This document shows positions 1 through 64,000 of a stretch of DNA of 64,000 nucleotides, piece after piece. How positions within the stretch are numbered: the first letter of the stretch is position 1; every line of letters starts with the position of its first letter. The notes beneath the pieces are model-generated. The model made no database searches. It saw only the letters and a list, made by a program, of their open reading frames with translations, and was not told the origin of the DNA. The stretch comes from Pandoraea pnomenusa (GTDB taxonomy: Bacteria; Pseudomonadota; Gammaproteobacteria; Burkholderiales; Burkholderiaceae), in contig NZ_CP009553.3 of NCBI RefSeq assembly GCF_000767615.3, positions 4,526,001 through 4,590,000 of the forward strand. Direction: 5' to 3'. Both the position numbers and the translations under genes were made by a program.

Positions 1-340
1 GTTCGTCAACGTCAACCCGCAATCCACGCTGTTGCTCGGGCAAGCGCGCGGCGCGGCCATCACCGCGCTGTCGGTCGGCGGTCTCGAGGTGTTCGAATAC
101 ACGCCGATGCAGCTCAAGCAGGCGGTGGTCGGCTACGGACGCGCCCGCAAGGAACAAGTGCAGGAAATGGTCACGCGACTGCTCACCCTGTCCGGCACCC
201 CGGGGAAAGACGCGTCCGATGCGCTCGGCGTGGCGATCTGCCACGCCCACAGCGGCGAAACCTTCTCGGCCCTGGCCGACGTCTCCCCCGCACTCGCGGC
301 GAAGGGCCTGCGCGTGCGGCGCGGGCGGCTCGTCGGCTAG
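1..340 (+). CDS. ruvC: RuvC Holliday junction endonuclease, C-terminal part (5' truncated)
   Basis: RuvC is the dimeric nuclease that cuts Holliday junctions during recombinational repair, working with the RuvAB branch-migration motor. The gene is open from base 2 to the TAG at 338-340, and its start lies outside the window. The visible ~112 residues carry the RuvC core: LGQARGAAI, the [12 protein letters not shown] segment that contacts DNA, and the C-terminal acidic motif [10 protein letters not shown] holding the last catalytic aspartates. The next gene on the strand is ruvB, only 81 bases on, so ruvA is not between them as in the common ruvCAB order. The family call is secure; only the N-terminus is missing. 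Confidence 0.95.
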
Positions 341-409
341 GCGTCGCAGGCCCGACATGCCTCGCAGGCCGCCCGGTCGTCCCGCCCCGGCAAGCCACGC
401 CTGAAGCGC

Positions 410-415
410 TACAAT
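410..415 (+). promoter_or_regulatory. -10-like hexamer just upstream of ruvB
   Basis: A perfect TACAAT lies 6 bases before the ruvB ATG. I see no convincing -35 at 16-18 bases. If used, transcription would start at or next to the ATG, giving a near-leaderless mRNA. No Shine-Dalgarno sequence is visible before this ATG, which fits that idea. This is sequence inspection only. Confidence 0.35.
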
Positions 416-421
416 GCAGCC

Positions 422-1492
422 ATGATCGAAACCGACAAACTCGCCGCCGAGCGCATCATCGCGCCGACCCCGGCCTCGCCCAACGAGGAAGCCTTCGAGC
501 GCGCGCTGCGCCCCAAGCTGCTCGACGAATACGTCGGCCAGCGCAAGGTGCGCGAACAGCTGGAAATTTTCATCGAGGCGGCGCGCAAGCGCGCGGAGCC
601 GCTCGACCATGTGCTGCTGTTCGGCCCGCCCGGCCTTGGCAAGACGACGCTCGCGCATATCGTCGCCCGTGAAATGGGCGTGCATTTGCGTCAGACATCG
701 GGCCCCGTGCTCGAACGTCCGGGCGACCTGGCCGCGCTCCTGACCAACCTCGAAGCCAACGACGTCCTCTTCATCGACGAAATCCACCGGCTCTCGCCGG
801 TCGTCGAGGAAATCCTGTATCCGGCGCTCGAGGACTACCAGATCGACATCATGATCGGCGAGGGCCCCGCCGCGCGCAGCGTCAAGCTCGACCTGCAACC
901 GTTCACCCTCGTGGGTGCGACCACCCGGGCGGGCATGCTGACCAACCCGTTGCGCGATCGCTTCGGGATCGTGGCGCGCCTGGAGTTCTATACGGCCGAC
1001 GAACTGGCCGGCATCGTGCGTCGCTCCGCCGGACTGCTCGGCGCCGCCATCGTCGACGACGGCGCCTTCGAGATCGCCCGTCGCGCGCGCGGCACGCCGC
1101 GAATCGCCAACCGCCTGCTGCGCCGCGTTCGCGATTACGCCGAGGTGAAGGCCGACGGCCGCATTACCGCGGCGGTCGCCGACGCCGCCCTGTCCATGCT
1201 CGACGTCGATCCGGTCGGCTTTGACGTGATGGACCGCAAGCTGCTGGAAGCCGTGCTCCACAAGTTCGACGGCGGCCCGGTCGGTGTGGACAACCTCGCC
1301 GCGGCCATCGGTGAAGAGCGCGACACCATCGAAGACGTGATCGAGCCGTTTCTGATTCAGCAAGGCTTTCTGCAACGCACGCCGCGCGGACGGGTGGCCA
1401 CCCTGGCGGCCTACCGCCACTTCGGACTGGCCGCCCCCGGCAGCCTGCCGGACACCGGCTCGCTCTGGTCGCAGGACGCCGACGGCAAGTAA
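422..1492 (+). CDS. ruvB: RuvB Holliday junction branch-migration ATPase
   Basis: RuvB forms hexameric AAA+ rings that pump DNA through RuvA-bound Holliday junctions. The 356-residue product has Walker A GPPGLGKT at about 68-75, Walker B VLFIDEIH at about 115-122, sensor 1 around VGATTRAG, the RuvB signature [10 protein letters not shown], and a C-terminal winged helix with RTPRGRVAT. The length is normal for the family. The start at 422 gives the usual MIETD N-terminus; no ribosome site is visible and a TACAAT hexamer sits 6 bases upstream. It follows ruvC directly, without ruvA, so its RuvA partner must be encoded elsewhere if it exists. Confidence 0.98.
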
Positions 1493-1535
1493 CGCGCCGC
1501 ACACATCCCGCCATCTCCCTCACCCCGACAGCCGC

Positions 1536-2522
1536 ATGTCCCTGCACGACGACCTGCCCACCCCGCCGCCATCCACGCCGTTGCGGCCCGCCGGACCGGT
1601 CGTTGGCGTGTCGGGACGCGTGCGACATGCCATCGCCATGCGCCTCGTGAGCCTGACGTCGGGGCCCGGTGCGCCGCGCCTGAATTACGACACACCGCCT
1701 GGCGATCCCGGCCTGTTCGGCCCCGACGCGGCCTGCTGGCAGGTACACGGCGACTTCACCTCGATGATGATCGGCGGCATCAGCGCGTTGCTCCTGCAAT
1801 CGCTGCATCCGCTCGCGATGGCGGGGGTCTGGGACCACTCGACGTTCCGGCAGGACGTGATAGGCCGCCTGCGCCGCACCGCCACCTTCATCGGCGGCAC
1901 CACGTACGGCAACACGGCCGACGCGCAGGCGCTGCTCGAACGCGTGCGTCGCATCCACCTCCAGGTCACGGGCATCGCGCCGGACGGCCGCCCGTACGCG
2001 GCGTACGATCCCGACTTGCTCACGTGGGTGCACGTGGCCGAGACGTCGAGTTTCCTGCGCAGCTATCTCGTCTACAAGGACCCGGGATTTGCACGCAGCG
2101 AGCAGGATCGCTACTACGCGGAGGTCTCGCGCATCGCCGTCGCACTCGGCGCGCGAAATGTGCCGATGAGCGTTGCCGACATCGACGACTACCTCGCCGG
2201 CATGCGCGCTCGGCTTTGCGCGAGCGAGCGCACCGAAGAGGTCGTGCGCGTGCTGCGCAATCTTCCGGCACCGTTCGCCGGCGCGCAGGTATTCAGTGGC
2301 CTGTTGTTCCGCGCGGGCATCGACCTGCTGCCCGACTGGGCGCAATCGATGCTGGGCTTCGACGATCGTTCGGCGCTACGCCGCCTGACGGTGCGGCCGG
2401 CCGTGCGTCACATGGCGCAGGTCGCGCGCTGGTCGATGCGCAACAGCGTCGCCCACCGCGCACGTCGGCGTGCGCTGGCGTCGCCCGACGTCGTCAACGT
2501 GCAGCCGTCGCTCGAGCGCTGA
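1536..2522 (+). CDS. Oxygenase MpaB-family protein (DUF2236)
   Basis: The 328-residue protein matches the DUF2236/MpaB family, whose studied members are heme-dependent oxygenases (fungal MpaB, bacterial latex-clearing protein). Family-type segments visible are the GDFTSMMIGGISALLLQSLHP block near residue 75, FIGGTTYG, and YDPDLLTWVHVAETSSF with the conserved histidine that may bind heme. There is no signal peptide. The substrate is unknown. It lies 43 bases after ruvB on the same strand and may be cotranscribed. It ends 15 bases from the stop of the convergent phosphatase gene, with no terminator hairpin between. The family call is good; the biochemical role is not established. Confidence 0.8.
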   Translation: MSLHDDLPTPPPSTPLRPAGPVVGVSGRVRHAIAMRLVSLTSGPGAPRLNYDTPPGDPGLFGPDAACWQVHGDFTSMMIGGISALLLQSLHPLAMAGVWDHSTFRQDVIGRLRRTATFIGGTTYGNTADAQALLERVRRIHLQVTGIAPDGRPYAAYDPDLLTWVHVAETSSFLRSYLVYKDPGFARSEQDRYYAEVSRIAVALGARNVPMSVADIDDYLAGMRARLCASERTEEVVRVLRNLPAPFAGAQVFSGLLFRAGIDLLPDWAQSMLGFDDRSALRRLTVRPAVRHMAQVARWSMRNSVAHRARRRALASPDVVNVQPSLER

Positions 2523-2537
2523 CGGCTGGCGTCGCCT

Positions 2538-3251
2538 TCACACCACGCGCGGGTCCACGCGGTCCGCAGCCTGCCCCGGTCGGTCATTGCTTTCGTCGCG
2601 CACCGTATCGTCGAGGTGCGTGACGTCGGCCCAGCTCAGGACCTGCCAGCGCTGTCCGTCGTAGGCCAGTCGATTCACGCTTGCATTGAGCAGCGCATGG
2701 GTGCGCGGCTCGCCCAGGGCGAGCCCCGTGGCCAGCCGGTAGCAACAGTCGAGCACGCCGCCGTGCGCCACCAGCGCGAGACGTTGTCCCGCATGGTCGC
2801 GCAACAGTTGTTCGACGAACGCGGTGATGCGTTCATGGAACCCCCGCGTCGACTCACCGCCCGGAATCACGAAGTCCGGATCGCGACTCTGCCAGCGCGC
2901 GTAGTCCTGCGGATACAGTGCCTGGATCTCGTCCGGCACGTGCGTTTCGAAGGCGCCGTAGTGACGCTCGCGCAATTGCGGCGTGCGCACGAGCGGCAAG
3001 CCGCACGCGCGTGCAACGGGCTCCGCCGTTTGCACCGCGCGCCGCAGATCGCTCGTGAGCACGTGATCGAACACCGTTCCGTGCGCACGCACCTCGCGCG
3101 CCACACGCTCACCCAGCAACGCCGCCTGCCGCTCGCCCGCACGCGACAGCGCAATGTCCGTATGCCCCTGAATCCGCTTCACGCGGTTCCAGTCGGTTTC
3201 TCCGTGACGAATCAGGGTGAGCGTCGTGGTCTTGCCGGTCATCGAAGCCAT
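2538..3251 (-). CDS. Histidine phosphatase family protein (phosphoglycerate mutase-like)
   Basis: This is a 237-residue phosphatase of the histidine phosphatase superfamily, which uses a phosphohistidine intermediate. The signature LIRHGETDWN is at about residues 13-22 with nucleophile His16. The second catalytic histidine lies in LVAHGGVLD, with RERHYG and GGEST typical of GpmB/CobC-like members. Substrates in this group vary (sugar phosphates, alpha-ribazole phosphate) and cannot be told from sequence. A second ATG three codons in (3242) is an equal start choice, as neither has a clear ribosome site. It is last in the minus-strand run tyrS-dtd-PEBP-phosphatase. Confidence 0.85.
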   Translation of the reverse strand: MASMTGKTTTLTLIRHGETDWNRVKRIQGHTDIALSRAGERQAALLGERVAREVRAHGTVFDHVLTSDLRRAVQTAEPVARACGLPLVRTPQLRERHYGAFETHVPDEIQALYPQDYARWQSRDPDFVIPGGESTRGFHERITAFVEQLLRDHAGQRLALVAHGGVLDCCYRLATGLALGEPRTHALLNASVNRLAYDGQRWQVLSWADVTHLDDTVRDESNDRPGQAADRVDPRVV

Positions 3252-3291
3252 TGCGTGGTGATTGTGTTCGGGAGTGACGAAGCGCCGGACC

Positions 3292-3918
3292 TCAGGCCAA
3301 CTTCGGATTGAGCGTGTAGGTGCCCGTCACGCGCGCGCTGCCAAGCACGTGCGGCTTGATGGCGGCGAGCACGTCGTCGCCACCGAAGCGGCCCTCCAGC
3401 GGCACACGTTCGACGTCGAGGGCATACACGGTGAAGTGATAGTGGTGAAGCCGCGTGTCGTTCCACGGCGGGCACGGGCCGTCGTAGCCATAGTAGTCGC
3501 CCTTCATGCTCTCGTCGCCCGCGAACCATGCGGTGTAGTCGTTCACGCCGTGACGCATGCCGTCGAGCGCGTCCGGACCGAACTTGCCGCGCGGCGTGAC
3601 GTGATTGCTGTGACTCGCCGCCGGAATTTCCGTGGTCGACGCCGGCACGTCGACAAGCACCCAGTGGTAGAAATCGACGCGCGGCAGATCCGACGGAACC
3701 TCCCGGCCCTCCTGGTTGACGTCGTCACCGCGGCTGGGCACGTCGCTGTCGGTGCAGATCACCACAAACGAACGCGTGCCTTCGGGGACGTCCGACCACG
3801 CGATATGGGGATTCTTGTTCTGCGACAGCGCAACATGCGACTGCGCATCCGGTTTGCCGAAGGCGAACTGGGCGTCGATGGCGCCATTGTCCTCGAACGA
3901 GTTGCTCCAGACTTTCAT
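3292..3918 (-). CDS. YbhB/YbcL family PEBP-like protein (Raf kinase inhibitor-like)
   Basis: The 208-residue protein belongs to the phosphatidylethanolamine-binding family (YbhB/YbcL in bacteria). The ligand-pocket motifs are visible: VVICTDSDVPSR near residue 50, NPHIAWSDVP before it, DFYHWVLVD, and GPCPPWNDTRLHHYHFTVYALD near the C-terminus. I chose the ATG at 3918 because it follows a good ribosome site (GGGAGA) and begins at the first conserved residue; an open frame extends further upstream to 4062 but is not family-like. The bacterial role is poorly known. It sits 40 bases upstream of the phosphatase gene on the same strand. Confidence 0.88.
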   Translation of the reverse strand: MKVWSNSFEDNGAIDAQFAFGKPDAQSHVALSQNKNPHIAWSDVPEGTRSFVVICTDSDVPSRGDDVNQEGREVPSDLPRVDFYHWVLVDVPASTTEIPAASHSNHVTPRGKFGPDALDGMRHGVNDYTAWFAGDESMKGDYYGYDGPCPPWNDTRLHHYHFTVYALDVERVPLEGRFGGDDVLAAIKPHVLGSARVTGTYTLNPKLA

Positions 3919-4222
3919 CGGTTTCTCCCAAGCATTGTGATTTCGGAACCGGTCGACGTTATCACACCGATGCGAATCACGTGCATGAGCTCGCGCAAAT
4001 CCGCATGATTCCAGATGATTCCGAGCGATTTTCGAGATGGATCCGGGCGGGTACCCTCGCACCGTCCTCGCCTTGGCGCGCGGCGACGCCGCAGGCCGCG
4101 CGGCACGGGCAGGAACGTCGAGGCTGTCGGGAAGCCCCTGAACGCCCCGGAAGACCTCCGAGGCTGCTTGACGCTGCTTGACGCTTTCGGAGCACCGAGC
4201 GCGCGCCCGAGGGCGCTTCGCG
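3919..4222. other. Intergenic gap between dtd and the PEBP gene
   Basis: About 304 bases with no credible gene. Short open frames here have no family resemblance and overlap on both strands. On the minus strand, TGATAA before the PEBP gene could be a weak -10. I see no terminator, repeat or RNA gene. Confidence 0.6.
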
Positions 4223-4690
4223 TCAGGCCCCGTCAGGGCGCGTCTGAAGCCAGAACGTGACGGGCCCGTCGTTCACGAGCGACACGCGCATGTGAGCGCC
4301 GAACTCGCCCGTCTCCACAATGGGATGACGCGCTCGCGCCTGTGCCACGAAATGATCGAAAAGCCGCTGGCCGTCGGCCGGGCTGGCCGCCGGCGTGAAG
4401 CTCGGACGGGTCCCGCTGTTGGTGTCGGCCGCCAGCGTGAACTGCGAAACGAGCAGCAACCCGCCGGCCGCACCGTTGCCGTCGAGATTCGACACGCTGC
4501 GGTTCATCTTGCCCGCGTCGTCGGAGAAGACGCGGTAGCCGAGCAGCTTCGCGAGCAGTTTGTCGGCGCTCGCTTCGGTGTCGCCGCGCTCGGCGCACAC
4601 CAGCGCGAGCAACCCCGGGCCAATCGCGCCGACGGTGCGCCCGTCGACCGTCACCGCGGCTTCGAGCACACGTTGAATCAACGCGATCAT
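4223..4690 (-). CDS. dtd: D-aminoacyl-tRNA deacylase
   Basis: Dtd hydrolyses D-amino acids, such as D-tyrosine, mischarged on tRNAs. The 155-residue length is close to the family's 145-150. The diagnostic motifs are present: [18 protein letters not shown] around residue 80 and NDGPVTFW near the C-terminus, containing the Gly-Pro motif that enforces chirality. The normal family sequence near the end is FLLE/FWLE, and here it is FWLQ. It lies 52 bases downstream of tyrS on the same strand. That pairing makes sense, since TyrRS is the classical source of D-Tyr-tRNA. Confidence 0.96.
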
Positions 4691-4742
4691 GATTGCGGCC
4701 GCAAAGGCAAAGACAACGGCCGAATCGGTGCGGTGCCCACGC

Positions 4743-5987
4743 TCAGGCGAGCGTCACGCGGGCAAAGCGGCGCTTGCCGACCTGCACGACGTAAGTCCCG
4801 GCGTCGATCTTCGCGCCCTTGTCGGAAACGGCTTCGCCGTCGATACGCACGCCGCCCTGCTCGATGTTGCGGTTGGCTTCCGACGTCGAGGGCACCAGAC
4901 CCGCCTGCTTGAGCAACTGGGCAATGCCCAGGGGGGCGCCTTGCAGGGAAACTTCCGGAATATCGTCCGGCACGCCGCCCTTGGCACGCGCGTTGAAGTC
5001 CTCGAGCGCGCGCTCGGCGTCGGCCTGCGAATGGAAGCGCGCCACGATTTCCTGCGCGAGCAGCACCTTCACGTCGCGCGGATTGCGGCCGCCGTCCACG
5101 TCGCGGCGCAGTTGCGCGATCTCGTCGAGCGAACGGAACGACAGCAGCTCGTAGTAGCGCCACATCAGCTCGTCCGAGATGCTCATGAGTTTGCCGAACA
5201 TCTCGCTCGGCTTCTCGCTGATGCCCACGTAGTTGCCCTTGGACTTCGACATCTTCTCGACGCCGTCGAGTCCCTCGAGCAGCGGCATCGTGAGAATGCA
5301 CTGCGGCTCCTGGCCGTACTGCTTCTGCAATTCGCGACCGACCAGCAGGTTGAACTTCTGGTCGGTGCCGCCGAGCTCGAGATCCGACTCCAGCGCGACC
5401 GAGTCGTAGCCCTGCATGAGCGGGTAGAGGAATTCGTGGATGGCGATGGGCACGCCGCTCTGGAAGCGCTTGGTGAAGTCTTCGCGCTCGAGCATGCGCG
5501 CCATGGTGTAGCGCGAGGCAAGCTTGATCATGCCGTCGGCGCCCAGCTTCATCGACCATTCGCTGTTGTAGCGAATCTCGGTCTTGCTGCGGTCGAGCAC
5601 CAGCGCGGCCTGCTCGAAATAGGTCTTGGCATTCGATTCGATCTGCTCGCGCGTGAGCGGCGGACGCGTGCTGTTGCGCCCCGACGGATCGCCGATCAGC
5701 GACGTGAAATCGCCAATCAGGAAAATGACCGTATGCCCCAGGTCCTGCAACTGGCGCATCTTGTTGAGCACCACGGTGTGGCCGATGTGAATGTCCGGCG
5801 CCGTGGGGTCCAGACCCAGCTTGATGCGCAACGGCTTGCCGGTGGCTTCGCTGCGCGCCAGCTTCTGCAGGAACTCCTCTTCCACGAGCAGCTCGTCGCA
5901 ACCGCGCTTGGCGATCGCCAGAGCGGCCCGCGTGGCATCGGTGACGGGGTACTTCATTTCCGAGGTGAGTGCGTGTTCACTTGTCAT
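4743..5987 (-). CDS. tyrS: Tyrosyl-tRNA synthetase
   Basis: TyrRS charges tRNA-Tyr in the cytoplasm. The 414-residue product is a class I synthetase with HIGH at about residues 67-70 ([10 protein letters not shown]), a KMSKS loop ([11 protein letters not shown]) near residue 250, and a C-terminal S4 RNA-binding domain. The sequence type is that of proteobacterial TyrZ-like enzymes. The ATG at 5987 is used here. An ATG ten codons in (5957) has a GGAA before it and leaves the conserved part intact, so the true start is open. It is the first gene of the minus-strand run with dtd and is divergent from the M23 peptidase gene. Confidence 0.97.
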
Positions 5988-6057
5988 AACATCATTGTCC
6001 AGACTGCTTCAGGGGATTCCCTTATTCAGTCAGTAGAGGCGGAGGCCGCGGCGGGTC

Positions 6058-6066
6058 TGCTATAAT
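6058..6066 (+). promoter_or_regulatory. Extended -10 promoter for the M23 peptidase gene
   Basis: TGC followed by a perfect TATAAT (6061-6066) forms an extended -10 element. There is no good -35 at 17 bases, which is usual for extended -10 promoters. Transcription would start near 6073, giving a leader of about 115 bases to the ATG at 6187. Confidence 0.55.
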
Positions 6067-6186
6067 CGCCGCTCAATTCTCGGCTCGGGCCGAAGCGACG
6101 CCGGGTTGCCCCGGAATTCCGGCAGGCAATCTCGAAGCGTGTCGCTCCGCCCGGGCTTTTTCGTAAGTTGCGCAGAATTTTACGTG

Positions 6187-7557
6187 ATGTGGCCTAAACT
6201 CCGTGATTTTTTTGCGCGTGAACTGCTGACCCTGATCGATCCCACGCAGCCCAAGCACCGTCGCAGAAAGGTGCAAATCGTGGCAACGGTCGGTTCGGCC
6301 CTGACGTTGGGAATGGTGACTGCATTCGGCGTGGCGCCCATGGTGCCCGAAGCGGCCCGCAACGGTGCGAGCGTGACGCTGCCGCTGACCTTCCCCGACC
6401 TGGCCCGGCAAATCCAGCAGCTCGACGCGCAATCCCAGACATTCATCCACCAGGTGGCGCTTCGGCGTGGCGAAACGCTGGGCGACATGCTCTCGCGCCT
6501 GTCGATCCAGGACCCCGCCGCCGAGCGCTTCATTCGCGACAATGCCGTCGCCCGACGCCTGATCGGCGTGCCCGCCGGGCAGGTCGTGCAGGCCGAAACC
6601 GACGACGACGGCAAGCTGGTCTCGCTCTCCACCGTGCTCTCGAGCGGCGCCACCGCCGCCCAGCAACTGGTGATCGAGCGCGACGACAAGGGCACGCTGC
6701 GCGCGCGCATGGAGCAACTGGCCAACGACACCGAATGGGCCATGCGCTCAGGGGCGATCGCCGGCAACTTCTTCACCGCCATGGACGACGCGGGCGTGCC
6801 CGATGCCGTCGTCGCGCAGATGGTCAGGATCTTCTCCGGCGTGATCAACTTCCAGCGCGACGTGCGCCGCGGCGATCGTTTCCGCCTCGTGTACGAAGTG
6901 ATCAAGCAGCAGGACCGGACCGTTCGCACGGGACGCGTGCTCGCCATCGAGTTCATCAACCAGGGCAAGACACATCAGGCCATCTGGTACGCGGACCCGC
7001 AGGGCTCGCCCGAGGGGGCGTACTACGGCTTCGACGGCCGTAACCTCAAGCAGGCGTTCCTGCGCACGCCGGTCGAGTTCTCGCGGATTTCGTCGGCTTT
7101 CGGCGGACGCGAGCATCCGTTCCAACACCAGTGGAAAAAGCACCAGGGCGTGGATCTGGCCGCACCCATCGGCACCCGCGTGTTCGCCGCGGGCGATGGC
7201 GTGGTCACGTTCGTCGGCAAGCAGAACGGCTACGGCAACCTGATCGAGATCGATCACTCCGGCAACTTCCAGACGCGCTACGCCCACCTGTCCGGCTTCG
7301 GCCAGGGTGTGAAGGCCGGCATGCGCGTCACGCAGGGCCAGGTCATCGGATTCGTGGGCCAGACGGGCTGGGCAACCGGCCCGCACCTGCATTACGAATT
7401 GCGCCTCAAGGGGGTGCCGCTCAACCCGTTCTCGACGGACGTGGCTGCTGTAGCGCCGCTCACGGGCGCTCGCCTGAAGCTGTTCGACATGTACGCGGAG
7501 AACCTGCTCAAGCGCATCGACCTGATGCGCACCGTACAGGTCGCCGAGCGCGATTGA
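6187..7557 (+). CDS. M23 family metallopeptidase (membrane-anchored peptidoglycan hydrolase)
   Basis: The 456-residue protein has an N-terminal membrane segment (about 28-48, VATVGSALTLGMVTAFGVAP), a periplasmic region with an OapA/LysM-like opening, and a C-terminal LytM/M23 domain. The zinc ligands are visible as HQGVD and HLHYE, with SAFGGREHPF before them. Such enzymes cut peptide cross-bridges in peptidoglycan (MepM-like). I start at 6187 (MWPKLRDFF) rather than at an in-frame codon at 6106 because the upstream 27 residues are not family-like. It is divergent from tyrS and precedes anmK, so hydrolysis and recycling of cell wall are neighbours. Confidence 0.9.
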   Translation: MWPKLRDFFARELLTLIDPTQPKHRRRKVQIVATVGSALTLGMVTAFGVAPMVPEAARNGASVTLPLTFPDLARQIQQLDAQSQTFIHQVALRRGETLGDMLSRLSIQDPAAERFIRDNAVARRLIGVPAGQVVQAETDDDGKLVSLSTVLSSGATAAQQLVIERDDKGTLRARMEQLANDTEWAMRSGAIAGNFFTAMDDAGVPDAVVAQMVRIFSGVINFQRDVRRGDRFRLVYEVIKQQDRTVRTGRVLAIEFINQGKTHQAIWYADPQGSPEGAYYGFDGRNLKQAFLRTPVEFSRISSAFGGREHPFQHQWKKHQGVDLAAPIGTRVFAAGDGVVTFVGKQNGYGNLIEIDHSGNFQTRYAHLSGFGQGVKAGMRVTQGQVIGFVGQTGWATGPHLHYELRLKGVPLNPFSTDVAAVAPLTGARLKLFDMYAENLLKRIDLMRTVQVAERD

Positions 7558-7670
7558 GGTATGCTGGAGACCGCACTGTGCGGGTAACGCGACGGGCTGC
7601 CGGATAGCCCGCGCGTCGCCCGCTCGGTGCGGCACCGATTTCCCCGGCTCCCATCCGCCCGCGCTTTCCC

Positions 7671-8837
7671 ATGACCGACACCGCTCGTTCCATCGCCGCT
7701 TCGGCATCCTCCGGGTCAACGTCCCAATCGCCCTGTTTCATCGGCCTGATGTCCGGCACCAGCCTCGACGGCGTCGACGGCGTGCTCGTCGACGCGTCTG
7801 ACGGCCGCGTGCTTGCGGAATCGTACCTCCCGTTCCCCCGCGACCTCCGGGAGACGCTGATGGTGCTGCAGGCGCCATCGGAAAACGAGTTGCACCGCGA
7901 AGCCCTGGCCGCGAATGCGCTGGTACGCATCTATGCCGACTGTGTCAACGAACTGCTCTCCCGCTCGGGGGTACGCGCCGAGGCTGTCGCCGCGATCGGC
8001 GCCCATGGGCAGACGATCCGGCATCGTCCGGGAGAATTCGACGGCGTGGGGTACACGCGCCAGCTCAACGCGCCCGCCCTGCTCGCCGAGCTCACGGGCA
8101 TCGACGTGGTGGCCGATATTCGCGGCCGCGATGTCGCCGCCGGCGGCCAGGGCGCTCCGCTCGTGCCCGCCTACCACCAGGCCATGTTCGCCCATGCGAG
8201 CGAGACGCGCGTCGTCTGCAATCTCGGCGGCATCAGCAATGTGACGATTTTGCCGGCACTGGCGTCTGCGCAGCCGGTCTCGGGCTTCGACTGCGGACCG
8301 GGCAATGCGCTGCTCGACGGCTGGGCGGCGCGTCATTTGGGCACGGCCTACGACGATGGCGGCGCGTGGGGTGCGGGCGGACAGGTCGACCCTGCCCTGC
8401 TCGCCGCGCTGCTCAACGAGCCTTACTTCGCCCAAAGCCCGCCCAAGAGTACCGGCCGCGACCTGTTCCACGCCAAGTGGCTCGACGCGCATCTGGCGGC
8501 CTTCCCCGGCGTCGCGCCGGTCGACGTACAGGCCACGCTCGTTGCGCTCACGGCGCAGTGCGTGGCGAGCGACGTACTCCGCCACGCACCCGACTGCCGG
8601 GGCTTCTACGCCTGCGGCGGCGGGACGCGCAATCGCGCGCTCATGCATGCCATTGCGGCCCGACTTCCCGGCATCACGGTCGCGACGACCGAGGCGCTGG
8701 GCGTGCCGCCGCAGCAGGTGGAGGCACGCGCGTTCGCGTGGCTCGCGCAGCGCTGCGTGGCGCGGGAGCCCGGCAACCTTCCGTCCGTCACCGGCGCGAA
8801 GGGTCCGCGCATTCTTGGCGCGATTTATCCGCGCTGA
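7671..8837 (+). CDS. anmK: Anhydro-N-acetylmuramic acid kinase
   Basis: AnmK phosphorylates 1,6-anhydro-MurNAc, opening the anhydro ring to yield MurNAc-6-phosphate in peptidoglycan recycling. The 388-residue product shows the ATPase-fold phosphate loop [14 protein letters not shown] near residue 25, [13 protein letters not shown], the base-region [36 protein letters not shown] and [11 protein letters not shown]. The length is about that of the E. coli enzyme. The ATG at 7671 leaves a ~20-residue low-complexity Ser/Ala leader not needed for the fold. It follows the M23 peptidase by 113 bases on the same strand. Confidence 0.97.
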
Positions 8838-8925
8838 ACCACGGGTCGAACACTGCGTCCGTCATCCGCGGCGGACCGCTTCGCCCGCCCCCGCCCTTGT
8901 GAGACGCAGCCCAAACGCCGAAGGA

Positions 8926-8950
8926 CGGCACCCAAATGCGGTGCCGATTT
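8926..8950 (+). terminator. Probable terminator after anmK
   Basis: CGGCACC and GGTGCCG form a 7-bp stem around a 7-base loop, followed by ATTTT. The stem is short and the T run weak, but it lies where anmK transcription should stop and before the SET gene. Confidence 0.5.
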
Positions 8951-8969
8951 TCGGGGTTCGTGATTCCAT

Positions 8970-9545
8970 GTGCCACTCTTGAAGCGTCATTTCGACATCT
9001 TTTTCGATGTCGTCCAGGACGTTCAACCTCAGTGGGCACCCATCATGGCCGAACCCGGTTGGCTTTACCCTTTCGAGGGGCTGAAGGACGGTTACCCCTC
9101 GAGCCGACAGTTCGAGGTCTGTCGAACTGCCGGCGGCGAAGGCAACGGCGTGCGAACGCTGGTTCCCTTCGCACGCGGACAACGCATCAGTCGCATGGCA
9201 GGACTGCTGTCCAGTCAGCGCAAACTGCACACCCTGCAGGTGAGCGAAACGACGCACCTCTACGATCCCCATTTTTCCGGGTTGCTGCTTCACTCGTGCG
9301 CACCGTCGTCCGTGCTGGACATGAAACGACTCGAGATCTTCGCGCTCCGGGATATTTCGGCTGGCGAGTTCCTCACCATCGATTACGCCTGCACCGAGGA
9401 GGTACTGGCGCGGCAGTTTTCGTGCGAGTGCGGCGCGCCGAACTGCCGGCGATGGATCACCGGGTTTCGGGAACTGCCCGATCAGGAAGGACAGAAGCGA
9501 CTGGCGGCGCCTGCGGTAGAGCCCGCCCGGCAGATTTTGCCGTGA
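8970..9545 (+). CDS. SET-domain protein (putative lysine methyltransferase)
   Basis: The product (191 residues from a GTG at 8970, or 166 from the ATG at 9045) has the SET fold used by SAM-dependent protein-lysine methyltransferases. Motifs in order are a GNGVRTL loop, the pseudoknot segment GLLLHSCAPSS (RFxNHSC equivalent), AGEFLTIDY with the catalytic-type tyrosine, and a zinc-binding post-SET CECGAPNC. Neither start has a convincing ribosome site. Its TGA overlaps the next gene's GTG in a 4-base GTGA, so the two are translationally coupled. The target is unknown. Small SET proteins are uncommon among ordinary housekeeping genes. Confidence 0.82.
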   Translation: MPLLKRHFDIFFDVVQDVQPQWAPIMAEPGWLYPFEGLKDGYPSSRQFEVCRTAGGEGNGVRTLVPFARGQRISRMAGLLSSQRKLHTLQVSETTHLYDPHFSGLLLHSCAPSSVLDMKRLEIFALRDISAGEFLTIDYACTEEVLARQFSCECGAPNCRRWITGFRELPDQEGQKRLAAPAVEPARQILP

Positions 9546-10726
9546 ACCGCCCACTGTCCACGATGCTGCACGTCGACACCACGGCGGTGATGGGCGACCG
9601 CGGCACCACGGACGAATCCGGTGTCGTCCCCGCCATCCACTACAGCGCGGTTTTTGCCGCGGCCGACGAATCCGCCTTTGCGCGGATGTCGAGCACCCCA
9701 CGGCATCCGAGGAACTACACCCGATACGGGAACCCGGTCCATGAGCGGATCATGGCGATCATGGCCGAGCTCGAAGGGACTGAAACCGCCCTCGTGACGG
9801 GCTCCGGCATGGGCGCCATGACCACCACGCTGCTCGCCTTGCTCGGCGCGGGCGACCACGTGGTGGCCCAAACGCAGCACTACATGAGCACGTCGCGAGT
9901 ACTCGACACGCTGCTCGGCAAGCTCGGCGTGAAACTCACCCTCGTCGACGCGACGGATCCCGCCGCCATGGCCGCCGCACTGCGGGAGAACACGCGTGTG
10001 ATCGTCATGGAATCGCCCGCCAATCCAACACTCGCGCTCACCGATATCGGGGCGGTCACGGCGCTGGCGCGAGCTAACGGCATTCTGACCGTTGCCGACA
10101 ACACGTTTGCCACCCCTCTCAATCAGCGCCCCGCCGAGCTGGGGGTCGACGTGGTTGTGCACAGCGCCACCAAATACCTGGGCGGACACCACGATCTCAC
10201 CGGCGGCGTGATCTGTACCAGCCACGCGCTGGCCGAGCGGATCTGGTTGACGCATTTGAGCGTCGGCTCGGTGCTCTCGCCCATGGACGCCTGGTTGTTG
10301 CTACGCGGCCTGCGCACCCTTCCATTGCGCATGGAGCGCGTCAATGCGAATGCACTGGCGCTGGCACAGTGGCTTTGCGATCAGGCGAAGGTGCGCGACG
10401 TGGTCTACCCCGGGCTCGAGTCCCATCCGCAATTCGCACTGGCCAGCCAGCAGATGAACGGCTTCGGCGGCGTGCTGACGTTCCGGGTCCGTCGCGGCGA
10501 GGCGGCGGCCAAACGCGCGTTGTCGGCACTTCGCATTCCCCTCATCGCGGCAAGTCTCGGAGGCGTCAACTCGCTCGCCATCCACGTGGCGACGCTTTGG
10601 CATGGCACCCTGAAAGATGCCGCATCGTCGGAGCGCATGCCGTCCGATCTCATCCGGTATGCGGTCGGCATCGAACATATCGACGATCTGAAGCGCGATC
10701 TGATGAACGCGTTACGCAGTGCCTGA
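9542..10726 (+). CDS. Trans-sulfuration family PLP-dependent enzyme (Cys/Met metabolism)
   Basis: This is a 394-residue fold-type I PLP enzyme of the MetB/MetC/methionine gamma-lyase family. Visible family features are NYTRYGNPVHERI (phosphate- and partner-binding Tyr), the GSGMGAMTT block, PANPTL, VADNTFATP, and the PLP lysine in HSATKYLGGH. Which reaction it runs (cystathionine gamma-synthase, beta-lyase, gamma-lyase or O-acylhomoserine sulfhydrylase) is not decidable here. The GTG at 9542 overlaps the SET stop by 4 bases; an ATG at 9563 is the alternative. A much longer in-frame opening back to 8936 is read-through, not coding. The SET gene supplies the context. Confidence 0.9.
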   Translation: MNRPLSTMLHVDTTAVMGDRGTTDESGVVPAIHYSAVFAAADESAFARMSSTPRHPRNYTRYGNPVHERIMAIMAELEGTETALVTGSGMGAMTTTLLALLGAGDHVVAQTQHYMSTSRVLDTLLGKLGVKLTLVDATDPAAMAAALRENTRVIVMESPANPTLALTDIGAVTALARANGILTVADNTFATPLNQRPAELGVDVVVHSATKYLGGHHDLTGGVICTSHALAERIWLTHLSVGSVLSPMDAWLLLRGLRTLPLRMERVNANALALAQWLCDQAKVRDVVYPGLESHPQFALASQQMNGFGGVLTFRVRRGEAAAKRALSALRIPLIAASLGGVNSLAIHVATLWHGTLKDAASSERMPSDLIRYAVGIEHIDDLKRDLMNALRSA

Positions 10727-10761
10727 CGGTCGAGCGTCGCACCGGCAATCCGCGATGAACC

Positions 10762-10790
10762 AAAAAAAAGCCCCCTCGTGGAGGGGGCTT
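10762..10790 (-). terminator. Rho-independent terminator of erpA
   Basis: A 9-bp GC-rich stem (AGCCCCCTC / GAGGGGGCT) with a 3-base loop is followed on the minus strand by a run of eight T. It lies 44 bases after the erpA stop. Confidence 0.92.
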
Positions 10791-10833
10791 CCGTCTTGCC
10801 GCCCCGATGGGGCAGCCAACGCGTCTGTATCGC

Positions 10834-11199
10834 TCAGACCGAGAACGACGAGCCGCAGCCACACGTGGTGGTTGCATTCGGGTTCTTGATCACGAACTGC
10901 GCGCCGTTGATATCTTCCTTGTAGTCGATCTCGGCGCCCACCAGATACTGGTAGCTCATCGAGTCGATCAGCAGCGACACGCCGTTCTTGTCGAGTACGG
11001 TGTCGTCTTCGTTCACGTCTTCGTCGAAGGTGAAACCATACTGAAAGCCGGAGCAACCGCCGCCCTGCACGAAAACGCGCAGTTTCAGCTCAGGGTTGCC
11101 TTCCTCGTCGATCAGTTGCTTGACCTTGTCCGCGGCGCTGTCGGTAAAGACCAGGAACGCGGGCATTTCCGTGACGGCGGCCTCAAGCGGTGCGTTCAT
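10834..11199 (-). CDS. erpA: Iron-sulfur cluster insertion protein ErpA
   Basis: ErpA is an A-type carrier that delivers Fe-S clusters to apo-proteins, including isoprenoid synthesis enzymes. The 121-residue product has the three cluster-binding cysteines: Cys49 in GGGCSGF, and Cys113 and Cys115 in TCGCGSS. The N-terminus from the ATG at 11199 (preceded by GGAGA) is typical. A TAGAAT hexamer at 11229-11234 on the minus strand would give a ~23-base leader. A long-loop inverted repeat at 11237-11282 lies just upstream. A clear terminator follows the gene, so it is probably transcribed alone. Confidence 0.97.
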
Positions 11200-11296
11200 C
11201 GCAAATCTCCATAAATCGGTTCGGTATCATTCTATTCCTAATCCCCAATTTGTGCCGACGCTCGGAAAATCAAGGGGTTAGGGGCGATAAATACCG

Positions 11297-12340
11297 TTAC
11301 GGCAGTACGGGAATATGGGTCAGGCCCATGTTTTCCGGCAAGCCGAACATCAGGTTCATACACTGCACGCCCTGACCGGACGCGCCCTTGACCAGATTGT
11401 CTTCGACGACGAGGATCACCAGCGTGTCTTCGTTGCCGGGACGGTGGACCGCCATGCGCACATAGTTCGACGCCCGCACCCAGCGCGTCTCCGGCATCGA
11501 GCCGGCCGGCAGCACGTCCACGAACGGCTCGCCCGCGTAATACGTCTCGAACAGCGCCTGGAAATCCGTGTCGCGGGCTTCCGGCAGGATCGTCGCGTAA
11601 AGCGTCGAATGAATGCCGCGAATCGTCGGCAGCAGATGCGGCACGAACGTCAGGCCCACCTCGTAACCGGCGATGGCTTCAAGCCCTTGCTTGATTTCCG
11701 GGTGATGGCGGTGGCCCTTCACACCGTAAGCCTTGAAGTTGTCGGCCGTCTCCGCGAGGATCAGCGACGTCTCGCCCTTACGACCCGCGCCGCTCGCGCC
11801 CGACTTGGCGTCGGCGATCAGATGCTTCGGATCCACCAGCTTGCGCCCGCCGGCGAACAACGGCGCATAACCGAGCTGTACGGATGTCGGGTAGCAGCCC
11901 GGCAGACCGATCACACGGGCGCGCTTGATTTGCTCTCGGTTGACCTCCGGCAGTCCGTAGACCGCCTCCTCGAGGATGTCCGGGCAAGCGTGCGGCATGC
12001 CGTACCACTTCTCGAATGTCGCGATGTCCTTCAGACGGAAATCCGCCGCCAGATCGATCACGCGCACGCCGGCGGCGAGCAACTCGCGCGCCTGCGCCAT
12101 GGCCACACCGTGCGGCGTGGCAAAGAAGACGACGTCGCATTCGGTCAGGCGGGCGTCGTCGGGTGTGCAAAAGGCCAGGTCGACACGGCCTCGCAGGTTC
12201 GGATACATGTCGGCGACCGGCGTACCCGCTTCCTTGCGCGAGGTGATCGCCGTCAACTTCACTTCCGGATGCTGCGCCAGCAAACGGAGCAGCTCCACAC
12301 CGGTGTAGCCGGTGCCGCCTACGATACCTACCTTGACCAT
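11297..12340 (-). CDS. argC: N-acetyl-gamma-glutamyl-phosphate reductase
   Basis: ArgC makes N-acetylglutamate semialdehyde in arginine biosynthesis, using NADPH. The 347-residue product has the Rossmann loop GGTGYTGVE at 8-16, ATPHGVAM, and the catalytic cysteine Cys149 in [10 protein letters not shown], followed by the substrate-binding HRHHPEI. It starts at an ATG with a strong ribosome site (AAGGGGTAGG). An extended -10 (TGATAGAAT, minus strand, 12368-12376) lies 28 bases upstream. No other arg gene is beside it; it sits between the ribosomal pair rpsI-rplM and erpA. Confidence 0.97.
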
Positions 12341-12451
12341 GTCCTACCCCTTTCAATCGGAATCGCGATTCTATCAAGCTTCCACGACGCATGTGGGCCG
12401 GTGACGCATCGCACGCAATGCCTTCGCACCGGCGGAAACGCGCCGCACAAT

Positions 12452-12482
12452 GAAAAAAGGCCGCGCGAGGCGGCCTTCTTTT
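12452..12482 (-). terminator. Rho-independent terminator of rplM-rpsI
   Basis: On the minus strand a GC-rich hairpin (AAGGCCGCC / GCGGCCTT arms) is followed by six T. It lies about 40 bases past the rpsI stop and ends the ribosomal operon before argC. Confidence 0.88.
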
Positions 12483-12521
12483 GCACCTGCCGGCAGCAGA
12501 TGCGAACAAGCACTCGTGCGA

Positions 12522-12917
12522 TTAACGCTTCGAGAATTGCTTGCGACGGCGGGCCTTGTGCAGACCAACCTTCTTACGTTCGACTTCACGGGCATCGCGG
12601 GTCACGAAGCCTGCGGTCGACAGCGTCGGCTTGAGCGTCGCGTCGTAGTCGATCAGTGCGCGGGTGATACCGTGGCGAACCGCACCGGCCTGACCCGTTT
12701 CACCGCCGCCCGAGACGTTGACCTTGATGTCGAACGTTTCAGCGTGGTTGGTCAGCTCGAGCGGCTGACGGACGATCATCAGCGACGTTTCGCGAGCGAA
12801 GTACTCTTTGATCGGCTTGCCATTGACGACGATGTCGCCCTTGCCAGCCTTGATGAACACACGAGCAACAGCGCTCTTGCGACGGCCGGTGCCGTAATTC
12901 CAATCGTTTTTGAACAT
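12522..12917 (-). CDS. rpsI: Ribosomal protein S9
   Basis: S9 is a small-subunit protein whose C-terminal tail reaches the P-site tRNA. The 131-residue product has [15 protein letters not shown] at the N-terminus, the [16 protein letters not shown] core, and the basic tail [11 protein letters not shown] with the conserved terminal KR. It starts 10 bases after the rplM stop, so the two form the usual rplM-rpsI operon. Confidence 0.98.
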
Positions 12918-12927
12918 GGCGTGGCCC

Positions 12928-13356
12928 TTAGATCTCGAGCGACTTCGGTTGCTGCGCTTCGTGCGGATGATTGCCGTCGGCGTACACCTTCAGCTTCTTG
13001 ATCATCGCATAGCCCAGCGGACCCTTCGGCAGCATGCCCTTCACGGCCTTCTCGAGCGCACGGCCCGGGAAACGCTCTTGCATCTTGCCGAACGTGGTTT
13101 CGTAAATACCGCCCGGGTAACCCGAGTGACGGTAGTACTTCTTGTCAGTTTGCTTCGCGCCCGTAACTTTCAGCTTGGCAGCATTGACGATGATGATGTA
13201 GTCACCAGTATCAACGTGCGGCGTAAATTCAGGTTTGTGCTTGCCGCGCAGACGGCGTGCCACTTCGCTGGCGACACGGCCGAGGACTTTGTCCGTCGCG
13301 TCAATCACAAACCATTCGCGCGTCACCTCTGCCGGCTTAGCGGAAAACGTCTTCAT
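12928..13356 (-). CDS. rplM: Ribosomal protein L13
   Basis: L13 is an early-assembly large-subunit protein. The 142-residue length is exactly typical. Visible signatures are [39 protein letters not shown] and [17 protein letters not shown]. It is first in the rplM-rpsI operon, with a good promoter 150 bases upstream and a leader that opens with a hairpin (13475-13503). Confidence 0.98.
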
Positions 13357-13474
13357 GATCGATCCAAATAAAATGCGTTTGCCCCATTAACACCAACTTC
13401 CTGCTTGTCTGCCGGCCGCGTCCTGGCGAATCGAGTCGCATGGCGCAGTCCTGTGCTTGCAGGCTCTCCCTGAT

Positions 13475-13503
13475 GCTTTTTCCGTGGGCATTTCCGGAAA
13501 AGC
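13475..13503 (-). promoter_or_regulatory. Hairpin at the predicted 5' end of the rplM-rpsI mRNA
   Basis: On the minus strand GCTTTTCCG pairs with CGGAAAAAGC (one bulged A) around a 10-base loop. The predicted transcript from the rplM promoter begins right at this stem. It could protect the mRNA or be a site for L13 autoregulation, which is known for the E. coli operon; that role here is inference. Confidence 0.45.
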
Positions 13504-13508
13504 CGTTG

Positions 13509-13538
13509 ATTATACAGAAAAATCCACTCCCCGGTAAA
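13509..13538 (-). promoter_or_regulatory. Promoter of the rplM-rpsI operon
   Basis: On the minus strand TTTACC (13533-13538), an 18-base spacer and a perfect TATAAT (13509-13514). Transcription would start near 13503, giving a leader of about 147 bases. The terminator of the small RNA lies just upstream, so it insulates this promoter. Confidence 0.65.
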
Positions 13539-13554
13539 CGGCGTTTCCGGGCGC

Positions 13555-13654
13555 ACAAAAAAAAACCCGAACCTCAATGGGTCCGGGTTAAATCCACCAA
13601 AGGAGGAGGGTGGAGGAGACACTTGCAGGATTGCTGTGAAGCACAACAACCAAT
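13555..13654 (-). ncRNA. Candidate small RNA with an anti-Shine-Dalgarno hairpin loop
   Basis: A self-contained ~100-base transcript on the minus strand. It has its own promoter (TTGCGT, 17 bases, TACACT) with a purine start at 13654. A 5' hairpin is built on TTGTTGTG/CACAGCAA. A central hairpin (13593-13614) pairs TCCACC with GGTGGA around the 10-base loop CTCCTCCTTT. A terminator stem (13564-13589) is followed by a run of T. The loop matches the anti-SD end of 16S rRNA (CCTCCTTT), so it could base-pair with ribosome-binding sites. A betaproteobacterial toxic small RNA family with an anti-SD loop has been described, as I recall, and this may be a member. No protein frame is credible here. 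Confidence 0.78.
13557..13589 (-). terminator. Rho-independent terminator of the small RNA
   Basis: AACCCGGACC pairs with GGTTCGGGTT around the 6-base loop CATTGA, giving a 10-bp stem, followed on the minus strand by at least nine T. No protein gene precedes it on that strand, which is what first suggested an RNA gene. Confidence 0.9.
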
Positions 13655-13660
13655 GACTGA

Positions 13661-13689
13661 AGTGTAGCAAAGGCGATGGTGCAACGCAA
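13661..13689 (-). promoter_or_regulatory. Promoter of the candidate small RNA
   Basis: On the minus strand TTGCGT (13684-13689) and TACACT (13661-13666) are separated by exactly 17 bases. Start is predicted at the A opposite 13654. Confidence 0.7.
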
Positions 13690-13993
13690 GAAAATTTATA
13701 GTGCGAAATCAAACACCATAATGTGAAAAGAGAGGCACGGCCGAAGGATTACATAATTTCCATTAAAATCAATTATTTACACCAATTCTCGCCTTTCACC
13801 TCACCGTCCTGCGTAGCACCAAGCTTCTAAATTTAGGGTTTATCCCCCTGAAAAGCCGATCAAAAAAGCGCCAATATTGCGACGCAGCATCCCGGGACGC
13901 GAAGGTTGGCATTTCAGGGGCGCGAGCGGCGTCGTACGCGCGTCGGCGGAAGCCGCTACAATTTTCAGCTTGAATGAGATATCGGGGTTTCGA

Positions 13994-14419
13994 ATGATGG
14001 AATGCAAGGTGAGCTGGATGGGCCAGGACGGCATGGCCTTTGTTGCGCAGACGGGCAGCGGGCACATTGTCGCGATGGACGGCGCACCGGAGGGCGGCGG
14101 CCACAATCTTGCGGCGCGCCCGATGGAGATGCTGCTCGTGGGCACCGGGGGATGCACCGCGTATGACGTGGTTCTGATCCTGAAGAAGAGTCGTGCCGAA
14201 GTGAAGGGTTGCAGCGTCACGCTCAAGGCCGAGCGCGCCAGCGAAGATCCGAAGGTGTTCACCAAGATTCACTTCCACTTCACGGTAACCGGCCGCAATC
14301 TGAATCCGGCAACGGTGGAGCGTGCCGTGACGCTCTCGCACGACAAGTATTGCTCGGCGTCGATCATGCTGGCCAAGACGGCGGAGCTCACGCACAGCGT
14401 CGAGATCGTCGAAGGCTGA
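13994..14419 (+). CDS. OsmC family protein (YhfA-like)
   Basis: The 141-residue protein belongs to the OsmC/Ohr superfamily, whose characterised members are thiol peroxidases for organic hydroperoxides. Both family cysteines are present: Cys54 in GTGGCTAYD and a second near residue 117 in HDKYCSASIML. The arrangement is closest to the YhfA branch, whose physiological role is unclear. I start at one of two adjacent ATGs (13994/13997); an open frame back to 13877 has no family resemblance. A TACAAT hexamer at 13957-13962 may be the -10. A hairpin terminator follows the stop. Confidence 0.88.
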   Translation: MMECKVSWMGQDGMAFVAQTGSGHIVAMDGAPEGGGHNLAARPMEMLLVGTGGCTAYDVVLILKKSRAEVKGCSVTLKAERASEDPKVFTKIHFHFTVTGRNLNPATVERAVTLSHDKYCSASIMLAKTAELTHSVEIVEG

Positions 14420-14452
14420 ATCGCCTGAGCAAACGCCGATCTTCGGAAAGAC

Positions 14453-14480
14453 AAAAGGCTCCCTCGGGAGCCTTTTGCAT
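14453..14480. terminator. Bidirectional terminator between osmC-like gene and rnpB
   Basis: AAAAGGCTCCC and GGGAGCCTTTT form a stem with a very short loop and A/T tracts on both sides. It can stop the OsmC gene on the plus strand and RNase P RNA on the minus strand. Confidence 0.9.
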
Positions 14481-14489
14481 TTGGTTCGG

Positions 14490-14900
<411 letters not shown>

Positions 14901-15055
14901 CGGGGCGAAGTGTATCACGCATGCCCGCGCGACTGCCCGGGCGGACCATCGGGAACCGCTTGCGGACGCGCGGCCCGGCGGCGTTGCGCATGCCGTCCCT
15001 TTGGGACCTGGATGTGAGGAAAAGTGCCAGGCACGATACCGGGCGGCCCCGGACC

Positions 15056-15895
15056 TCAGGCAGACGCCTTCGGTCGCCGTCCCGGACGGAACACGACGGT
15101 ATCGCGATAGAAATCCGGCGCCTCGTTCTCCGGCCACCAGCCCGGAATGCCCAGGACGGGCAGCGGCGCGAAGTCGCGGGTCGACAGCGGCACGTCGGCG
15201 AGCACCGGTGCGATCCGGGTGTCGAGCCACGCCCTGCGCGCACCCGGCGCCCACGCGAAATAGGCGGCCGGGACGTTCACGATCCACGCATGCGCCGTGA
15301 CCGATTTATAGGGCGTGACGAGCTTTTCCAGCAGCGCATGACCGAACGGCTGGACCTCGCAGGCACGCCCCCAGTCGGCGCGACGCGCGACGAACAGCGT
15401 TTGCCAGTCGAACCCGCGCAAGGCGGCGGCCAGTGCCGGATCGCTACAGGCGAAGAGCACGGCATTCTCGTCGAAAAGCGTGGCGGCGTCGCGCGTGGCG
15501 CCCCGGACAGCCCTCACCCCGTCGCGCGCGATGGCGGCGGCCTGACGACCGTTGAGCGCCGCCTTGCCCTTCGGGTAGGTCAGCCAGATCAATGCATTGA
15601 AGAAATCGTGCAGATTCCGACGCGTTGGCACGCCCCCGGTGGCGGCAATGAACGCCTCGTACGCGATGTCCGTCGGCAAGTTCTCCTGCGCGACGAACCG
15701 CAGCGCGCGCCCGTGTCCGCTCACCAGTCCGGCGGCGGCGGCCTGCGACGAGACCGCTTCACGCCAATCCCCGCGCGCCAGCGCATCGTATGCACGCTGC
15801 GCCACGGACTCGAACCAGGGTTGCCGCCAGTCGATCTCCGGCAACCCCGCGACCGGCATCGACGCGCCCACCGATGCCGTGGCGCCTGACATCAC
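15056..15895 (-). CDS. DUF3025 domain-containing protein
   Basis: The 279-residue protein matches the DUF3025 family. Visible features are [13 protein letters not shown] near the N-terminus, [14 protein letters not shown], the [21 protein letters not shown] block, and a C-terminal [10 protein letters not shown] with DFYRDT. No function is known and no catalytic motif can be named. Its ATGA start overlaps the pyrC stop by 4 bases, so it is translationally coupled to dihydroorotase. That pairing recurs in Burkholderiales as far as I know. Confidence 0.8.
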
Positions 15896-16929
15896 CCCTT
15901 GAGCTTCCAGCCGATGGTCTCGCCGCCGCGCAACGGCACCACCGTCGCGTCGCCCATCGGCAGTTCTGCCGGCAGTTCCCAGTCCTCACGCACGAGCGTG
16001 ATCTTGTCGGCGTTACGCGGCAGTTCGTAGAAGTCCGGGCCGTGCAAGCTGGCGAAACCCTCGAGCTTGTCGAGTGCGCCCGCCTTGTCGAACGCTTCGG
16101 CGTAAAGCTCCACCGCATGCAGCGCCGTGTAGCACCCGGCGCAACCGCAGGCGGCCTCCTTCACGCCACGCGCGTGCGGCGCACTGTCGGTGCCCAGGAA
16201 GAAGCGTGCGCTGCCCGACGTTGCCGCCTTCACGAGCGCTTCGCGGTGCGTTTCCCGCTTGAGTACGGGCAGGCAGTAGTAATGCGGACGAATCCCGCCG
16301 GTAAAGATCGCGTTGCGGTTGTATAGCAGGTGATGCGCGGTGATGGTGGCGGCGATCGGACCTTCGGCACTGGCGACGTAATCGGCGGCGTCCTTCGTGG
16401 TGATGTGCTCGAACACGACCTTGAGGCCCGGGAAATCGCGGCGCAGCGGCGACATCACCTTGTCGATGAACACCTTTTCACGATCGAAGATATCGATGTC
16501 GGCGCTCGTGACTTCACCGTGAACCAGCAACGGCATGCCGACTTCCTGCATGGCTTCCAGGGCGCCGCGGCATTTGGCCAGATCGGTCACGCCGGCATCC
16601 GAATTCGTCGTTGCGCCCGCGGGGTAGAGCTTCACGCCATGCACCAACCCCGACGCCTTGGCGCGACGAATCTCTTCGGCCGGCGTGTTGTCGGTCAGGT
16701 ACAGCGTCATGAGCGGCTCGAACGTATTGCCGGCCGGACGCGCCGCCAGAATGCGTTCCCGATACGCCGAGGCAAGCTCCAGCGTGGTGACCGGCGGCTT
16801 GAGGTTCGGCATGATGATCGCGCGGCCGAACTGGCGGGCGCTGTCGGGCAGCACGCTCTTGAGCACGGCGCCATCGCGCACATGCAGGTGCCAGTCATCG
16901 GGACGAGTGATAGTCAGTTCGGTGGTCAT
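15892..16929 (-). CDS. pyrC: Dihydroorotase (class II)
   Basis: PyrC closes the dihydroorotate ring in pyrimidine synthesis. The 345-residue product has the metal-binding WHLHVRDG at about 13-20, the carbamylated lysine Lys100 in [22 protein letters not shown], and the catalytic aspartate in GTDSAPH. I start at the ATG at 16929 ([10 protein letters not shown]), giving the normal length; the longer opening to 17112 adds 61 non-family residues. A TACAAT hexamer (minus strand, 17071-17076) may be its -10. It is divergent from the amidotransferase gene and coupled to the DUF3025 gene. Confidence 0.97.
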
Positions 16930-17131
16930 GGACGTTTTCCGGGGGCTGGGAAGGCTCCTCGCCGCGGCGGACGGCGCGACCGGGCTCGCGTGGTGACGCG
17001 TCGGCGCGACGGACCCGATGGGCGGGAATGTACGTGCACAAGGGCCGGTGCTATGCTTGTGCAACCCCATATTGTAACGGCTGCGGCGCTCCGACACGAC
17101 GTGCGAAGCCAATCATCGATTTCCCCGTACC

Positions 17132-17962
17132 ATGTGCCAACTTCTCGCGATGAATTGCGCGGAACCGACCGACATCACGTTCTCATTTACCGGTTTCGCG
17201 GCACGTGGCGGGGGCACCGACAGCCACGCCGACGGGTGGGGCATTGCATTTTTCGAGGACAAGGCGTGCCGCCTGTTCATCGATCACCTGGCGGCGGCCA
17301 ACTCGCCCATTGCCGAGTTGGTGAAGAAGTATCCGATCAAGTCCAAGAACGTCATCGCGCACATTCGCAAAGCCACGCAAGGGGTCGTTGAGCTGGAGAA
17401 CTGCCACCCGTTCCAGCGCGAACTCTGGGGACGGCACTGGATCTTCGCCCACAACGGCGACCTGCACGACTACGACCCGTTCCTCTCCGGCGTCTACCAG
17501 CCGGTCGGCACGACCGACAGCGAGCGCGCCTTTTGCGACATCATGCAGGGATTGCGCAAGCGTTTCCCCGGTTCGCAGCCACCGCTCGACGAGCTGTTCC
17601 ATGCCGTGGAGGACATTGCCCGCACGATCACGCGCCACGGCGTGTTCAACTTCGTGCTCTCGAACGGCCAGGCCCTGATCGCCCACTGCTCCACGCGCCT
17701 GCACTTCATCGCGCGTCAGTGGCCGTTCACCAAGGCGCACCTGATCGACGCCGACTGGGAAATCGATTTCGCCAAGTTCACCACGCCGGCCGACCGCGTG
17801 GCCGTGATCGCCACGGCGCCGCTCACCGACAACGAGGTCTGGACCACTTTCGAGCCCGGCGAACTGATTCTCTTCGAGAAGGGCGCGCCCACGCTTCGCA
17901 CGATCGTGCCGATTCCGGAAGCCGTGCGGCTGCGCAACGCGCAGAACACGGCCTGCCTGTAA
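17132..17962 (+). CDS. Class II glutamine amidotransferase (YafJ-like)
   Basis: The 276-residue protein is an Ntn-type glutamine amidotransferase with the nucleophile Cys2 exposed after removal of Met1 (MCQLLAMN). Other glutaminase motifs are SHADGWGIAFF, HIRKAT, FAHNGDL and GTTDSE. It resembles YafJ/DUF3323-type predicted amidotransferases, whose acceptor is not known; EgtC-like enzymes are related. No synthase domain is attached and no obvious partner is adjacent. It is divergent from pyrC and convergent with the gltL transporter gene, with a shared terminator at 18027-18056. Confidence 0.88.
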   Translation: MCQLLAMNCAEPTDITFSFTGFAARGGGTDSHADGWGIAFFEDKACRLFIDHLAAANSPIAELVKKYPIKSKNVIAHIRKATQGVVELENCHPFQRELWGRHWIFAHNGDLHDYDPFLSGVYQPVGTTDSERAFCDIMQGLRKRFPGSQPPLDELFHAVEDIARTITRHGVFNFVLSNGQALIAHCSTRLHFIARQWPFTKAHLIDADWEIDFAKFTTPADRVAVIATAPLTDNEVWTTFEPGELILFEKGAPTLRTIVPIPEAVRLRNAQNTACL

Positions 17963-18026
17963 CCGGGGCGCTCGCCGCCCTGGACGGCTTTCGCGGGCCC
18001 GCAAACCTCACCTCTGCCGCGCGCAT

Positions 18027-18056
18027 AAAAAAGCGTGCCCGAAGACACGCTTTTTC
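18027..18056. terminator. Bidirectional terminator between yafJ-like gene and gltL
   Basis: AAAAAGCGTG pairs with CACGCTTTTT around an 8-base loop. A and T tracts on both sides make it work on both strands, fitting the convergent genes. Confidence 0.9.
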
Positions 18057-18073
18057 CTTTGCGACGGCGGCGA

Positions 18074-18795
<722 letters not shown>

Positions 18796-18799
<4 letters not shown>

Positions 18800-19476
18800 T
18801 TCGCCAACCTCTTTTGAAGACGTTTAACCAACATCGAAACCGTGAAGCAGATCACAAAGTAGACCGCTCCGGCAAACACAATCATGGCAGGCAGCGTACC
18901 GTCGCGCTGACCCACCTGATACGCCATGCCGAAGAAGTCGGCCAAGGCGATCGCGTACACGAGCGAGGTGTCCTGGAACAGGATGATGCCCTGCGTGAGC
19001 AGCAGCGGCACCATGTTGCGAAACGCCTGCGGCAGCACCACGAGGCCCATTGCCTGCCAGTACGACATCCCCAGCGCGAACGCGGCGGACATCTGGCCGC
19101 GCGACACGCTCTGGATACCCGCGCGGATGATTTCCGAATAATACGCCGCCTCGAACAACGAGAAGGCGACCAGGGCGGAGACCATGCGGATGTCCCACGT
19201 CGGCGGCACGTCGAGCAGCGAACGCAGCACCTGCGGCACGATCAGGAAGAACCACAGCAGCACCATCAGCAGCGGGATCGAGCGGAACACGTTCACGTAC
19301 AGGTCCGCGAACCACTTCAGAACGGTCACGCCCGACAGGCGCATCATCGCGAGCAGGGTGCCCCAGACGATGCCGACGATCACGGCAAGCACCGTGATCT
19401 GCAACGTCGTGACCATGCCCTTGATGAGCAGCGGCGCTGCGTCGATGGCGCCGCCCCATGCAAAGATCTCACCCAT
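18796..19476 (-). CDS. gltK: Glutamate/aspartate ABC transporter permease GltK
   Basis: This is a 226-residue inner-membrane permease of the HisMQ type, with about five membrane segments. The EAA loop contacting the ATPase reads [26 protein letters not shown] (about residues 115-136). The last segment and a basic KRLQKRL tail end the protein. It overlaps gltL by 4 bases and its ATG overlaps the last base of the gltJ stop. The pair GltJ/GltK forms the channel of the importer. Confidence 0.95.
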
Positions 19477-20216
19477 TATTTGCCCCCGATGTAGCCCGGC
19501 AGGCGGGTCTTGGCTTCGATGAAGCGCATGAGCACCAGCACCGCGATATTGATGATCATGTACGCGATCGTCACGGCGATGAACGATTCGTAGCTATGTG
19601 CCGTGTAGTCGATGAGCTGCTTGCCCTGACCGGTCAGTTCGAGCAGGTTCACCGTGGAGATCACGGCCGAGTTCTTGAAGATGTTGACGAATTCCGAAGT
19701 GATCGGCGGGATCACCACGCGAAAGGCCACCGGCAGCAGCACGAAGCGATACGTCTGCGGCAGCGTGAGGCCCATGGCCAGCCCGGCGTTCTTCTGGCCC
19801 TTGGGCAGCGAATTGATACCGGAGCGCACCTGCTCGCACACGCGGGCGGCCGTGAACAGGCCCAGGCCGATCACACCGGTGAGCAGCGAGACATTCGCCG
19901 GATTGAGCGAGAACAGCCACTGGCGAACCCCTTCCGGCAGGAAGTCAGGCGCGACGTAATACCAGAAGAACAACTGCACCAGCAGCGGGATGTTACGGAA
20001 CAACTCGACGTATGCCGTCGCGAAGCCGGAAATCCATTTGTTTGGGATGGTGCGCATGACGCCGAGCACGGAGCCGACGATGAGCGCGATGATCCAGCCG
20101 CCGAGGCCCACCTCGAGCGTGAGCTTGAGGCCCGAGAGCAGCCACCCGAAGTAGGTGGTGTCCTCACCGGTCGCCACCGGCTGGAAGAAAAAACTGAAAT
20201 CGAGACCGAGAGCCAT
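19476..20216 (-). CDS. gltJ: Glutamate/aspartate ABC transporter permease GltJ
   Basis: This is a 246-residue inner-membrane permease. It opens with a short aromatic segment (FSFFFQPV), then has several membrane helices and the EAA-type loop [20 protein letters not shown]. It is the first of the three distal transporter genes. It begins 118 bases downstream of gltI, and a strong hairpin with a T run in that gap should lower its expression compared with the binding protein. Confidence 0.95.
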
Positions 20217-20242
20217 GATCTCCCCTCTTCTACTTGTCTTGC

Positions 20243-20278
20243 TTAAAAAGAAGCGGAAGGATTGACTCCTTCCGCTTC
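20243..20278 (-). terminator. Intra-operon terminator/attenuator between gltI and gltJ
   Basis: A perfect 12-bp stem (GAAGCGGAAGGA / TCCTTCCGCTTC, 5-base loop) is followed on the minus strand by TTTTT. It lies inside the operon, just after the binding-protein gene. Partial termination here is a common way to make more binding protein than permease. Confidence 0.8.
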
Positions 20279-20334
20279 AGCATTACGCAGATGCAGCGCT
20301 GTGAACGTTCAGCGAACGACCTGGCTGGTCCGGC

Positions 20335-21243
20335 TTACTTGGCGCCCTGAACGTCAGCATTGTCGTTCGGCGCCTTCCACAGGGCGGCCATCTCGGCCGA
20401 CGGCGGGAAGTCCATGTTCACGCCGTTGAGCGCCGGGATCGGCTTCTGGAACCACTTGGCGTAGTCCTTCTGGGCCTGGCCCGACTTCTGGTAGTCGGCG
20501 ACAGCCTTGTCCACCACCTTCTTGAAGGCCGGGTCGTCCTTGCGCATCATGCAGCCGTAGGCTTCGTACGATTGCGGCTTGCCGACGATGCTGTAGTCCT
20601 TGGCGTCCTTGAACTTGGCGCGCTCGCCCGCGAGCAGGGCGTCATCCATCATGAACGCGACGGCACGGCCCGAATGCAGCGTGATCGCCGCTTCGCCGTG
20701 GTCCTTCGCGCTGATGATGTTCATGCCCATGTTGTCTTTCTGGTTCATCTCGCGCAGCAGACGCTCGGAGGTCGTGCCCGCCGTGGTCACGACGTTCTTG
20801 CCCTTGAGGTCGGCGAAATCCTTCACGCCCGAGCTGTTCTTCGTCAGCAGGCGCGTGCCGATGATGAAGAACGTGTTCGAGAACGCGGCCTGCTTCTGGC
20901 GCTCGGCGTTGTTCGTGGTCGAACCGCACTCGAGATCGATCGTGCCGTTCTGAACCAGCGGAATGCGGTTCTGCGACGTGATCGGGGTCTGCTTGACGTC
21001 CAGCTTCGCCAGCTTCAGGTCCTTCTTGACTTCGGCCACGATGGCCATCGCCACGTCGTTGGCATAGCCCACGACATTGTGCTGGTTGTCATAGAACGAG
21101 AACGGAATGGACGACTCGCGGTTTCCCAGCGAGATGATGCCCGTGTCCTTGATTTTCTTGAGGGTACCGCTTTCCTGAGCTTGGGCGGCGCCCGCCATCA
21201 GGCCCACACAGCACATCGCCAATGCAATTTTCGAGAGGGTCAT
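20335..21243 (-). CDS. gltI: Glutamate/aspartate ABC transporter substrate-binding protein
   Basis: The 302-residue periplasmic binding protein has a clear signal peptide (MTLSKIALAM..., cleavage after AQA near residue 22) and the SBP_bac_3 fold: ISLGNRESSIPFSFYD, VVGYANDVAMAI, and DLKGKNVVTTAGTTSERLL. It captures glutamate/aspartate-type amino acids for GltJKL. I use the ATG at 21243, which follows GGAGACCAAGGA; the longer frame to 21264 adds residues ahead of the signal. A sigma-54-like promoter and two palindromes lie upstream. Confidence 0.95.
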   Translation of the reverse strand: MTLSKIALAMCCVGLMAGAAQAQESGTLKKIKDTGIISLGNRESSIPFSFYDNQHNVVGYANDVAMAIVAEVKKDLKLAKLDVKQTPITSQNRIPLVQNGTIDLECGSTTNNAERQKQAAFSNTFFIIGTRLLTKNSSGVKDFADLKGKNVVTTAGTTSERLLREMNQKDNMGMNIISAKDHGEAAITLHSGRAVAFMMDDALLAGERAKFKDAKDYSIVGKPQSYEAYGCMMRKDDPAFKKVVDKAVADYQKSGQAQKDYAKWFQKPIPALNGVNMDFPPSAEMAALWKAPNDNADVQGAK

Positions 21244-21278
21244 TCCTTGGTCTCCTTGGCACAAAACGAATGCATTTT

Positions 21279-21294
21279 AGCACTGCCTTTGCCC
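21279..21294 (-). promoter_or_regulatory. Sigma-54-like promoter of gltI
   Basis: On the minus strand GGGCAAAGGCAGTGCT keeps the GG and GC pair with the 10-base spacing of -24/-12 elements and most of the TGGCAC-N5-TTGC pattern. Start would be about 26 bases before the ATG. An overlapping TAAAAT could be a sigma-70 -10 instead. Confidence 0.4.
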
Positions 21295-21306
21295 ATTTTA
21301 TTATTC

Positions 21307-21359
21307 CCGAATGTCCGGAACGCACGTCTTTTTTGACGCAATTCGCCCCGAACATTCGG
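21307..21359. promoter_or_regulatory. Paired palindromes upstream of gltI
   Basis: CCGAATGTCCGG (21307-21318) and CCGAACATTCGG (21348-21359) are near-identical 12-base dyads with centres 41 bases apart, close to four helical turns. They lie about 40 and 80 bases upstream of the predicted gltI start and look like binding sites for a dimeric activator. Confidence 0.45.
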
Positions 21360-21363
21360 TTTT

Positions 21364-21379
21364 TACGCATTAATGCGTA
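21364..21379. promoter_or_regulatory. 16-base perfect palindrome between gdhA and gltI
   Basis: TACGCATTAATGCGTA is a perfect 16-base palindrome, 29 bases after the gdhA stop and about 95 bases upstream of the predicted gltI start. It is a candidate operator; no regulator is assigned. Confidence 0.35.
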
Positions 21380-21408
21380 TTACTACTTAGTTGGGCGGCA
21401 CTGCCTGA

Positions 21409-22695
21409 TCAGGGGTACAGACCGCGCATCTCACGGGCTTGCAGAATGCGGGTACACGCGACGATGAAGGCCGCCGTGCGCAGCGACACCTTGTGCTCCT
21501 GCGCCACGTGCCACACGCCGTCGAAGGCTTCACGCATGATGCGCTCCAGGCGGTGATTGATCTCTTCCTCGGTCCAGAAGAAGCTCGAGAAATCCTGCAC
21601 CCATTCGAAATACGAGACGGTCACGCCACCGGCGTTGGCCACCACGTCGGGCACCACGAGGATGTTCTTGCTGCGCAGGATGTCGTCGGCGGCGGTCGTC
21701 GTCGGACCGTTGGCGCCCTCGACCACGACCTTGGCGCGGATCTTGTCGGCGTTCTTCTCGGTGATCTGGTTTTCCAGGGCTGCCGGGACCAGGAATTCGC
21801 AGTCCAGCGACCAGAATTCGTCGTCCTGGATCGTCTCGGCTGCCGGGAAACCGCCCACGCCGCCGGTCTCGGCCACGTGCTTGAGCAGGTTCGGCACATC
21901 GAGGCCGTCGGACTTGAAAATGGTGCCGGTATGATCCTGCACGCCGATGACATGCGCGCCGGCCTCATGGAACAGACGCGCGGCGATTCCGCCCACGTTG
22001 CCGAAGCCCTGCACGATCACGCGCGCGCCGCGCACGTCCATGCCCAGGCGGCGGGCCGCTTCGCAGCTCACCACGAACACGCCGCGGCCGGTCGCTTCGC
22101 GACGGCCGAGCGAGCCGCCCAGCGAGATCGGCTTGCCGGTCACCACGCCGGTGGCGGTGGAACCCTCGTTCATCGAGTAGGTGTCCATCATCCACGCCAT
22201 GATCTGCTCATTCGTGTTGACGTCCGGCGCCGGAATGTCCTTCGTCGGCCCGATGATGATGTTGATCTCGCTGGTGTAACGGCGCGTGAGGCGCTCCAGC
22301 TCGCCACGCGAGAGCTTGCGCGGATCGACGCGGATACCCCCCTTGGCGCCGCCGTACGGCACGTTCACCGCGGCGTTCTTGACCGACATCCAGGCCGACA
22401 GGGCCATGACTTCGGACAGGGTCACGTCCTGGTGGAAACGCACACCGCCCTTGCCGGGGCCGCGCGACGTGTTGTGCTGGACACGATAGCCCTCGAAATG
22501 GGCGATGGTGCCGTTGTCGAGTTCGATCGGGCAGTCGACGATCAGAATCCGCTTCGGGCGCTTGAGGGTTTCGACCCAGCGCGAGAGCGTGCCCAGATAG
22601 GGCGTGACGCGATCGACCTGTTGGAGATAGTTACCCCACGGACCGAGGTGCTCGGCGTCGAGGTAAGAGGGCAAGGCATGTGACGTTTGAGACAT
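21409..22695 (-). CDS. gdhA: Glutamate dehydrogenase (Glu/Leu/Phe/Val dehydrogenase family)
   Basis: The enzyme interconverts glutamate and 2-oxoglutarate plus ammonia. The 428-residue product has the substrate-binding GGVRFHQDV and the catalytic-lysine segment PYGGAKGGI, then the Rossmann domain with VQGFGNVGG and the EGANGPTT block. The length and sequence type suggest a hexameric NAD-type enzyme (RocG/GudB-like), more likely catabolic. I start at the ATG at 22695; the frame extends 13 non-family codons upstream. It is followed by gltI and preceded by a LysR gene. A good promoter and a LysR box lie before it. Confidence 0.95.
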
Positions 22696-22763
22696 CTTTG
22701 GATTCTCCGGCTTCAATCGGCGCCGCACGCACATACCGTGCTTGCGACACGAATGGCTCGCAC

Positions 22764-22792
22764 TTTACAAAGAACCGCAGAGAACAATCCAA
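22764..22792 (-). promoter_or_regulatory. Promoter of gdhA
   Basis: On the minus strand TTGGAT (22787-22792), exactly 17 bases, then TGTAAA (22764-22769). Start is predicted near 22757, about 62 bases before the ATG. Confidence 0.6.
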
Positions 22793-22810
22793 TGCCGAAT
22801 AAACATGCAT

Positions 22811-22829
22811 CTATGCAAATCGTGCATAG
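22811..22829. promoter_or_regulatory. LysR-type operator upstream of gdhA
   Basis: CTATGCA-AATCG-TGCATAG is a perfect 7-bp inverted repeat with a T-N11-A core, the general LysR box. Its centre lies about 63 bases upstream of the predicted gdhA start, the usual activator position. The regulator is likely the LysR gene that ends 32 bases away. Confidence 0.65.
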
Positions 22830-22860
22830 TTTTGTCATCCACCCGGCCGGGCGGTGACGT

Positions 22861-23817
22861 CTACCCCTTGCACTGATCGCGCACCGCCTGCCAGAACGCC
22901 TCGACGGCATCACGCTTGGCCCGCTCGCGACGGTTGCCGGCATCCGCATGGGCGAGCCGGTCGCGGTAAAGCCGGATTTCCATGTCCAGGTGCCACGGGG
23001 CGGCCGCCTTGCCCGGCGGCGCGAGATCGATGAGTTCGCCGCGCGCCACGGAGTCGACCACGGCGCTCTCCGGCAGAAACGCCACGCCGTGCCCCGCGAG
23101 CACCATCGCCTTGAGCGCTTCGGCCATGTCCGTCTCGTAGACCTTGTCCAGATGCAGCCCGCTCGACGTGTCGCCCGCCAGCAGATCGGCCATGCGCCCG
23201 AGATAGGCGTTCGACGTGTAGGCCAGGTAGGGCACCTGCACCTCGCGCGTGCCGGGCAGCCTGAAGCGGGCGCGCTTTTGCGGCGTGGGCGCGCTGTAGG
23301 GGCTGAAGCGCTCGCTGCCCAGCACGATCATCTCGTAGCGCGCCGCGTCGAGTTGCAGCGGCTGGCTCGGATGGTAGTAGCACATCAGGAGATCGCAGCC
23401 ACCGTCGGTGAGCGACATGGCCGCATCGTGGACATTGAGGGCGCGCAAGCGGCTGCGCAGCAGGCCGAGCCGCTTTTCCAGCGTCTTGAGCCAACGCGGG
23501 AAGAATGTCATCGACAGCGTGTGCGGCACGGCGAAATCGAGCACCGAGTGATCGGCGGAGCGCTGCTCACGCAGCAGCGCCCGCGCCTCCTGTGCCTGGG
23601 AGAGCAACGCCAGCGCCTGCTCGTAGAAGACTTCGCCGGCGGGGGTGAGCCGCGTGGGATAGCTCGAACGGTCGATCAGTTCGCTGCCGAGCCACGCTTC
23701 GAGCGACTGGATGCGACGCGAAAACGCCGGCTGCGTCACGTGACGCAACTCGGCCGAACGGCTGAAACTGTTCGTCTTGGCGAGCGACACGAAGTCCTCG
23801 AGCCATTTGATTTCCAT
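22861..23817 (-). CDS. LysR-family transcriptional regulator (HypT-like)
   Basis: The 318-residue protein has a winged helix-turn-helix in the first 60 residues (SRSAELRHVTQPAFSRRIQ recognition region) and a LysR substrate domain. The C-terminal segments YLAYTSNAYLGRM and GHGVAFLPESAV resemble the hypochlorite-responsive regulator HypT, so a redox signal is possible, but the family label alone does not prove it. It lies 165 bases upstream of gdhA on the same strand. A perfect LysR box sits in that gap at the right distance from a gdhA promoter. It probably controls gdhA. Confidence 0.88.
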   Translation of the reverse strand: MEIKWLEDFVSLAKTNSFSRSAELRHVTQPAFSRRIQSLEAWLGSELIDRSSYPTRLTPAGEVFYEQALALLSQAQEARALLREQRSADHSVLDFAVPHTLSMTFFPRWLKTLEKRLGLLRSRLRALNVHDAAMSLTDGGCDLLMCYYHPSQPLQLDAARYEMIVLGSERFSPYSAPTPQKRARFRLPGTREVQVPYLAYTSNAYLGRMADLLAGDTSSGLHLDKVYETDMAEALKAMVLAGHGVAFLPESAVVDSVARGELIDLAPPGKAAAPWHLDMEIRLYRDRLAHADAGNRRERAKRDAVEAFWQAVRDQCKG

Positions 23818-23957
23818 GCGGCGCTCCCGCGGCTGCCATCCCAGCGCGCTAGTCTACTCAATCGTTCGCCTGGCGCACAGGGCCGGGCGTGGGCGGCCGC
23901 GCCCCCTGCGTCCCCCCGCCTCCGCCCGGCAACGACATCCGCCCCGAGCGAGTCGAC

Positions 23958-25862
23958 CTACGACACGACCGTAGCGAAGTGAGACGCCTCGGCATCCCCC
24001 TCGTCACCGCGCCGTTGCTGCTGCAACGCCCACATTTGCGCGTAGAGGCCCTCGGCGCGCAGCAGTTCGTCGTGCGTGCCGCGCTCCACGATGCGTCCCT
24101 TGTCGAGCACGATGATTTGCGCGGCGTGCACGACTGTCGAGAGTCGGTGGGCGATCACGAGCGTGGTGCGCGAGCGCGCGATATTGCGCAGCTCGGACTG
24201 GATCGCCTGCTCGGAGCGTGAGTCCAGCGCCGACGTCGCCTCGTCGAAAATCAGGATGTGCGGATTCTTGAGGATGGTCCGCGCGATCGCCACGCGCTGC
24301 TTTTCCCCGCCGGAGAGCTTCAGGCCGCGCTCGCCGACCATCGACTCGTAACCGGCGGGCAGGCTTTCAATGAAATCGTGAATGTGCGCGGCGCGCGCGG
24401 CCGCGATCACCTGCTCGCGCGATGCGGACGGATTGCCGTACGCGATGTTGTAGTAAATGGTGTCGTTGAACAGCACCGTGTCCTGCGGCACGATGCCGAT
24501 CGCCGCGCGCAGCGAATCCTGCGTGACTTCGCGAATGTCCTGGCCGTCGATGGTGATGCGTCCGGCCGACGCGCCCGCAAAGCCGACGTCGTAGAAGCGG
24601 AACAGCAGGCGCGAGAGCGTCGATTTGCCCGAGCCGCTATGGCCGACGACTGCGGTGGTCGTGCCCGCCGCGATGCTGAAGTCCACGTCGTGAAGAATCT
24701 GGCGCGACGCTTCATAGCCGAAATTCACGTGCTCGAAACGCACCAGACCGCCCTGGCACACGAGCGGTTGGGCGCCGGGCGGATCGGCCACTTCGCGATT
24801 GACGTCGAGCAGCGTGAACATGCGATCCATGTCCGTCATCGCCTGCTTGAGTTCCCGGTAGATCACGCCGAGGAAATTCAGCGGAATGTAGAGCTGCAGC
24901 ATGAACGTGTTGACGAGCACCAGGTCGCCGAGCGTCATCGTGCCGTTCATCACGCCGCGCGTGGCATGCCAGAGGATCAGGATCAACCCGGTAGCGATGA
25001 TCACCTGCTGACCGAAGTTCAGCACCGAGAGCGAATTCTGCGACCGGATCGCCGCCGCGCGGTAGCGCCGGAGGTTCTCGTCGTAGCGCTGCGTCTCGAA
25101 CGCCTCGTTGCCGAAATACTTCACCGTCTCGTAGTTGATGAGCGAGTCGATCGCGCGCGCATTGGCTTTCGAGTCGAGCTCGTTCATCGTGCGGCGAAAG
25201 TGCGTACGCCACTCCGTCACCTTCACCGTGAAGACGATGTAGCAGGCGAGCGCGACGAGCGTGACGATGGCGTAGAACGCGTCGTAGCGCACGACAAAGA
25301 ACCCGAGCACGAGCGCCACCTCGATGAGCGTGGGCAGAATGCTGTAGAGCGAATACGAGATCATCGACTGGATGCCGCGCGTCCCCCGCTCGATGTCGCG
25401 GCTCATGCCGCCCGTCTGACGCTCCAGGTGAAAGCGCAACGACAACGCGTGAAGATGACGAAACACCCTGAGCGCGATCTGCCGCACGGCGCTTTCCGTG
25501 ACCTTGGAGAACAGGATTTCCCGAAGTTCGGTGAAAAGCGACGTGGACAGGCGTACCAGGCCGTAAGCGACCACGAGCAGTCCAAGCCCGCCCACCACGA
25601 TGAGACTGGGATCGTTCGCGGCGCGCGCGGTGCTCGACAGCGTGGCCACCGGGCCGAGCGCGTCGACGATGTGCTTCATGATGATCGGCACGCCGAGGTT
25701 CGCCACCTTGGCCAGGATCAGGCACGACAGGGCCAGGGTGACCCGTCCACGGAACTCGAGCAGGTAGGGCAACAGCGATTTGATCACCTGCCAGTCGCCG
25801 CGCGGCGACCGGGGCGCATTGGCAGCCGCCGGCGCGGGCTCGGCCGGAGTGAAACGTCTCAT
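23958..25862 (-). CDS. Atm1-type ABC exporter (fused permease-ATPase)
   Basis: The 634-residue protein joins six membrane helices (about residues 30-330) to an ATPase with Walker A GHSGSGKST, signature LSGGEKQR and Walker B ILIFDEATSALD. The membrane part has the Atm1/ABCB7 features KVTESAVRQI, HLERQTGGMSRDIERGTRG and NYETVKYFGNE. Atm1-type exporters move glutathione-linked sulfur or metal compounds; the bacterial homologue of Novosphingobium confers metal tolerance. The actual cargo here is inference. It is divergent from the thioesterase gene and stands alone. Confidence 0.92.
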   Translation of the reverse strand: MRRFTPAEPAPAAANAPRSPRGDWQVIKSLLPYLLEFRGRVTLALSCLILAKVANLGVPIIMKHIVDALGPVATLSSTARAANDPSLIVVGGLGLLVVAYGLVRLSTSLFTELREILFSKVTESAVRQIALRVFRHLHALSLRFHLERQTGGMSRDIERGTRGIQSMISYSLYSILPTLIEVALVLGFFVVRYDAFYAIVTLVALACYIVFTVKVTEWRTHFRRTMNELDSKANARAIDSLINYETVKYFGNEAFETQRYDENLRRYRAAAIRSQNSLSVLNFGQQVIIATGLILILWHATRGVMNGTMTLGDLVLVNTFMLQLYIPLNFLGVIYRELKQAMTDMDRMFTLLDVNREVADPPGAQPLVCQGGLVRFEHVNFGYEASRQILHDVDFSIAAGTTTAVVGHSGSGKSTLSRLLFRFYDVGFAGASAGRITIDGQDIREVTQDSLRAAIGIVPQDTVLFNDTIYYNIAYGNPSASREQVIAAARAAHIHDFIESLPAGYESMVGERGLKLSGGEKQRVAIARTILKNPHILIFDEATSALDSRSEQAIQSELRNIARSRTTLVIAHRLSTVVHAAQIIVLDKGRIVERGTHDELLRAEGLYAQMWALQQQRRGDEGDAEASHFATVVS

Positions 25863-25993
25863 GATGGCGTGGGGCGGCGTCCGGCTCGCGCGAGGGCTTT
25901 CCGCTAGAATCGTTGATGACGTATTTTCGCAGAACCCGGCGTCTCATGCTGAGCCGACGCCGGGCAGCCTCACCGGCTCACGCAAGGAATCTC

Positions 25994-26413
25994 ATGAGTA
26001 CCCCGACCCCCGCCCTCACGGCCCTGCCCGACGAAAAAGAACTGGCCCTGCGCGTCATGCCGATGCCCGCCGACGCAAACGCCCATGGCGATGTGTTCGG
26101 CGGCTGGATCATGTCGCAGGTCGACATCGCCGGGTCGATCCCTGCCGCCCAGCGGGCCAATGGCCGCGTCGCGACGATTGCCGTCAACTCGTTCCTGTTC
26201 AAGGAACCCGTGTTCGTGGGCGACCTCCTCAGCTTTTACGCCACCATCGTGAAGACAGGCAACACATCGATCACCGTCTACGTCGAGGCCTACGCACAGC
26301 GCATGCGCCTGTCGCACGAGATCGTGAAAGTCACCGAGGCGATGGTCACGTACGTGGCAACCGACGAAGACCGCCGTCCCCGACAGTTGCCGAAGCTCGA
26401 CGCAGCGAGCTGA
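25994..26413 (+). CDS. Acyl-CoA thioesterase (YciA-like hot-dog fold)
   Basis: The 139-residue protein hydrolyses acyl-CoAs to free acid and CoA. The hot-dog signature is visible: ANAHGDVFGGWIMSQVDIAGS, with the catalytic-type aspartate, then VFVGDLLSFYATIVKTGNTSITVYVEA (given here as position range, about 72-98). I start at the ATG at 25994 (MSTPTPALT), which follows AAGGA; the frame goes back to 25913 without homology. A TAGAAT hexamer lies at 25905-25910. It is divergent from the Atm1 exporter and near the beta-oxidation cluster. Confidence 0.9.
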   Translation: MSTPTPALTALPDEKELALRVMPMPADANAHGDVFGGWIMSQVDIAGSIPAAQRANGRVATIAVNSFLFKEPVFVGDLLSFYATIVKTGNTSITVYVEAYAQRMRLSHEIVKVTEAMVTYVATDEDRRPRQLPKLDAAS

Positions 26414-26463
26414 GCGTCACGCCACATCGCGGGCCTCCGGCGGCCGGCGGTCGCCGCCGCCCC

Positions 26464-26508
26464 CAAAAAGAAACGCCGCACGCCCCGGGCAACGGGACGT
26501 GCGGCGTT
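26464..26508 (-). terminator. Terminator of the enoyl-CoA hydratase gene
   Basis: An 11-bp stem (AACGCCGCACG / CGTGCGGCGTT) with a 15-base loop is followed on the minus strand by TTTCTTTTTGGGG. Confidence 0.8.
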
Positions 26509-26545
26509 CGCACATTGCCGGGCGGGCGCCCCGGCAATGCGTGCC

Positions 26546-27313
26546 TTACGAAAACTGCGTGAAATCCGGTTTGCGCTTCTCGAAGAACGCGGTGAAGGCT
26601 TCGCGGGCTTCCGGCGACACCAGGCGCTTGCCGAACTCCAGGGCTTCTTCGCCGATGCGCTCCCTGACGTTGCGCGCGCTGTCGCCCTTCATCAGTTGCT
26701 TGGTTACACGCAGCGACCCCGCCGGCATGGCGGCCAGCTGCGCGGCGCGTCTGGCCGCGTATTCCGAGAGCTCCGCCACAGGCACGACACGATTGACGAA
26801 GCCCATCGCCACGGCCTCGTTCACGTCGAACGGCTCGCCGAAGAGCAATTTCTCCGCGGCGCGCTGATAACCCGCCACGCGCGGCAGCAACCAGCTCGAC
26901 GCCGCTTCCGGACACAGCGCCAGTTGCGAAAACGGCAACGAAAACCGCGCCGTCTCGGCCGCGTAGACCACGTCGCAGTGCAGAAGCATCGTCGTGCCCA
27001 CGCCCACGGCGTTGCCCGACACGGCGGCGACGATCGGCTTGGTGGCCTCGCTGATGGCGTACAGGAACCGAAAGACAGGGGCGTCGCCGTCCGTCGGGGG
27101 ATGCTTCAGGAAGTCCTCGAGATCGTTGCCCGCCGAGAAGGCTTCGGGGTGCCCCTGGATGAGGATCACGCGCAATGTCGGATCGGCTTCCGCCGCCAGG
27201 ATGCCCTCGGCCAGTTGGGCGTACATCGCGGCCGTGATCGCGTTCTTCTTGTGAGCGCGATTGAAGCTCAGCACCTGCACGGCGCCCTGACGCTGCACCA
27301 ATACGTCTTCCAT
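26546..27313 (-). CDS. Enoyl-CoA hydratase/isomerase family protein
   Basis: The 255-residue crotonase-fold protein hydrates enoyl-CoAs or does a related reaction. The oxyanion-hole segments are SAGNDLEDF near residue 65 and AVSGNAVGVGTTMLLHCD near 100, followed by SLPFSQLALCPEAAS. One of the usual hydratase glutamates is not obvious, so an isomerase or non-hydratase activity is possible. The ATG at 27313 follows AAGGAGA. A terminator-like hairpin separates it from the thiolase gene, so it may have its own promoter. Confidence 0.88.
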   Translation of the reverse strand: MEDVLVQRQGAVQVLSFNRAHKKNAITAAMYAQLAEGILAAEADPTLRVILIQGHPEAFSAGNDLEDFLKHPPTDGDAPVFRFLYAISEATKPIVAAVSGNAVGVGTTMLLHCDVVYAAETARFSLPFSQLALCPEAASSWLLPRVAGYQRAAEKLLFGEPFDVNEAVAMGFVNRVVPVAELSEYAARRAAQLAAMPAGSLRVTKQLMKGDSARNVRERIGEEALEFGKRLVSPEAREAFTAFFEKRKPDFTQFS

Positions 27314-27385
27314 CTCGTCTGTCTCCTTGCGTTGCAAGCGCCCGGGCCGGAGCACCGGGGGCATCGTCCCCTGCCCCGCCGTCGT

Positions 27386-27432
27386 CAAAAACGCCGGGGT
27401 GCGGCCGCGCTCCCGCGAACCCGCACCCCGGC
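27386..27432 (-). terminator. Terminator downstream of the thiolase gene
   Basis: An 11-bp GC-rich stem (GCCGGGGTGCG / CGCACCCCGGC, 18-base loop) is followed on the minus strand by GTTTTTG. It lies between the thiolase stop and the enoyl-CoA hydratase gene, so it probably ends the acyl-CoA dehydrogenase-fadN-thiolase unit. Confidence 0.7.
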
Positions 27433-27526
27433 GCCACGAGCCGACGTCGATCCGGCGAGGCGTCTTGCCGGCGACCTTGCGATCACCTGCGACGGACTCG
27501 CCGCGCGCGAGCGGCGGCCCACCCGA

Positions 27527-28726
27527 TTACATGCGCTCGAGAATCCCTGCGGCGCCCATACCCGTGCCCACGCACATCGTCACCATGCCGTACTTCAGGT
27601 TGTGACGACGCAGCGCATGCACCACGGTCGCGGCGCGAATCGCACCGGTGGCGCCCAGCGGGTGCCCCAGCGCGATGGCGCCGCCCATCGGATTGACCTT
27701 GCTCGTATCCAGATCCAGATCCTTGATGACGGCCAGCGCCTGCGCGGCAAACGCTTCGTTGAGTTCGATCCAGTCCATGTCCTGCTGAGACAGGCCGGCG
27801 GCACGCAGCGCCGCGGGAATCGCTTCCTTCGGGCCGATGCCCATGATCTCTGGCGGCACGCCGCGCACGGCGAACGAGACGAAACGCGCGAGCGGAGTGA
27901 GGTTAAACTGCTTGAGCACCGTCTCGCTCACGACAAGCAGCGCACCGGCGCCGTCCGACGTCTGCGAGCTGTTGCCGGCCGTGACCGAGCCCTTGTTGGC
28001 GAACACCGGGCGCAGCTTGGCGAGGCCTTCGAGCGACGTGTCCGGGCGTGGTCCCTCGTCGAGCGAGAGCGTGCGCGTCTTGACCGCCACTTCGCCTGTC
28101 GCGAGGTTCGGGAAGCGCTCGACGATCTCGATCGGGGTGATTTCCTGGGTAAATTCGCCGGCCTGCTGGGCCTTGATGGCCTTCTGGTGCGACGCCAGCG
28201 CGAAGGCGTCCTGCGCGTCGCGCGTCACGCCCCACTGCTGCGCGACCTTCTCCGCCGTGAGCCCCATGCCGTAGGCGATGCCCACGTTCTCGTCGCGCTC
28301 GAAAATCGACGGGGAGAGCGACGGCGTATTGCCCATCATCGGCACCATGCTCATGCTCTCGATGCCCCCGGCGATCATGGCGTCGGCCTCGCCCACGCGG
28401 ATACGGTCGGCGGCCATGGCCAGCGCCGTCAGGCCCGAGGCGCAAAAACGGTTGACGGTCACACCGCCTACCGTGTTCGGCAGCCCGGAGAGCAGCGCAC
28501 CGATACGCGCCACGTTCAGCCCCTGCTGGGCTTCGGGAATCGCACAGCCGATGATGGCGTCCTCGATCACCTTCGGATCGAGATCCGGCACCTGGGCGAG
28601 CGTGCTCTTGAGGATGGTCGCGAGCAGGTCGTCCGGACGGGTGTTCTTGTAGCTGCCCTTGGGCGCCTTGCCGATCGGCGCGCGCGTGGCGGCAACGATA
28701 TAGGCGTCTTGCAGTTGTTTGCTCAT
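27527..28726 (-). CDS. fadA: Acetyl-CoA C-acyltransferase (thiolase, FadA-type)
   Basis: The thiolase cleaves 3-ketoacyl-CoA in the last step of beta-oxidation. The 399-residue product has the nucleophile Cys95 in NRFCASGLT, NEAFAAQ, the GHPLGATG histidine motif and the second cysteine in CVGTGMGAAG. The ATG at 28726 follows GGAGA; a long in-frame opening that runs on to 29998 is read-through into the fadN gene's reverse frame. It begins 17 bases after the fadN stop, so the two are cotranscribed. Confidence 0.95.
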   Translation of the reverse strand: MSKQLQDAYIVAATRAPIGKAPKGSYKNTRPDDLLATILKSTLAQVPDLDPKVIEDAIIGCAIPEAQQGLNVARIGALLSGLPNTVGGVTVNRFCASGLTALAMAADRIRVGEADAMIAGGIESMSMVPMMGNTPSLSPSIFERDENVGIAYGMGLTAEKVAQQWGVTRDAQDAFALASHQKAIKAQQAGEFTQEITPIEIVERFPNLATGEVAVKTRTLSLDEGPRPDTSLEGLAKLRPVFANKGSVTAGNSSQTSDGAGALLVVSETVLKQFNLTPLARFVSFAVRGVPPEIMGIGPKEAIPAALRAAGLSQQDMDWIELNEAFAAQALAVIKDLDLDTSKVNPMGGAIALGHPLGATGAIRAATVVHALRRHNLKYGMVTMCVGTGMGAAGILERM

Positions 28727-28743
28727 GTCAGTCTCCGATCGGC

Positions 28744-31188
28744 TTAGTTGCGCACCGGCTTGCCGGTTTGCAGCATGCCCATGATGCGTTCCTGGGTCTT
28801 CGACGTGCCCAGCAGTTCGATGAAGGCGCGACGCTCGAGTGCGAGCAGCCATTCTTCGTTCACGAGGCTGCCGGCTTCCACGTCGCCGCCGCACACGGCC
28901 TCGGCAATGCGTGAGGCAATCAGGAAGTCGTGCGCCGAGATGAAGTTGCCGTCGCGCATGTTCACGAGCGAGGCCTTGATCGTCGAGATGCCCGAGCGGC
29001 CGGCAACCGGAATGCCCGCCGGCTTGAGCGGCGGACGGTAGCCGGAGATCGCGAGCGCACGCGCTTCGTTGCGGGCAACCGAGAGCAGTTCGTGCACGTT
29101 GTAGACGATCGTGTCCGACGGCTTCAGGTAGCCCATGTCGCGCGCGTCGAGCGCCGAGGCCGAGACTTTCGCCATGGCCGCGTTGGTGAACGACTTGGTC
29201 AAGAACTGCAGGTACTGCACGCTGCCCGCGGCAGTGGCGGCCTCGGCCGCGCGAATCGCCGCTTCCTTCAGACCGCCGCCGCCGGGCACGAGACCCACGC
29301 CGACTTCGACCAGCCCGATGTAGCTCTCTAGCGCCGCCACGCGCCGGGCGCTGTGGAGCAGCAGTTCGCAGCCGCCACCCAGCGCAATGCCCGAGACGGC
29401 CGAGACGACCGGCACCTGCGCATACTTCACGCGCATCATGCCGTCCTGGAATTTCTTGATGAAAGGCTCGATGCCCTTCGCGCCGCCCATCATGAACGCC
29501 GGCATGGCGGCCTCCAGATCGGCGCCGGCGGAGAACGGACCGCCCGGCGCGCCGAGCTTGAGCGACGTGGGCTGCCACACGACGACACCGCGATACTGCT
29601 GCTCGGCGAGATCGATTGCGCGGGTCAGACCGTCGATGACGGCCGGCCCGATCGTGTTCATCTTGGTCTTGAACGAGACGATGAGCACATCGTCCTGGCC
29701 CGGCGTCTCGTCGACCCACAGACGCACCGCGTCGTTCTCCTCGATGGTCCTGCCGAACTTGCGCGGATCGGCGCTGGCGTCGCCCACGAGCGAGGCCGGG
29801 AATACCTGGCGCTGATACACCGGCAGCGTGCTGCGCGGCACGAAGGCGTCCTTGGCCGGGTTGTACGAACCCTCTGCCGTATGGACACCACCGGCGTCGG
29901 CCACCTTGCCGCTCGTGACCCACTTGGGCAGCGGCGCGCTCGACAGGGCCTTGCCCGCGTCGATATCTTCCTGCACCCACTGCGCGATGTCCTTCCACCC
30001 GGCGGCCTGCCAGTCCTCGAACGGACCGGTGGTCCAGCCGAAGCCCCAGCGAATCGCGAAGTCCACGTCGCGAGCGTTATCGGCGATCTGCTCGAGATAC
30101 ACGCCGATGTAGTGGAACACGTCGCGGAACACCGCCCACAGGAATTGCGCCTGCGGATGGGTCGATTCGCGCAACAGGCGCAAGCGTTCGGCAGGCGCCT
30201 TCTTCAGAATGCGCACGACCATCTCGTCGGCCTTCTTGCCCGACTCCACGTACTCGCCCGACTGCGGGTCGAGCACCTTGATGGCCTTGCCCTCCTTCCG
30301 GTAGAAGCCGGCGCCGGACTTCTGGCCCAGCGCGCCCTTGTCCACCAGCGCCTTGAGCACCGGCGGCGTGGCGTACACCGGCGCGAACGGGTCGTCCTTG
30401 AGGCCGTCCTGCATCGTCTTGATGACGTGCGCCATGGTGTCCAGACCGACCACGTCGGCCGTGCGGAACGTGGCGGACTTGGCCCGGCCGAGCTTGCTGC
30501 CCGTGAGATCGTCGACGACGTCGAAGGCGATGCCGTACTTCTGGGCTTCGGCGAACACCGCGAGAATCGAAAACACGCCCACGCGGTTGGCGATGAAGTT
30601 CGGCGTGTCCTTCGCGCGCACCACACCCTTGCCGAGCGTGGACGTGAGGAACGTTTCGAGCTGGTCGAGGATCGCGGGCTCGGTCGTGGCGGTCGGGATC
30701 AGCTCGACCAGATGCATGTAGCGCGGCGGATTGAAGAAGTGCACGCCACAGAAGCGCGCCTTCAGATCGGCGTCGAAGCCTTCCGAGAGTTCGGTGATCG
30801 ACAGGCCCGACGTGTTCGACGCGAAAATGGCGTGCTTGGCCAGGTGCGGCGCGACCTTCTTGTACAGATCGTGCTTCCAGTCCATGCGCTCGGCGATCGC
30901 CTCGATCACCACGTCGCAGCTCGCCAGCTTCTCGAGATCGTCCTCATAGTTGGCGACCTCGATGTACTGCGCGTCCGCCTTGTCGGCGAACGGCGCCGGG
31001 CTCAGCTTCTTCAGGCCGTCGATGGCACGCGTGACGATGCCGTTCTTCGGGCCTTCCTTGGCTGGCAGGTCGAACAGCACGACGGGCACTTTCGCGTTGA
31101 CGAGGTGAGCGGCAATCTGCGCGCCCATCACGCCGGCGCCGAGCACGGCGACCTTGCGCACGACCAGGGGTTTGTTGGTTTGACTCAC
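28744..31188 (-). CDS. 3-hydroxyacyl-CoA dehydrogenase / enoyl-CoA hydratase (FadN-type)
   Basis: This is a bifunctional beta-oxidation enzyme of 814 residues. The order is dehydrogenase first: Rossmann LGAGVMGAQIAAH at 15-27, VIEAIAER, SNTSGL, GVHFFNPPRYM; then a hydratase-type domain with SAGADLEAAMPAF near 560 and SGIALGGGCELL near 600. That order is like Bacillus FadN and unlike E. coli FadB, where the hydratase comes first. It lies 17 bases after the acyl-CoA dehydrogenase stop and 17 bases before the thiolase, forming one operon. Confidence 0.93.
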   Translation of the reverse strand: MSQTNKPLVVRKVAVLGAGVMGAQIAAHLVNAKVPVVLFDLPAKEGPKNGIVTRAIDGLKKLSPAPFADKADAQYIEVANYEDDLEKLASCDVVIEAIAERMDWKHDLYKKVAPHLAKHAIFASNTSGLSITELSEGFDADLKARFCGVHFFNPPRYMHLVELIPTATTEPAILDQLETFLTSTLGKGVVRAKDTPNFIANRVGVFSILAVFAEAQKYGIAFDVVDDLTGSKLGRAKSATFRTADVVGLDTMAHVIKTMQDGLKDDPFAPVYATPPVLKALVDKGALGQKSGAGFYRKEGKAIKVLDPQSGEYVESGKKADEMVVRILKKAPAERLRLLRESTHPQAQFLWAVFRDVFHYIGVYLEQIADNARDVDFAIRWGFGWTTGPFEDWQAAGWKDIAQWVQEDIDAGKALSSAPLPKWVTSGKVADAGGVHTAEGSYNPAKDAFVPRSTLPVYQRQVFPASLVGDASADPRKFGRTIEENDAVRLWVDETPGQDDVLIVSFKTKMNTIGPAVIDGLTRAIDLAEQQYRGVVVWQPTSLKLGAPGGPFSAGADLEAAMPAFMMGGAKGIEPFIKKFQDGMMRVKYAQVPVVSAVSGIALGGGCELLLHSARRVAALESYIGLVEVGVGLVPGGGGLKEAAIRAAEAATAAGSVQYLQFLTKSFTNAAMAKVSASALDARDMGYLKPSDTIVYNVHELLSVARNEARALAISGYRPPLKPAGIPVAGRSGISTIKASLVNMRDGNFISAHDFLIASRIAEAVCGGDVEAGSLVNEEWLLALERRAFIELLGTSKTQERIMGMLQTGKPVRN

Positions 31189-31205
31189 GGTGATCTCCTC
31201 CGCTC

Positions 31206-32993
31206 TCAGAACAGGTCGACGTCGATGTCCATCAGCGTCTTCGCGCCGGCACGGGCCATGCGGATTTGCGACGCGGTCTCGGGCAGCAGCTTGGCGAAGT
31301 AGAAACGCGCGGTGGCGAGCTTCGATGCGTAAAACTTGTCGCCGCTGCCTTGCTTGTCCAGCGCAATGCGCGCCATGCGCGCCCAGAAGTACGCGAACAC
31401 GAGATGACCGACCACGCGCTGGTACGGCACCGAAGCGGCGCCGACTTCATCCGGATTGGCCATCGCCTTCATGCCGATTTCCATCGTCAGCTTCTGCACC
31501 TTGTCGCCGATGTCCGCGAGCGGATTGACGAACTCCTGCATCTCTTCCTTCGTGCCTTCGGCTTCGACGAAATCCTGCACGAGCTTGCCGAACTTCTTGA
31601 GCTTGGCGCCCATGTCGCCGAGGACCTTGCGACCGAGCAGGTCGAGGGCCTGAATCGAATTGGTGCCCTCATAGATCATGTTGATACGCGCGTCGCGCAC
31701 GTACTGCTCCATGCCCCACTCGGAAATGAAGCCGTGCCCGCCGTAGATCTGCAGAGCGTGGTTCGTGCACTCGAAGGCGTTGTCCGTGAGAAATGCCTTG
31801 ATGATCGGCGTGAGCAATGCGACCAGGTCGGCAGCTTCCTTGCGCTCGGCTTCGTCGCCGTGCGAGAGTTCCTTGTCGATGTGCAGTGCCGTCCAGTACG
31901 AGAAGGCGCGACCGCCCTCGACGTAGGCCTTCTGCGTGAGCAGCATACGACGCACGTCCGGATGCACGATGATCGGGTCGGCCGGCTTGTCCGGCGCCTT
32001 CGGGCCGGTGAGCGAGCGCATCTGGATGCGCTCTTTCGCGTACACGAGCGAGTTCTGGTAGGCAACTTCGGTCAGGCCGAGGCCTTGCATGCCCACGCCT
32101 TGGCGCGCGGCGTTCATCATCACGAACATGGCGTTCAGGCCCTTGTTCGGTTCGCCCACGAGCCAGCCCCTGGCGCCGTCGAGGTTCATCACGCAGGTCG
32201 CATTGCCGTGAATGCCCATCTTGTGTTCGATGGATCCGCACTTGATGCCGTTGCGCTCGCCCGGAGCGCCGTGGGCGTCAGGGATGAACTTCGGCACGAC
32301 GAACAGCGAAATGCCCTTGGTGCCCGGAGGTGCATCAGGCAGGCGCGCCAGCACGAGGTGGACGATGTTGGCGGCCATGTCGTGCTCGCCCGCCGAGATG
32401 AAGATCTTGGTGCCCGAGATGGCGTACGAACCGTCGCCGTTCGGCTCTGCCTTCGTGCGCAGCATGCCGAGATCGGTGCCGCAGTGCGGCTCGGTCAGGC
32501 ACATCGTGCCGGTCCACTCGCCCGACACGATCTTCGGCAGATAGGTGGCCTGTTGTTCGGGGGTGCCGTGCGCATGCAGGCATTCGTAGGCGCCATGCGA
32601 CAGCCCCGGATACATCGTCCAGGCCTGGTTGGCGGAGTTGAGCATTTCGTACAGGGCGTTGTTCACGACCTGCGGCAGCCCCTGGCCGCCGAATTCGGGA
32701 TCGCACGCCAGCGCGGGCCAGCCGGCCTCGACGTACTGTTGGTAGGCCTGCTTGAAGCCGGTCGGCGTGGTGACCACGCCGTCGCCTTCGTACTTGCACC
32801 CTTCGCGATCGCCCACCTGGTTCAGGGGGAAGACCACTTCGCTACAGAACTTGCCGGCTTCCTCGAGCACCTGATTGATGGTGTCTGCATCGATGTCCGC
32901 GTGCTTCGGCATTGCCTTCAATTCGTTTTCCACGCCCAGCAGTTCGTGCAGAACGAATTGCATGTCGCGCAGCGGCGCGTTGTACTGTCCCAT
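31206..32993 (-). CDS. Acyl-CoA dehydrogenase
   Basis: This flavoenzyme does the first step of beta-oxidation. The 595-residue length marks the long type with a C-terminal extension, similar to DmdC/FadE-like members. Visible motifs are MCLTEPHCGTDLG (FAD/substrate), GTKIFISAGEHD, the GMQGLGLTEVAYQNS helix, and the catalytic glutamate region MIYEGTNSIQALDL. The N-terminal MGQYNAPLRDMQFVL is typical of this subgroup. It precedes the fadN gene, and a TetR gene lies 48 bases upstream. Confidence 0.95.
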   Translation of the reverse strand: MGQYNAPLRDMQFVLHELLGVENELKAMPKHADIDADTINQVLEEAGKFCSEVVFPLNQVGDREGCKYEGDGVVTTPTGFKQAYQQYVEAGWPALACDPEFGGQGLPQVVNNALYEMLNSANQAWTMYPGLSHGAYECLHAHGTPEQQATYLPKIVSGEWTGTMCLTEPHCGTDLGMLRTKAEPNGDGSYAISGTKIFISAGEHDMAANIVHLVLARLPDAPPGTKGISLFVVPKFIPDAHGAPGERNGIKCGSIEHKMGIHGNATCVMNLDGARGWLVGEPNKGLNAMFVMMNAARQGVGMQGLGLTEVAYQNSLVYAKERIQMRSLTGPKAPDKPADPIIVHPDVRRMLLTQKAYVEGGRAFSYWTALHIDKELSHGDEAERKEAADLVALLTPIIKAFLTDNAFECTNHALQIYGGHGFISEWGMEQYVRDARINMIYEGTNSIQALDLLGRKVLGDMGAKLKKFGKLVQDFVEAEGTKEEMQEFVNPLADIGDKVQKLTMEIGMKAMANPDEVGAASVPYQRVVGHLVFAYFWARMARIALDKQGSGDKFYASKLATARFYFAKLLPETASQIRMARAGAKTLMDIDVDLF

Positions 32994-33041
32994 GACCTAC
33001 TCCTCCGAACAAATCGACTCGAATCGCGGACGGCTCGCGCC

Positions 33042-33635
33042 TCACCCGCGCTGATAAGACGAAATCAGCTTTTCCAGTGCCACCCGGGTCATCTCGACGG
33101 CGCCCGGCTCCCGAAGGAAGCGCGCGTCGTGATGCAGGCCGAGTGTCAGGCTGTACATTTCGAAGAGCATCAGTCGCGGATCGGTGTCCGCACGCAGATG
33201 TCCCTCCTCCTTCGCTTGCGTGATCGCGCGCAGCAGGGCGGCACGCCACAGTCGCACACTCTTCACCAAGGCTTCGCGCACCGGACTGGCCGCGCGGTCG
33301 TCGTACTCGACGGCGCCGCTGATGTAGATGCAGCCCGTCGTGACTTCACGAATACGCTTGTCCATCCAGCGATCCACCAGCGCTCTGAGTCGCGGCAAAC
33401 CGCGCGGTGCTTCCATGCTCGGTGCGAACACCTCGGCTTCGAAGCGCCGGTGGTATTCCATCAGCACCTCGATCTGCAAGTCCTCGCGCGAACCGAAATG
33501 CGCGAAAACACCGCTCTTGCTCATGTGCATGCGATCGGCCAGCAAGCCGATCGTCAGCCCCTCGAGTCCATCCCGCCCCGCCAGTTCCAGCGCGGCATTC
33601 AGAATGGCGGCACGTGTCTGTTCACCCTTTCGCAT
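33042..33635 (-). CDS. TetR/AcrR-family regulator
   Basis: The 197-residue protein has an N-terminal TetR helix-turn-helix (about residues 25-48, GLEGLTIGLLADRMHMSKSG, then VFAHFGSREDLQ) and a C-terminal ligand domain with LDRW/EYDDR-type features of the TetR_C family. It is the first gene of the fatty-acid unit, 48 bases before the acyl-CoA dehydrogenase gene. It probably represses its own operon and responds to acyl-CoA, by analogy with other TetR fad regulators. An inverted repeat overlaps the -10 upstream. Confidence 0.9.
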   Translation of the reverse strand: MRKGEQTRAAILNAALELAGRDGLEGLTIGLLADRMHMSKSGVFAHFGSREDLQIEVLMEYHRRFEAEVFAPSMEAPRGLPRLRALVDRWMDKRIREVTTGCIYISGAVEYDDRAASPVREALVKSVRLWRAALLRAITQAKEEGHLRADTDPRLMLFEMYSLTLGLHHDARFLREPGAVEMTRVALEKLISSYQRG

Positions 33636-33692
33636 GTGTATGGCATCGCTTTGGTTATCCGTTCTCCGATGCTAACCAAAAAATCGAACGGC

Positions 33693-33727
33693 CGTCCTAT
33701 TATTGAGGGACGTCCATGGGCGAACAA
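33693..33727 (-). promoter_or_regulatory. Promoter and putative operator of the TetR-fad operon
   Basis: On the minus strand TTGTTC (33722-33727), 17 bases, then AATAAT (33699-33704). The inverted repeat CGTCC-N10-GGACG (33693-33712) covers the -10, the position expected for a repressor site. Start would be near 33692. Confidence 0.5.
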
Positions 33728-33825
33728 GGAATTTATTAGATCGGAATACCTAATCGGTATCGTTGCCGAGAGGGGCATCCGGCGGCGCGGCGCAAGGCCC
33801 GACGAGTGCGGGCGACGGTGCGGGA

Positions 33826-34983
33826 TCAGTCGTATTTGCCGCGCGTGAGCAGCTTCATCACGAGGCGATAGAGCCGATAGGCGGCCCATTGGCGCAGGCG
33901 TCGCCAGCGCGAGCGCCCACCGTAGCGATCGGGGTCGATGCGGCGGGCCTCGCCGAACGCGCGCCGGATATGATCGCGCAGCTGGATCACCAGCGGGTCG
34001 TCGAGCACGACCACATTGGCTTCGTGGTTCACGAACAGGGATAGCGCGTCGAGATTCGAGGAGCCGACTGTCGCCCAGACATCGTCGACGACCGCCACCT
34101 TGCCGTGCAACTGCCGCATGTCGTACTCGCCGATGTGCACACCGGCGTCGAGCAGCTTCGCGTAAAGCCATGGCACGGCGGCGTCGAGCAGGCGGAACTC
34201 CTTGCGCCCGATGAGCAGATGCACGGCCACGCCGCGCGCTGCCGCCTTCGAGAGCGCGCGGCGCAGCCGCCGTCCCGGCACGAAATACGGGTTCGCCAGC
34301 CAGACCTCGTGACGGGCGCGCCCCAGGGCGCGCAGATAAGCCTTCTCGACCGCGCGGCGATTATGCAGATTGTCGCGCGCGACGAAGGCCGCCTGTCCAG
34401 CGTAAGGGGCGTGGAGGCGCCCTCGCTGCCCCCGGCGCCGATGCCGGAACGGCGTGCCGAGATACCCCGGCGCAAGACGCATCCACTGGATATGGAACGC
34501 AATGCCGACCTCGGCCACGAGGGGGCCGCGGCATTGCACGGCAAAGTCCCAGCGCGGATGCTCCATGCGAAGGCCGCCGCCACCGTTGTAGTCGTCGATG
34601 ACGTTGATCCCGCCCACGAACGCCACTTCGTGATCGACGACGGCGAGCTTGCGATGCGTGCGCGAAAAGCCGAACTTGCCGAACAGGCTGGGGTTGTAGA
34701 TGCGGTGCTGCACGCCGGCTTCACGCCACTCGGCGAAGCAAGGCAGACGTCGGCTCGTGCCCACGCCGTCGGTAATTACGCGCACATTCACGCCACGCCG
34801 TGCCGCCCGTTGCAATGCCGCCGAAACGTTCTGCCCCGCGTCGTCGGCCTCGAAGATGTAGGTCTCGAGCGCGACATCGCGCGTGGCCTTGTCGATCGCG
34901 TCGACCAGTGCGGTGAAGTAGTTCTGACCGAGATAGAGCAGCGTCAGATCGTTATCGCGGGAGAACGGCAGATACTTGCTCAT
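33826..34983 (-). CDS. clsB: Cardiolipin synthase B-like phospholipase D family protein
   Basis: The 385-residue protein makes cardiolipin or a related phospholipid at the membrane. Both HKD motifs are present: THRKLAVVD near residue 145 and LHGKVAVVD near residue 285, each with the following G-S/GG-rich turn. There are no N-terminal membrane segments, as in ClsB. A basic C-terminal RLRQWAAYRLYRLVMKLL helix may bind membrane. I start at the ATG at 34983 because the longer frame upstream has no homology. It follows nudB by 22 bases on the same strand. Confidence 0.9.
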   Translation of the reverse strand: MSKYLPFSRDNDLTLLYLGQNYFTALVDAIDKATRDVALETYIFEADDAGQNVSAALQRAARRGVNVRVITDGVGTSRRLPCFAEWREAGVQHRIYNPSLFGKFGFSRTHRKLAVVDHEVAFVGGINVIDDYNGGGGLRMEHPRWDFAVQCRGPLVAEVGIAFHIQWMRLAPGYLGTPFRHRRRGQRGRLHAPYAGQAAFVARDNLHNRRAVEKAYLRALGRARHEVWLANPYFVPGRRLRRALSKAAARGVAVHLLIGRKEFRLLDAAVPWLYAKLLDAGVHIGEYDMRQLHGKVAVVDDVWATVGSSNLDALSLFVNHEANVVVLDDPLVIQLRDHIRRAFGEARRIDPDRYGGRSRWRRLRQWAAYRLYRLVMKLLTRGKYD

Positions 34984-35005
34984 TGGCGCGACGTGGCGTG
35001 TGCGG

Positions 35006-35470
35006 CTACCGCACGCGCCGCGGCAATTGCCGGATGGCGTCGCCGTTCGATGGCGAAAAACACCGCGCAGCGGCCTCCTCCCACGGCAGCCACGCATACG
35101 CCACATGCTCACGCGGGGCGAGCGTCACGGGTGTGTTCTCGGGCACGCACAGGCCAAACCAGTGCTCCGTATTGCGCGTGACGCCCGGGGCGTACCGATG
35201 CGCCCATCGCGGATAGATGTTGTACTGGATTTCGTGCTGCCAATCGATCAGCGCGTCTTCCGGGACCGCTGTACCGTTTGCCACGCGAATGCCCGTCTCC
35301 TCGAAGACTTCGCGCGCGGCGGTCTCGAAAAGCGGTTCGTCGAGCCGGTCCTTGCTGCCGGTGACCGACTGCCAGAAATTCTCGGCGTCGGCGCGTTCGA
35401 TGAGCAGGACGTCGAGCGCTGGCGTGTAGATCACGACGAGGACCGATTCGGGAATCTTGAAAGGCTTCAT
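35006..35470 (-). CDS. nudB: Dihydroneopterin triphosphate diphosphatase
   Basis: NudB removes pyrophosphate from dihydroneopterin triphosphate in folate synthesis. The 154-residue product contains the Nudix box running from GSKDRLDEP through ETAAREVFEETGIRV (about residues 38-63) and the NudB-type WQHEIQYNIYPRW after it. The ATG at 35470 gives the normal family length; the in-frame opening to 35608 is not family-like. A minus-strand TACAAT (35520-35525) lies about 50 bases upstream. The aspS terminator separates it from aspS, so it likely has its own promoter and drives clsB. Confidence 0.93.
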   Translation of the reverse strand: MKPFKIPESVLVVIYTPALDVLLIERADAENFWQSVTGSKDRLDEPLFETAAREVFEETGIRVANGTAVPEDALIDWQHEIQYNIYPRWAHRYAPGVTRNTEHWFGLCVPENTPVTLAPREHVAYAWLPWEEAAARCFSPSNGDAIRQLPRRVR

Positions 35471-35674
35471 GCAGGCTGCGGTTGTCGATGGCGGCGCCGA
35501 CGGCCGGCGCCGATGATGCATTGTATAGGGCACGCACGACATTGCGATACCGACAGGTCGCCCATCGGATAGCCGTGACCGTGCGACGGTCCGACTGTCA
35601 GCGCACATCCCGGTCCGTCCCGTCGCGCACGGCCAACTCCAGCGGGATCCGTGTCGATGTCCGCATCGGCACCT

Positions 35675-35714
35675 GAAAAAAACAAACCCCCTCGCCTTGA
35701 CGGCAGAGGGGGTT
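35675..35714 (-). terminator. Rho-independent terminator of aspS
   Basis: A 9-bp stem (AACCCCCTC / GAGGGGGTT) is followed on the minus strand by TGTTTTTTTC. It lies about 45 bases past the aspS stop. Confidence 0.9.
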
Positions 35715-35757
35715 CGAAACGTCGCACCGGGCCGGTGAGCGGCCCCCGGCGCAGGCG

Positions 35758-37560
<1,803 letters not shown>

Positions 37561-37608
37561 TTTGCTGTTCCGATTTTCAAAAATATGACGCCGACGGATC
37601 CCGGTGGC

Positions 37609-38253
37609 TCACAGGAGCGGACCGGGACGTTGCTGGCGCGGGTTGTGGGCGGGCGCCACCACGCCCATCGATACGATGTACTTGAGGGCGGCGTCGACCG
37701 TCATGTCGAGCTCGATCACGTCGCTCGCCCGCATCATCAGGAAGAAGCCCGAGGTCGGGTTCGGCGTCGTCGGGACATAGACGCTCACGTACTCGCCCTG
37801 CAAGTGATTGACGACATCGCCGCCCGGCGCGCCGGTCAGGAAGGCGATGGTCCAGGAGTCCGCGTGCGGATACCGCACGAGCAATGCCTTGCGAAACGCG
37901 TTACCGTTGCTCGAGAGCAATGTATCGGACACCTGCTTGACGCTGCCGTACAGCGGTCCGACCACGGGAATGCGCGTCAGAATGGCTTCCCACCAGCCGA
38001 CCAGCTTCTGGCCAATGAAATTATGCGCCAGAAGGCCGACGACGAACACGAATGCCAGCGTGACCACCACCCCGAAGCCGGGCACCCGCATGCCGATGAG
38101 GCGCGAGGGCTGCCACTCGTCCGGCAGCAGCAGCAGGGTCTGGTCCATCGTGCCGATGATCAGCCCGAGCACCCACAGGGTGATGGCCAGCGGCACGAGC
38201 ACGAGCAGGCCGGTCAGGAAAATCGTCTTCAACGCGGGTTTTTTGACGCTCAT
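37609..38253 (-). CDS. DUF502 family membrane protein
   Basis: The 214-residue protein has two N-terminal membrane helices (about 10-33 and 60-82), then a soluble domain with RIPVVGPLYGSVKQVSDTL and the VNHLQGEYVSVYVPTTPNPTSG region, all typical of DUF502. No function is established. It lies between the FmdB gene and aspS on the same strand with gaps of 47 and 48 bases, a layout that recurs in related betaproteobacteria as far as I know. Confidence 0.88.
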   Translation of the reverse strand: MSVKKPALKTIFLTGLLVLVPLAITLWVLGLIIGTMDQTLLLLPDEWQPSRLIGMRVPGFGVVVTLAFVFVVGLLAHNFIGQKLVGWWEAILTRIPVVGPLYGSVKQVSDTLLSSNGNAFRKALLVRYPHADSWTIAFLTGAPGGDVVNHLQGEYVSVYVPTTPNPTSGFFLMMRASDVIELDMTVDAALKYIVSMGVVAPAHNPRQQRPGPLL

Positions 38254-38300
38254 GGCAGGACTCGTGAATGTGGGCCGGGGGTGTCAGCGGCGGATTCGGA

Positions 38301-38663
38301 TCAGTGGCAGGCGCAGCCGCCACCGCAGGCAGCCGGTGCGCTCGACGATTCGCCGCCCGAAGACGACGACGCGCTGCTCTCGCCCGATGCGGCTGCCGGG
38401 GACGACGAAGCGGACGAAGCGGACGAAGCGGCCGAAGCCGACGACGGCGCGCCCGAAGCCGGGGCACTGGCGCCGCCCGATCCGCCACGGAAATCGGTCA
38501 CATACCATCCCGAGCCCTTGAGCTGGAACCCGGCCGCCGTTACCTGCTTGCGAAACGAGTCCTTGCCGCATTCCGGGCACTGGGTGAGCGGTGCATCGCT
38601 CATTTTTTGCAGCACATCCTTGGCGAAACCGCATGTTTCGCAACGATAGGCATAGATTGGCAT
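38301..38663 (-). CDS. FmdB-family zinc ribbon protein
   Basis: The 120-residue protein begins MPIYAYRCETCG and holds a zinc ribbon with CETC and CPEC pairs in its first 50 residues, then GFQLKGSGWYVTDF, the classical FmdB end. After that comes an unusual low-complexity tail rich in Ser and Ala (about residues 62-108) ending in GGGCACH. FmdB proteins are putative regulators or metal-binding adaptors of unknown role. The ATG at 38663 is chosen by homology; the frame continues upstream without it. It is first in the operon with DUF502 and aspS. Confidence 0.9.
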   Translation of the reverse strand: MPIYAYRCETCGFAKDVLQKMSDAPLTQCPECGKDSFRKQVTAAGFQLKGSGWYVTDFRGGSGGASAPASGAPSSASAASSASSASSSPAAASGESSASSSSGGESSSAPAACGGGCACH

Positions 38664-38885
38664 GATTCTTTCTGACGGAAAAAGGCGCGCAAAGCCTTGA
38701 ATTATAACCGCTTCACAAGGCTTTCGGGATGAGTCCGCAGATATATGGGGCCGCACCGGGCCAAGATCAAGAGGCGGCGCGCCTCGCCTCGAGTACGGCC
38801 GTCCCGCCCGGTGGCACAAGCCCTGCCATCGCGGGAAGTCCGCGGGCCTGCGGACGATGCCGCGGCCCTGCCGACGCCAGATCGG

Positions 38886-40331
38886 TCAGATCGTCGAGAT
38901 CTGCTGTTCCGGCGGCTGCCGACGCGCCGAGGCCGGCTGCAGCAACGAACCGACGACCATGCCCGCGATCGAGGCGATCAGGCCGGCCAGTTGCGGCGGC
39001 ACCATCGCATCCGGGGCAAACGCTTCGCAGGCGAGCCACACGATCAGGCCGCCGAACACGGACAGCGTGCCGCCCAGCGAGCTCGAACGCTTCCAGTAGA
39101 CACCGAAGGCCAGCGGCACAAAGCAGCACACGAGCGTGACCTTGTAGGCGCTTTCCACCATCTGGAAGATCGACGCGGTCGAATTGAGCGCGTACACCAG
39201 CACGAGCGCCGTGAAGCAAAGCACGACGATACGCATCAGGCGCAGCAGGTGCTTGTCGTCGATCCGGCCCTTGAGCATCGGGCGCACGATGTTCTCCGCG
39301 AACGTCACCGACGGGGCGAGCAGCGTGGCGGACGCGCAACTCTTGATGGCCGACAGCAGCGCACCGAAGAACATCACCTGCGCCACGATCGGCACGCTGG
39401 TGAGCACCAGCTGCGGCAGGATCTGCTGTGGATCGGTGCCGATGTACTTCTGCACCATCGACGGCGCGATCAGCAGCGCGGAGTAGGCCAGGAAAATCGG
39501 GATGAACGTGAAGAAGAAGTACAGCACGCCGCCGGTCACCGAACCGGCCACCGCCACGTTTTCGGACTTCGACGACATCACGCGCTGGAACACGTCCTGC
39601 TGCGGTATCGAGCCGAACATCATGGTGATGCCCGCCGCGATGAACGCGAGCACGTCGGCGGGGTTCATCTCTGGCAGGAACACGAACTTGCCGGCTTCCG
39701 AGGCGTGGGCGATCACGGCGCTCGCGCCGCCCGGCACCATGCCCGAGACGACGACCGCGATGTAGATCAGCCCAACGACGATGATGATCATCTGGATGAA
39801 GTCGGTCACGGCCACCGAGATCATGCCGCCCAGCAGCGTGTAGGCCAGCACGGAGATGGCACCGATGATCATGCCGGTGGGTTCCGACATGGCACCGCCC
39901 GATACCGTATGGAACACGAGGCCGAGCGCCTTGATCTGCGCGCCCACCCAGCCGAGGTACGAGATCACGATGGCGATGCTCGTCACCACCTCGACCGTGC
40001 GGTTGTATTTGAGCTTGTAGAAGTCGCCGATCGTCATGAGGTTCATGCGATACAGCTTGCGGGCGAAGAACATGCCGACGAGCACCAGGCACATCGACGA
40101 GCCGAACGGGTCCGAGACCACGCCGCGCAATCCCTCGCCGAGGAACGTGGCCGGAATGCCGAGCACCGCTTCCGAGCCGAACCAGGTGGCGAACACCACG
40201 GCGATGACCATGCCATACGGCAGGCGACGGCCGGCGACGGTGAAATCCTTGGTATTGCGGACCTTGAGGGCGGCCAGCAGCCCGATGGCCACCGAAATGA
40301 CCCAGTACAGAATGACAAACCAAATCAGCAT
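38886..40331 (-). CDS. Sodium:solute symporter family protein
   Basis: The 481-residue inner-membrane protein belongs to the SSS family (LeuT fold) with about 13 hydrophobic segments. Family features are NTKDFTVAGRRLPYGMV in the first loop, WFGSEAVLGIPATFLGEGLRG, SYLGWVGAQIKALGLVF, GGMISVAVTDFIQM and GSIPQQDVFQRVMSSKS. The substrate (organic acid, amino acid or other) cannot be told from sequence. I start at MLIWFVILYW, giving a normal N-terminus; the frame extends 25 codons more. It is transcribed alone, with a TATAAT (minus strand, 40550-40555) about 220 bases upstream. Confidence 0.87.
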   Translation of the reverse strand: MLIWFVILYWVISVAIGLLAALKVRNTKDFTVAGRRLPYGMVIAVVFATWFGSEAVLGIPATFLGEGLRGVVSDPFGSSMCLVLVGMFFARKLYRMNLMTIGDFYKLKYNRTVEVVTSIAIVISYLGWVGAQIKALGLVFHTVSGGAMSEPTGMIIGAISVLAYTLLGGMISVAVTDFIQMIIIVVGLIYIAVVVSGMVPGGASAVIAHASEAGKFVFLPEMNPADVLAFIAAGITMMFGSIPQQDVFQRVMSSKSENVAVAGSVTGGVLYFFFTFIPIFLAYSALLIAPSMVQKYIGTDPQQILPQLVLTSVPIVAQVMFFGALLSAIKSCASATLLAPSVTFAENIVRPMLKGRIDDKHLLRLMRIVVLCFTALVLVYALNSTASIFQMVESAYKVTLVCCFVPLAFGVYWKRSSSLGGTLSVFGGLIVWLACEAFAPDAMVPPQLAGLIASIAGMVVGSLLQPASARRQPPEQQISTI

Positions 40332-40701
40332 AACGCGGCCCCAGCCAAGCCCCAGGGCGACAGCTCCCGGCAGGCAGCGCCGCGCCGGGGCATGATCCGG
40401 CCGCATGTGGCCGCCCGCGCGCTAACGATACCTTGCCATGGGCCGCAGCCTTCCGGGCAACAGAAAATCAGGTCGGTGCATGACGGGGCTGATGCGATTC
40501 AGCACTCGGGGGCGCCCGTTTTGCCACCTGGCGAAAAAATTTTCGGCCGATTATAGCGGCGGTGAAGACGCGCGGGGAAAAAATCACAATTCCCGCGGGC
40601 AATCGTGGCAAATATCGGGAAATACCTAGTGTCTGGGATGGCGTTGGCCACAGATGACGCTTAACAGAGGGCTTCCGCGTCCCTGCGCTCGCGCGGCCGC
40701 T
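40332..40701. other. Intergenic gap between symporter and methyltransferase genes
   Basis: About 370 bases without a credible gene. It contains a minus-strand TATAAT (40550-40555) lacking a good -35, next to an AT-rich near-palindrome (CGAAAAAATTTTCG, 40532-40545). This could hold the symporter promoter. I see no terminator or RNA gene. Confidence 0.55.
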
Positions 40702-41454
40702 TCAGCGCCGGCGCCAGACCATCCAGTATTCGGCGCCGGCGAAGACCGGTACGGAGTCCTCCACGAGCTGCTTCGTCTCACAGACGAAATCCCGACCCAG
40801 CAGTGCATCGAGGGCTTCGGGCGCGATGCCGAACGGCGGGCCTTTCGGCGTCTCGCGCAAAAAGAAATAGCCGGCCAGACGCGCCCCCGGCGCCAGCAAC
40901 TGCGCCATCCGGTGGGCATAGTCCGGCCAGAGGTGGCGCGGCAATGCGCAGAGAAACGCCCGTTCGTAGATCAAGTCGGGCGCGAACGGGGGCATATAGG
41001 TGAAGAAGTCGGCTTGCTCGACGAGCGCGGCGCGCGGGCCGAGTTGCGCCCGGGCCGACTCGACGGCAACCGGTGAGAAGTCGATGGCTCGCACCGGCCA
41101 GCCCTGCGCGTCGAGCCACGCGGCTTCGTACGCCGAGCCGCACCCCGGAATCAGCGTGGCGCACGGCGCCGCTTCCTGTGCCACGAACTCCCGAAGCGCA
41201 CGAGGCGCGCCGGCGGCGTCCCACGGCATGAACGCGTTGGCGAACCGCTCGTCCCAGAACGCGGCACTCGACGGATCGCGATGGGCGAAGGCGGGTACCG
41301 CCGGCGCGCCACTGTCCCGCGCACGCGTTTCGCCCGTGCCAGTCGCGGCCTCGGTGTGATCCGCCCCGCCCATGCCGGCCATCTCCGGGCCGTCGCCATC
41401 GCGCGGTGCGTGCAGCGGCCAGACCTTGGGGGACCACGACGGGAAGACGGACAT
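40702..41454 (-). CDS. TPMT-family SAM-dependent methyltransferase
   Basis: The 250-residue protein has the thiopurine methyltransferase-type fold. SAM motif I is ATLIPGCGSAYEAAWL, followed by GWPVRAIDFSPVAVE, the DLIYERAFLCALP motif and LAGYFFLRETPKGPPFGI. TPMT relatives methylate thiols, tellurite/selenium compounds or halides; the substrate here is unknown. The first ~50 residues are low-complexity, so later ATGs (41382 or 41373) are possible starts. It lies 22 bases after ubiB on the same strand and may share its mRNA. Confidence 0.85.
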   Translation of the reverse strand: MSVFPSWSPKVWPLHAPRDGDGPEMAGMGGADHTEAATGTGETRARDSGAPAVPAFAHRDPSSAAFWDERFANAFMPWDAAGAPRALREFVAQEAAPCATLIPGCGSAYEAAWLDAQGWPVRAIDFSPVAVESARAQLGPRAALVEQADFFTYMPPFAPDLIYERAFLCALPRHLWPDYAHRMAQLLAPGARLAGYFFLRETPKGPPFGIAPEALDALLGRDFVCETKQLVEDSVPVFAGAEYWMVWRRR

Positions 41455-41476
41455 GTTCGATTCCTTGGCAGGCGGC

Positions 41477-43036
41477 TCAGCTGTAGAGCCAGATGAATGC
41501 CGCCAGTATTCCGATGGAGATGCCGCCGACCAGGCAGAAGGCGCCGGTCAGCAAGCGATTCGTGCGACGTTGCTCCTGCAACAGCGCGAGCAGCAGCGTA
41601 TCGTCCTGCGGTCGCGCATGCGCCGCAAGCGCCTGATGGATCAGGCGCGGCAACTGCGGCATCGTCTTGCTCCACTGGGGCGCTTCCGCCTTCAGGCGCT
41701 CGAGCCAGCCGCGCGGGCCGATCTGTTCGGCCATCCAGCGCTCGAGGAACGGTTTGGCTGTCTTCCAGAGGTCCAGATCCGGGTCGAGCTGGCGCCCGAG
41801 CCCCTCGATATTGAGCAGTGTCTTCTGGAGCAGCACGAGTTGCGGCTGAATCTCGACATTGAAGCGGCGCGACGTCTGGAACAGGCGCATGAGCACCAGG
41901 CCGAGCGAGATTTCCTTGAGGGGACGGTCGAAATACGGTTCGCAAACGGCACGGATCGCGCCCTCGAGTTCCTCCACACGGGTATCCGGCGGCACCCAGC
42001 CGGACTCCAGGTGCAGCGACGCCACCCGGTGGTAGTCGCGCCGGAAGAACGCCAGAAAGTTCTGCGCGAGATAATTCTTGTCGAATTCGGACAAGGCGCC
42101 CACGATGCCGCAATCGAGCGCGATGTAGCGCCCCAGCGTCGATGGCTCGAGGCTCACGAGAATATTGCCCGGGTGCATGTCGGCGTGGAAGAAGCCGTCG
42201 CGCAGGAACTGCGTGAAGAAGATCTCCACGCCCTCGCGCGCGAGCTTCTTCAGATCGACGCCGGCATCGCGCAGCACCTCGATCTGGCTGATGGGCACGC
42301 CGCGCATGCGCTCCATCACGAGTACCGAGCTCGAGCTGAATTCCCAGTAGATCTCGGGCACCATCAGCATGCCTGAGTCGATGAAGTTGCGGCGCAGTTG
42401 CGCGGCGTTGGCGGCTTCACGCATCAGGTCGAGTTCGTCGTGCAGGTACTTGTCGAACTCCGCGACCACCTCGCGCGGCTTGAGGCGCTTGCCGTCTGGC
42501 CACAGTCGCTCCACCCAGCCGGCGAGATCGCGCATGAGCGCCAGATCGCTGTCGATCACGACGAGCATGTTCGGTCGCAGCACCTTGACCGCGACCTCCT
42601 TGCCGGCGTGCTCGCCCTCGCGAACGCGTGCGAAGTGCACCTGGGCGATCGACGCACTGGCCACTGGCGTGCGCTCGAACTCCACGAACACTTCCTCGAG
42701 CGGACGGCCCAGAGACTTCTCGATGCTTGCACGCGCCACGTCCGGATCGAAAGGCGGTACCTGGTCCTGCAGGCGCGCCAGTTCCTGGGCGATGTCGGGC
42801 GGCATCAGGTCACGTCGCGTCGACAACACCTGGCCGAACTTCACGAAGATCGGGCCGAGCGATTCGAGGGCAAGTCGCAAACGCTCGCCGCGCGGCGCCT
42901 TGAGCCCCGAGCGGCCCAACGTCGCCACGCGCAGCAGCGCGCGCGTGACCGGATGCGGAATACTCGAGAGCACGAGCTCGTCGAGCCCATACCGATAGCA
43001 GACGATGAAAATCTTGATCAGACGCAGAAGACGCAT
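41477..43036 (-). CDS. ubiB: Ubiquinone biosynthesis protein UbiB
   Basis: UbiB is an atypical kinase-like ATPase needed for coenzyme Q synthesis. The 519-residue product has the KxGQ signature ([16 protein letters not shown], about residues 70-85), the ASASIAQVH segment that replaces the normal P-loop, [18 protein letters not shown], and two membrane helices at the C-terminus (about 493-518). It starts 3 bases after the ubiJ stop, so the two are cotranscribed. With UbiE and UbiJ it makes this a Q biosynthesis cluster. Confidence 0.96.
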
Positions 43037-43039
43037 TGG

Positions 43040-43675
43040 TCAGCGGCCTCCGTTGGTGCGCGGGACCGACGGCGCTGCGGCCCCGGGCGCGCCCTTGCGG
43101 CGCTCGATCTTCTCGATGCGCTTCTCGAGCCGGGCGAGGTCGTCGCGCAGCGTGCCGATCTCGGTGCGCATGGCATCCAGGCGCGGTCGCGCCACCAGCA
43201 TCGGATGCTCTTCCACGAGAAAGTCGGCGAGCGAGCGTGCGAGCGTGCCTCCGGTGCGCCGTGCACCGGCGACGGCCGCCTTGCCCGTCTCGGTCACGCG
43301 GTGCGCGGCGGCGTCGCCAATCACCTTGCTCAGGTCTTCGGCGACTTCCCAGCGCAGATGTTGAGCGAGATAGGACACGGTGTTGGCGAACTCGGCGTCG
43401 CCCTCGATCTTGACGTGACGCATGACGGCGGCCTGTCCACCGCCCGCGAAATCGGCCAGCGCCGCAGGCGGCACCGAGATGCCGACGTCGCAGGCGTGAT
43501 CCGGTTCGGCGGCGGCGAGATAGCCGTCCTCGCCCACGCGCAGGCGCAGGTCGATCGCGGACATCGCCAGCCGGGCAGACGCGCCGACGTGATGACGCAA
43601 ACGCTCGCGAGCCCAGGGTTCGCGGGCAAGCAGATGGTTCACGGTGGCGGCAAAGGCTTTGGCGGCTACGGTCAT
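43040..43675 (-). CDS. ubiJ: Ubiquinone biosynthesis accessory factor UbiJ (SCP2-like)
   Basis: The 211-residue protein has an N-terminal SCP2-like lipid-binding domain and a C-terminal coiled coil (about residues 165-198, LRDDLARLEKRIEKIERR), as in UbiJ. UbiJ helps hold and organise Q intermediates in the Ubi complex. The ATG at 43675 (MTVAAKAFAATVNHLL) matches the usual start; the frame runs on to 43786 without homology. It ends 3 bases before ubiB. A terminator upstream of it (43747-43783) means it probably has its own promoter. Confidence 0.9.
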   Translation of the reverse strand: MTVAAKAFAATVNHLLAREPWARERLRHHVGASARLAMSAIDLRLRVGEDGYLAAAEPDHACDVGISVPPAALADFAGGGQAAVMRHVKIEGDAEFANTVSYLAQHLRWEVAEDLSKVIGDAAAHRVTETGKAAVAGARRTGGTLARSLADFLVEEHPMLVARPRLDAMRTEIGTLRDDLARLEKRIEKIERRKGAPGAAAPSVPRTNGGR

Positions 43676-43746
43676 GAGCTTGGCGGCCGGCCGGCGCTGA
43701 ACACCGGCCGTACCGAAAGACGCCGCCCGGCATGAAACGTTCGGAC

Positions 43747-43783
43747 GGCAAAAACAAAAGAGCCCGCGTGGTGCGCGGGCTCT
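43747..43783 (-). terminator. Terminator of the Tim44-like gene
   Basis: A 10-bp stem (AGAGCCCGCG / CGCGGGCTCT, 5-base loop) is followed on the minus strand by TTTGTTTTTGCC. It lies between the Tim44-like gene and ubiJ. Confidence 0.85.
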
Positions 43784-43819
43784 CATTGTAAGGCAGGTTA
43801 CGCCAAAATCGTCGCGAGC

Positions 43820-44824
43820 TTAGCTGAGCTGCTGAATCCCGGCGAGCACCCAGCCGCCGCTGCCGGTCACCGGCTTGGTCAGGTTCCACACCTCGTTGAA
43901 CGGCTCGGCCGGGGCGCCTTCGGCTTCACGGATCAGACCGGAGAAGCGAACGCTCGCCATGTACTCGGTGGCCGTCTGCTCGATGCCGAGGAGCTCGGCG
44001 TCCAGTTGGACCACATCCGTACGGTTGTTCGCCTTGCCGCGCTCTTCGAGATCCATCTTGATTTCCGCGAACATCTGCGGCGTGGTGAACTCGTTGATGT
44101 CGGCCTGATCGCCCTTGTCCCAGGCGGCTTGCAGACGGTTGAAGTACACCTTCGCGCTGCGCAGGAAGCCCTCGGTATCGAAACCGGCGGGCACGCCAAA
44201 CGGCTCGGCGGCGGCAGCGGCGCCAACGGACCCGGCGGCCCCGGCGGCGGCCGGCACGGCCGACAGCGACGGTTGGGTCGAGGACGAACCCGCCTGCGGC
44301 GCTTGCTGGCTGTCCCACGACTGGCGCAGCGAAGTGTTCGAGGCGTTCGACGCATCGGCGCCCGCGCCGGCGTAGGCCGGCGTCTGCTGCTGCGACTTGT
44401 TGCCGCGCAGACGGCGGATCAGCCAGATCACGGCAAACGCGATCAGCGCGATCACGATGGCATTGGCCATCATGCTGGCGAACGCACCGCCCAGGCCAAA
44501 GTGCGAGAGCAGCGCGGCAATGCCGAGGCCAGCGGCCAGACCGGCGATCGGGCCCAGCCAGCGGTTGGCCGGCTTGGCAGCTGCGGCGGCGCCCGCGGCA
44601 CCTGCACCGGCGGCGGCCGGCGCGGCCTGGTTCGGCGCGGCGCCCGGGGTCGTCTGTGCCGGTTGCTGCGGGGTCGCCTGGCGTTGCGTGACGGTGTTGG
44701 ACTGCTTGCCGATGCTCCGGCCGCCGCCAACGCGCTTGGCGTCAGCATCGGCGATCGTCATGCCGACCGCGATGACGCCGGCCACTACGCCCAACAACAG
44801 CTTGTTTTTCAGGAACTGGAACAT
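43820..44824 (-). CDS. Tim44-like domain protein
   Basis: The 334-residue protein has an N-terminal signal or anchor (GVVAGVIAVGMTIADADA), a Gln/Pro/Ala-rich linker, a second hydrophobic region (about residues 93-136) and a C-terminal Tim44-like domain with FLRSAKVYFNRLQAAWDKGD and GLIREAEG. In mitochondria Tim44 tethers the import motor; in bacteria the role is unknown. It sits between ubiE and ubiJ on the same strand. A terminator follows it and a hairpin precedes it, so it may be its own unit. Confidence 0.88.
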   Translation of the reverse strand: MFQFLKNKLLLGVVAGVIAVGMTIADADAKRVGGGRSIGKQSNTVTQRQATPQQPAQTTPGAAPNQAAPAAAGAGAAGAAAAAKPANRWLGPIAGLAAGLGIAALLSHFGLGGAFASMMANAIVIALIAFAVIWLIRRLRGNKSQQQTPAYAGAGADASNASNTSLRQSWDSQQAPQAGSSSTQPSLSAVPAAAGAAGSVGAAAAAEPFGVPAGFDTEGFLRSAKVYFNRLQAAWDKGDQADINEFTTPQMFAEIKMDLEERGKANNRTDVVQLDAELLGIEQTATEYMASVRFSGLIREAEGAPAEPFNEVWNLTKPVTGSGGWVLAGIQQLS

Positions 44825-44962
44825 CGTTCTGGTCTCTCCGTGGAGTTATCGGTTGCTGTCTACTGACAGGCGTCGACCCGAATGGTTCAGGGCAATTTCA
44901 TGCACCGAAACCAGGGGACGCGTGAGGGGATCCTGACACAGCAAAATTAGTCAGAAATTAGC

Positions 44963-45005
44963 GAAGCGCCCCGGTGCGGGAATTTTCCGCGGACCGGGGC
45001 GCTTC
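44963..45005 (-). terminator. Large hairpin downstream of ubiE, possible terminator
   Basis: A 13-bp stem (GAAGCGCCCCGGT / ACCGGGGCGCTTC) with a GC-rich inner part lies between ubiE and the Tim44-like gene. The minus-strand tail (GCTAATTTCTG) is only weakly T-rich, so it may be a partial terminator or an mRNA-stabilising element. Confidence 0.55.
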
Positions 45006-45062
45006 GGCAACTTCATCGACTTCAGCGCAGCTCAGCGTAAGTGAGCGCTTATCCTCGAGGTA

Positions 45063-45797
45063 TCAGAACTTGCGTCCGATGTGCAGTGCGACCACGCCGG
45101 CGGTCATGTTGTGGTATTCCACGCGCTCCAGTCCGGCGTCTTCCATGAGCGTCTTGAGCGTTTCCTGGTCCGGGTGCATGCGGATCGATTCGGCCAGATA
45201 GCGATAGCTGTCGGCGTCGCCCGCGATGCGCGAACCGAGCCACGGCAGCACCTTGAACGAGTAGGTGTCGTAGGCCTTCTCGAGCGGCTGCCACACCTTC
45301 GAGAACTCCAGCACCATGACCTTGCCGCCCGGCTTGATCACGCGCCGCATCTCCGCGAGCGCGGCATCCTTGTGGGTCATGTTGCGCAGACCGAACGCCA
45401 CGGTCACCACGTCGAAATAGTTCGACGGGAACGGCAGCTTCTCGGCGTCGCAGAGCAGCGACGGGGTGACGATGCCGGCGTCGAGCAGCCGATCGCGGCC
45501 CACGCGCAGCATCGATTCGTTGATGTCGGTGAGCCAGACTTCGCCGGTCGGCCCGGCCGCGCGCGCGAACGCCTTCGAGAGGTCGCCCGTGCCGCCCGCG
45601 ATGTCGAGCACCTTGAAGCCGGGCCGCACCGCGGCGCGCCCGATCGTGAATGCCTTCCAGACGCGATGCAGGCCGCCCGACATCAGATCGTTCATGATGT
45701 CGTACTTGTTCGCGACCGAATGGAACACCTCGGCCACCTTGCCGGCCTTGTCCTTCTCGTCGACGGTTTCATAACCGAAGTGGGTCTGTTGGCCCAT
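45063..45797 (-). CDS. ubiE: UbiE C-methyltransferase (ubiquinone/menaquinone)
   Basis: UbiE adds the C-methyl group in ubiquinone (and menaquinone) synthesis. The 244-residue product has [20 protein letters not shown] motif [43 protein letters not shown] and [15 protein letters not shown], all diagnostic for UbiE. It starts 60 bases after the DUF971 stop on the same strand and leads into the Tim44-ubiJ-ubiB run. Confidence 0.97.
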
Positions 45798-45857
45798 TGC
45801 ACATCTCCCTAATCATATAAGCAGGCGCACACTCGCAGCGCGCGCCCCGCCGGGGCC

Positions 45858-46271
45858 TCAGTGGTGGTGGCAGCCACCGGCGGCCGGCGACGGCATCGGC
45901 GTGTCGCGCTCGACACCTGCCGCCGCGAGCTTGTCCAGGTATTCCTGCCACAGGGCGTCCTGACGCACGCACAGCTCGTAGAGGTAGTCCCACGAATAGA
46001 TGCCGGTGTCGTGCCCGTCGGAGAAGACGGGGCGCACCGCATAGTTTCCGATCGGCTCCAGGCCGGTGAGTTCGACGTCGCGCTTGCCGGTCTGGAGCGT
46101 CTCCTGCCCCGGGCCGTGACCGCGGACTTCCGCCGACGGCGAGAGCACGCGCAGGAATTCGAATGGCAGGCGGTAATGCTTGCCGTCCTCGTAACCGAGT
46201 TCCAGCACCTTCGAAGTGCGATGCAGCGTCAGGGAAACGGGAATCGGCGTGTCTTTCTCCAGCCCAGCCAT
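45858..46271 (-). CDS. DUF971 domain-containing protein
   Basis: The 137-residue protein has the DUF971 (gamma-butyrobetaine hydroxylase N-terminal-like) fold, with LTLHRTSKVLELGYEDG, the FEFLRVLSPSAEVRGHG core, NYAVRPVFSDGHDTGIYSWDYL and a C-terminal Cys/His tail GGCHHH. The domain is often found beside Fe-S or ubiquinone genes; no activity is shown. The ATG at 46271 gives a family-like N-terminus. It lies between the HIT gene (52 bases) and ubiE (60 bases). Confidence 0.87.
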   Translation of the reverse strand: MAGLEKDTPIPVSLTLHRTSKVLELGYEDGKHYRLPFEFLRVLSPSAEVRGHGPGQETLQTGKRDVELTGLEPIGNYAVRPVFSDGHDTGIYSWDYLYELCVRQDALWQEYLDKLAAAGVERDTPMPSPAAGGCHHH

Positions 46272-46323
46272 GATCTTGCTCCAGAAGAATCGGTCGGCAG
46301 TATAGCCGCTCAGGCGCCGGCGG

Positions 46324-46761
46324 TCATGCCGGCCATGCGGCAACGCGCTTCAATTCTGCCACGATGGCCTCGCGCAGGGCCGGCAGCCGGGCGATGCGCG
46401 GCGCGAGCGCCGCCTCGGGCAGCGCGCGCTGCGGCGCGCTCCAGACCGAGCCGGGGAAATGCACGTCGTCGCGATAGCGGGGAATGACGTGCCAGTGCAC
46501 ATGCGGCACCATGTTACCCAGGCTCGCCACGTTGACCTTGTGCGGCGACAGCACGGCGCGCTGAGCCGTCTCCACGGCAAACACGGCGCGCATCACATGC
46601 TCGCGCGCCGCCTCGGGCAGATCGCTCATTTCGGCGACATGCGCGTGCCAGATCACCCTGGCGAACCCCGGGTAGCCGGCTTCGTCGGCCAGCACCACGC
46701 GCAGCACCGGATCGCGCCACACGACTTCACCGCCGTCGCCGGCGCAAAACGGACATTCCAT
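46324..46761 (-). CDS. HIT family hydrolase
   Basis: The 145-residue protein is a histidine-triad nucleotide hydrolase. The zinc-type CPFC occurs near the start and the catalytic triad motif HVHWHVIPRY near residue 90, following VNVASLGNMVP. HIT enzymes hydrolyse nucleotide phosphoramidates or dinucleotides; the substrate is unknown. The ATG at 46761 follows GGGAGA. Directly upstream is a 10-base tandem repeat (46771-46827) that reaches the ribosome site. It is first in the run HIT-DUF971-ubiE. Confidence 0.88.
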   Translation of the reverse strand: MECPFCAGDGGEVVWRDPVLRVVLADEAGYPGFARVIWHAHVAEMSDLPEAAREHVMRAVFAVETAQRAVLSPHKVNVASLGNMVPHVHWHVIPRYRDDVHFPGSVWSAPQRALPEAALAPRIARLPALREAIVAELKRVAAWPA

Positions 46762-46770
46762 GTTCGGTCT

Positions 46771-46827
46771 CCCTTCGTTGCGCTTCGTTGCGCTTCGGTG
46801 CACTTCGTTACGCTTCGTTGCGCTTCA
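46771..46827. repeat. 10-base tandem repeat upstream of the HIT gene
   Basis: Six imperfect copies of CGCTTCGTTG lie head to tail (the last one partial). The first copy ends within the ribosome-site region, 10 bases before the HIT-gene ATG. Two copies are exact and the others differ at one to three positions. It is non-coding. Confidence 0.85.
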
Positions 46828-46924
46828 TCCCATTGCGTGACGCCAGGCGACGCCACGTGACACGCCGTCGTCCTTCGCCGCCCCTGGTCGCGCGGCGGTG
46901 TCCTTCAATGGCGCGCATAACGCC

Positions 46925-48613
46925 TCAATGCTTCCTGCCCTTCTTGCGCTTGCCGGTCGCCGGATCCACCGGACCGAGCGCCAGTTCGGCGAAATCGATC
47001 TCGCTGAGCATCTCGCGCAGCGTCTCGTCGTTGATGCGATGCGTGATGCGCAAGCGCGACAGTTCCACGCGTTCGGCCTGCAGCGCGGCTGCGCGCAAAC
47101 GCCGCTCCACTTCCACATCGCGCACGGCGCGCGCGCGCATCTCTTCGGTCGCGCTTGCCGCGTTGAGCGCACGCCGGTAGCGCCCCATGACCCGGGCGGC
47201 CGCTTCCGCGCACACGGCGGTGTCCAGTTCGTCGCCCGACCTGGCGATCACCTTCTGCAACGACTCGATGGCGCGAATCGCCGCCTCGGACGCCGCCAGC
47301 CGAGCTTCGGCCATCTCCCGGTTGCGCGGGTCCTCGACCGGCCAGCGCACACCACGCAGCAGGATCGGCAGGCCGATGCTTCCTCCGATGAGCGACAGCA
47401 GGATGACCCCGGCGGCCAGAAAGATCAGCAGATCGCGCCCCGGGAAAGGGGCGCCGCCCGGCAGCGCGAGCGGCACCGACAGGGCGCCGGCCAGCGTCAC
47501 CGCGCCGCGCACGCCCGAGAGCGCCGTCACGCCGGTAAAACGCATGCCGGGCTTCATCGTGATTTCCCCGCGACGCATGCCGAGGAAGTACATCACTCGC
47601 CACGCCGACCACACCCAGCAAAAGCGCAGCACGATGAGCACCGCCGAAATCGCGCCCACATAAGCCATCAACTCGCCGAGATTGAGCAACGTGCCCCACA
47701 GATGCTGGTTCGGTCGCAGCGCCGCGCGCACGATATCGGGCAATTGCAGGCCGAGCAGCACGAACACCGCGCCGTTGAACACGAATTCGAGCATCGACCA
47801 CACGCCGTTGCCGAGAATGCGCGTGGCCGTGCGGCTGTTGAGCAGATCGGTCGAGCTCACGGTCATGCCCGCGGCCACGGCCGCGAGAATGCCCGAGAAG
47901 CCGAAATGCTCCGCCAGCAGATAGGCGGCAAACGGCATGAGCAGGAGCAGCAGCACGACCGTGGCCGGTTCCTCGTTGGAGACGTCGAGCACCCGGCGGT
48001 GAAATTGCGTGAAGAGCCAAGTCACCGCCCAGCCGGCGAGCAGGCCGCCGAGCGCGATGACGAAGAAGGAAAACGTGGCGTTGCCGATCGAGAACAGGCC
48101 GGTGGTGGCCGCCACGATGGCGAACTTGAACGCGACGAGGCCCGACGCATCGTTCATCATCGCTTCGCCTTCGAGCACGTGCATGAGACGCGTGGGCATG
48201 CGCAGGCGCCCGGTGAGCGCGGATACGGCCACCGCGTCGGTCGGCGAGAGCACGCCGCCGAGCGCAAACGCCACGGCCAGCGGTATCGACGGAATCATCC
48301 AGTGGATGAAGTACCCCACGCCGAGCACCGTGAAGATCACCAGACCGAGCGCCATGGCGATGATCGGCACGCGCAGGTGCCAGAACTCGCGCTTGGGCAT
48401 GCGCCAGCCGTCGGCGAAGAGCAGCGGGGGAATGAACAGCAGGAAGAAGATCTCGGGGTCGAGATCGATGTGCAGCCCCGCGCCCGGCCAGGCGAGCGCG
48501 GCGCCCACGGCGATCTGCACCAGCGGCACCGGCAGGAATCGGACGAAGCTGACCAGCACGCCGGTCAGCGCCACCACGAACAGCAGGATCAGTGCTGTAT
48601 AGACTACCTCCAT
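46925..48613 (-). CDS. CPA1 family cation/proton antiporter
   Basis: The 562-residue protein is a Na+/H+ (or K+/H+) antiporter of the NhaP/NHE type with about 12 membrane helices. The key charged segments are GVLSPTDAVAVSAL near residue 121 and EGEAMMNDASGLVAF near residue 148 (the ND pair that binds cation). A soluble C-terminal region (about residues 420-562) carries helical, charged sequence and ends in a basic KRKKGRKH tail. It is transcribed alone on the minus strand after the giant oxidoreductase gene. Confidence 0.9.
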   Translation of the reverse strand: MEVVYTALILLFVVALTGVLVSFVRFLPVPLVQIAVGAALAWPGAGLHIDLDPEIFFLLFIPPLLFADGWRMPKREFWHLRVPIIAMALGLVIFTVLGVGYFIHWMIPSIPLAVAFALGGVLSPTDAVAVSALTGRLRMPTRLMHVLEGEAMMNDASGLVAFKFAIVAATTGLFSIGNATFSFFVIALGGLLAGWAVTWLFTQFHRRVLDVSNEEPATVVLLLLLMPFAAYLLAEHFGFSGILAAVAAGMTVSSTDLLNSRTATRILGNGVWSMLEFVFNGAVFVLLGLQLPDIVRAALRPNQHLWGTLLNLGELMAYVGAISAVLIVLRFCWVWSAWRVMYFLGMRRGEITMKPGMRFTGVTALSGVRGAVTLAGALSVPLALPGGAPFPGRDLLIFLAAGVILLSLIGGSIGLPILLRGVRWPVEDPRNREMAEARLAASEAAIRAIESLQKVIARSGDELDTAVCAEAAARVMGRYRRALNAASATEEMRARAVRDVEVERRLRAAALQAERVELSRLRITHRINDETLREMLSEIDFAELALGPVDPATGKRKKGRKH

Positions 48614-48665
48614 GCCACCTCCGTGGTCCGTCGGTCAGGCCTCGGCCGCGTCCCGCGCAGGAGCA

Positions 48666-51600
48666 TCACACCAGCACGCGTTCGATGCCGCCGTTGTTCG
48701 CGTCCTTCACGTAGTCCACCAGCCACTCGTCGCCCAGCACGTGCCTGGCGATTTCCACGACGATGTAGTCGGCCGTGACATTGGCGTCCTCGTTATAGCG
48801 CGACAGCCCTTGCAGGCACGACGGGCAGCTCGTGAGAATCTTCACGTCATCGACCTTGCCGTCGGCGCGCAGCTTCGCGGCGCCCTTGCGCATCTCCTCC
48901 TCCTTGCGGAAGCGGATCTGCGTCGAGATGTCGGGCCGCGTGACGGCCAGCGTGCCCGATTCGCCGCAGCAGCGATCGTTCTTCTCGATCTTGTACCCGT
49001 CGTTCTCGCTGCCCATCAGCTGGTTCACGAGCTTGACCGGGTCCATCGTCTTGATCGGCGTGTGGCACGGATCGTGATACATGTAGCGCGTACCGCCCAC
49101 GCCGTCGAGCTTGACGCCCTTCTCGAGCAGGTATTCGTGAATGTCGACAATGCGGCAGCCCGGGAAGATCTTCTCGAACTCGTAGCCGGCGAGCTGATCG
49201 TAGCAAGTCCCGCACGACACCACCACGGTCTTGATGTCGAGGTAGTTCAGCGTATTCGCCATGCGATGGAACAGCACGCGGTTGTCCGTCACGATCTTCT
49301 CGGCCTTCTCGCCCTGCCCCGAGCCGCGCTGCGGATAGCCGCAACACAGGTAGCCCGGCGGCAGCACCGTCTGCACGCCCACGTGCCAGAGCATGGCCTG
49401 CGTGGCCAGACCGACCTGCGAGAACAGACGCTCCGAACCGCAGCCCGGGAAGTAGAACACCGCTTCCGAGTCCACCGTGGTGGCCTTCGGATCGCGAATG
49501 ATCGGCACGACCTTGTTGTCTTCGATGTCGAGTAGCGCGCGCGCCGTCTTCTTGGGCAGATTGCCCGGCATCTTCTTGTTGACGAAGTGGATCACTTCCT
49601 CGCGCAGCGGCGGCTTGCCGACCGTGGCCGGCGGATGCGCCGTCTGCTTCTTCGCGAGCTTCTTGAAGATGTCGGCGCCGAAACGCTGCGCCTTGTAGCC
49701 CCAGTCGATCATCACTTTGCGGGTGATGTTGATCGTCTCGGGGTTGGTCGCGTTCAGGAAGAACATGCCGGCGGCCGAGCCCGGATTGAATTTCTTCTTG
49801 CCCATCTTGCGCAACAGGTTGCGCATGTTCATCGTCACGTCGCCGAAGTCGATCTTCACCGGGCACGGCGTCACGCACTTGTGACAGACGGTGCAGTGAT
49901 CGGCCACGTCGTTGAACTCGTCCCAGTGCTTGATCGACACGCCCCGACGCGTCTGTTCCTCATAGAGGAACGCCTCGATGAGCAGCGACGTGGCGAGAAT
50001 CTTGTTGCGCGGGCTGTAGAGCAGGTTCGCGCGCGGCACGTGCGTGGCGCACACCGGCTTGCACTTGCCGCAGCGCAGGCAGTCCTTCACGCTGTCGGCA
50101 ATGGCGCCGATGTCCGACTGCTGCATGATGATCGACTCGTAGCCCATCAGCCCGAAGCTCGGCGTATAGGCATTGCGCAGGTCGGCAGGCAGGTCGGGCA
50201 TGTCCAGCAGCTTGCCCTTGTTGAAGCGCCCCTCCGGATCCACGCGCATCTTGTAGGCGCGGAACTCGCCGATCTCGGCTTCCGTCAGGAACTCCAGCTT
50301 GGTAATGCCGATGCCGTGTTCGCCCGAGATCACGCCGTCGAGCGAGCGGGCGATGTCCATGATGCGGGCCACGGCCTTGTGCGCATCCTGGAGCATCTCG
50401 TAGTTATCCGAGTTCACCGGGATGTTGGTGTGCACGTTGCCGTCGCCGGCGTGCATGTGCAGCGCCACGAACACACGGCCATGCAGCACGCGCTTGTGAA
50501 TCGCCTGCGCCTCGTCGAGGATCGGCTTGAACTCGGCGCCCGAGAAGATCTGGCGCAGTTCGGCGCGGATCTCCTGCTTCCACGACACCCGGACCGTGCG
50601 ATCTTGCAGCAGGTCGATCAGACGCGTTTCCGGCTGCTTCGTCAGGCGATCGTTGAGCGCCACATTGATGTCGCGAATGCCATGACGATTGAGCAGCGGA
50701 ATCGCCTCGGCGAGCGGCATCTCGAAGTGATCGCGCAGGAAGACCCAGCGCTCGCGCACATCGCGCAGCAGCGTGAGTGCGGTTTGCACGCGGTCTTCGA
50801 GCAGTTCGGCCGACGGGATTTCGTTCGCGTCGTCGGTCTTGCCCAGCGGCAGGTTGCCGGCTTCGAAGAACGCCTCGAGGGCGTCGACCAGCTGGAGCTT
50901 GTTCTTGAGCGAGAGCTCGATGTTGATGCGCTCGATGTGGTCGGTGTACTCGCCCATGCGCGGCAGCGGAATCACCACGTCTTCGTTGATCTTGAAGGCG
51001 TTGGTGTGGCGCGCGATGGCGGCCGTGCGCGAGCGGTCGAGCCAGAACTTCTTGCGGGCCTCCGCCGACACCGCGACGAAACCCTCGCCGCTCTTGCCGT
51101 TGGCCATGCGAATGACTTCCGAGGTCGCCTGGGCGACCGCGTTGTCGTCGTCGCCGACGATGTCGCCGATGAGCACCATCTTCGGGAACGCGTTGCGCTT
51201 CGACTTCGTGGCGTAGCCCACAGCGCGCAGATAGCGTTCGTCCAGATGCTCGAGGCCGGCGAGAATCGCGCCGCCCGCGGCCGTCTGCGCGAACATGTAG
51301 TCCTTGATCTCGACGATGCTCGGAATCGCTTCCTTGGCCTGGCCGAAGAATTCCAGGCACACCGTGCGGGTGTGCGCGGGCATCTTGTGCAGAATCCAGC
51401 GCGCGCTCGTGATGAGACCGTCGCAGCCTTCCTTCTGAATGCCCGGCAGGCCGGCGAGGAACTTGTCCGTCACGTCCTTGCCGAGGCCTTCCTTGCGAAA
51501 GCGCTTGCCCTCGATGTCCAGCCGTTCGGTCTTGAGCAGTGCGGCGCCGGGCGCCTGATTGCCGTCGTACCACTTGAGCTCGAAGCGGGCGACCGGAATG

Positions 51601-52661
51601 TCGTGAATCTTGCCGAGGTTGTGATCGAGGCGCGTGACTTCCAGCCAGTTGCCCTGCGGATCGACCATGCGCCACCAGGCCAGGTTATCGAGCGCGGTGC
51701 CCCACAGCACGGCCTTCTTGCCGCCGGCGTTCATCGCCACGTTGCCCCCGATGCACGAGGCATCGATCGACGTGGGGTCCACCGCGAACACCAGACCGGC
51801 GCGCTCGGCGGCCTCGGCCACGCGGCGCGTGACCACGCCCGCGCCCGAGAAGATCGTCGGTACCGGTTTGTCCACGCCGGGCAACTGCGAATATTCGACA
51901 TCGCCGAGCTGCTCGAGCTTTTCCGTGTTGATGACGGCCGAGAACGGCGTGAGCGGAATCGCGCCGCCCGTATAGCCGGTGCCGCCGCCGCGCGGGATCA
52001 CCGTCAGCCCGAGCTCGAAGCAGCCTTTGACCAGCGACGCCATTTCGGCTTCCGTGTCCGGCGTGAGCACCACGAACGGATATTCCACACGCCAGTCGGT
52101 GGCGTCGGTCACGTGCGACACGCGCGACAGGCCGTCGAACTTGATGTTGTCGTGGGCGGTCGTGCGGCCAAGCACCTTCTTCGCGCGACGGCGCAGTTCC
52201 GCCATCTTGTCGAACTCCGCGGCGAAGTCGGCCACGGCGCGGCGCGCCGCCGATTCCAGCTGTTCCACGCGCGCGGCGCGCTCGCGGCCGCTCTCGTCGG
52301 CGTGTTGCGCCATGTCGGCGCGACGGCGCTTGTCGATCTCGTTGAGCCGGTGCTCGAGGGCATCGATCAGCAGCTTGCGGCGCTTCGGATTGTCGAGCAG
52401 GTCGTCCTGCAGATACGGATTACGGCGAACCACCCAGATGTCGCCTAGCACTTCGTACAGCATGCGTGCCGAGCGGCCGGTGCGGCGTTCCGCGCGGAGT
52501 TCGTCGAGGATCGCCCAGGCGTCGGCGCCGAGCAGGCGCATGACGATTTCGCGGTCCGAAAACGACGTGTAGTTATAGGGGATCTCGCGCAGTCGCGGCG
52601 GTTGGGCGGCTACGGCATGCTTTGCGTCGTGCGGCTCGAAGGCGGGCAAGGGTGCGTTCAT
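48666..52661 (-). CDS. Large FAD/Fe-S oxidoreductase (DUF3683, D-lactate dehydrogenase-like)
   Basis: At 1331 residues this is the biggest gene here. Order: DUF3683 N-terminus ([21 protein letters not shown]), an FAD-binding type 4 domain ([15 protein letters not shown], about residue 225), an FAD-oxidase C domain (about 580-810, [12 protein letters not shown]), two 4Fe-4S motifs ([11 protein letters not shown] and [12 protein letters not shown], about 885-955) and a CCG-type C-terminus ([19 protein letters not shown]). It looks like fused GlcD and GlcF-type subunits and likely passes electrons from a 2-hydroxy acid, perhaps D-lactate, to the respiratory chain. The substrate is inference. Confidence 0.9.
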
Positions 52662-53278
52662 CTTGTCGGGCTCGTCATTGCGGCGGTGCGTCCGCCGTCG
52701 GCGTTCGTCTCGCGGGACGCGCCGAAAGTCAAAATCGGGTATGCGCTGGGATTGCCGGCGGCGAGCGCGCTGGGGATCAAGGGTGCGCGCTGGCCGACAA
52801 CGGACGATCTGCGATCAGCGAGATCGACGACTGCCGTGCGAAGACGCCGATGACGAATCGTGTCCGGTCATCGAGCAGAAGCACAGGGGGGTGAGGCAGT
52901 TGGTGCGCATGCCCAGATCTTTCTTCCGGCTTGGGAAAGTGTTGGTAGGGGAATGTAGGCCGAATTGTACTTCATTGCACCGCAACACGTCGGCGGCGCA
53001 CCGAATTCCTCGCTCTGGCGCGTCATTCCCCTCCCTCCCCCCAACTTCCCCCGACCGATTCGCCGTCCGTCGTTGCCGACATCGGCCTCATCGCTGCGTT
53101 GACGGCACCTTAACGACCAACCCGGTACCGCTCGCCCCCGACACCTTCCAGTGATTTCCCCGGCCGCTGTATCCGTTTATATACAACGAGTTGCGGCCCA
53201 CTCCTGCTGTGAAATTTTCAGCGAACCAGAGTATGTTTTGCCGATCCCCGCTCCATCCACCCGACAAGAGGTGTCTCT
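52662..53278. other. Intergenic region between the oxidoreductase and the molybdenum hydroxylase genes
   Basis: About 617 bases with no convincing gene; short frames here have no family resemblance. It separates divergent genes. A minus-strand TACAAT (52964-52969) could serve the oxidoreductase gene through a long leader of about 300 bases. A TATATA (53177-53182) on the plus strand and GAGGTGT near 53270 (ribosome site) serve the downstream operon. No hairpin terminator is evident. Confidence 0.5.
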
Positions 53279-53737
53279 ATGGCTTCGTTTCAACTGAACG
53301 GCAAGCCGGTCAAGGTCGACGTCGACCCGGCCACTCCCCTGCTCTGGACCCTGCGCGACGCGCTCAACATGACCGGCACCAAATTCGGATGCGGCATGGC
53401 GTTGTGCGGCGCGTGCACCGTCCATATGGACGGCGCGGCCATCCGCAGTTGCATCACCCCCGTCTCCGCCGTGGAAGGCAAGAAGATCACGACCATCGAA
53501 AACGTCGGCGCCGACCCGGTCGGCCGTGCCGTGCAGGACGCCTGGGTCAAGCACGACGTGCCTCAGTGTGGCTACTGCCAGAGCGGCCAGATCATGTCCG
53601 CCACCGCGCTGCTGCGCGAGAACAAGCAGCCCAACGACGAGCAGATCGACGCCGCGATGTCGGGCAACATCTGCCGTTGCGGCACCTACGCCCGCATTCG
53701 CGCGGCCATCAAGGACGCCGCGGCGTCGCTGGCCTGA
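53279..53737 (+). CDS. (2Fe-2S)-binding small subunit of a molybdenum hydroxylase (IorA-like)
   Basis: The 152-residue protein carries two 2Fe-2S clusters. The ferredoxin-type cysteines are in [13 protein letters not shown] (about 39-51) with a fourth in RSCITP, and the second cluster is in CGYCQSGQ and [10 protein letters not shown]. This is the electron-transfer subunit of xanthine-dehydrogenase-family enzymes of the two- or three-subunit type, as in isoquinoline 1-oxidoreductase IorA. It is followed by the large subunit after 17 bases, in one operon. Confidence 0.93.
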
Positions 53738-53754
53738 GGCGAGGAGACACCGAC

Positions 53755-55977
53755 ATGCGCGAACTTCGCTTTTCCCAGTATCCCGGCGTCGCCGTGGGCG
53801 ACTACACCGGCCTGAGCCGCCGCGGATTCCTCAAGACCTCCGCCCTTGCGGCCGGCGGCCTGATGCTTGAAATGTCGCTGCCCGGCGCCATGCGCGGCGC
53901 CGCCGCACAGGGCGCCGCGCCGGCGCCCGTCGTGCCGTCCGCGTTCGTGCGCATCGCGCCCGACGACACCGTCACCATCCAGGTCAACCGCCTCGACTTC
54001 GGCCAGGGCGTGCAGACCGCGCTGCCCATGCTGGTTGCCGAGGAACTCGACTGCGACTGGGCGAAGGTGCGCAGCGAGCTGGCGCCGGCGGCCGACGTCT
54101 ACAAAGACCCCTTGTTCGGCATTCAGATGACCGGTGGTTCCGGCTCCGTGGCGCACTCGTGGTTGCAGTACCGTCGCATCGGGGCGTCGGCGCGCGCCAT
54201 GCTCATTGCGGCGGCGGCGCAGCAATGGAAAGTGCCCGCCGCACAGTTGAAAACCGAAAACGGCGTCGTCCTCGGCCCCAACGGCCAGCGCGCCACCTAC
54301 GGCAGCCTCGCAGCCAGGGCGCAGGCCATGCCGGTGCCGGCCGATGTCCCGCTCAAATCGCCGTCGGCGTTCCGCCTGCTGGGCAAGCCGACCGGCCGCC
54401 TCGACGCGCGGGCCAAGTCGACCGGCGTGCCGATGTACGGCATGGATTTCAAGCTGCCCAACCTCAAGGTGGCGGTCGTGGCGCGCCCGCCGGTGTTCGG
54501 CGCCAAAGTGAAACGCTTCGACGCCAAGGCCGCGAAGGCCGTCAAGGGCGTGCGCGACGTGCTGGAGATTCCCGACGATCGGGGCGGCACCGCCGTAGCC
54601 GTCATCGCCGACGGCTACTGGCAGGCGAAGACCGGACGTGACGCGCTCAAACCCGAGTGGGACACCAGCGGGGTCGAACACGTCGACACCACGGCGCAGT
54701 TGGCCAAATACAAGGAAATGGCCAGGACGCCCGGGACCGTGGCCATCGACGCCGACGTCAGCAAGCTCAAGGGCGCGCCCAAAACGCTCGTGGCGGAATA
54801 CAGCTTCCCGTATCTCGCGCACGCGCCCATGGAGCCGTTGAACTGCACCGTGCAGCTCTCCGACAAAGGGGCCGAAGTCTGGACCGGCACCCAATTCCAG
54901 ACCGTCGATCAGGCGGCCATTGCACGCACGCTCGAACTCAAGCCCGAGCAAGTCAAGCTGCACACGCTCATGGCGGGCGGGGGCTTCGGGCGACGCGCGG
55001 TCCCCACGTCCGACTATGGTGTCGAGGCGGCGCAGGTCGCCAAGGCATGGCGCAAGGCCGGCCATCGCGAGCCGGTCAAGGTCATCTGGAGCCGCGAAGA
55101 CGACATCCACGGCGGCTACTACCGTCCCATGTACGTGCACCGCGCCGAAATCGGCCTCGACGACAAGGGCAACATCCTCGCGTGGAATCACACCATCGTC
55201 GGTCAGTCCATTCTGGCGGGTACGCCGTTCGAGAAGATGATGGTCAAGAACGGCATCGACGGCACCAGTGTGGAGGGCGTGTCCGGCACGCCGTACGCCG
55301 TGCCGCTGCGTCTGACGTTGCACAGTCCCAAGGTCAACGTGCCGGTGTTGTGGTGGCGGTCGGTGGGCAACACGCACACCGCGTACGTCATGGAAACCTT
55401 GATCGATGAGTTGGCGAAGCAGGCCGGTCAGGACCCGGTGGCGTATCGCTATGCATTGATGGGTGACAAACATCCGCGACACAAGGAGGCGCTCGCGTTG
55501 GCGGTCGAGCGATCCGGCTACGGGAAGACACGGTTGCCGGAGGGGCAGGCGTGGGGCGTGGCGGTGCATGAGTCGTTCGACTCCGTGGTGGCGTACGTTG
55601 TCGTGGCCGAGATGCGCAATGGAACCCCGAGGTTGGTGAGTGCGACGGCGGGGGTGCATTGCAACTTCGCGGTCAATCCGCTGACGGTAGCTGCGCAGGT
55701 CGAGGGGGCGGCGTTGATGGGATTGGGAACGACGTTGCCGGGTGCGGCGATCACCATGAAGGATGGGGAAGTCGAGCAGAGCAACTTCCATCAGTACATG
55801 GTGGCGCGCCTGCCGGACATGCCGGCGATCAGTGTGCACATCGCGAGTTCTGGCGATGCGCCGACGGGGATGGGCGAGCCGGGATTGCCGGCGTTGGCAC
55901 CGGCGTACGCGAACGCGCTGTTCACGTTGACGGGAAAGCGCCTGCGTTCCTTGCCGTTCGACGTGGCAAAGGCGTGA
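53755..55977 (+). CDS. Molybdopterin-binding large subunit of a molybdenum hydroxylase (IorB-like)
   Basis: The 740-residue protein has a Tat signal (SRRGFLKTSALAAGG, about 22-36) and the large-subunit fold. Visible features are TGGSGSVAHSW, LMAGGGFGRRA, the KVIWSREDDIHGGYYRP segment, WWRSVGNTHTAYVMETLIDEL and GMGEPGLPALAPAY with the catalytic glutamate. It oxidises an aldehyde or N-heterocycle in the periplasm. No cytochrome c subunit gene lies next to it, so its electron acceptor is not visible. The start at 53755 follows GAGGAG. The last ~230 codons use TTG and G-ending codons far more than the rest. Confidence 0.92.
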   Translation: MRELRFSQYPGVAVGDYTGLSRRGFLKTSALAAGGLMLEMSLPGAMRGAAAQGAAPAPVVPSAFVRIAPDDTVTIQVNRLDFGQGVQTALPMLVAEELDCDWAKVRSELAPAADVYKDPLFGIQMTGGSGSVAHSWLQYRRIGASARAMLIAAAAQQWKVPAAQLKTENGVVLGPNGQRATYGSLAARAQAMPVPADVPLKSPSAFRLLGKPTGRLDARAKSTGVPMYGMDFKLPNLKVAVVARPPVFGAKVKRFDAKAAKAVKGVRDVLEIPDDRGGTAVAVIADGYWQAKTGRDALKPEWDTSGVEHVDTTAQLAKYKEMARTPGTVAIDADVSKLKGAPKTLVAEYSFPYLAHAPMEPLNCTVQLSDKGAEVWTGTQFQTVDQAAIARTLELKPEQVKLHTLMAGGGFGRRAVPTSDYGVEAAQVAKAWRKAGHREPVKVIWSREDDIHGGYYRPMYVHRAEIGLDDKGNILAWNHTIVGQSILAGTPFEKMMVKNGIDGTSVEGVSGTPYAVPLRLTLHSPKVNVPVLWWRSVGNTHTAYVMETLIDELAKQAGQDPVAYRYALMGDKHPRHKEALALAVERSGYGKTRLPEGQAWGVAVHESFDSVVAYVVVAEMRNGTPRLVSATAGVHCNFAVNPLTVAAQVEGAALMGLGTTLPGAAITMKDGEVEQSNFHQYMVARLPDMPAISVHIASSGDAPTGMGEPGLPALAPAYANALFTLTGKRLRSLPFDVAKA

Positions 55978-56171
55978 CCTGCGCGCAACGATAAGCAGGA
56001 AAACAGGAGGAGGCGCTCTGGACAGCCTGCGGCGGGGCAGGACCGGGGCGCCTTTCCGATGGGGGAATCAGGAACCGGAATGTGTCCATGGGTGCGCCGG
56101 TCCGGCCGACCCGGACGTTGCGCGCCGCCGTTGGCGGCAGGGCATCGAGCCTCGACGTCGGGCCATCGAAC

Positions 56172-56786
56172 CTACCCGACCAGTAAATGTTTGAAAGGCG
56201 CGAAGATGCCGTGCCAGAACGATTCGGGCACCCGCATCATCAGGTAGGTCACGGCAATGTAGCGCAGCGCCTTGCCCACTGCGATATAGAGCAGGCAGGC
56301 GCGCCAGGGAAGGCGCAGCCATCCGGCGAGCGAGCAGAACGGGTCGCCGACCACGGGCAGCCACGAGAGCAGGAGCAGTGGCGGCCCGAAGCGGCGCATC
56401 CAGCGGTGATAGCGTTCGTTCATCGGCGCCTTGCCGTCGGCACGCTTGACGGACCGCGACGGCGCATCCCCGAAGGCGGCCGCCCGCTCACCGGCACGGC
56501 CCGCCGCCCGCGCATGGGTGCGGCGACGGACTTTGAGGCGAACGAACGCGCGGCGCGCGGCGAACCCCATCCACCAATTGAGCATTCCGCCGGCAGTGTT
56601 GCCTGCCGTGGCCACCGCAATGGCGGGCCAGAACATTTGCGGGTTGAGCGTCACATAGCCGAAGAGCGCGGGCTCGGAGCCCATTGGCAGCAGTGTGGCC
56701 GAGACAAACGACACCAGAAAAATGGCCGGCAGGCCAACGCCGGGCAGGGCCAGCACGCCGAGCAGCCAGGTGATGAACGACTCCAT
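56172..56786 (-). CDS. YqaA family membrane protein (DedA-like)
   Basis: The 204-residue protein belongs to the YqaA/SNARE-associated (DedA superfamily) group. Membrane helices occur in about residues 3-55, with family motifs LPMGSEPALFGY and AVATAGNTAGGMLNWWMG, then RRFGPPLLLLSWLPVVGDPFC near 140. Between the two halves is a basic, alanine-rich insert (about residues 86-120) that makes it longer than the ~142 residues of E. coli YqaA. No function is known; related DedA proteins are lipid transporters or membrane-homeostasis factors. It is convergent with iorB and divergent from the MocA-like gene. Confidence 0.85.
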   Translation of the reverse strand: MESFITWLLGVLALPGVGLPAIFLVSFVSATLLPMGSEPALFGYVTLNPQMFWPAIAVATAGNTAGGMLNWWMGFAARRAFVRLKVRRRTHARAAGRAGERAAAFGDAPSRSVKRADGKAPMNERYHRWMRRFGPPLLLLSWLPVVGDPFCSLAGWLRLPWRACLLYIAVGKALRYIAVTYLMMRVPESFWHGIFAPFKHLLVG

Positions 56787-56931
56787 GCAACTCCGGAAAT
56801 AGACAGAACAGATCCCGCACGGGCGGGCCACCGGACGACATGACCGACCGGACGGTCGGCGCATGCGTCATGCGCCAACCCGCGTTCGGGCATGCGAGTT
56901 TGGCAGAAACGAAAAGTCTGGCGCATAATGC

Positions 56932-57558
56932 ATGTCCATGACCCGACCTTCGACGCCGCCCGTGGCCATTCTACTGGCAGGCGGACTCGGTACCCGCTTC
57001 GATGCGGCTGGGCGCCGGAACAAGCTGCTCGCGCCGCTGCCCGGAGATCCCCTGAACCGACCCGTTGCCCTTGCCAGCGCGCATGCGCTGCTGGCCGTAT
57101 TGCCGCGCGTAATCGCGGTCGTGCGTCCGGATTCGGCCGAGCTCGAGAACGTGCTGCTGCAGGCGGGTTGCGAAGTCGTGATGAGCCACGCCACCAAGCG
57201 CGGCATGGGGGCCACGCTCGCGGCCGGCATCCAGTCCGGCGCCGACGAAGCGCCGCCGCCCGGGCTGGAACATCTCGACGGCTGGCTCGTTGCGCTGGCC
57301 GATATGCCCTACATCCATCCGCATACCATTCGCGCCGTCGCCGGTGGACTCACCTCGTCCGAGGCCATCGTCGCACCGAGTTATCAGGGACAGCGCGGCC
57401 ACCCCGTGGCCTTCGGTTCTGCCTTCACGTCACGCCTGGCCGCCCTTGACGGCGACGCCGGCGCGCGCGACCTGTTGATTAGCGAGCACATTACGATCGT
57501 CGATGTCGACGACGCCGGAATCGTGCGCGACATCGACACCCCAGACGACCTACGCTAG
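56932..57558 (+). CDS. MocA-like molybdenum cofactor nucleotidyltransferase
   Basis: The 208-residue protein has the GT-A nucleotidyltransferase fold of MobA/MocA. The nucleotide loop is ILLAGGLGTRFD near residue 13, followed by NKLLAPL, VRPDSAEL, and the metal-binding LADMPYIHPHT near residue 122. MocA adds CMP to molybdopterin for xanthine-oxidase-family enzymes. Its closeness to an IorAB-type molybdenum hydroxylase (about 1 kb away) supports a role in its cofactor. A sugar-nucleotide synthase of the same fold is the alternative. It is divergent from the YqaA gene. Confidence 0.82.
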   Translation: MSMTRPSTPPVAILLAGGLGTRFDAAGRRNKLLAPLPGDPLNRPVALASAHALLAVLPRVIAVVRPDSAELENVLLQAGCEVVMSHATKRGMGATLAAGIQSGADEAPPPGLEHLDGWLVALADMPYIHPHTIRAVAGGLTSSEAIVAPSYQGQRGHPVAFGSAFTSRLAALDGDAGARDLLISEHITIVDVDDAGIVRDIDTPDDLR

Positions 57559-57679
57559 GGCGCGCACTCCCCTTTCCCGATTTTTCCCGAGAGACCAAGC
57601 GCGACCGCCCCGGCGGACGTGCTGGTCTATCATTGTCCTTTTGTTCCTTGATGTGCCTAACCTGAAGAAGCCTTAAATC

Positions 57680-59209
57680 ATGTCCGATGCAGCTCCCGAT
57701 TATCTGAAGAAGATCCTCACCGCAAAAGTCTACGACGTCGCCAAGGAAAGCGAACTCGAATTGGCACGCACGCTCTCCATGCGGCTGCACAATCGAATTT
57801 ATCTGAAGCGCGAAGACAATCAGACGGTGTTCTCCTTCAAGATTCGGGGCGCATACAACAAGATGGCCAACCTCAGCGAGGCCGAACGCGAACGCGGCGT
57901 GCTCACCGCCTCGGCCGGCAATCACGCGCAGGGCGTGGCATATTCCGCCGCGCGCCTGGGCTGCAAGGCCGTCATCGTCATGCCGGTCACCACCCCGCAG
58001 GTCAAGATCGACGCCGTGCGGACACACGGCGGGCGCGCCGTCGAAGTCGTGCTGGCCGGCGATTCCTACAGCGACGCCTACGCCCACGCCATGACCTTGC
58101 AGAGCGAACGCGGCCTGACCTTCGTGCCGCCGTTCGACGACCCCGACGTCATTGCCGGCCAGGGCACCATCGGCATGGAAATCCTGCGCCAGCACCAGGG
58201 CCCGCTGCACGCCATCTTCGTGCCCATCGGCGGTGGCGGGCTCGCCGCCGGCGTCGCCGCATACGTGAAGGCCGTGCGTCCCGAGATCAAGATCATCGGC
58301 GTGCAGTCCGTCGACTCCGACGCCATGGCGCAATCCATCCACGCCGGCGAGCGCGTGCTCCTGAACGATGTGGGCCTGTTCGCGGACGGCACCGCCGTCA
58401 AATACGTCGGCGCCGAGACGTTCCGGCTGTGCCAGGCCCACCTCGACGAAGTCGTTCGCGTGGACACCGACCAGCTCTGCGCGGCCATCAAGGACGTCTT
58501 CCAGGACACCCGCAGCGTGCTCGAGCCTTCCGGCGCGTTGTCCGTGGCGGGCGCCAAGCTGTACGCCGAGCGTGAAAAGCTCAAGGCCGAGACGCTCGTG
58601 GCGATCACCTCCGGCGCCAACATGAACTTCGACCGCCTGCGCTTCGTCGCCGAGCGCGCCGAAGTCGGCGAGGCGCGCGAAGCGGTGTTCGCCGTGACCA
58701 TTCCCGAGGCGCGCGGCAGCTTCAAGCGCTTCACCGAAGTGGTGGGCAGCCGCAATGTGACGGAGTTCAATTACCGAATCAGCGAGGCGTCCAGCGCGCA
58801 CATCTTCGTGGGCATCCAGATGCACAATCGCGACGAGGGCGAACGCATCAAGGCGGGCTTCGAGCGTCACGGGTTCCCCACGCTCGACCTGTCCAACGAC
58901 GAACTCTCCAAGCAGCACATCCGCTACATGGTGGGCGGACGCTCCGCGCTCGCGAGCAACGAAGTGCTCTACCGCTTCGAGTTCCCGGAGCGTCCGGGCG
59001 CGCTGATGAAATTCCTCTCGGCCATGAGCCCGAACTGGAATATCAGCCTGTTCCACTACCGGAATCAGGGCGCCGATTACAGCAACATCCTCGTGGGCAT
59101 TCAGGTGCCGGACGACGAGAAGGCCGCGTTCCGCGACTTCCTCGCCACGCTCGGCTATCCTTACTGGGACGAAAGCGACAACCCGGTCTACAAGCTGTTC
59201 CTCGGGTAA
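57680..59209 (+). CDS. ilvA: Threonine ammonia-lyase (threonine deaminase)
   Basis: IlvA converts threonine to 2-oxobutanoate, the first step to isoleucine. The 509-residue product has the PLP lysine Lys54 in FSFKIRGAYN, SAGNHAQGVA, the phosphate loop VPIGGGGLAAGV near residue 183, and two C-terminal ACT-like regulatory domains (about 330-410 and 425-500). That two-ACT length marks the biosynthetic enzyme, which is inhibited by isoleucine in studied cases, rather than the catabolic TdcB type. It lies 121 bases after the MocA-like gene. Confidence 0.97.
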   Translation: MSDAAPDYLKKILTAKVYDVAKESELELARTLSMRLHNRIYLKREDNQTVFSFKIRGAYNKMANLSEAERERGVLTASAGNHAQGVAYSAARLGCKAVIVMPVTTPQVKIDAVRTHGGRAVEVVLAGDSYSDAYAHAMTLQSERGLTFVPPFDDPDVIAGQGTIGMEILRQHQGPLHAIFVPIGGGGLAAGVAAYVKAVRPEIKIIGVQSVDSDAMAQSIHAGERVLLNDVGLFADGTAVKYVGAETFRLCQAHLDEVVRVDTDQLCAAIKDVFQDTRSVLEPSGALSVAGAKLYAEREKLKAETLVAITSGANMNFDRLRFVAERAEVGEAREAVFAVTIPEARGSFKRFTEVVGSRNVTEFNYRISEASSAHIFVGIQMHNRDEGERIKAGFERHGFPTLDLSNDELSKQHIRYMVGGRSALASNEVLYRFEFPERPGALMKFLSAMSPNWNISLFHYRNQGADYSNILVGIQVPDDEKAAFRDFLATLGYPYWDESDNPVYKLFLG

Positions 59210-59260
59210 GCCGCCGGCTTTCACATCCGCAACGACTCAGGACATCACGCCACCGCCGCC

Positions 59261-60190
59261 ATGCCCATCACGCTCGAGAACAAACTTGTCGTCGCGATAT
59301 CCTCGCGCGCGCTGTTCGACTTCGAAGAAGAGAACCGCGTGTACGAGGCGGGCGTGGCAAGCGGCGACGACCAGTCCTACATGCGCTACCAGCTCGACCG
59401 CCTCGACGTGCCCGCGCGCATCGGCGTGGCGTTTCCGCTCGTGCAGAAGCTCCTCGCTTTCAATCAGGACGGGACCGACAGGCATCGCGTGGAAGTCGTG
59501 GTGCTCTCGCGCAACGATCCCGTGAGCGGCATGCGTGTGTTTCGTTCCGCGCGGCAGGTCGACCTCAAGATCGAGCGCGGTGTGTTCACGCGCGGGCGCG
59601 AACCGTTCGGCTACCTCAACGCCCTGGGCGCGCACCTGTTCCTCTCGGCCAACGAGCGAGACGTGCGCAGTGCCCTCACGGCCGGCTTCCCGGCGGCGCG
59701 CGTCTACCCCGACTCCGCGAAAAAGGCGGAACTGCACCCCGACGAAATCCGCATCGCGTTCGATGGCGACGCGGTGCTCTTCTCCGACGAAGCCGAGCAG
59801 GTCTTCCAGCGCAACGGACTCGACGCCTTCCAGCGGCACGAGATCGAGCGCGCCGCCACGCCGTTGCCGCCGGGGCCGTTCAAGCCCCTGCTGCAGGCGC
59901 TGCACCGCCTGCAAACGCTCGCGGGACACGAAGTGCCGGTCAAGATCCGCACCGCGCTCGTGACCGCGCGCTCGGCGCCGGCGCATGAACGCGCGATTCG
60001 CACGCTCATGGACTGGAAAATCGACATCGACGAGGCGATGTTCCTGGGCGGGCTGGACAAAGGCGCGTTCCTGCGCGAATTCGAGCCCGATTTCTTCTTC
60101 GACGATCAGACACGCCACTGCGAGTCGGCCGCGCGGGTCACCCCCACCGGTCACGTCATCAGTGGCATTGCAAATCATGACAACGCCTGA
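59261..60190 (+). CDS. 5'-nucleotidase (cytosolic NT5C1-like)
   Basis: The 309-residue protein belongs to the cytosolic 5'-nucleotidase I family (PF06189-type, HAD fold). Visible features are [50 protein letters not shown] with the HAD-like aspartates, and a C-terminal [12 protein letters not shown]. It would remove phosphate from nucleoside monophosphates. It follows ilvA by 51 bases, and its last 14 bases overlap queF, so the two are translationally coupled. Confidence 0.87.
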
Positions 60191-61004
60191 CCAATCTCCG
60201 CTCGGCAAGGAAGTTGCCTATACCGAGCAGTACGACCCGTCCCTGCTCTTCCCCATCGCCCGTGCGCCGGCGCGCGCGGCGATCGGCGTGCCCGACACGT
60301 TGCCGTTCTTCGGCGCCGACATCTGGAACGGCTACGAACTCTCATGGCTCAATGAAAAGGGCAAGCCGCAGATCGCGCTGCTCACCGCGATGGTGCCCGC
60401 CGATTCGCCGAACATCATCGAATCGAAGTCGTTCAAGCTCTATCTCGGCTCGTTCGCCCAAACCCGGCTGGCCAACGCCGACGCGGCGCGCGCATTGATT
60501 CAGCAGGATCTGTCCGAAGCCGCGGGGGCGCCGGTGCAGGTGCGGCTCATCGAGCCGGGCGGCTTCGGCAAGCTCGAACTCGACGAACTCGACGGCCTGC
60601 TCGTCGATCGCCTCGATATCGAGACCGACGTGTACGCGCCCGACGCCACCCTGCTCAAGGCTGCATTCGACGAGCCACACGTCGACGAAACCCTCGTGTC
60701 GAACCTGCTCAAGTCCAACTGCCCCGTGACGGGACAACCTGACTGGGGCAGCCTGCAGATCCGCTACGTCGGCCCGCCGATCGATCAGGAAGGCCTGCTC
60801 AAGTACGTGATTTCCTACCGACGTCACACGGGCTTTCACGAGCAGTGCGTGGAGGGCATCTTCATGGACATCCTTCGGCAGTGCAAACCCAGCCAATTGG
60901 CGGTATACGCACGATATACGCGACGCGGCGGGCTCGACATCAACCCGTTCCGCACCAATTTCACGCTGCCAATGCCGGACAACGCGCGCACGGCTCGCCA
61001 GTAA
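60177..61004 (+). CDS. queF: NADPH-dependent 7-cyano-7-deazaguanine reductase
   Basis: QueF reduces preQ0 to preQ1 in queuosine synthesis. The 275-residue product is the long (E. coli-type) form. The nucleophile is Cys182 in [12 protein letters not shown], the NADPH motif is ESKSFKLYL at 82-90, and the preQ0-binding E is in HEQCVE. It starts inside the end of the 5'-nucleotidase gene, overlapping by 14 bases. No other queuosine genes are next to it. Confidence 0.97.
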
Positions 61005-61031
61005 GGGATTGTCGCCCGAGCGGCACGCCAG

Positions 61032-61065
61032 ACGGCGGCGGGATCCGAACCGGTCCCGCCGCCGT
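61032..61065. terminator. Terminator between queF and the TPR gene
   Basis: A 12-bp GC-rich perfect stem (ACGGCGGCGGGA / TCCCGCCGCCGT, 10-base loop) lies between the convergent genes. T runs are poor on both sides, so it is a likely but not ideal terminator. Confidence 0.65.
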
Positions 61066-61092
61066 GCTCGTTTGAGGGCAGACGCCGAGGCG

Positions 61093-61611
61093 TCATGCCA
61101 TGGCCTGCGCCATCGCCATGACGCGCTGCGCGGCGCGGCGCACGGCGGCAAACCCTGGCTGTCCGGCGCAGCGACGCATCGTCTCGCGCATGGCGCTTAC
61201 GGCCGCTGCGTAATACGCAAGCTCGAACAGACATTCGCCCACCCGATACATCGGCCCGGGTGCCTCCCGATCGATCAGCGCCGCCGCCATGAAAAGCGGC
61301 AGCGCCGCCCGCGGCTCGCCAAGACGTTGTGCGCACAGGGCGAGCGCCACGGCATAGTCCGCCTGGTGCGGGCAAGCCGCGAGCAGCGGGGCGAAGCACT
61401 CGATCGCCTGCACGTAATCGCCGCGCTCGAACGCGCCGTAACCACGACGGTAGGCGGCGTCGCACCGCGCGGCGTCCCACGTCCCCGGGGACGGCAGGTC
61501 CATCGCAGCGCAGCGCGCCTGGGCGTCGCGCACCGCATCGCGGATCGCCGCGATGTCGCTCGCGACATGCCGCGACGGCGGCGTCGTGTCGGCTGGAATC
61601 TCAAACGAAGT
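61093..61611 (-). CDS. SycD/LcrH-like TPR protein
   Basis: The 172-residue protein has TPR helices that resemble type III secretion class II chaperones: RRGYGAFERGDYVQAIECF, the CAQRLGEPRAALPLF repeat and RVGECLFELAYYAAAVSAM. Such chaperones bind translocator proteins. No secretion genes are in the window. I prefer the GTG at 61611 because GGGGAGG lies 9 bases upstream; an ATG at 61641 gives 10 more residues. It overlaps the upstream membrane protein gene by about 11 bases. Confidence 0.7.
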   Translation of the reverse strand, partial: TSFEIPADTTPPSRHVASDIAAIRDAVRDAQARCAAMDLPSPGTWDAARCDAAYRRGYGAFERGDYVQAIECFAPLLAACPHQADYAVALALCAQRLGEPRAALPLFMAAALIDREAPGPMYRVGECLFELAYYAAAVSAMRETMRRCAGQPGFAAVRRAAQRVMAMAQAMA

Positions 61612-62017
61612 CACGGCCGTTGGCCTCCCCGGAGCGCGCATCGAAGCGCACGCTCGCGCTCATCGCCTGCATCTCCTGCCGGGCTTCGCGGCGCTTTCTC
61701 GCACACACGCAGATCTCGCTCAGGCCGAACGTGATCGACCACGTGGAAAGCAGCGCAACGCTCCCGCCAAACGCATAGCCCAGCCAGCGATGCTCGTCCG
61801 CGAAAACCGCTTCGTCGCCCCGCAACGAAGTCTGCATGCAAGCGTAGGCGCTGCACCCCACGCCCATCAGGCCCAGCACGACGAGCGAGAGACCCGACAG
61901 GCCCGAATGCCAACCGGCCTGGCTCAGGTGCGACATGCGCTGGTTGTACAAACGGATGTCGTCGGGGGACGGCGGGAAGTCGATGACGACGCGGGCGTCG
62001 TCGGCAACGTCGTCCAT
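61601..62017 (-). CDS. Small two-helix membrane protein of unknown function
   Basis: I do not recognise a family. From the ATG at 62017 the 138-residue product has a charged start (MDDVADDARVVIDFPPSPDDI), two hydrophobic helices (about 33-55 and 79-98) and a basic C-terminal half with two cysteines near SEICVCARKRRE. Upstream codons stay open to 62128, so the start is uncertain. Its stop overlaps the start of the SycD-like TPR gene, so the two are likely one transcript. It may be a membrane partner of that protein, but that is inference. Confidence 0.6.
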   Translation of the reverse strand: MDDVADDARVVIDFPPSPDDIRLYNQRMSHLSQAGWHSGLSGLSLVVLGLMGVGCSAYACMQTSLRGDEAVFADEHRWLGYAFGGSVALLSTWSITFGLSEICVCARKRREARQEMQAMSASVRFDARSGEANGRDFV

Positions 62018-62232
62018 CCGATGCAATGCCGGGGCGCTCCGGCTGGCGCCCTCCAGTCCATGAAACACGGTCCACCCCCTCTTTGATGAAGAGATTGCAG
62101 ACTGCGCGCGCCAACATCCCGTTGCCATCGAAGCTCAACCGCAACCTTTGCGAAACGGATACCAAGGTGCCCGTCAAGGCGAGTGCTCAGTACGACGACG
62201 ACACCCCGATGATCGCGTCCGTGGCGGCCACC

Positions 62233-62260
62233 ACAAAAAAAGCCGGCGAAATCGCCGGCT
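62233..62260 (-). terminator. Rho-independent terminator of ridA
   Basis: A 9-bp stem (AGCCGGCGA / TCGCCGGCT, 1-3 base loop) is followed on the minus strand by TTTTTTT. It ends the RidA-deacylase transcript. Confidence 0.92.
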
Positions 62261-62315
62261 TCCTCGAACCTGCGCGCGGCATCGCCACACCGGCGACACC
62301 GCGCGGATCGCACGC

Positions 62316-62708
62316 TCACGCCGCGGGCTTCTTGTACGCGACGCAATCCACCTCGACCTTGCAGTCGATGACCATGCTCGACACCACGCAGGCCCGCGCG
62401 GGCGGGTGTTCGCCGAAGTACTCCTTGAACACCTTGTTGAACGACGCGAAATCACGCGGATCGTCGAGCCATACACCGACGCGCATCACGTGCTCGGTGC
62501 CATAACCGGCCTCCGCGAGAATCGCCAGCATGTTGCGGATCGCCTGATGCGACTGGGCGACGATGCCGCCATCGATCACCTCGCCGTCCTGCATCGGGGT
62601 CTGCCCCGAGACGAACAGAAAGCCGTCGGCTTCGGTTGCGCGTGCGAACGGCATGCGCTGGCCACCTGTGCCCTGCCCGCCTTCCACGCCATATCGTTTG
62701 ATGCTCAT
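62316..62708 (-). CDS. RidA family protein
   Basis: The 130-residue protein has the RidA/YjgF fold. RidA proteins remove reactive enamine/imine intermediates formed by PLP enzymes. Visible features are FLFVSGQTP, GGIVAQSHQAIRNMLAIL, the VMRVGVWLDD region with the conserved Arg, and a C-terminal VEVDCVAYK. The start at 62708 follows AAGGAG at good spacing (an ATG one codon earlier is the alternative). It lies 53 bases after the deacylase gene on the same strand, and a strong terminator follows. The pairing suggests a role in D-amino acid breakdown. Confidence 0.9.
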   Translation of the reverse strand: MSIKRYGVEGGQGTGGQRMPFARATEADGFLFVSGQTPMQDGEVIDGGIVAQSHQAIRNMLAILAEAGYGTEHVMRVGVWLDDPRDFASFNKVFKEYFGEHPPARACVVSSMVIDCKVEVDCVAYKKPAA

Positions 62709-62761
62709 CATTGCTCCTTTCGACAATACGGCCGCCACACGCGTGTCGGCCGCAACATTGA

Positions 62762-64000
62762 TCAAAGTACCGGCTGCGGCGTGCCACGCCGCACAAAGCG
62801 TCCGGCTCGCGCATGCTGCGTGGGTGCACGGTCCTGCCACGACAGTACGCCATTGACCCACACGGCGGCGATACCGTGGGCCGGCTGCATGGGGTCGGTG
62901 AAGGTCGCGGCATCGGCCACGGTGTCCGGATCGAACAGGACCAGATCGGCCCAGTAGCCCTCGCGCACGAAGCCCCGCCCGGTCAGCCCGAAGCGCTCGG
63001 CCGACAATCCTGTCATTTTGTGGACGGCCTCGGCCAGCGGGAACAGTTGCTGCTCGCGGCTGTATCGGCCCAGCACGCGCGGGAATGCCCCCCACAGTCG
63101 CGGGTGCGGCAGCGGGTCATTGGGCAGACCGTCCGAGCCCACGACCGTCGCGGGGTGACGAAGAATGCGCCGCACGTCGTCCTCTTCCATGCAGTGGTAC
63201 ACCGCACCTGCCGGCTGAAGCCGTGTTGCGGCATCCATCAGACCCACACCCCACTGCGCAGCGATTTCCGCGAGCAGCTTGCCGCCCTGCTCCGGGTGCG
63301 GCTGCGACCATGTCACGAGAATGTCGAAGTCGTCGGTGACCTGCTTGAGATCGAGCGTCGACGAACTGGCCGTGTATGGATAGCAATCGCAGCCAACCGG
63401 CTGGAAGCGCCGTGCCTTGTCGAGCGCGTCGAGAATCTCGGTGCTGCGTCCCCAGTTGTCGACGCCGGCACACTTCAGGTGCGACACGACCACCGGTACG
63501 CGCGCGTGCCGTCCAATGCGGAATGCCTCGTCGAGCGCCTCCAGGATCTCGGCGAACTCGGTGCGCAGATGCGTCGCGTACAGCCCGCCCGCCTCGGCGA
63601 GCGGCTCGGCCAGCGCGAGCACCTCTTCCGTGGGGGCGGCGTTCGCATTCGCATAGGCGAGGCCCGTGGACAAGCCCAGCGCGCCGTTGGCCAGCGCTTC
63701 GCGCAACTGCGCGCGCATCCCCTCGATTTCCGCTTCCGTCGCGGGGCGGTCGAGGCGGTCCATATGATTGTTGCGCAGCGCCGTGTGACCGATGAGCGCG
63801 GCCACGTTGATCGCCGGCTGCGCCCGCTCCAGCGCTTCGACATAGGCCGCGAATGTCGGATAGCGGAAAGCGTCGGCCTCGCCGAGCAGGTTCATCGGAT
63901 CGGGCGGATCGCCCCCGAGCGTGACCGGCGCGGCGCTGATCCCGCAGTTGCCCACGACCACCGTCGTCACGCCTTGCGAGAGCTTCGGCGTCATGTCCGG
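62762..64000 (-). CDS. N-acyl-D-amino-acid deacylase (D-aminoacylase), 5' truncated
   Basis: The frame is open to the window edge, so the N-terminus lies outside. The visible ~413 residues are an amidohydrolase of the D-aminoacylase group: GVTTVVVGNCGIS, THLRTEF with a metal histidine, VPVVVSHLKCAG, GCDCYPYTASS, and VGSDGLPNDPLPHPRLWG near the C-terminal part. It would remove the acyl group from N-acyl-D-amino acids. The next gene on the strand is RidA, 53 bases away. A small adjacent racemase or dehydrogenase could lie beyond the window. Confidence 0.9.
   Translation of the reverse strand, partial: PDMTPKLSQGVTTVVVGNCGISAAPVTLGGDPPDPMNLLGEADAFRYPTFAAYVEALERAQPAINVAALIGHTALRNNHMDRLDRPATEAEIEGMRAQLREALANGALGLSTGLAYANANAAPTEEVLALAEPLAEAGGLYATHLRTEFAEILEALDEAFRIGRHARVPVVVSHLKCAGVDNWGRSTEILDALDKARRFQPVGCDCYPYTASSSTLDLKQVTDDFDILVTWSQPHPEQGGKLLAEIAAQWGVGLMDAATRLQPAGAVYHCMEEDDVRRILRHPATVVGSDGLPNDPLPHPRLWGAFPRVLGRYSREQQLFPLAEAVHKMTGLSAERFGLTGRGFVREGYWADLVLFDPDTVADAATFTDPMQPAHGIAAVWVNGVLSWQDRAPTQHARAGRFVRRGTPQPVL

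Follow-up and report, generated by a model that had tools for sequence, protein, structure and literature searches.

Between rplM, which encodes ribosomal protein L13, and a divergent osmC-like gene, the window (the whole stretch of 64,000 nucleotides of Pandoraea pnomenusa DNA that was analysed) contains a small RNA (sRNA) gene. All parts of the sRNA lie on the minus strand, the first-pass annotation of this DNA having given no strand. The features of the locus are as follows.

13994..14419, plus: osmC-like gene, divergent neighbour (PF02566)
13684..13689, minus: -35-like element TTGCGT, 17-nt spacing to the -10
13677..13689, minus: candidate PhaR/PhbF operator TTGCGTTGCACCA, overlapping the -35 (motif matches)
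13661..13669, minus: extended -10, TGC-TACACT, conserved in 26 Pandoraea-genus copies
13557..13655, minus: sRNA transcript of about 99 nt (RF02278 match; probable start, by homology to the 92-nt ncS27)
13629..13651, minus: 5′ hairpin of the precursor (fold)
13557..13621, minus: conserved double-hairpin core (RF02278 positions 1-64), which probably corresponds to the short forms that ncS27 and S17 are processed to
13612..13619, minus: site 1, UCUCCUCC, complementary to GGAGGAGA (fold; kept in all rplM-adjacent copies)
13593..13614, minus: hairpin 1 (fold, conserved pairing)
13599..13608, minus: site 2, the anti-Shine-Dalgarno (anti-SD) loop CUCCUCCUUU of hairpin 1
13557..13589, minus: hairpin 2, intrinsic terminator with T-run (stem 13589-13564; compensatory changes in relatives)
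13509..13538, minus: separate candidate rplM promoter TTTACC-18-TATAAT, 3′ of the terminator (consensus scan only)
12928..13356, minus: rplM, downstream neighbour (PF00572)

A search against RNA families gave a full-length match to RF02278 ("Betaproteobacteria toxic small RNA") at 13621-13557, with 69.2 bits (gathering threshold 50) and an E-value of 7e-12, and this is the betaproteobacterial toxic sRNA family that the first-pass annotation had likened it to. The match covers model positions 1-64, and both hairpins and both CU-rich sites are common to the window RNA and the model; the core is without differences, while the 5′ precursor hairpin falls outside the model. The fold has a z-score of -5.3, a value that also counts an outer helix outside the RNA, as the folded stretch began 9 nt 5′ of the presumed start, and none of 200 shuffled sequences was equally stable. 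Together, the E-value and the fold indicate that the match is not due to chance. Hairpin 1 consists of six pairs, UCCACC/GGUGGA, closing the loop CUCCUCCUUU, and in the fold the UCUCC of site 1 (13619-13615) is unpaired, with its last UCC (13614-13612) inside stem 1. The loop holds CCUCCUUU; the string GGATCACCTCCTTTCT, which we take to be the 3′ end of 16S rRNA, is present four times in this genome and its reversed string not once, so the loop copies the anti-SD of this genome. The earlier proposal of an sRNA with an anti-SD loop beside rplM was therefore borne out.

The other parts that had been proposed, i.e., a promoter with 17-base spacing, a 5′ hairpin, a terminator, and an RNA of about 100 bases, were likewise found: TTGCGT and TGC-TACACT are separated by a 17-nt spacer, and the hairpin and terminator lie at 13651-13629 and 13589-13557, respectively. 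A sigma-70 scan requiring 9 of 12 matches did not list the sRNA promoter, which has 7 of 12 by our own count; on the other hand, TTGC, GCA, and TA.A[CA]T are invariant in the 26 Pandoraea-genus rplM copies, which supports a promoter. The distance from the CATTGG start to the last T of the terminator is exactly 92 nt in a Burkholderia relative (L027) and 99 nt in the window, pointing to position 13655 as the probable start of the sRNA.

In this genome (5.39 Mb, one contig), RF02278 has three copies that pass the cut-off, plus one scoring 38.6 bits. The sRNA occurs in 31 of 32 Pandoraea-genus genomes, the exception being the 1.2-Mb genome G018. This reduced genome of the same genus is also without phaR. 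Among the best 80 rplM loci, five of which have less than 270 nt upstream of rplM, 32 have an RF02278 match upstream of rplM at the Rfam cut-off, and four further loci (L064, L075, L085, and L096) have a relative of the sRNA below the cut-off, found via the string CTCCTCC; these four are included in the 36 rplM-adjacent copies considered below. Each of the 26 Pandoraea-genus copies that were checked is followed by rplM and accompanied by a divergent osmC-like string; this set comprises 26 of 27 loci, with L123, another paralogue type, omitted, as were L100-L102 (other type).

Several other observations were made on the family and its surroundings. An RNase P RNA gene is located at 14490-14899 on the minus strand (RF00010, 292 bits), and several relatives likewise have one close to osmC and the sRNA. 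In a Noviherbaspirillum genome (G048), 16 RF02278 matches were present among the matches listed (45 of 46 records searched, L064 omitted), and two Janthinobacterium genomes (G059:C44:22027-30708 and G060:C1:4138297-4168509) contain loose RF02278 clusters whose neighbours, among the matches listed, lie 0.7-20 kb apart. What looks like a distinct subfamily is formed by the weak RF02278 matches of L330, L347, L359, and L364 (families f43, f49, and f27), whose TTTCTCCTCTATTTCTCCTTTGTAGA cores are near-identical. In Cupriavidus lacunae (L023:4675-4825), a group II intron domain (RF02012) occurs downstream of rplM.

The first-pass annotation had placed its emphasis on the loop. The loop does copy the anti-SD, but the most conserved part of the RNA is its 5′ site: among the 36 rplM-adjacent copies, UCUCCUCC is found in 36, the loop CCUCC in 27, and the 16S 8-mer of the loop in 16. 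In four rplM-adjacent copies of Polynucleobacter (L073, L077, L083, and L085), the loop motif is lost and UCUCCUCC is kept. The Polynucleobacter rplM copies also retain GUCUCCUCC, and each of three genomes searched has a single RF02278 match. With regard to structure, the stem pairings, whose conservation in relatives had been named as a test, are preserved, since 146 of 167 sequences fold into stem 1 (at least four pairs in the minimum free energy fold), one position showing compensatory pairs (C-G in 73, U-A in 63), and the CUCC of site 1 is fully unpaired in 149 of the 167 folds. These stem 1 counts were taken from single folds, the MAFFT alignment, which had misplaced stem 1, being set aside; RNAalifold on that alignment found the terminator alone. 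The terminator hairpin also shows compensatory changes among relatives.

The genome contains 16 instances of GGAGGAGA-N3-9-ATG and none of the reversed pattern, a control that leaves general Shine-Dalgarno enrichment in. Two of the 16 candidate target frames are short (21 and 82 aa), and the other 14 exceed 100 aa. Among the latter, five encode transport proteins (two MFS proteins, two ABC-type binding proteins, and one ABC permease) and seven metabolic enzymes (biotin carboxylase, amidohydrolase, acyl-CoA dehydrogenase, Nuo51-type flavoprotein, class III CoA-transferase, oxalyl-CoA decarboxylase, and alpha/beta hydrolase), the remaining two being murE and SpoVR; the ATG in SpoVR is probably internal, because the match starts at profile position 95. 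The targets described for related RNAs are of the same broad kind (PMC5688073, PMC11722255).

The -35 region of the sRNA promoter resembles the binding sites of PhaR, a repressor that senses granules of polyhydroxybutyrate (PHB) and leaves its DNA sites for them. Two motifs have been published for this regulator, the MEME-derived TG[N]TGC[N]3GCAA of Herbaspirillum seropedicae PhbF (PhaR), which lies inside a DNase I footprint (PMC3206438), and YTKNTGCRNYGCANMAR of Ralstonia eutropha PhaR, for which predicted phaP3 sites were confirmed by EMSA and up to three mismatches were accepted by the authors (PMC12849132). The segment TTGCGTTGCACCA has no mismatch to the reverse complement of the former and two mismatches to the latter. 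With at most one mismatch and within 130 nt, the H. seropedicae motif was found in 30 of the 36 rplM-adjacent promoters (2000 scrambled motifs: mean 0.64, maximum 12), L021 being scored as a miss solely because its site is more than 130 nt away; the R. eutropha motif was found in 27 of the same 36. In 25 of the 30 hits (offsets 21-26 tried), the operator TTGC begins 23 nt ahead of the best -10 hexamer; for two of the 30 (L046 and L075), no good -10 lies at the usual distance. Within the operator, TTGC, GCA, and the final A show no variation across the 26 Pandoraea-genus copies, none of which was dropped by the anchoring string TCTTGC...GCA. The three middle bases vary there as G/A, then T/A/C, then C/T, i.e., R-N-Y, and the R. 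eutropha motif, TGC-RNY-GCA, has RNY at the same positions.

Within the genome, phaR is present (PF07879, E-value 1.9e-31), and the phasin promoter has two such palindromes, with no mismatch to the R. eutropha motif. In L219, the phasin start (1483) is preceded at about 134 and 189 nt by two TTGTGC-N3-GCACAA palindromes, a pair like the two PhaR sites described for R. eutropha phaP1. The promoter of the genome's own phaR has no operator site, and among phaR promoters overall a site was found in 12 of 27 loci scored (3 of 30 could not be oriented). Of the genome's other sRNA copies, paralogue L002 matches the H. seropedicae motif without mismatch in the opposite orientation, and paralogues L003 and L004 have no site. 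In Burkholderia, the H. seropedicae motif is exact in L369 and L371, with one mismatch in L370 and two in L373 and L252; no site was found at the promoters of the rplM copies L024 and L027 (Burkholderia) and L372 (same family), where the hits of the R. eutropha motif, which at two mismatches also accepts palindromic hairpins, correspond to the 5′ hairpin. Because that motif has 20 matches at two mismatches in the 64-kb window, a match near any single gene is weak by itself. Binding of PhaR to the sRNA promoter is what the motif matches suggest.

Among 299 sampled genomes of the order, phaR (PF07879) was detected in 202 and the sRNA (E-value 1e-5) in 155, with 119 over the Rfam cut-off; 38 of the 299 have the sRNA without phaR. 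The operator was scored in two sets of sRNA promoters. The first set comprised one copy from each of 51 genomes with phaR, hand-picked among the matches listed with the better-scoring G289, G184, G364, G334, G197, and G251 passed over, and 29 copies from 23 genomes without phaR; the second contained 38 copies from 35 genomes with phaR (hand-picked) and 15 copies from the other 15 without it. Together, the sets cover 86 of the 117 genomes having both phaR and the sRNA and all 38 of those having the sRNA alone (lists compared by eye).

With the H. seropedicae motif (at most one mismatch), a site was found in 42 of 51 copies from phaR-containing genomes versus 1 of 29 from phaR-less genomes in the first set (means for scrambled motifs 1.4 and 0.6). 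A prediction for this motif, written before the second set, of more than 50% with phaR and less than 10% without it was missed (18/38 versus 3/15, p 0.06). The R. eutropha motif at up to two mismatches, applied after the missed prediction though published independently, was found in 39/51 versus 1/29 in the first set (scrambled means 1.4 and 0.6) and in 32/38 versus 1/15 in the second (1.4 and 0.4); at three mismatches the counts were 48/51 versus 3/29 and 34/38 versus 4/15, with scrambled means of 11.3, 5.6, 9.1, and 3.2, respectively. When the TGC/GCA core was kept exact with at most two other mismatches, they were 31/51 versus 1/29 and 19/38 versus 0/15. As a sole motif, TGNTGCNNNGCAA was rejected as too narrow in view of its counts in the second set (18/38 and 3/15). 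Joined searches for TGNTGCNNNGCAA (at most one mismatch) or TGCNNNGCACAA (exact) gave a site in 71 of 89 copies with phaR versus 4 of 44 without it, and a site in at least half of the copies in 16 of 21 phaR-containing versus none of 11 phaR-less family groups. Both sets were separated by the trial motifs TGCNNNGCACAA and TGCNNNGCAMMA; TTGTGCNNNGCACAA separated neither, and TTGCNNNGCAC did not separate the second at zero mismatches.

Individual genomes follow this pattern to different degrees. In a pair from the same genus, G225, with phaR, has an exact site and G320, without phaR, has none. By either motif at the limits used, no site was found in G200 and G345 (g14), in which phaR is present, and G316 and G338 (f42) have phaR and yet carry the palindrome found in phaR-less genomes (see below); of three f42 copies with phaR, two are without a site and the third has a distal match only. 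The phaR-less genomes probably fall into few clades and so probably represent few independent losses, and the counts above ignore kinship. In place of the operator, 39 of 44 phaR-less copies contain TTAGANAATNCTNA (at most one mismatch), compared with 3 of 89 from genomes with phaR, a palindrome read off the same sequences in which it was counted, without a scrambled control. In phaR-less copies (L220-L248 and L316-L330), a palindrome like TATTAGATAATTCTAATA lies over the sRNA -10.

These comparisons bear on a reading in which the sRNA is an ordinary RF02278 member and TTGC-N3-GCA either belongs to the core promoter or is bound by another regulator, which we regard as unlikely. It would account for TTGC standing at the -35 position with 17-nt spacing, and phaR-less genomes may lack other PHB-linked regulators too. 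However, the GCA-N-M-A half extends past the -35, the middle operator bases keep R-N-Y, some families have (by eye) a TGC-N3-GCACAA site with a separate -35-like element downstream of it, and genomes without phaR seldom carry the TTGC-N3-GCA element.

Two further explanations were considered. That the RNA is a general translation poison, its loop mimicking the 16S anti-SD and blocking most ribosome sites, draws on the 16S 8-mer contained in the loop and on the naming of RF02278 members for inhibiting the growth of E. coli (cited in PMC5688073), and is very improbable, given that the 8-mer is kept in less than half of the rplM copies versus site 1 in every one; the loop was for this reason rejected as the main element. 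With regard to the toxicity that the first-pass annotation expected of an abundant RNA, overexpression of ncS27 slows the growth of B. cenocepacia (PMC5688073); growth was only modestly impaired on stationary-phase entry according to PMC11722255. An attenuator-like rplM-rpsI leader that tunes ribosomal protein synthesis through terminator read-through is more improbable still, although the position upstream of rplM is conserved in the 32 loci mentioned above: a separate candidate promoter for rplM follows the terminator, the sRNA has copies unlinked to rplM (three over the cut-off in this genome and, among the matches listed, 16 in one other), and in B. aenigmatica a candidate ORF on the opposite strand separates the two genes. 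The leader was rejected on account of that promoter and the unlinked copies. As for the "toxic" label itself, it reportedly stems from cloning in E. coli (Kimelman, 2012, as cited by others).

The preferred reading, to which we assign a probability of roughly 0.7, is that an RF02278 sRNA orthologous to ncS27 is repressed by PhaR, released by PHB, and blocks the ribosome sites of transport and catabolic mRNAs. Repression of phaP1 by PhaR was reported to act through sites close to the -35 and -10, with PhaR sequestered to nascent granules once PHA is made; R. eutropha PhaR can activate as well (PMC12849132). By analogy with phaP1, PhaR bound to the TTGC-N3-GCA operator at the -35 would keep the sRNA off, and when PHB accumulates, i.e., with excess carbon and limited growth, PhaR would move to the granules and the sRNA would be made. 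The sRNA would probably then be cut to the short form, and its 5′ UCUCCUCC, aided by the loop, would pair with mRNAs for transport and catabolism at their Shine-Dalgarno regions; further uptake would thus drop as the carbon store fills. Counting against the involvement of PhaR are the Burkholderia rplM copies without a promoter site, although ncS27 is induced in B. cenocepacia, the missed prediction, the paralogues L003 and L004, the f42 copies, and the ability of PhaR to activate. More broadly, in betaproteobacteria that make PHB, RF02278 may well serve as the RNA arm of the PhaR regulon, and stored PHB, sensed by PhaR, would lead the sRNAs to stop uptake and catabolism; phaR-less lineages would drive the same sRNA through the other -10 palindrome (TATTAGA-N4-TCTAATA-like), with the input rewired and the output kept. 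We consider this wider proposal probable.

With regard to novelty, the RNA itself is, judging from its RF02278 membership and orthology to ncS27, already known, and the element that looks new is the PhaR-type operator at the sRNA promoter, together with the regulatory link that it implies. In searches of the open-access literature, no paper linking RF02278 RNAs with PhaR was listed; Kimelman 2012 and Sass 2019, outside that scope, may hold such a link. The accessible parts of PMC5688073, PMC11722255, and PMC4603805 contain no mention of PhaR, PHB, or phasin, and those of PMC11332829 mention sRNA in a reference only. If the proposal is true, a widespread betaproteobacterial sRNA family would be tied to carbon storage by a named regulator, which could explain the appearance of these sRNAs when carbon is plentiful and growth is limited, and would be relevant to Cupriavidus, Herbaspirillum, and other bioplastic producers. 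The swap of promoter elements in phaR-less lineages would then represent regulatory rewiring around a conserved sRNA.

By synteny and predicted length, the window RNA is the Pandoraea orthologue of B. cenocepacia ncS27. The latter is 92 nt long (PMC4603805, PMC5688073) and is located between BCAL3348a and BCAL3349 on the strand opposite to both (PMC4603805). The B. aenigmatica locus (L027) comprises, in this order, rnpB, osmC-like ORF, sRNA, small candidate ORF (opposite strand), and rplM, and the neighbourhood and orientation of the window and L027 agree with the ncS27 table (PMC4603805, table 3); BCAL3349 presumably corresponds to osmC and BCAL3348a to the small ORF. The RNA of B. cenocepacia J2315 and that of the window share neighbours and strand pattern (via L027 and the published table), the start motif, and a similar length (92 versus a predicted 99 nt or so), whereas the PhaR-like promoter site of the Pandoraea copy is missing from L024 and L027, and the small ORF is a feature of L027. 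It was also reported that ncS27 is processed to a short form, that ncS03, ncS05, and ncS27 are up in glucose medium, starvation, and biofilm, and that an upstream motif is common to three of the four double-hairpin RNAs of Sass et al. (PMC5688073). This motif may be the PhaR site, and if the proposal is true, PhaR is a candidate regulator of these double-hairpin RNAs.

In Bordetella pertussis, S17/S17S has a related 5′ site and hairpins, and its long precursor is cut to a form of about 67 nt; it differs from the window RNA in its locus and its 190-nt precursor, and repression in vivo was postulated by the authors for its promoter (PMC11722255), for which PhaR would, if the proposal holds, be a candidate. 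Operator matches stand upstream of the core at a distance of 117 nt in Achromobacter L144, of 177-180 nt in Bordetella sp. L146 (one and two mismatches by the two motifs), and of 111-135 nt in 7 of 7 phaR-containing genomes of family f4. To our knowledge, the RNA of MmgR from Sinorhizobium meliloti is unrelated to the RF02278 RNA. The mmgR system is similar in that an sRNA gene with a conserved promoter dyad is under negative control by AniA (PhaR), with positive control by NtrC (PMC8401924). MmgR acts on phasin mRNAs.
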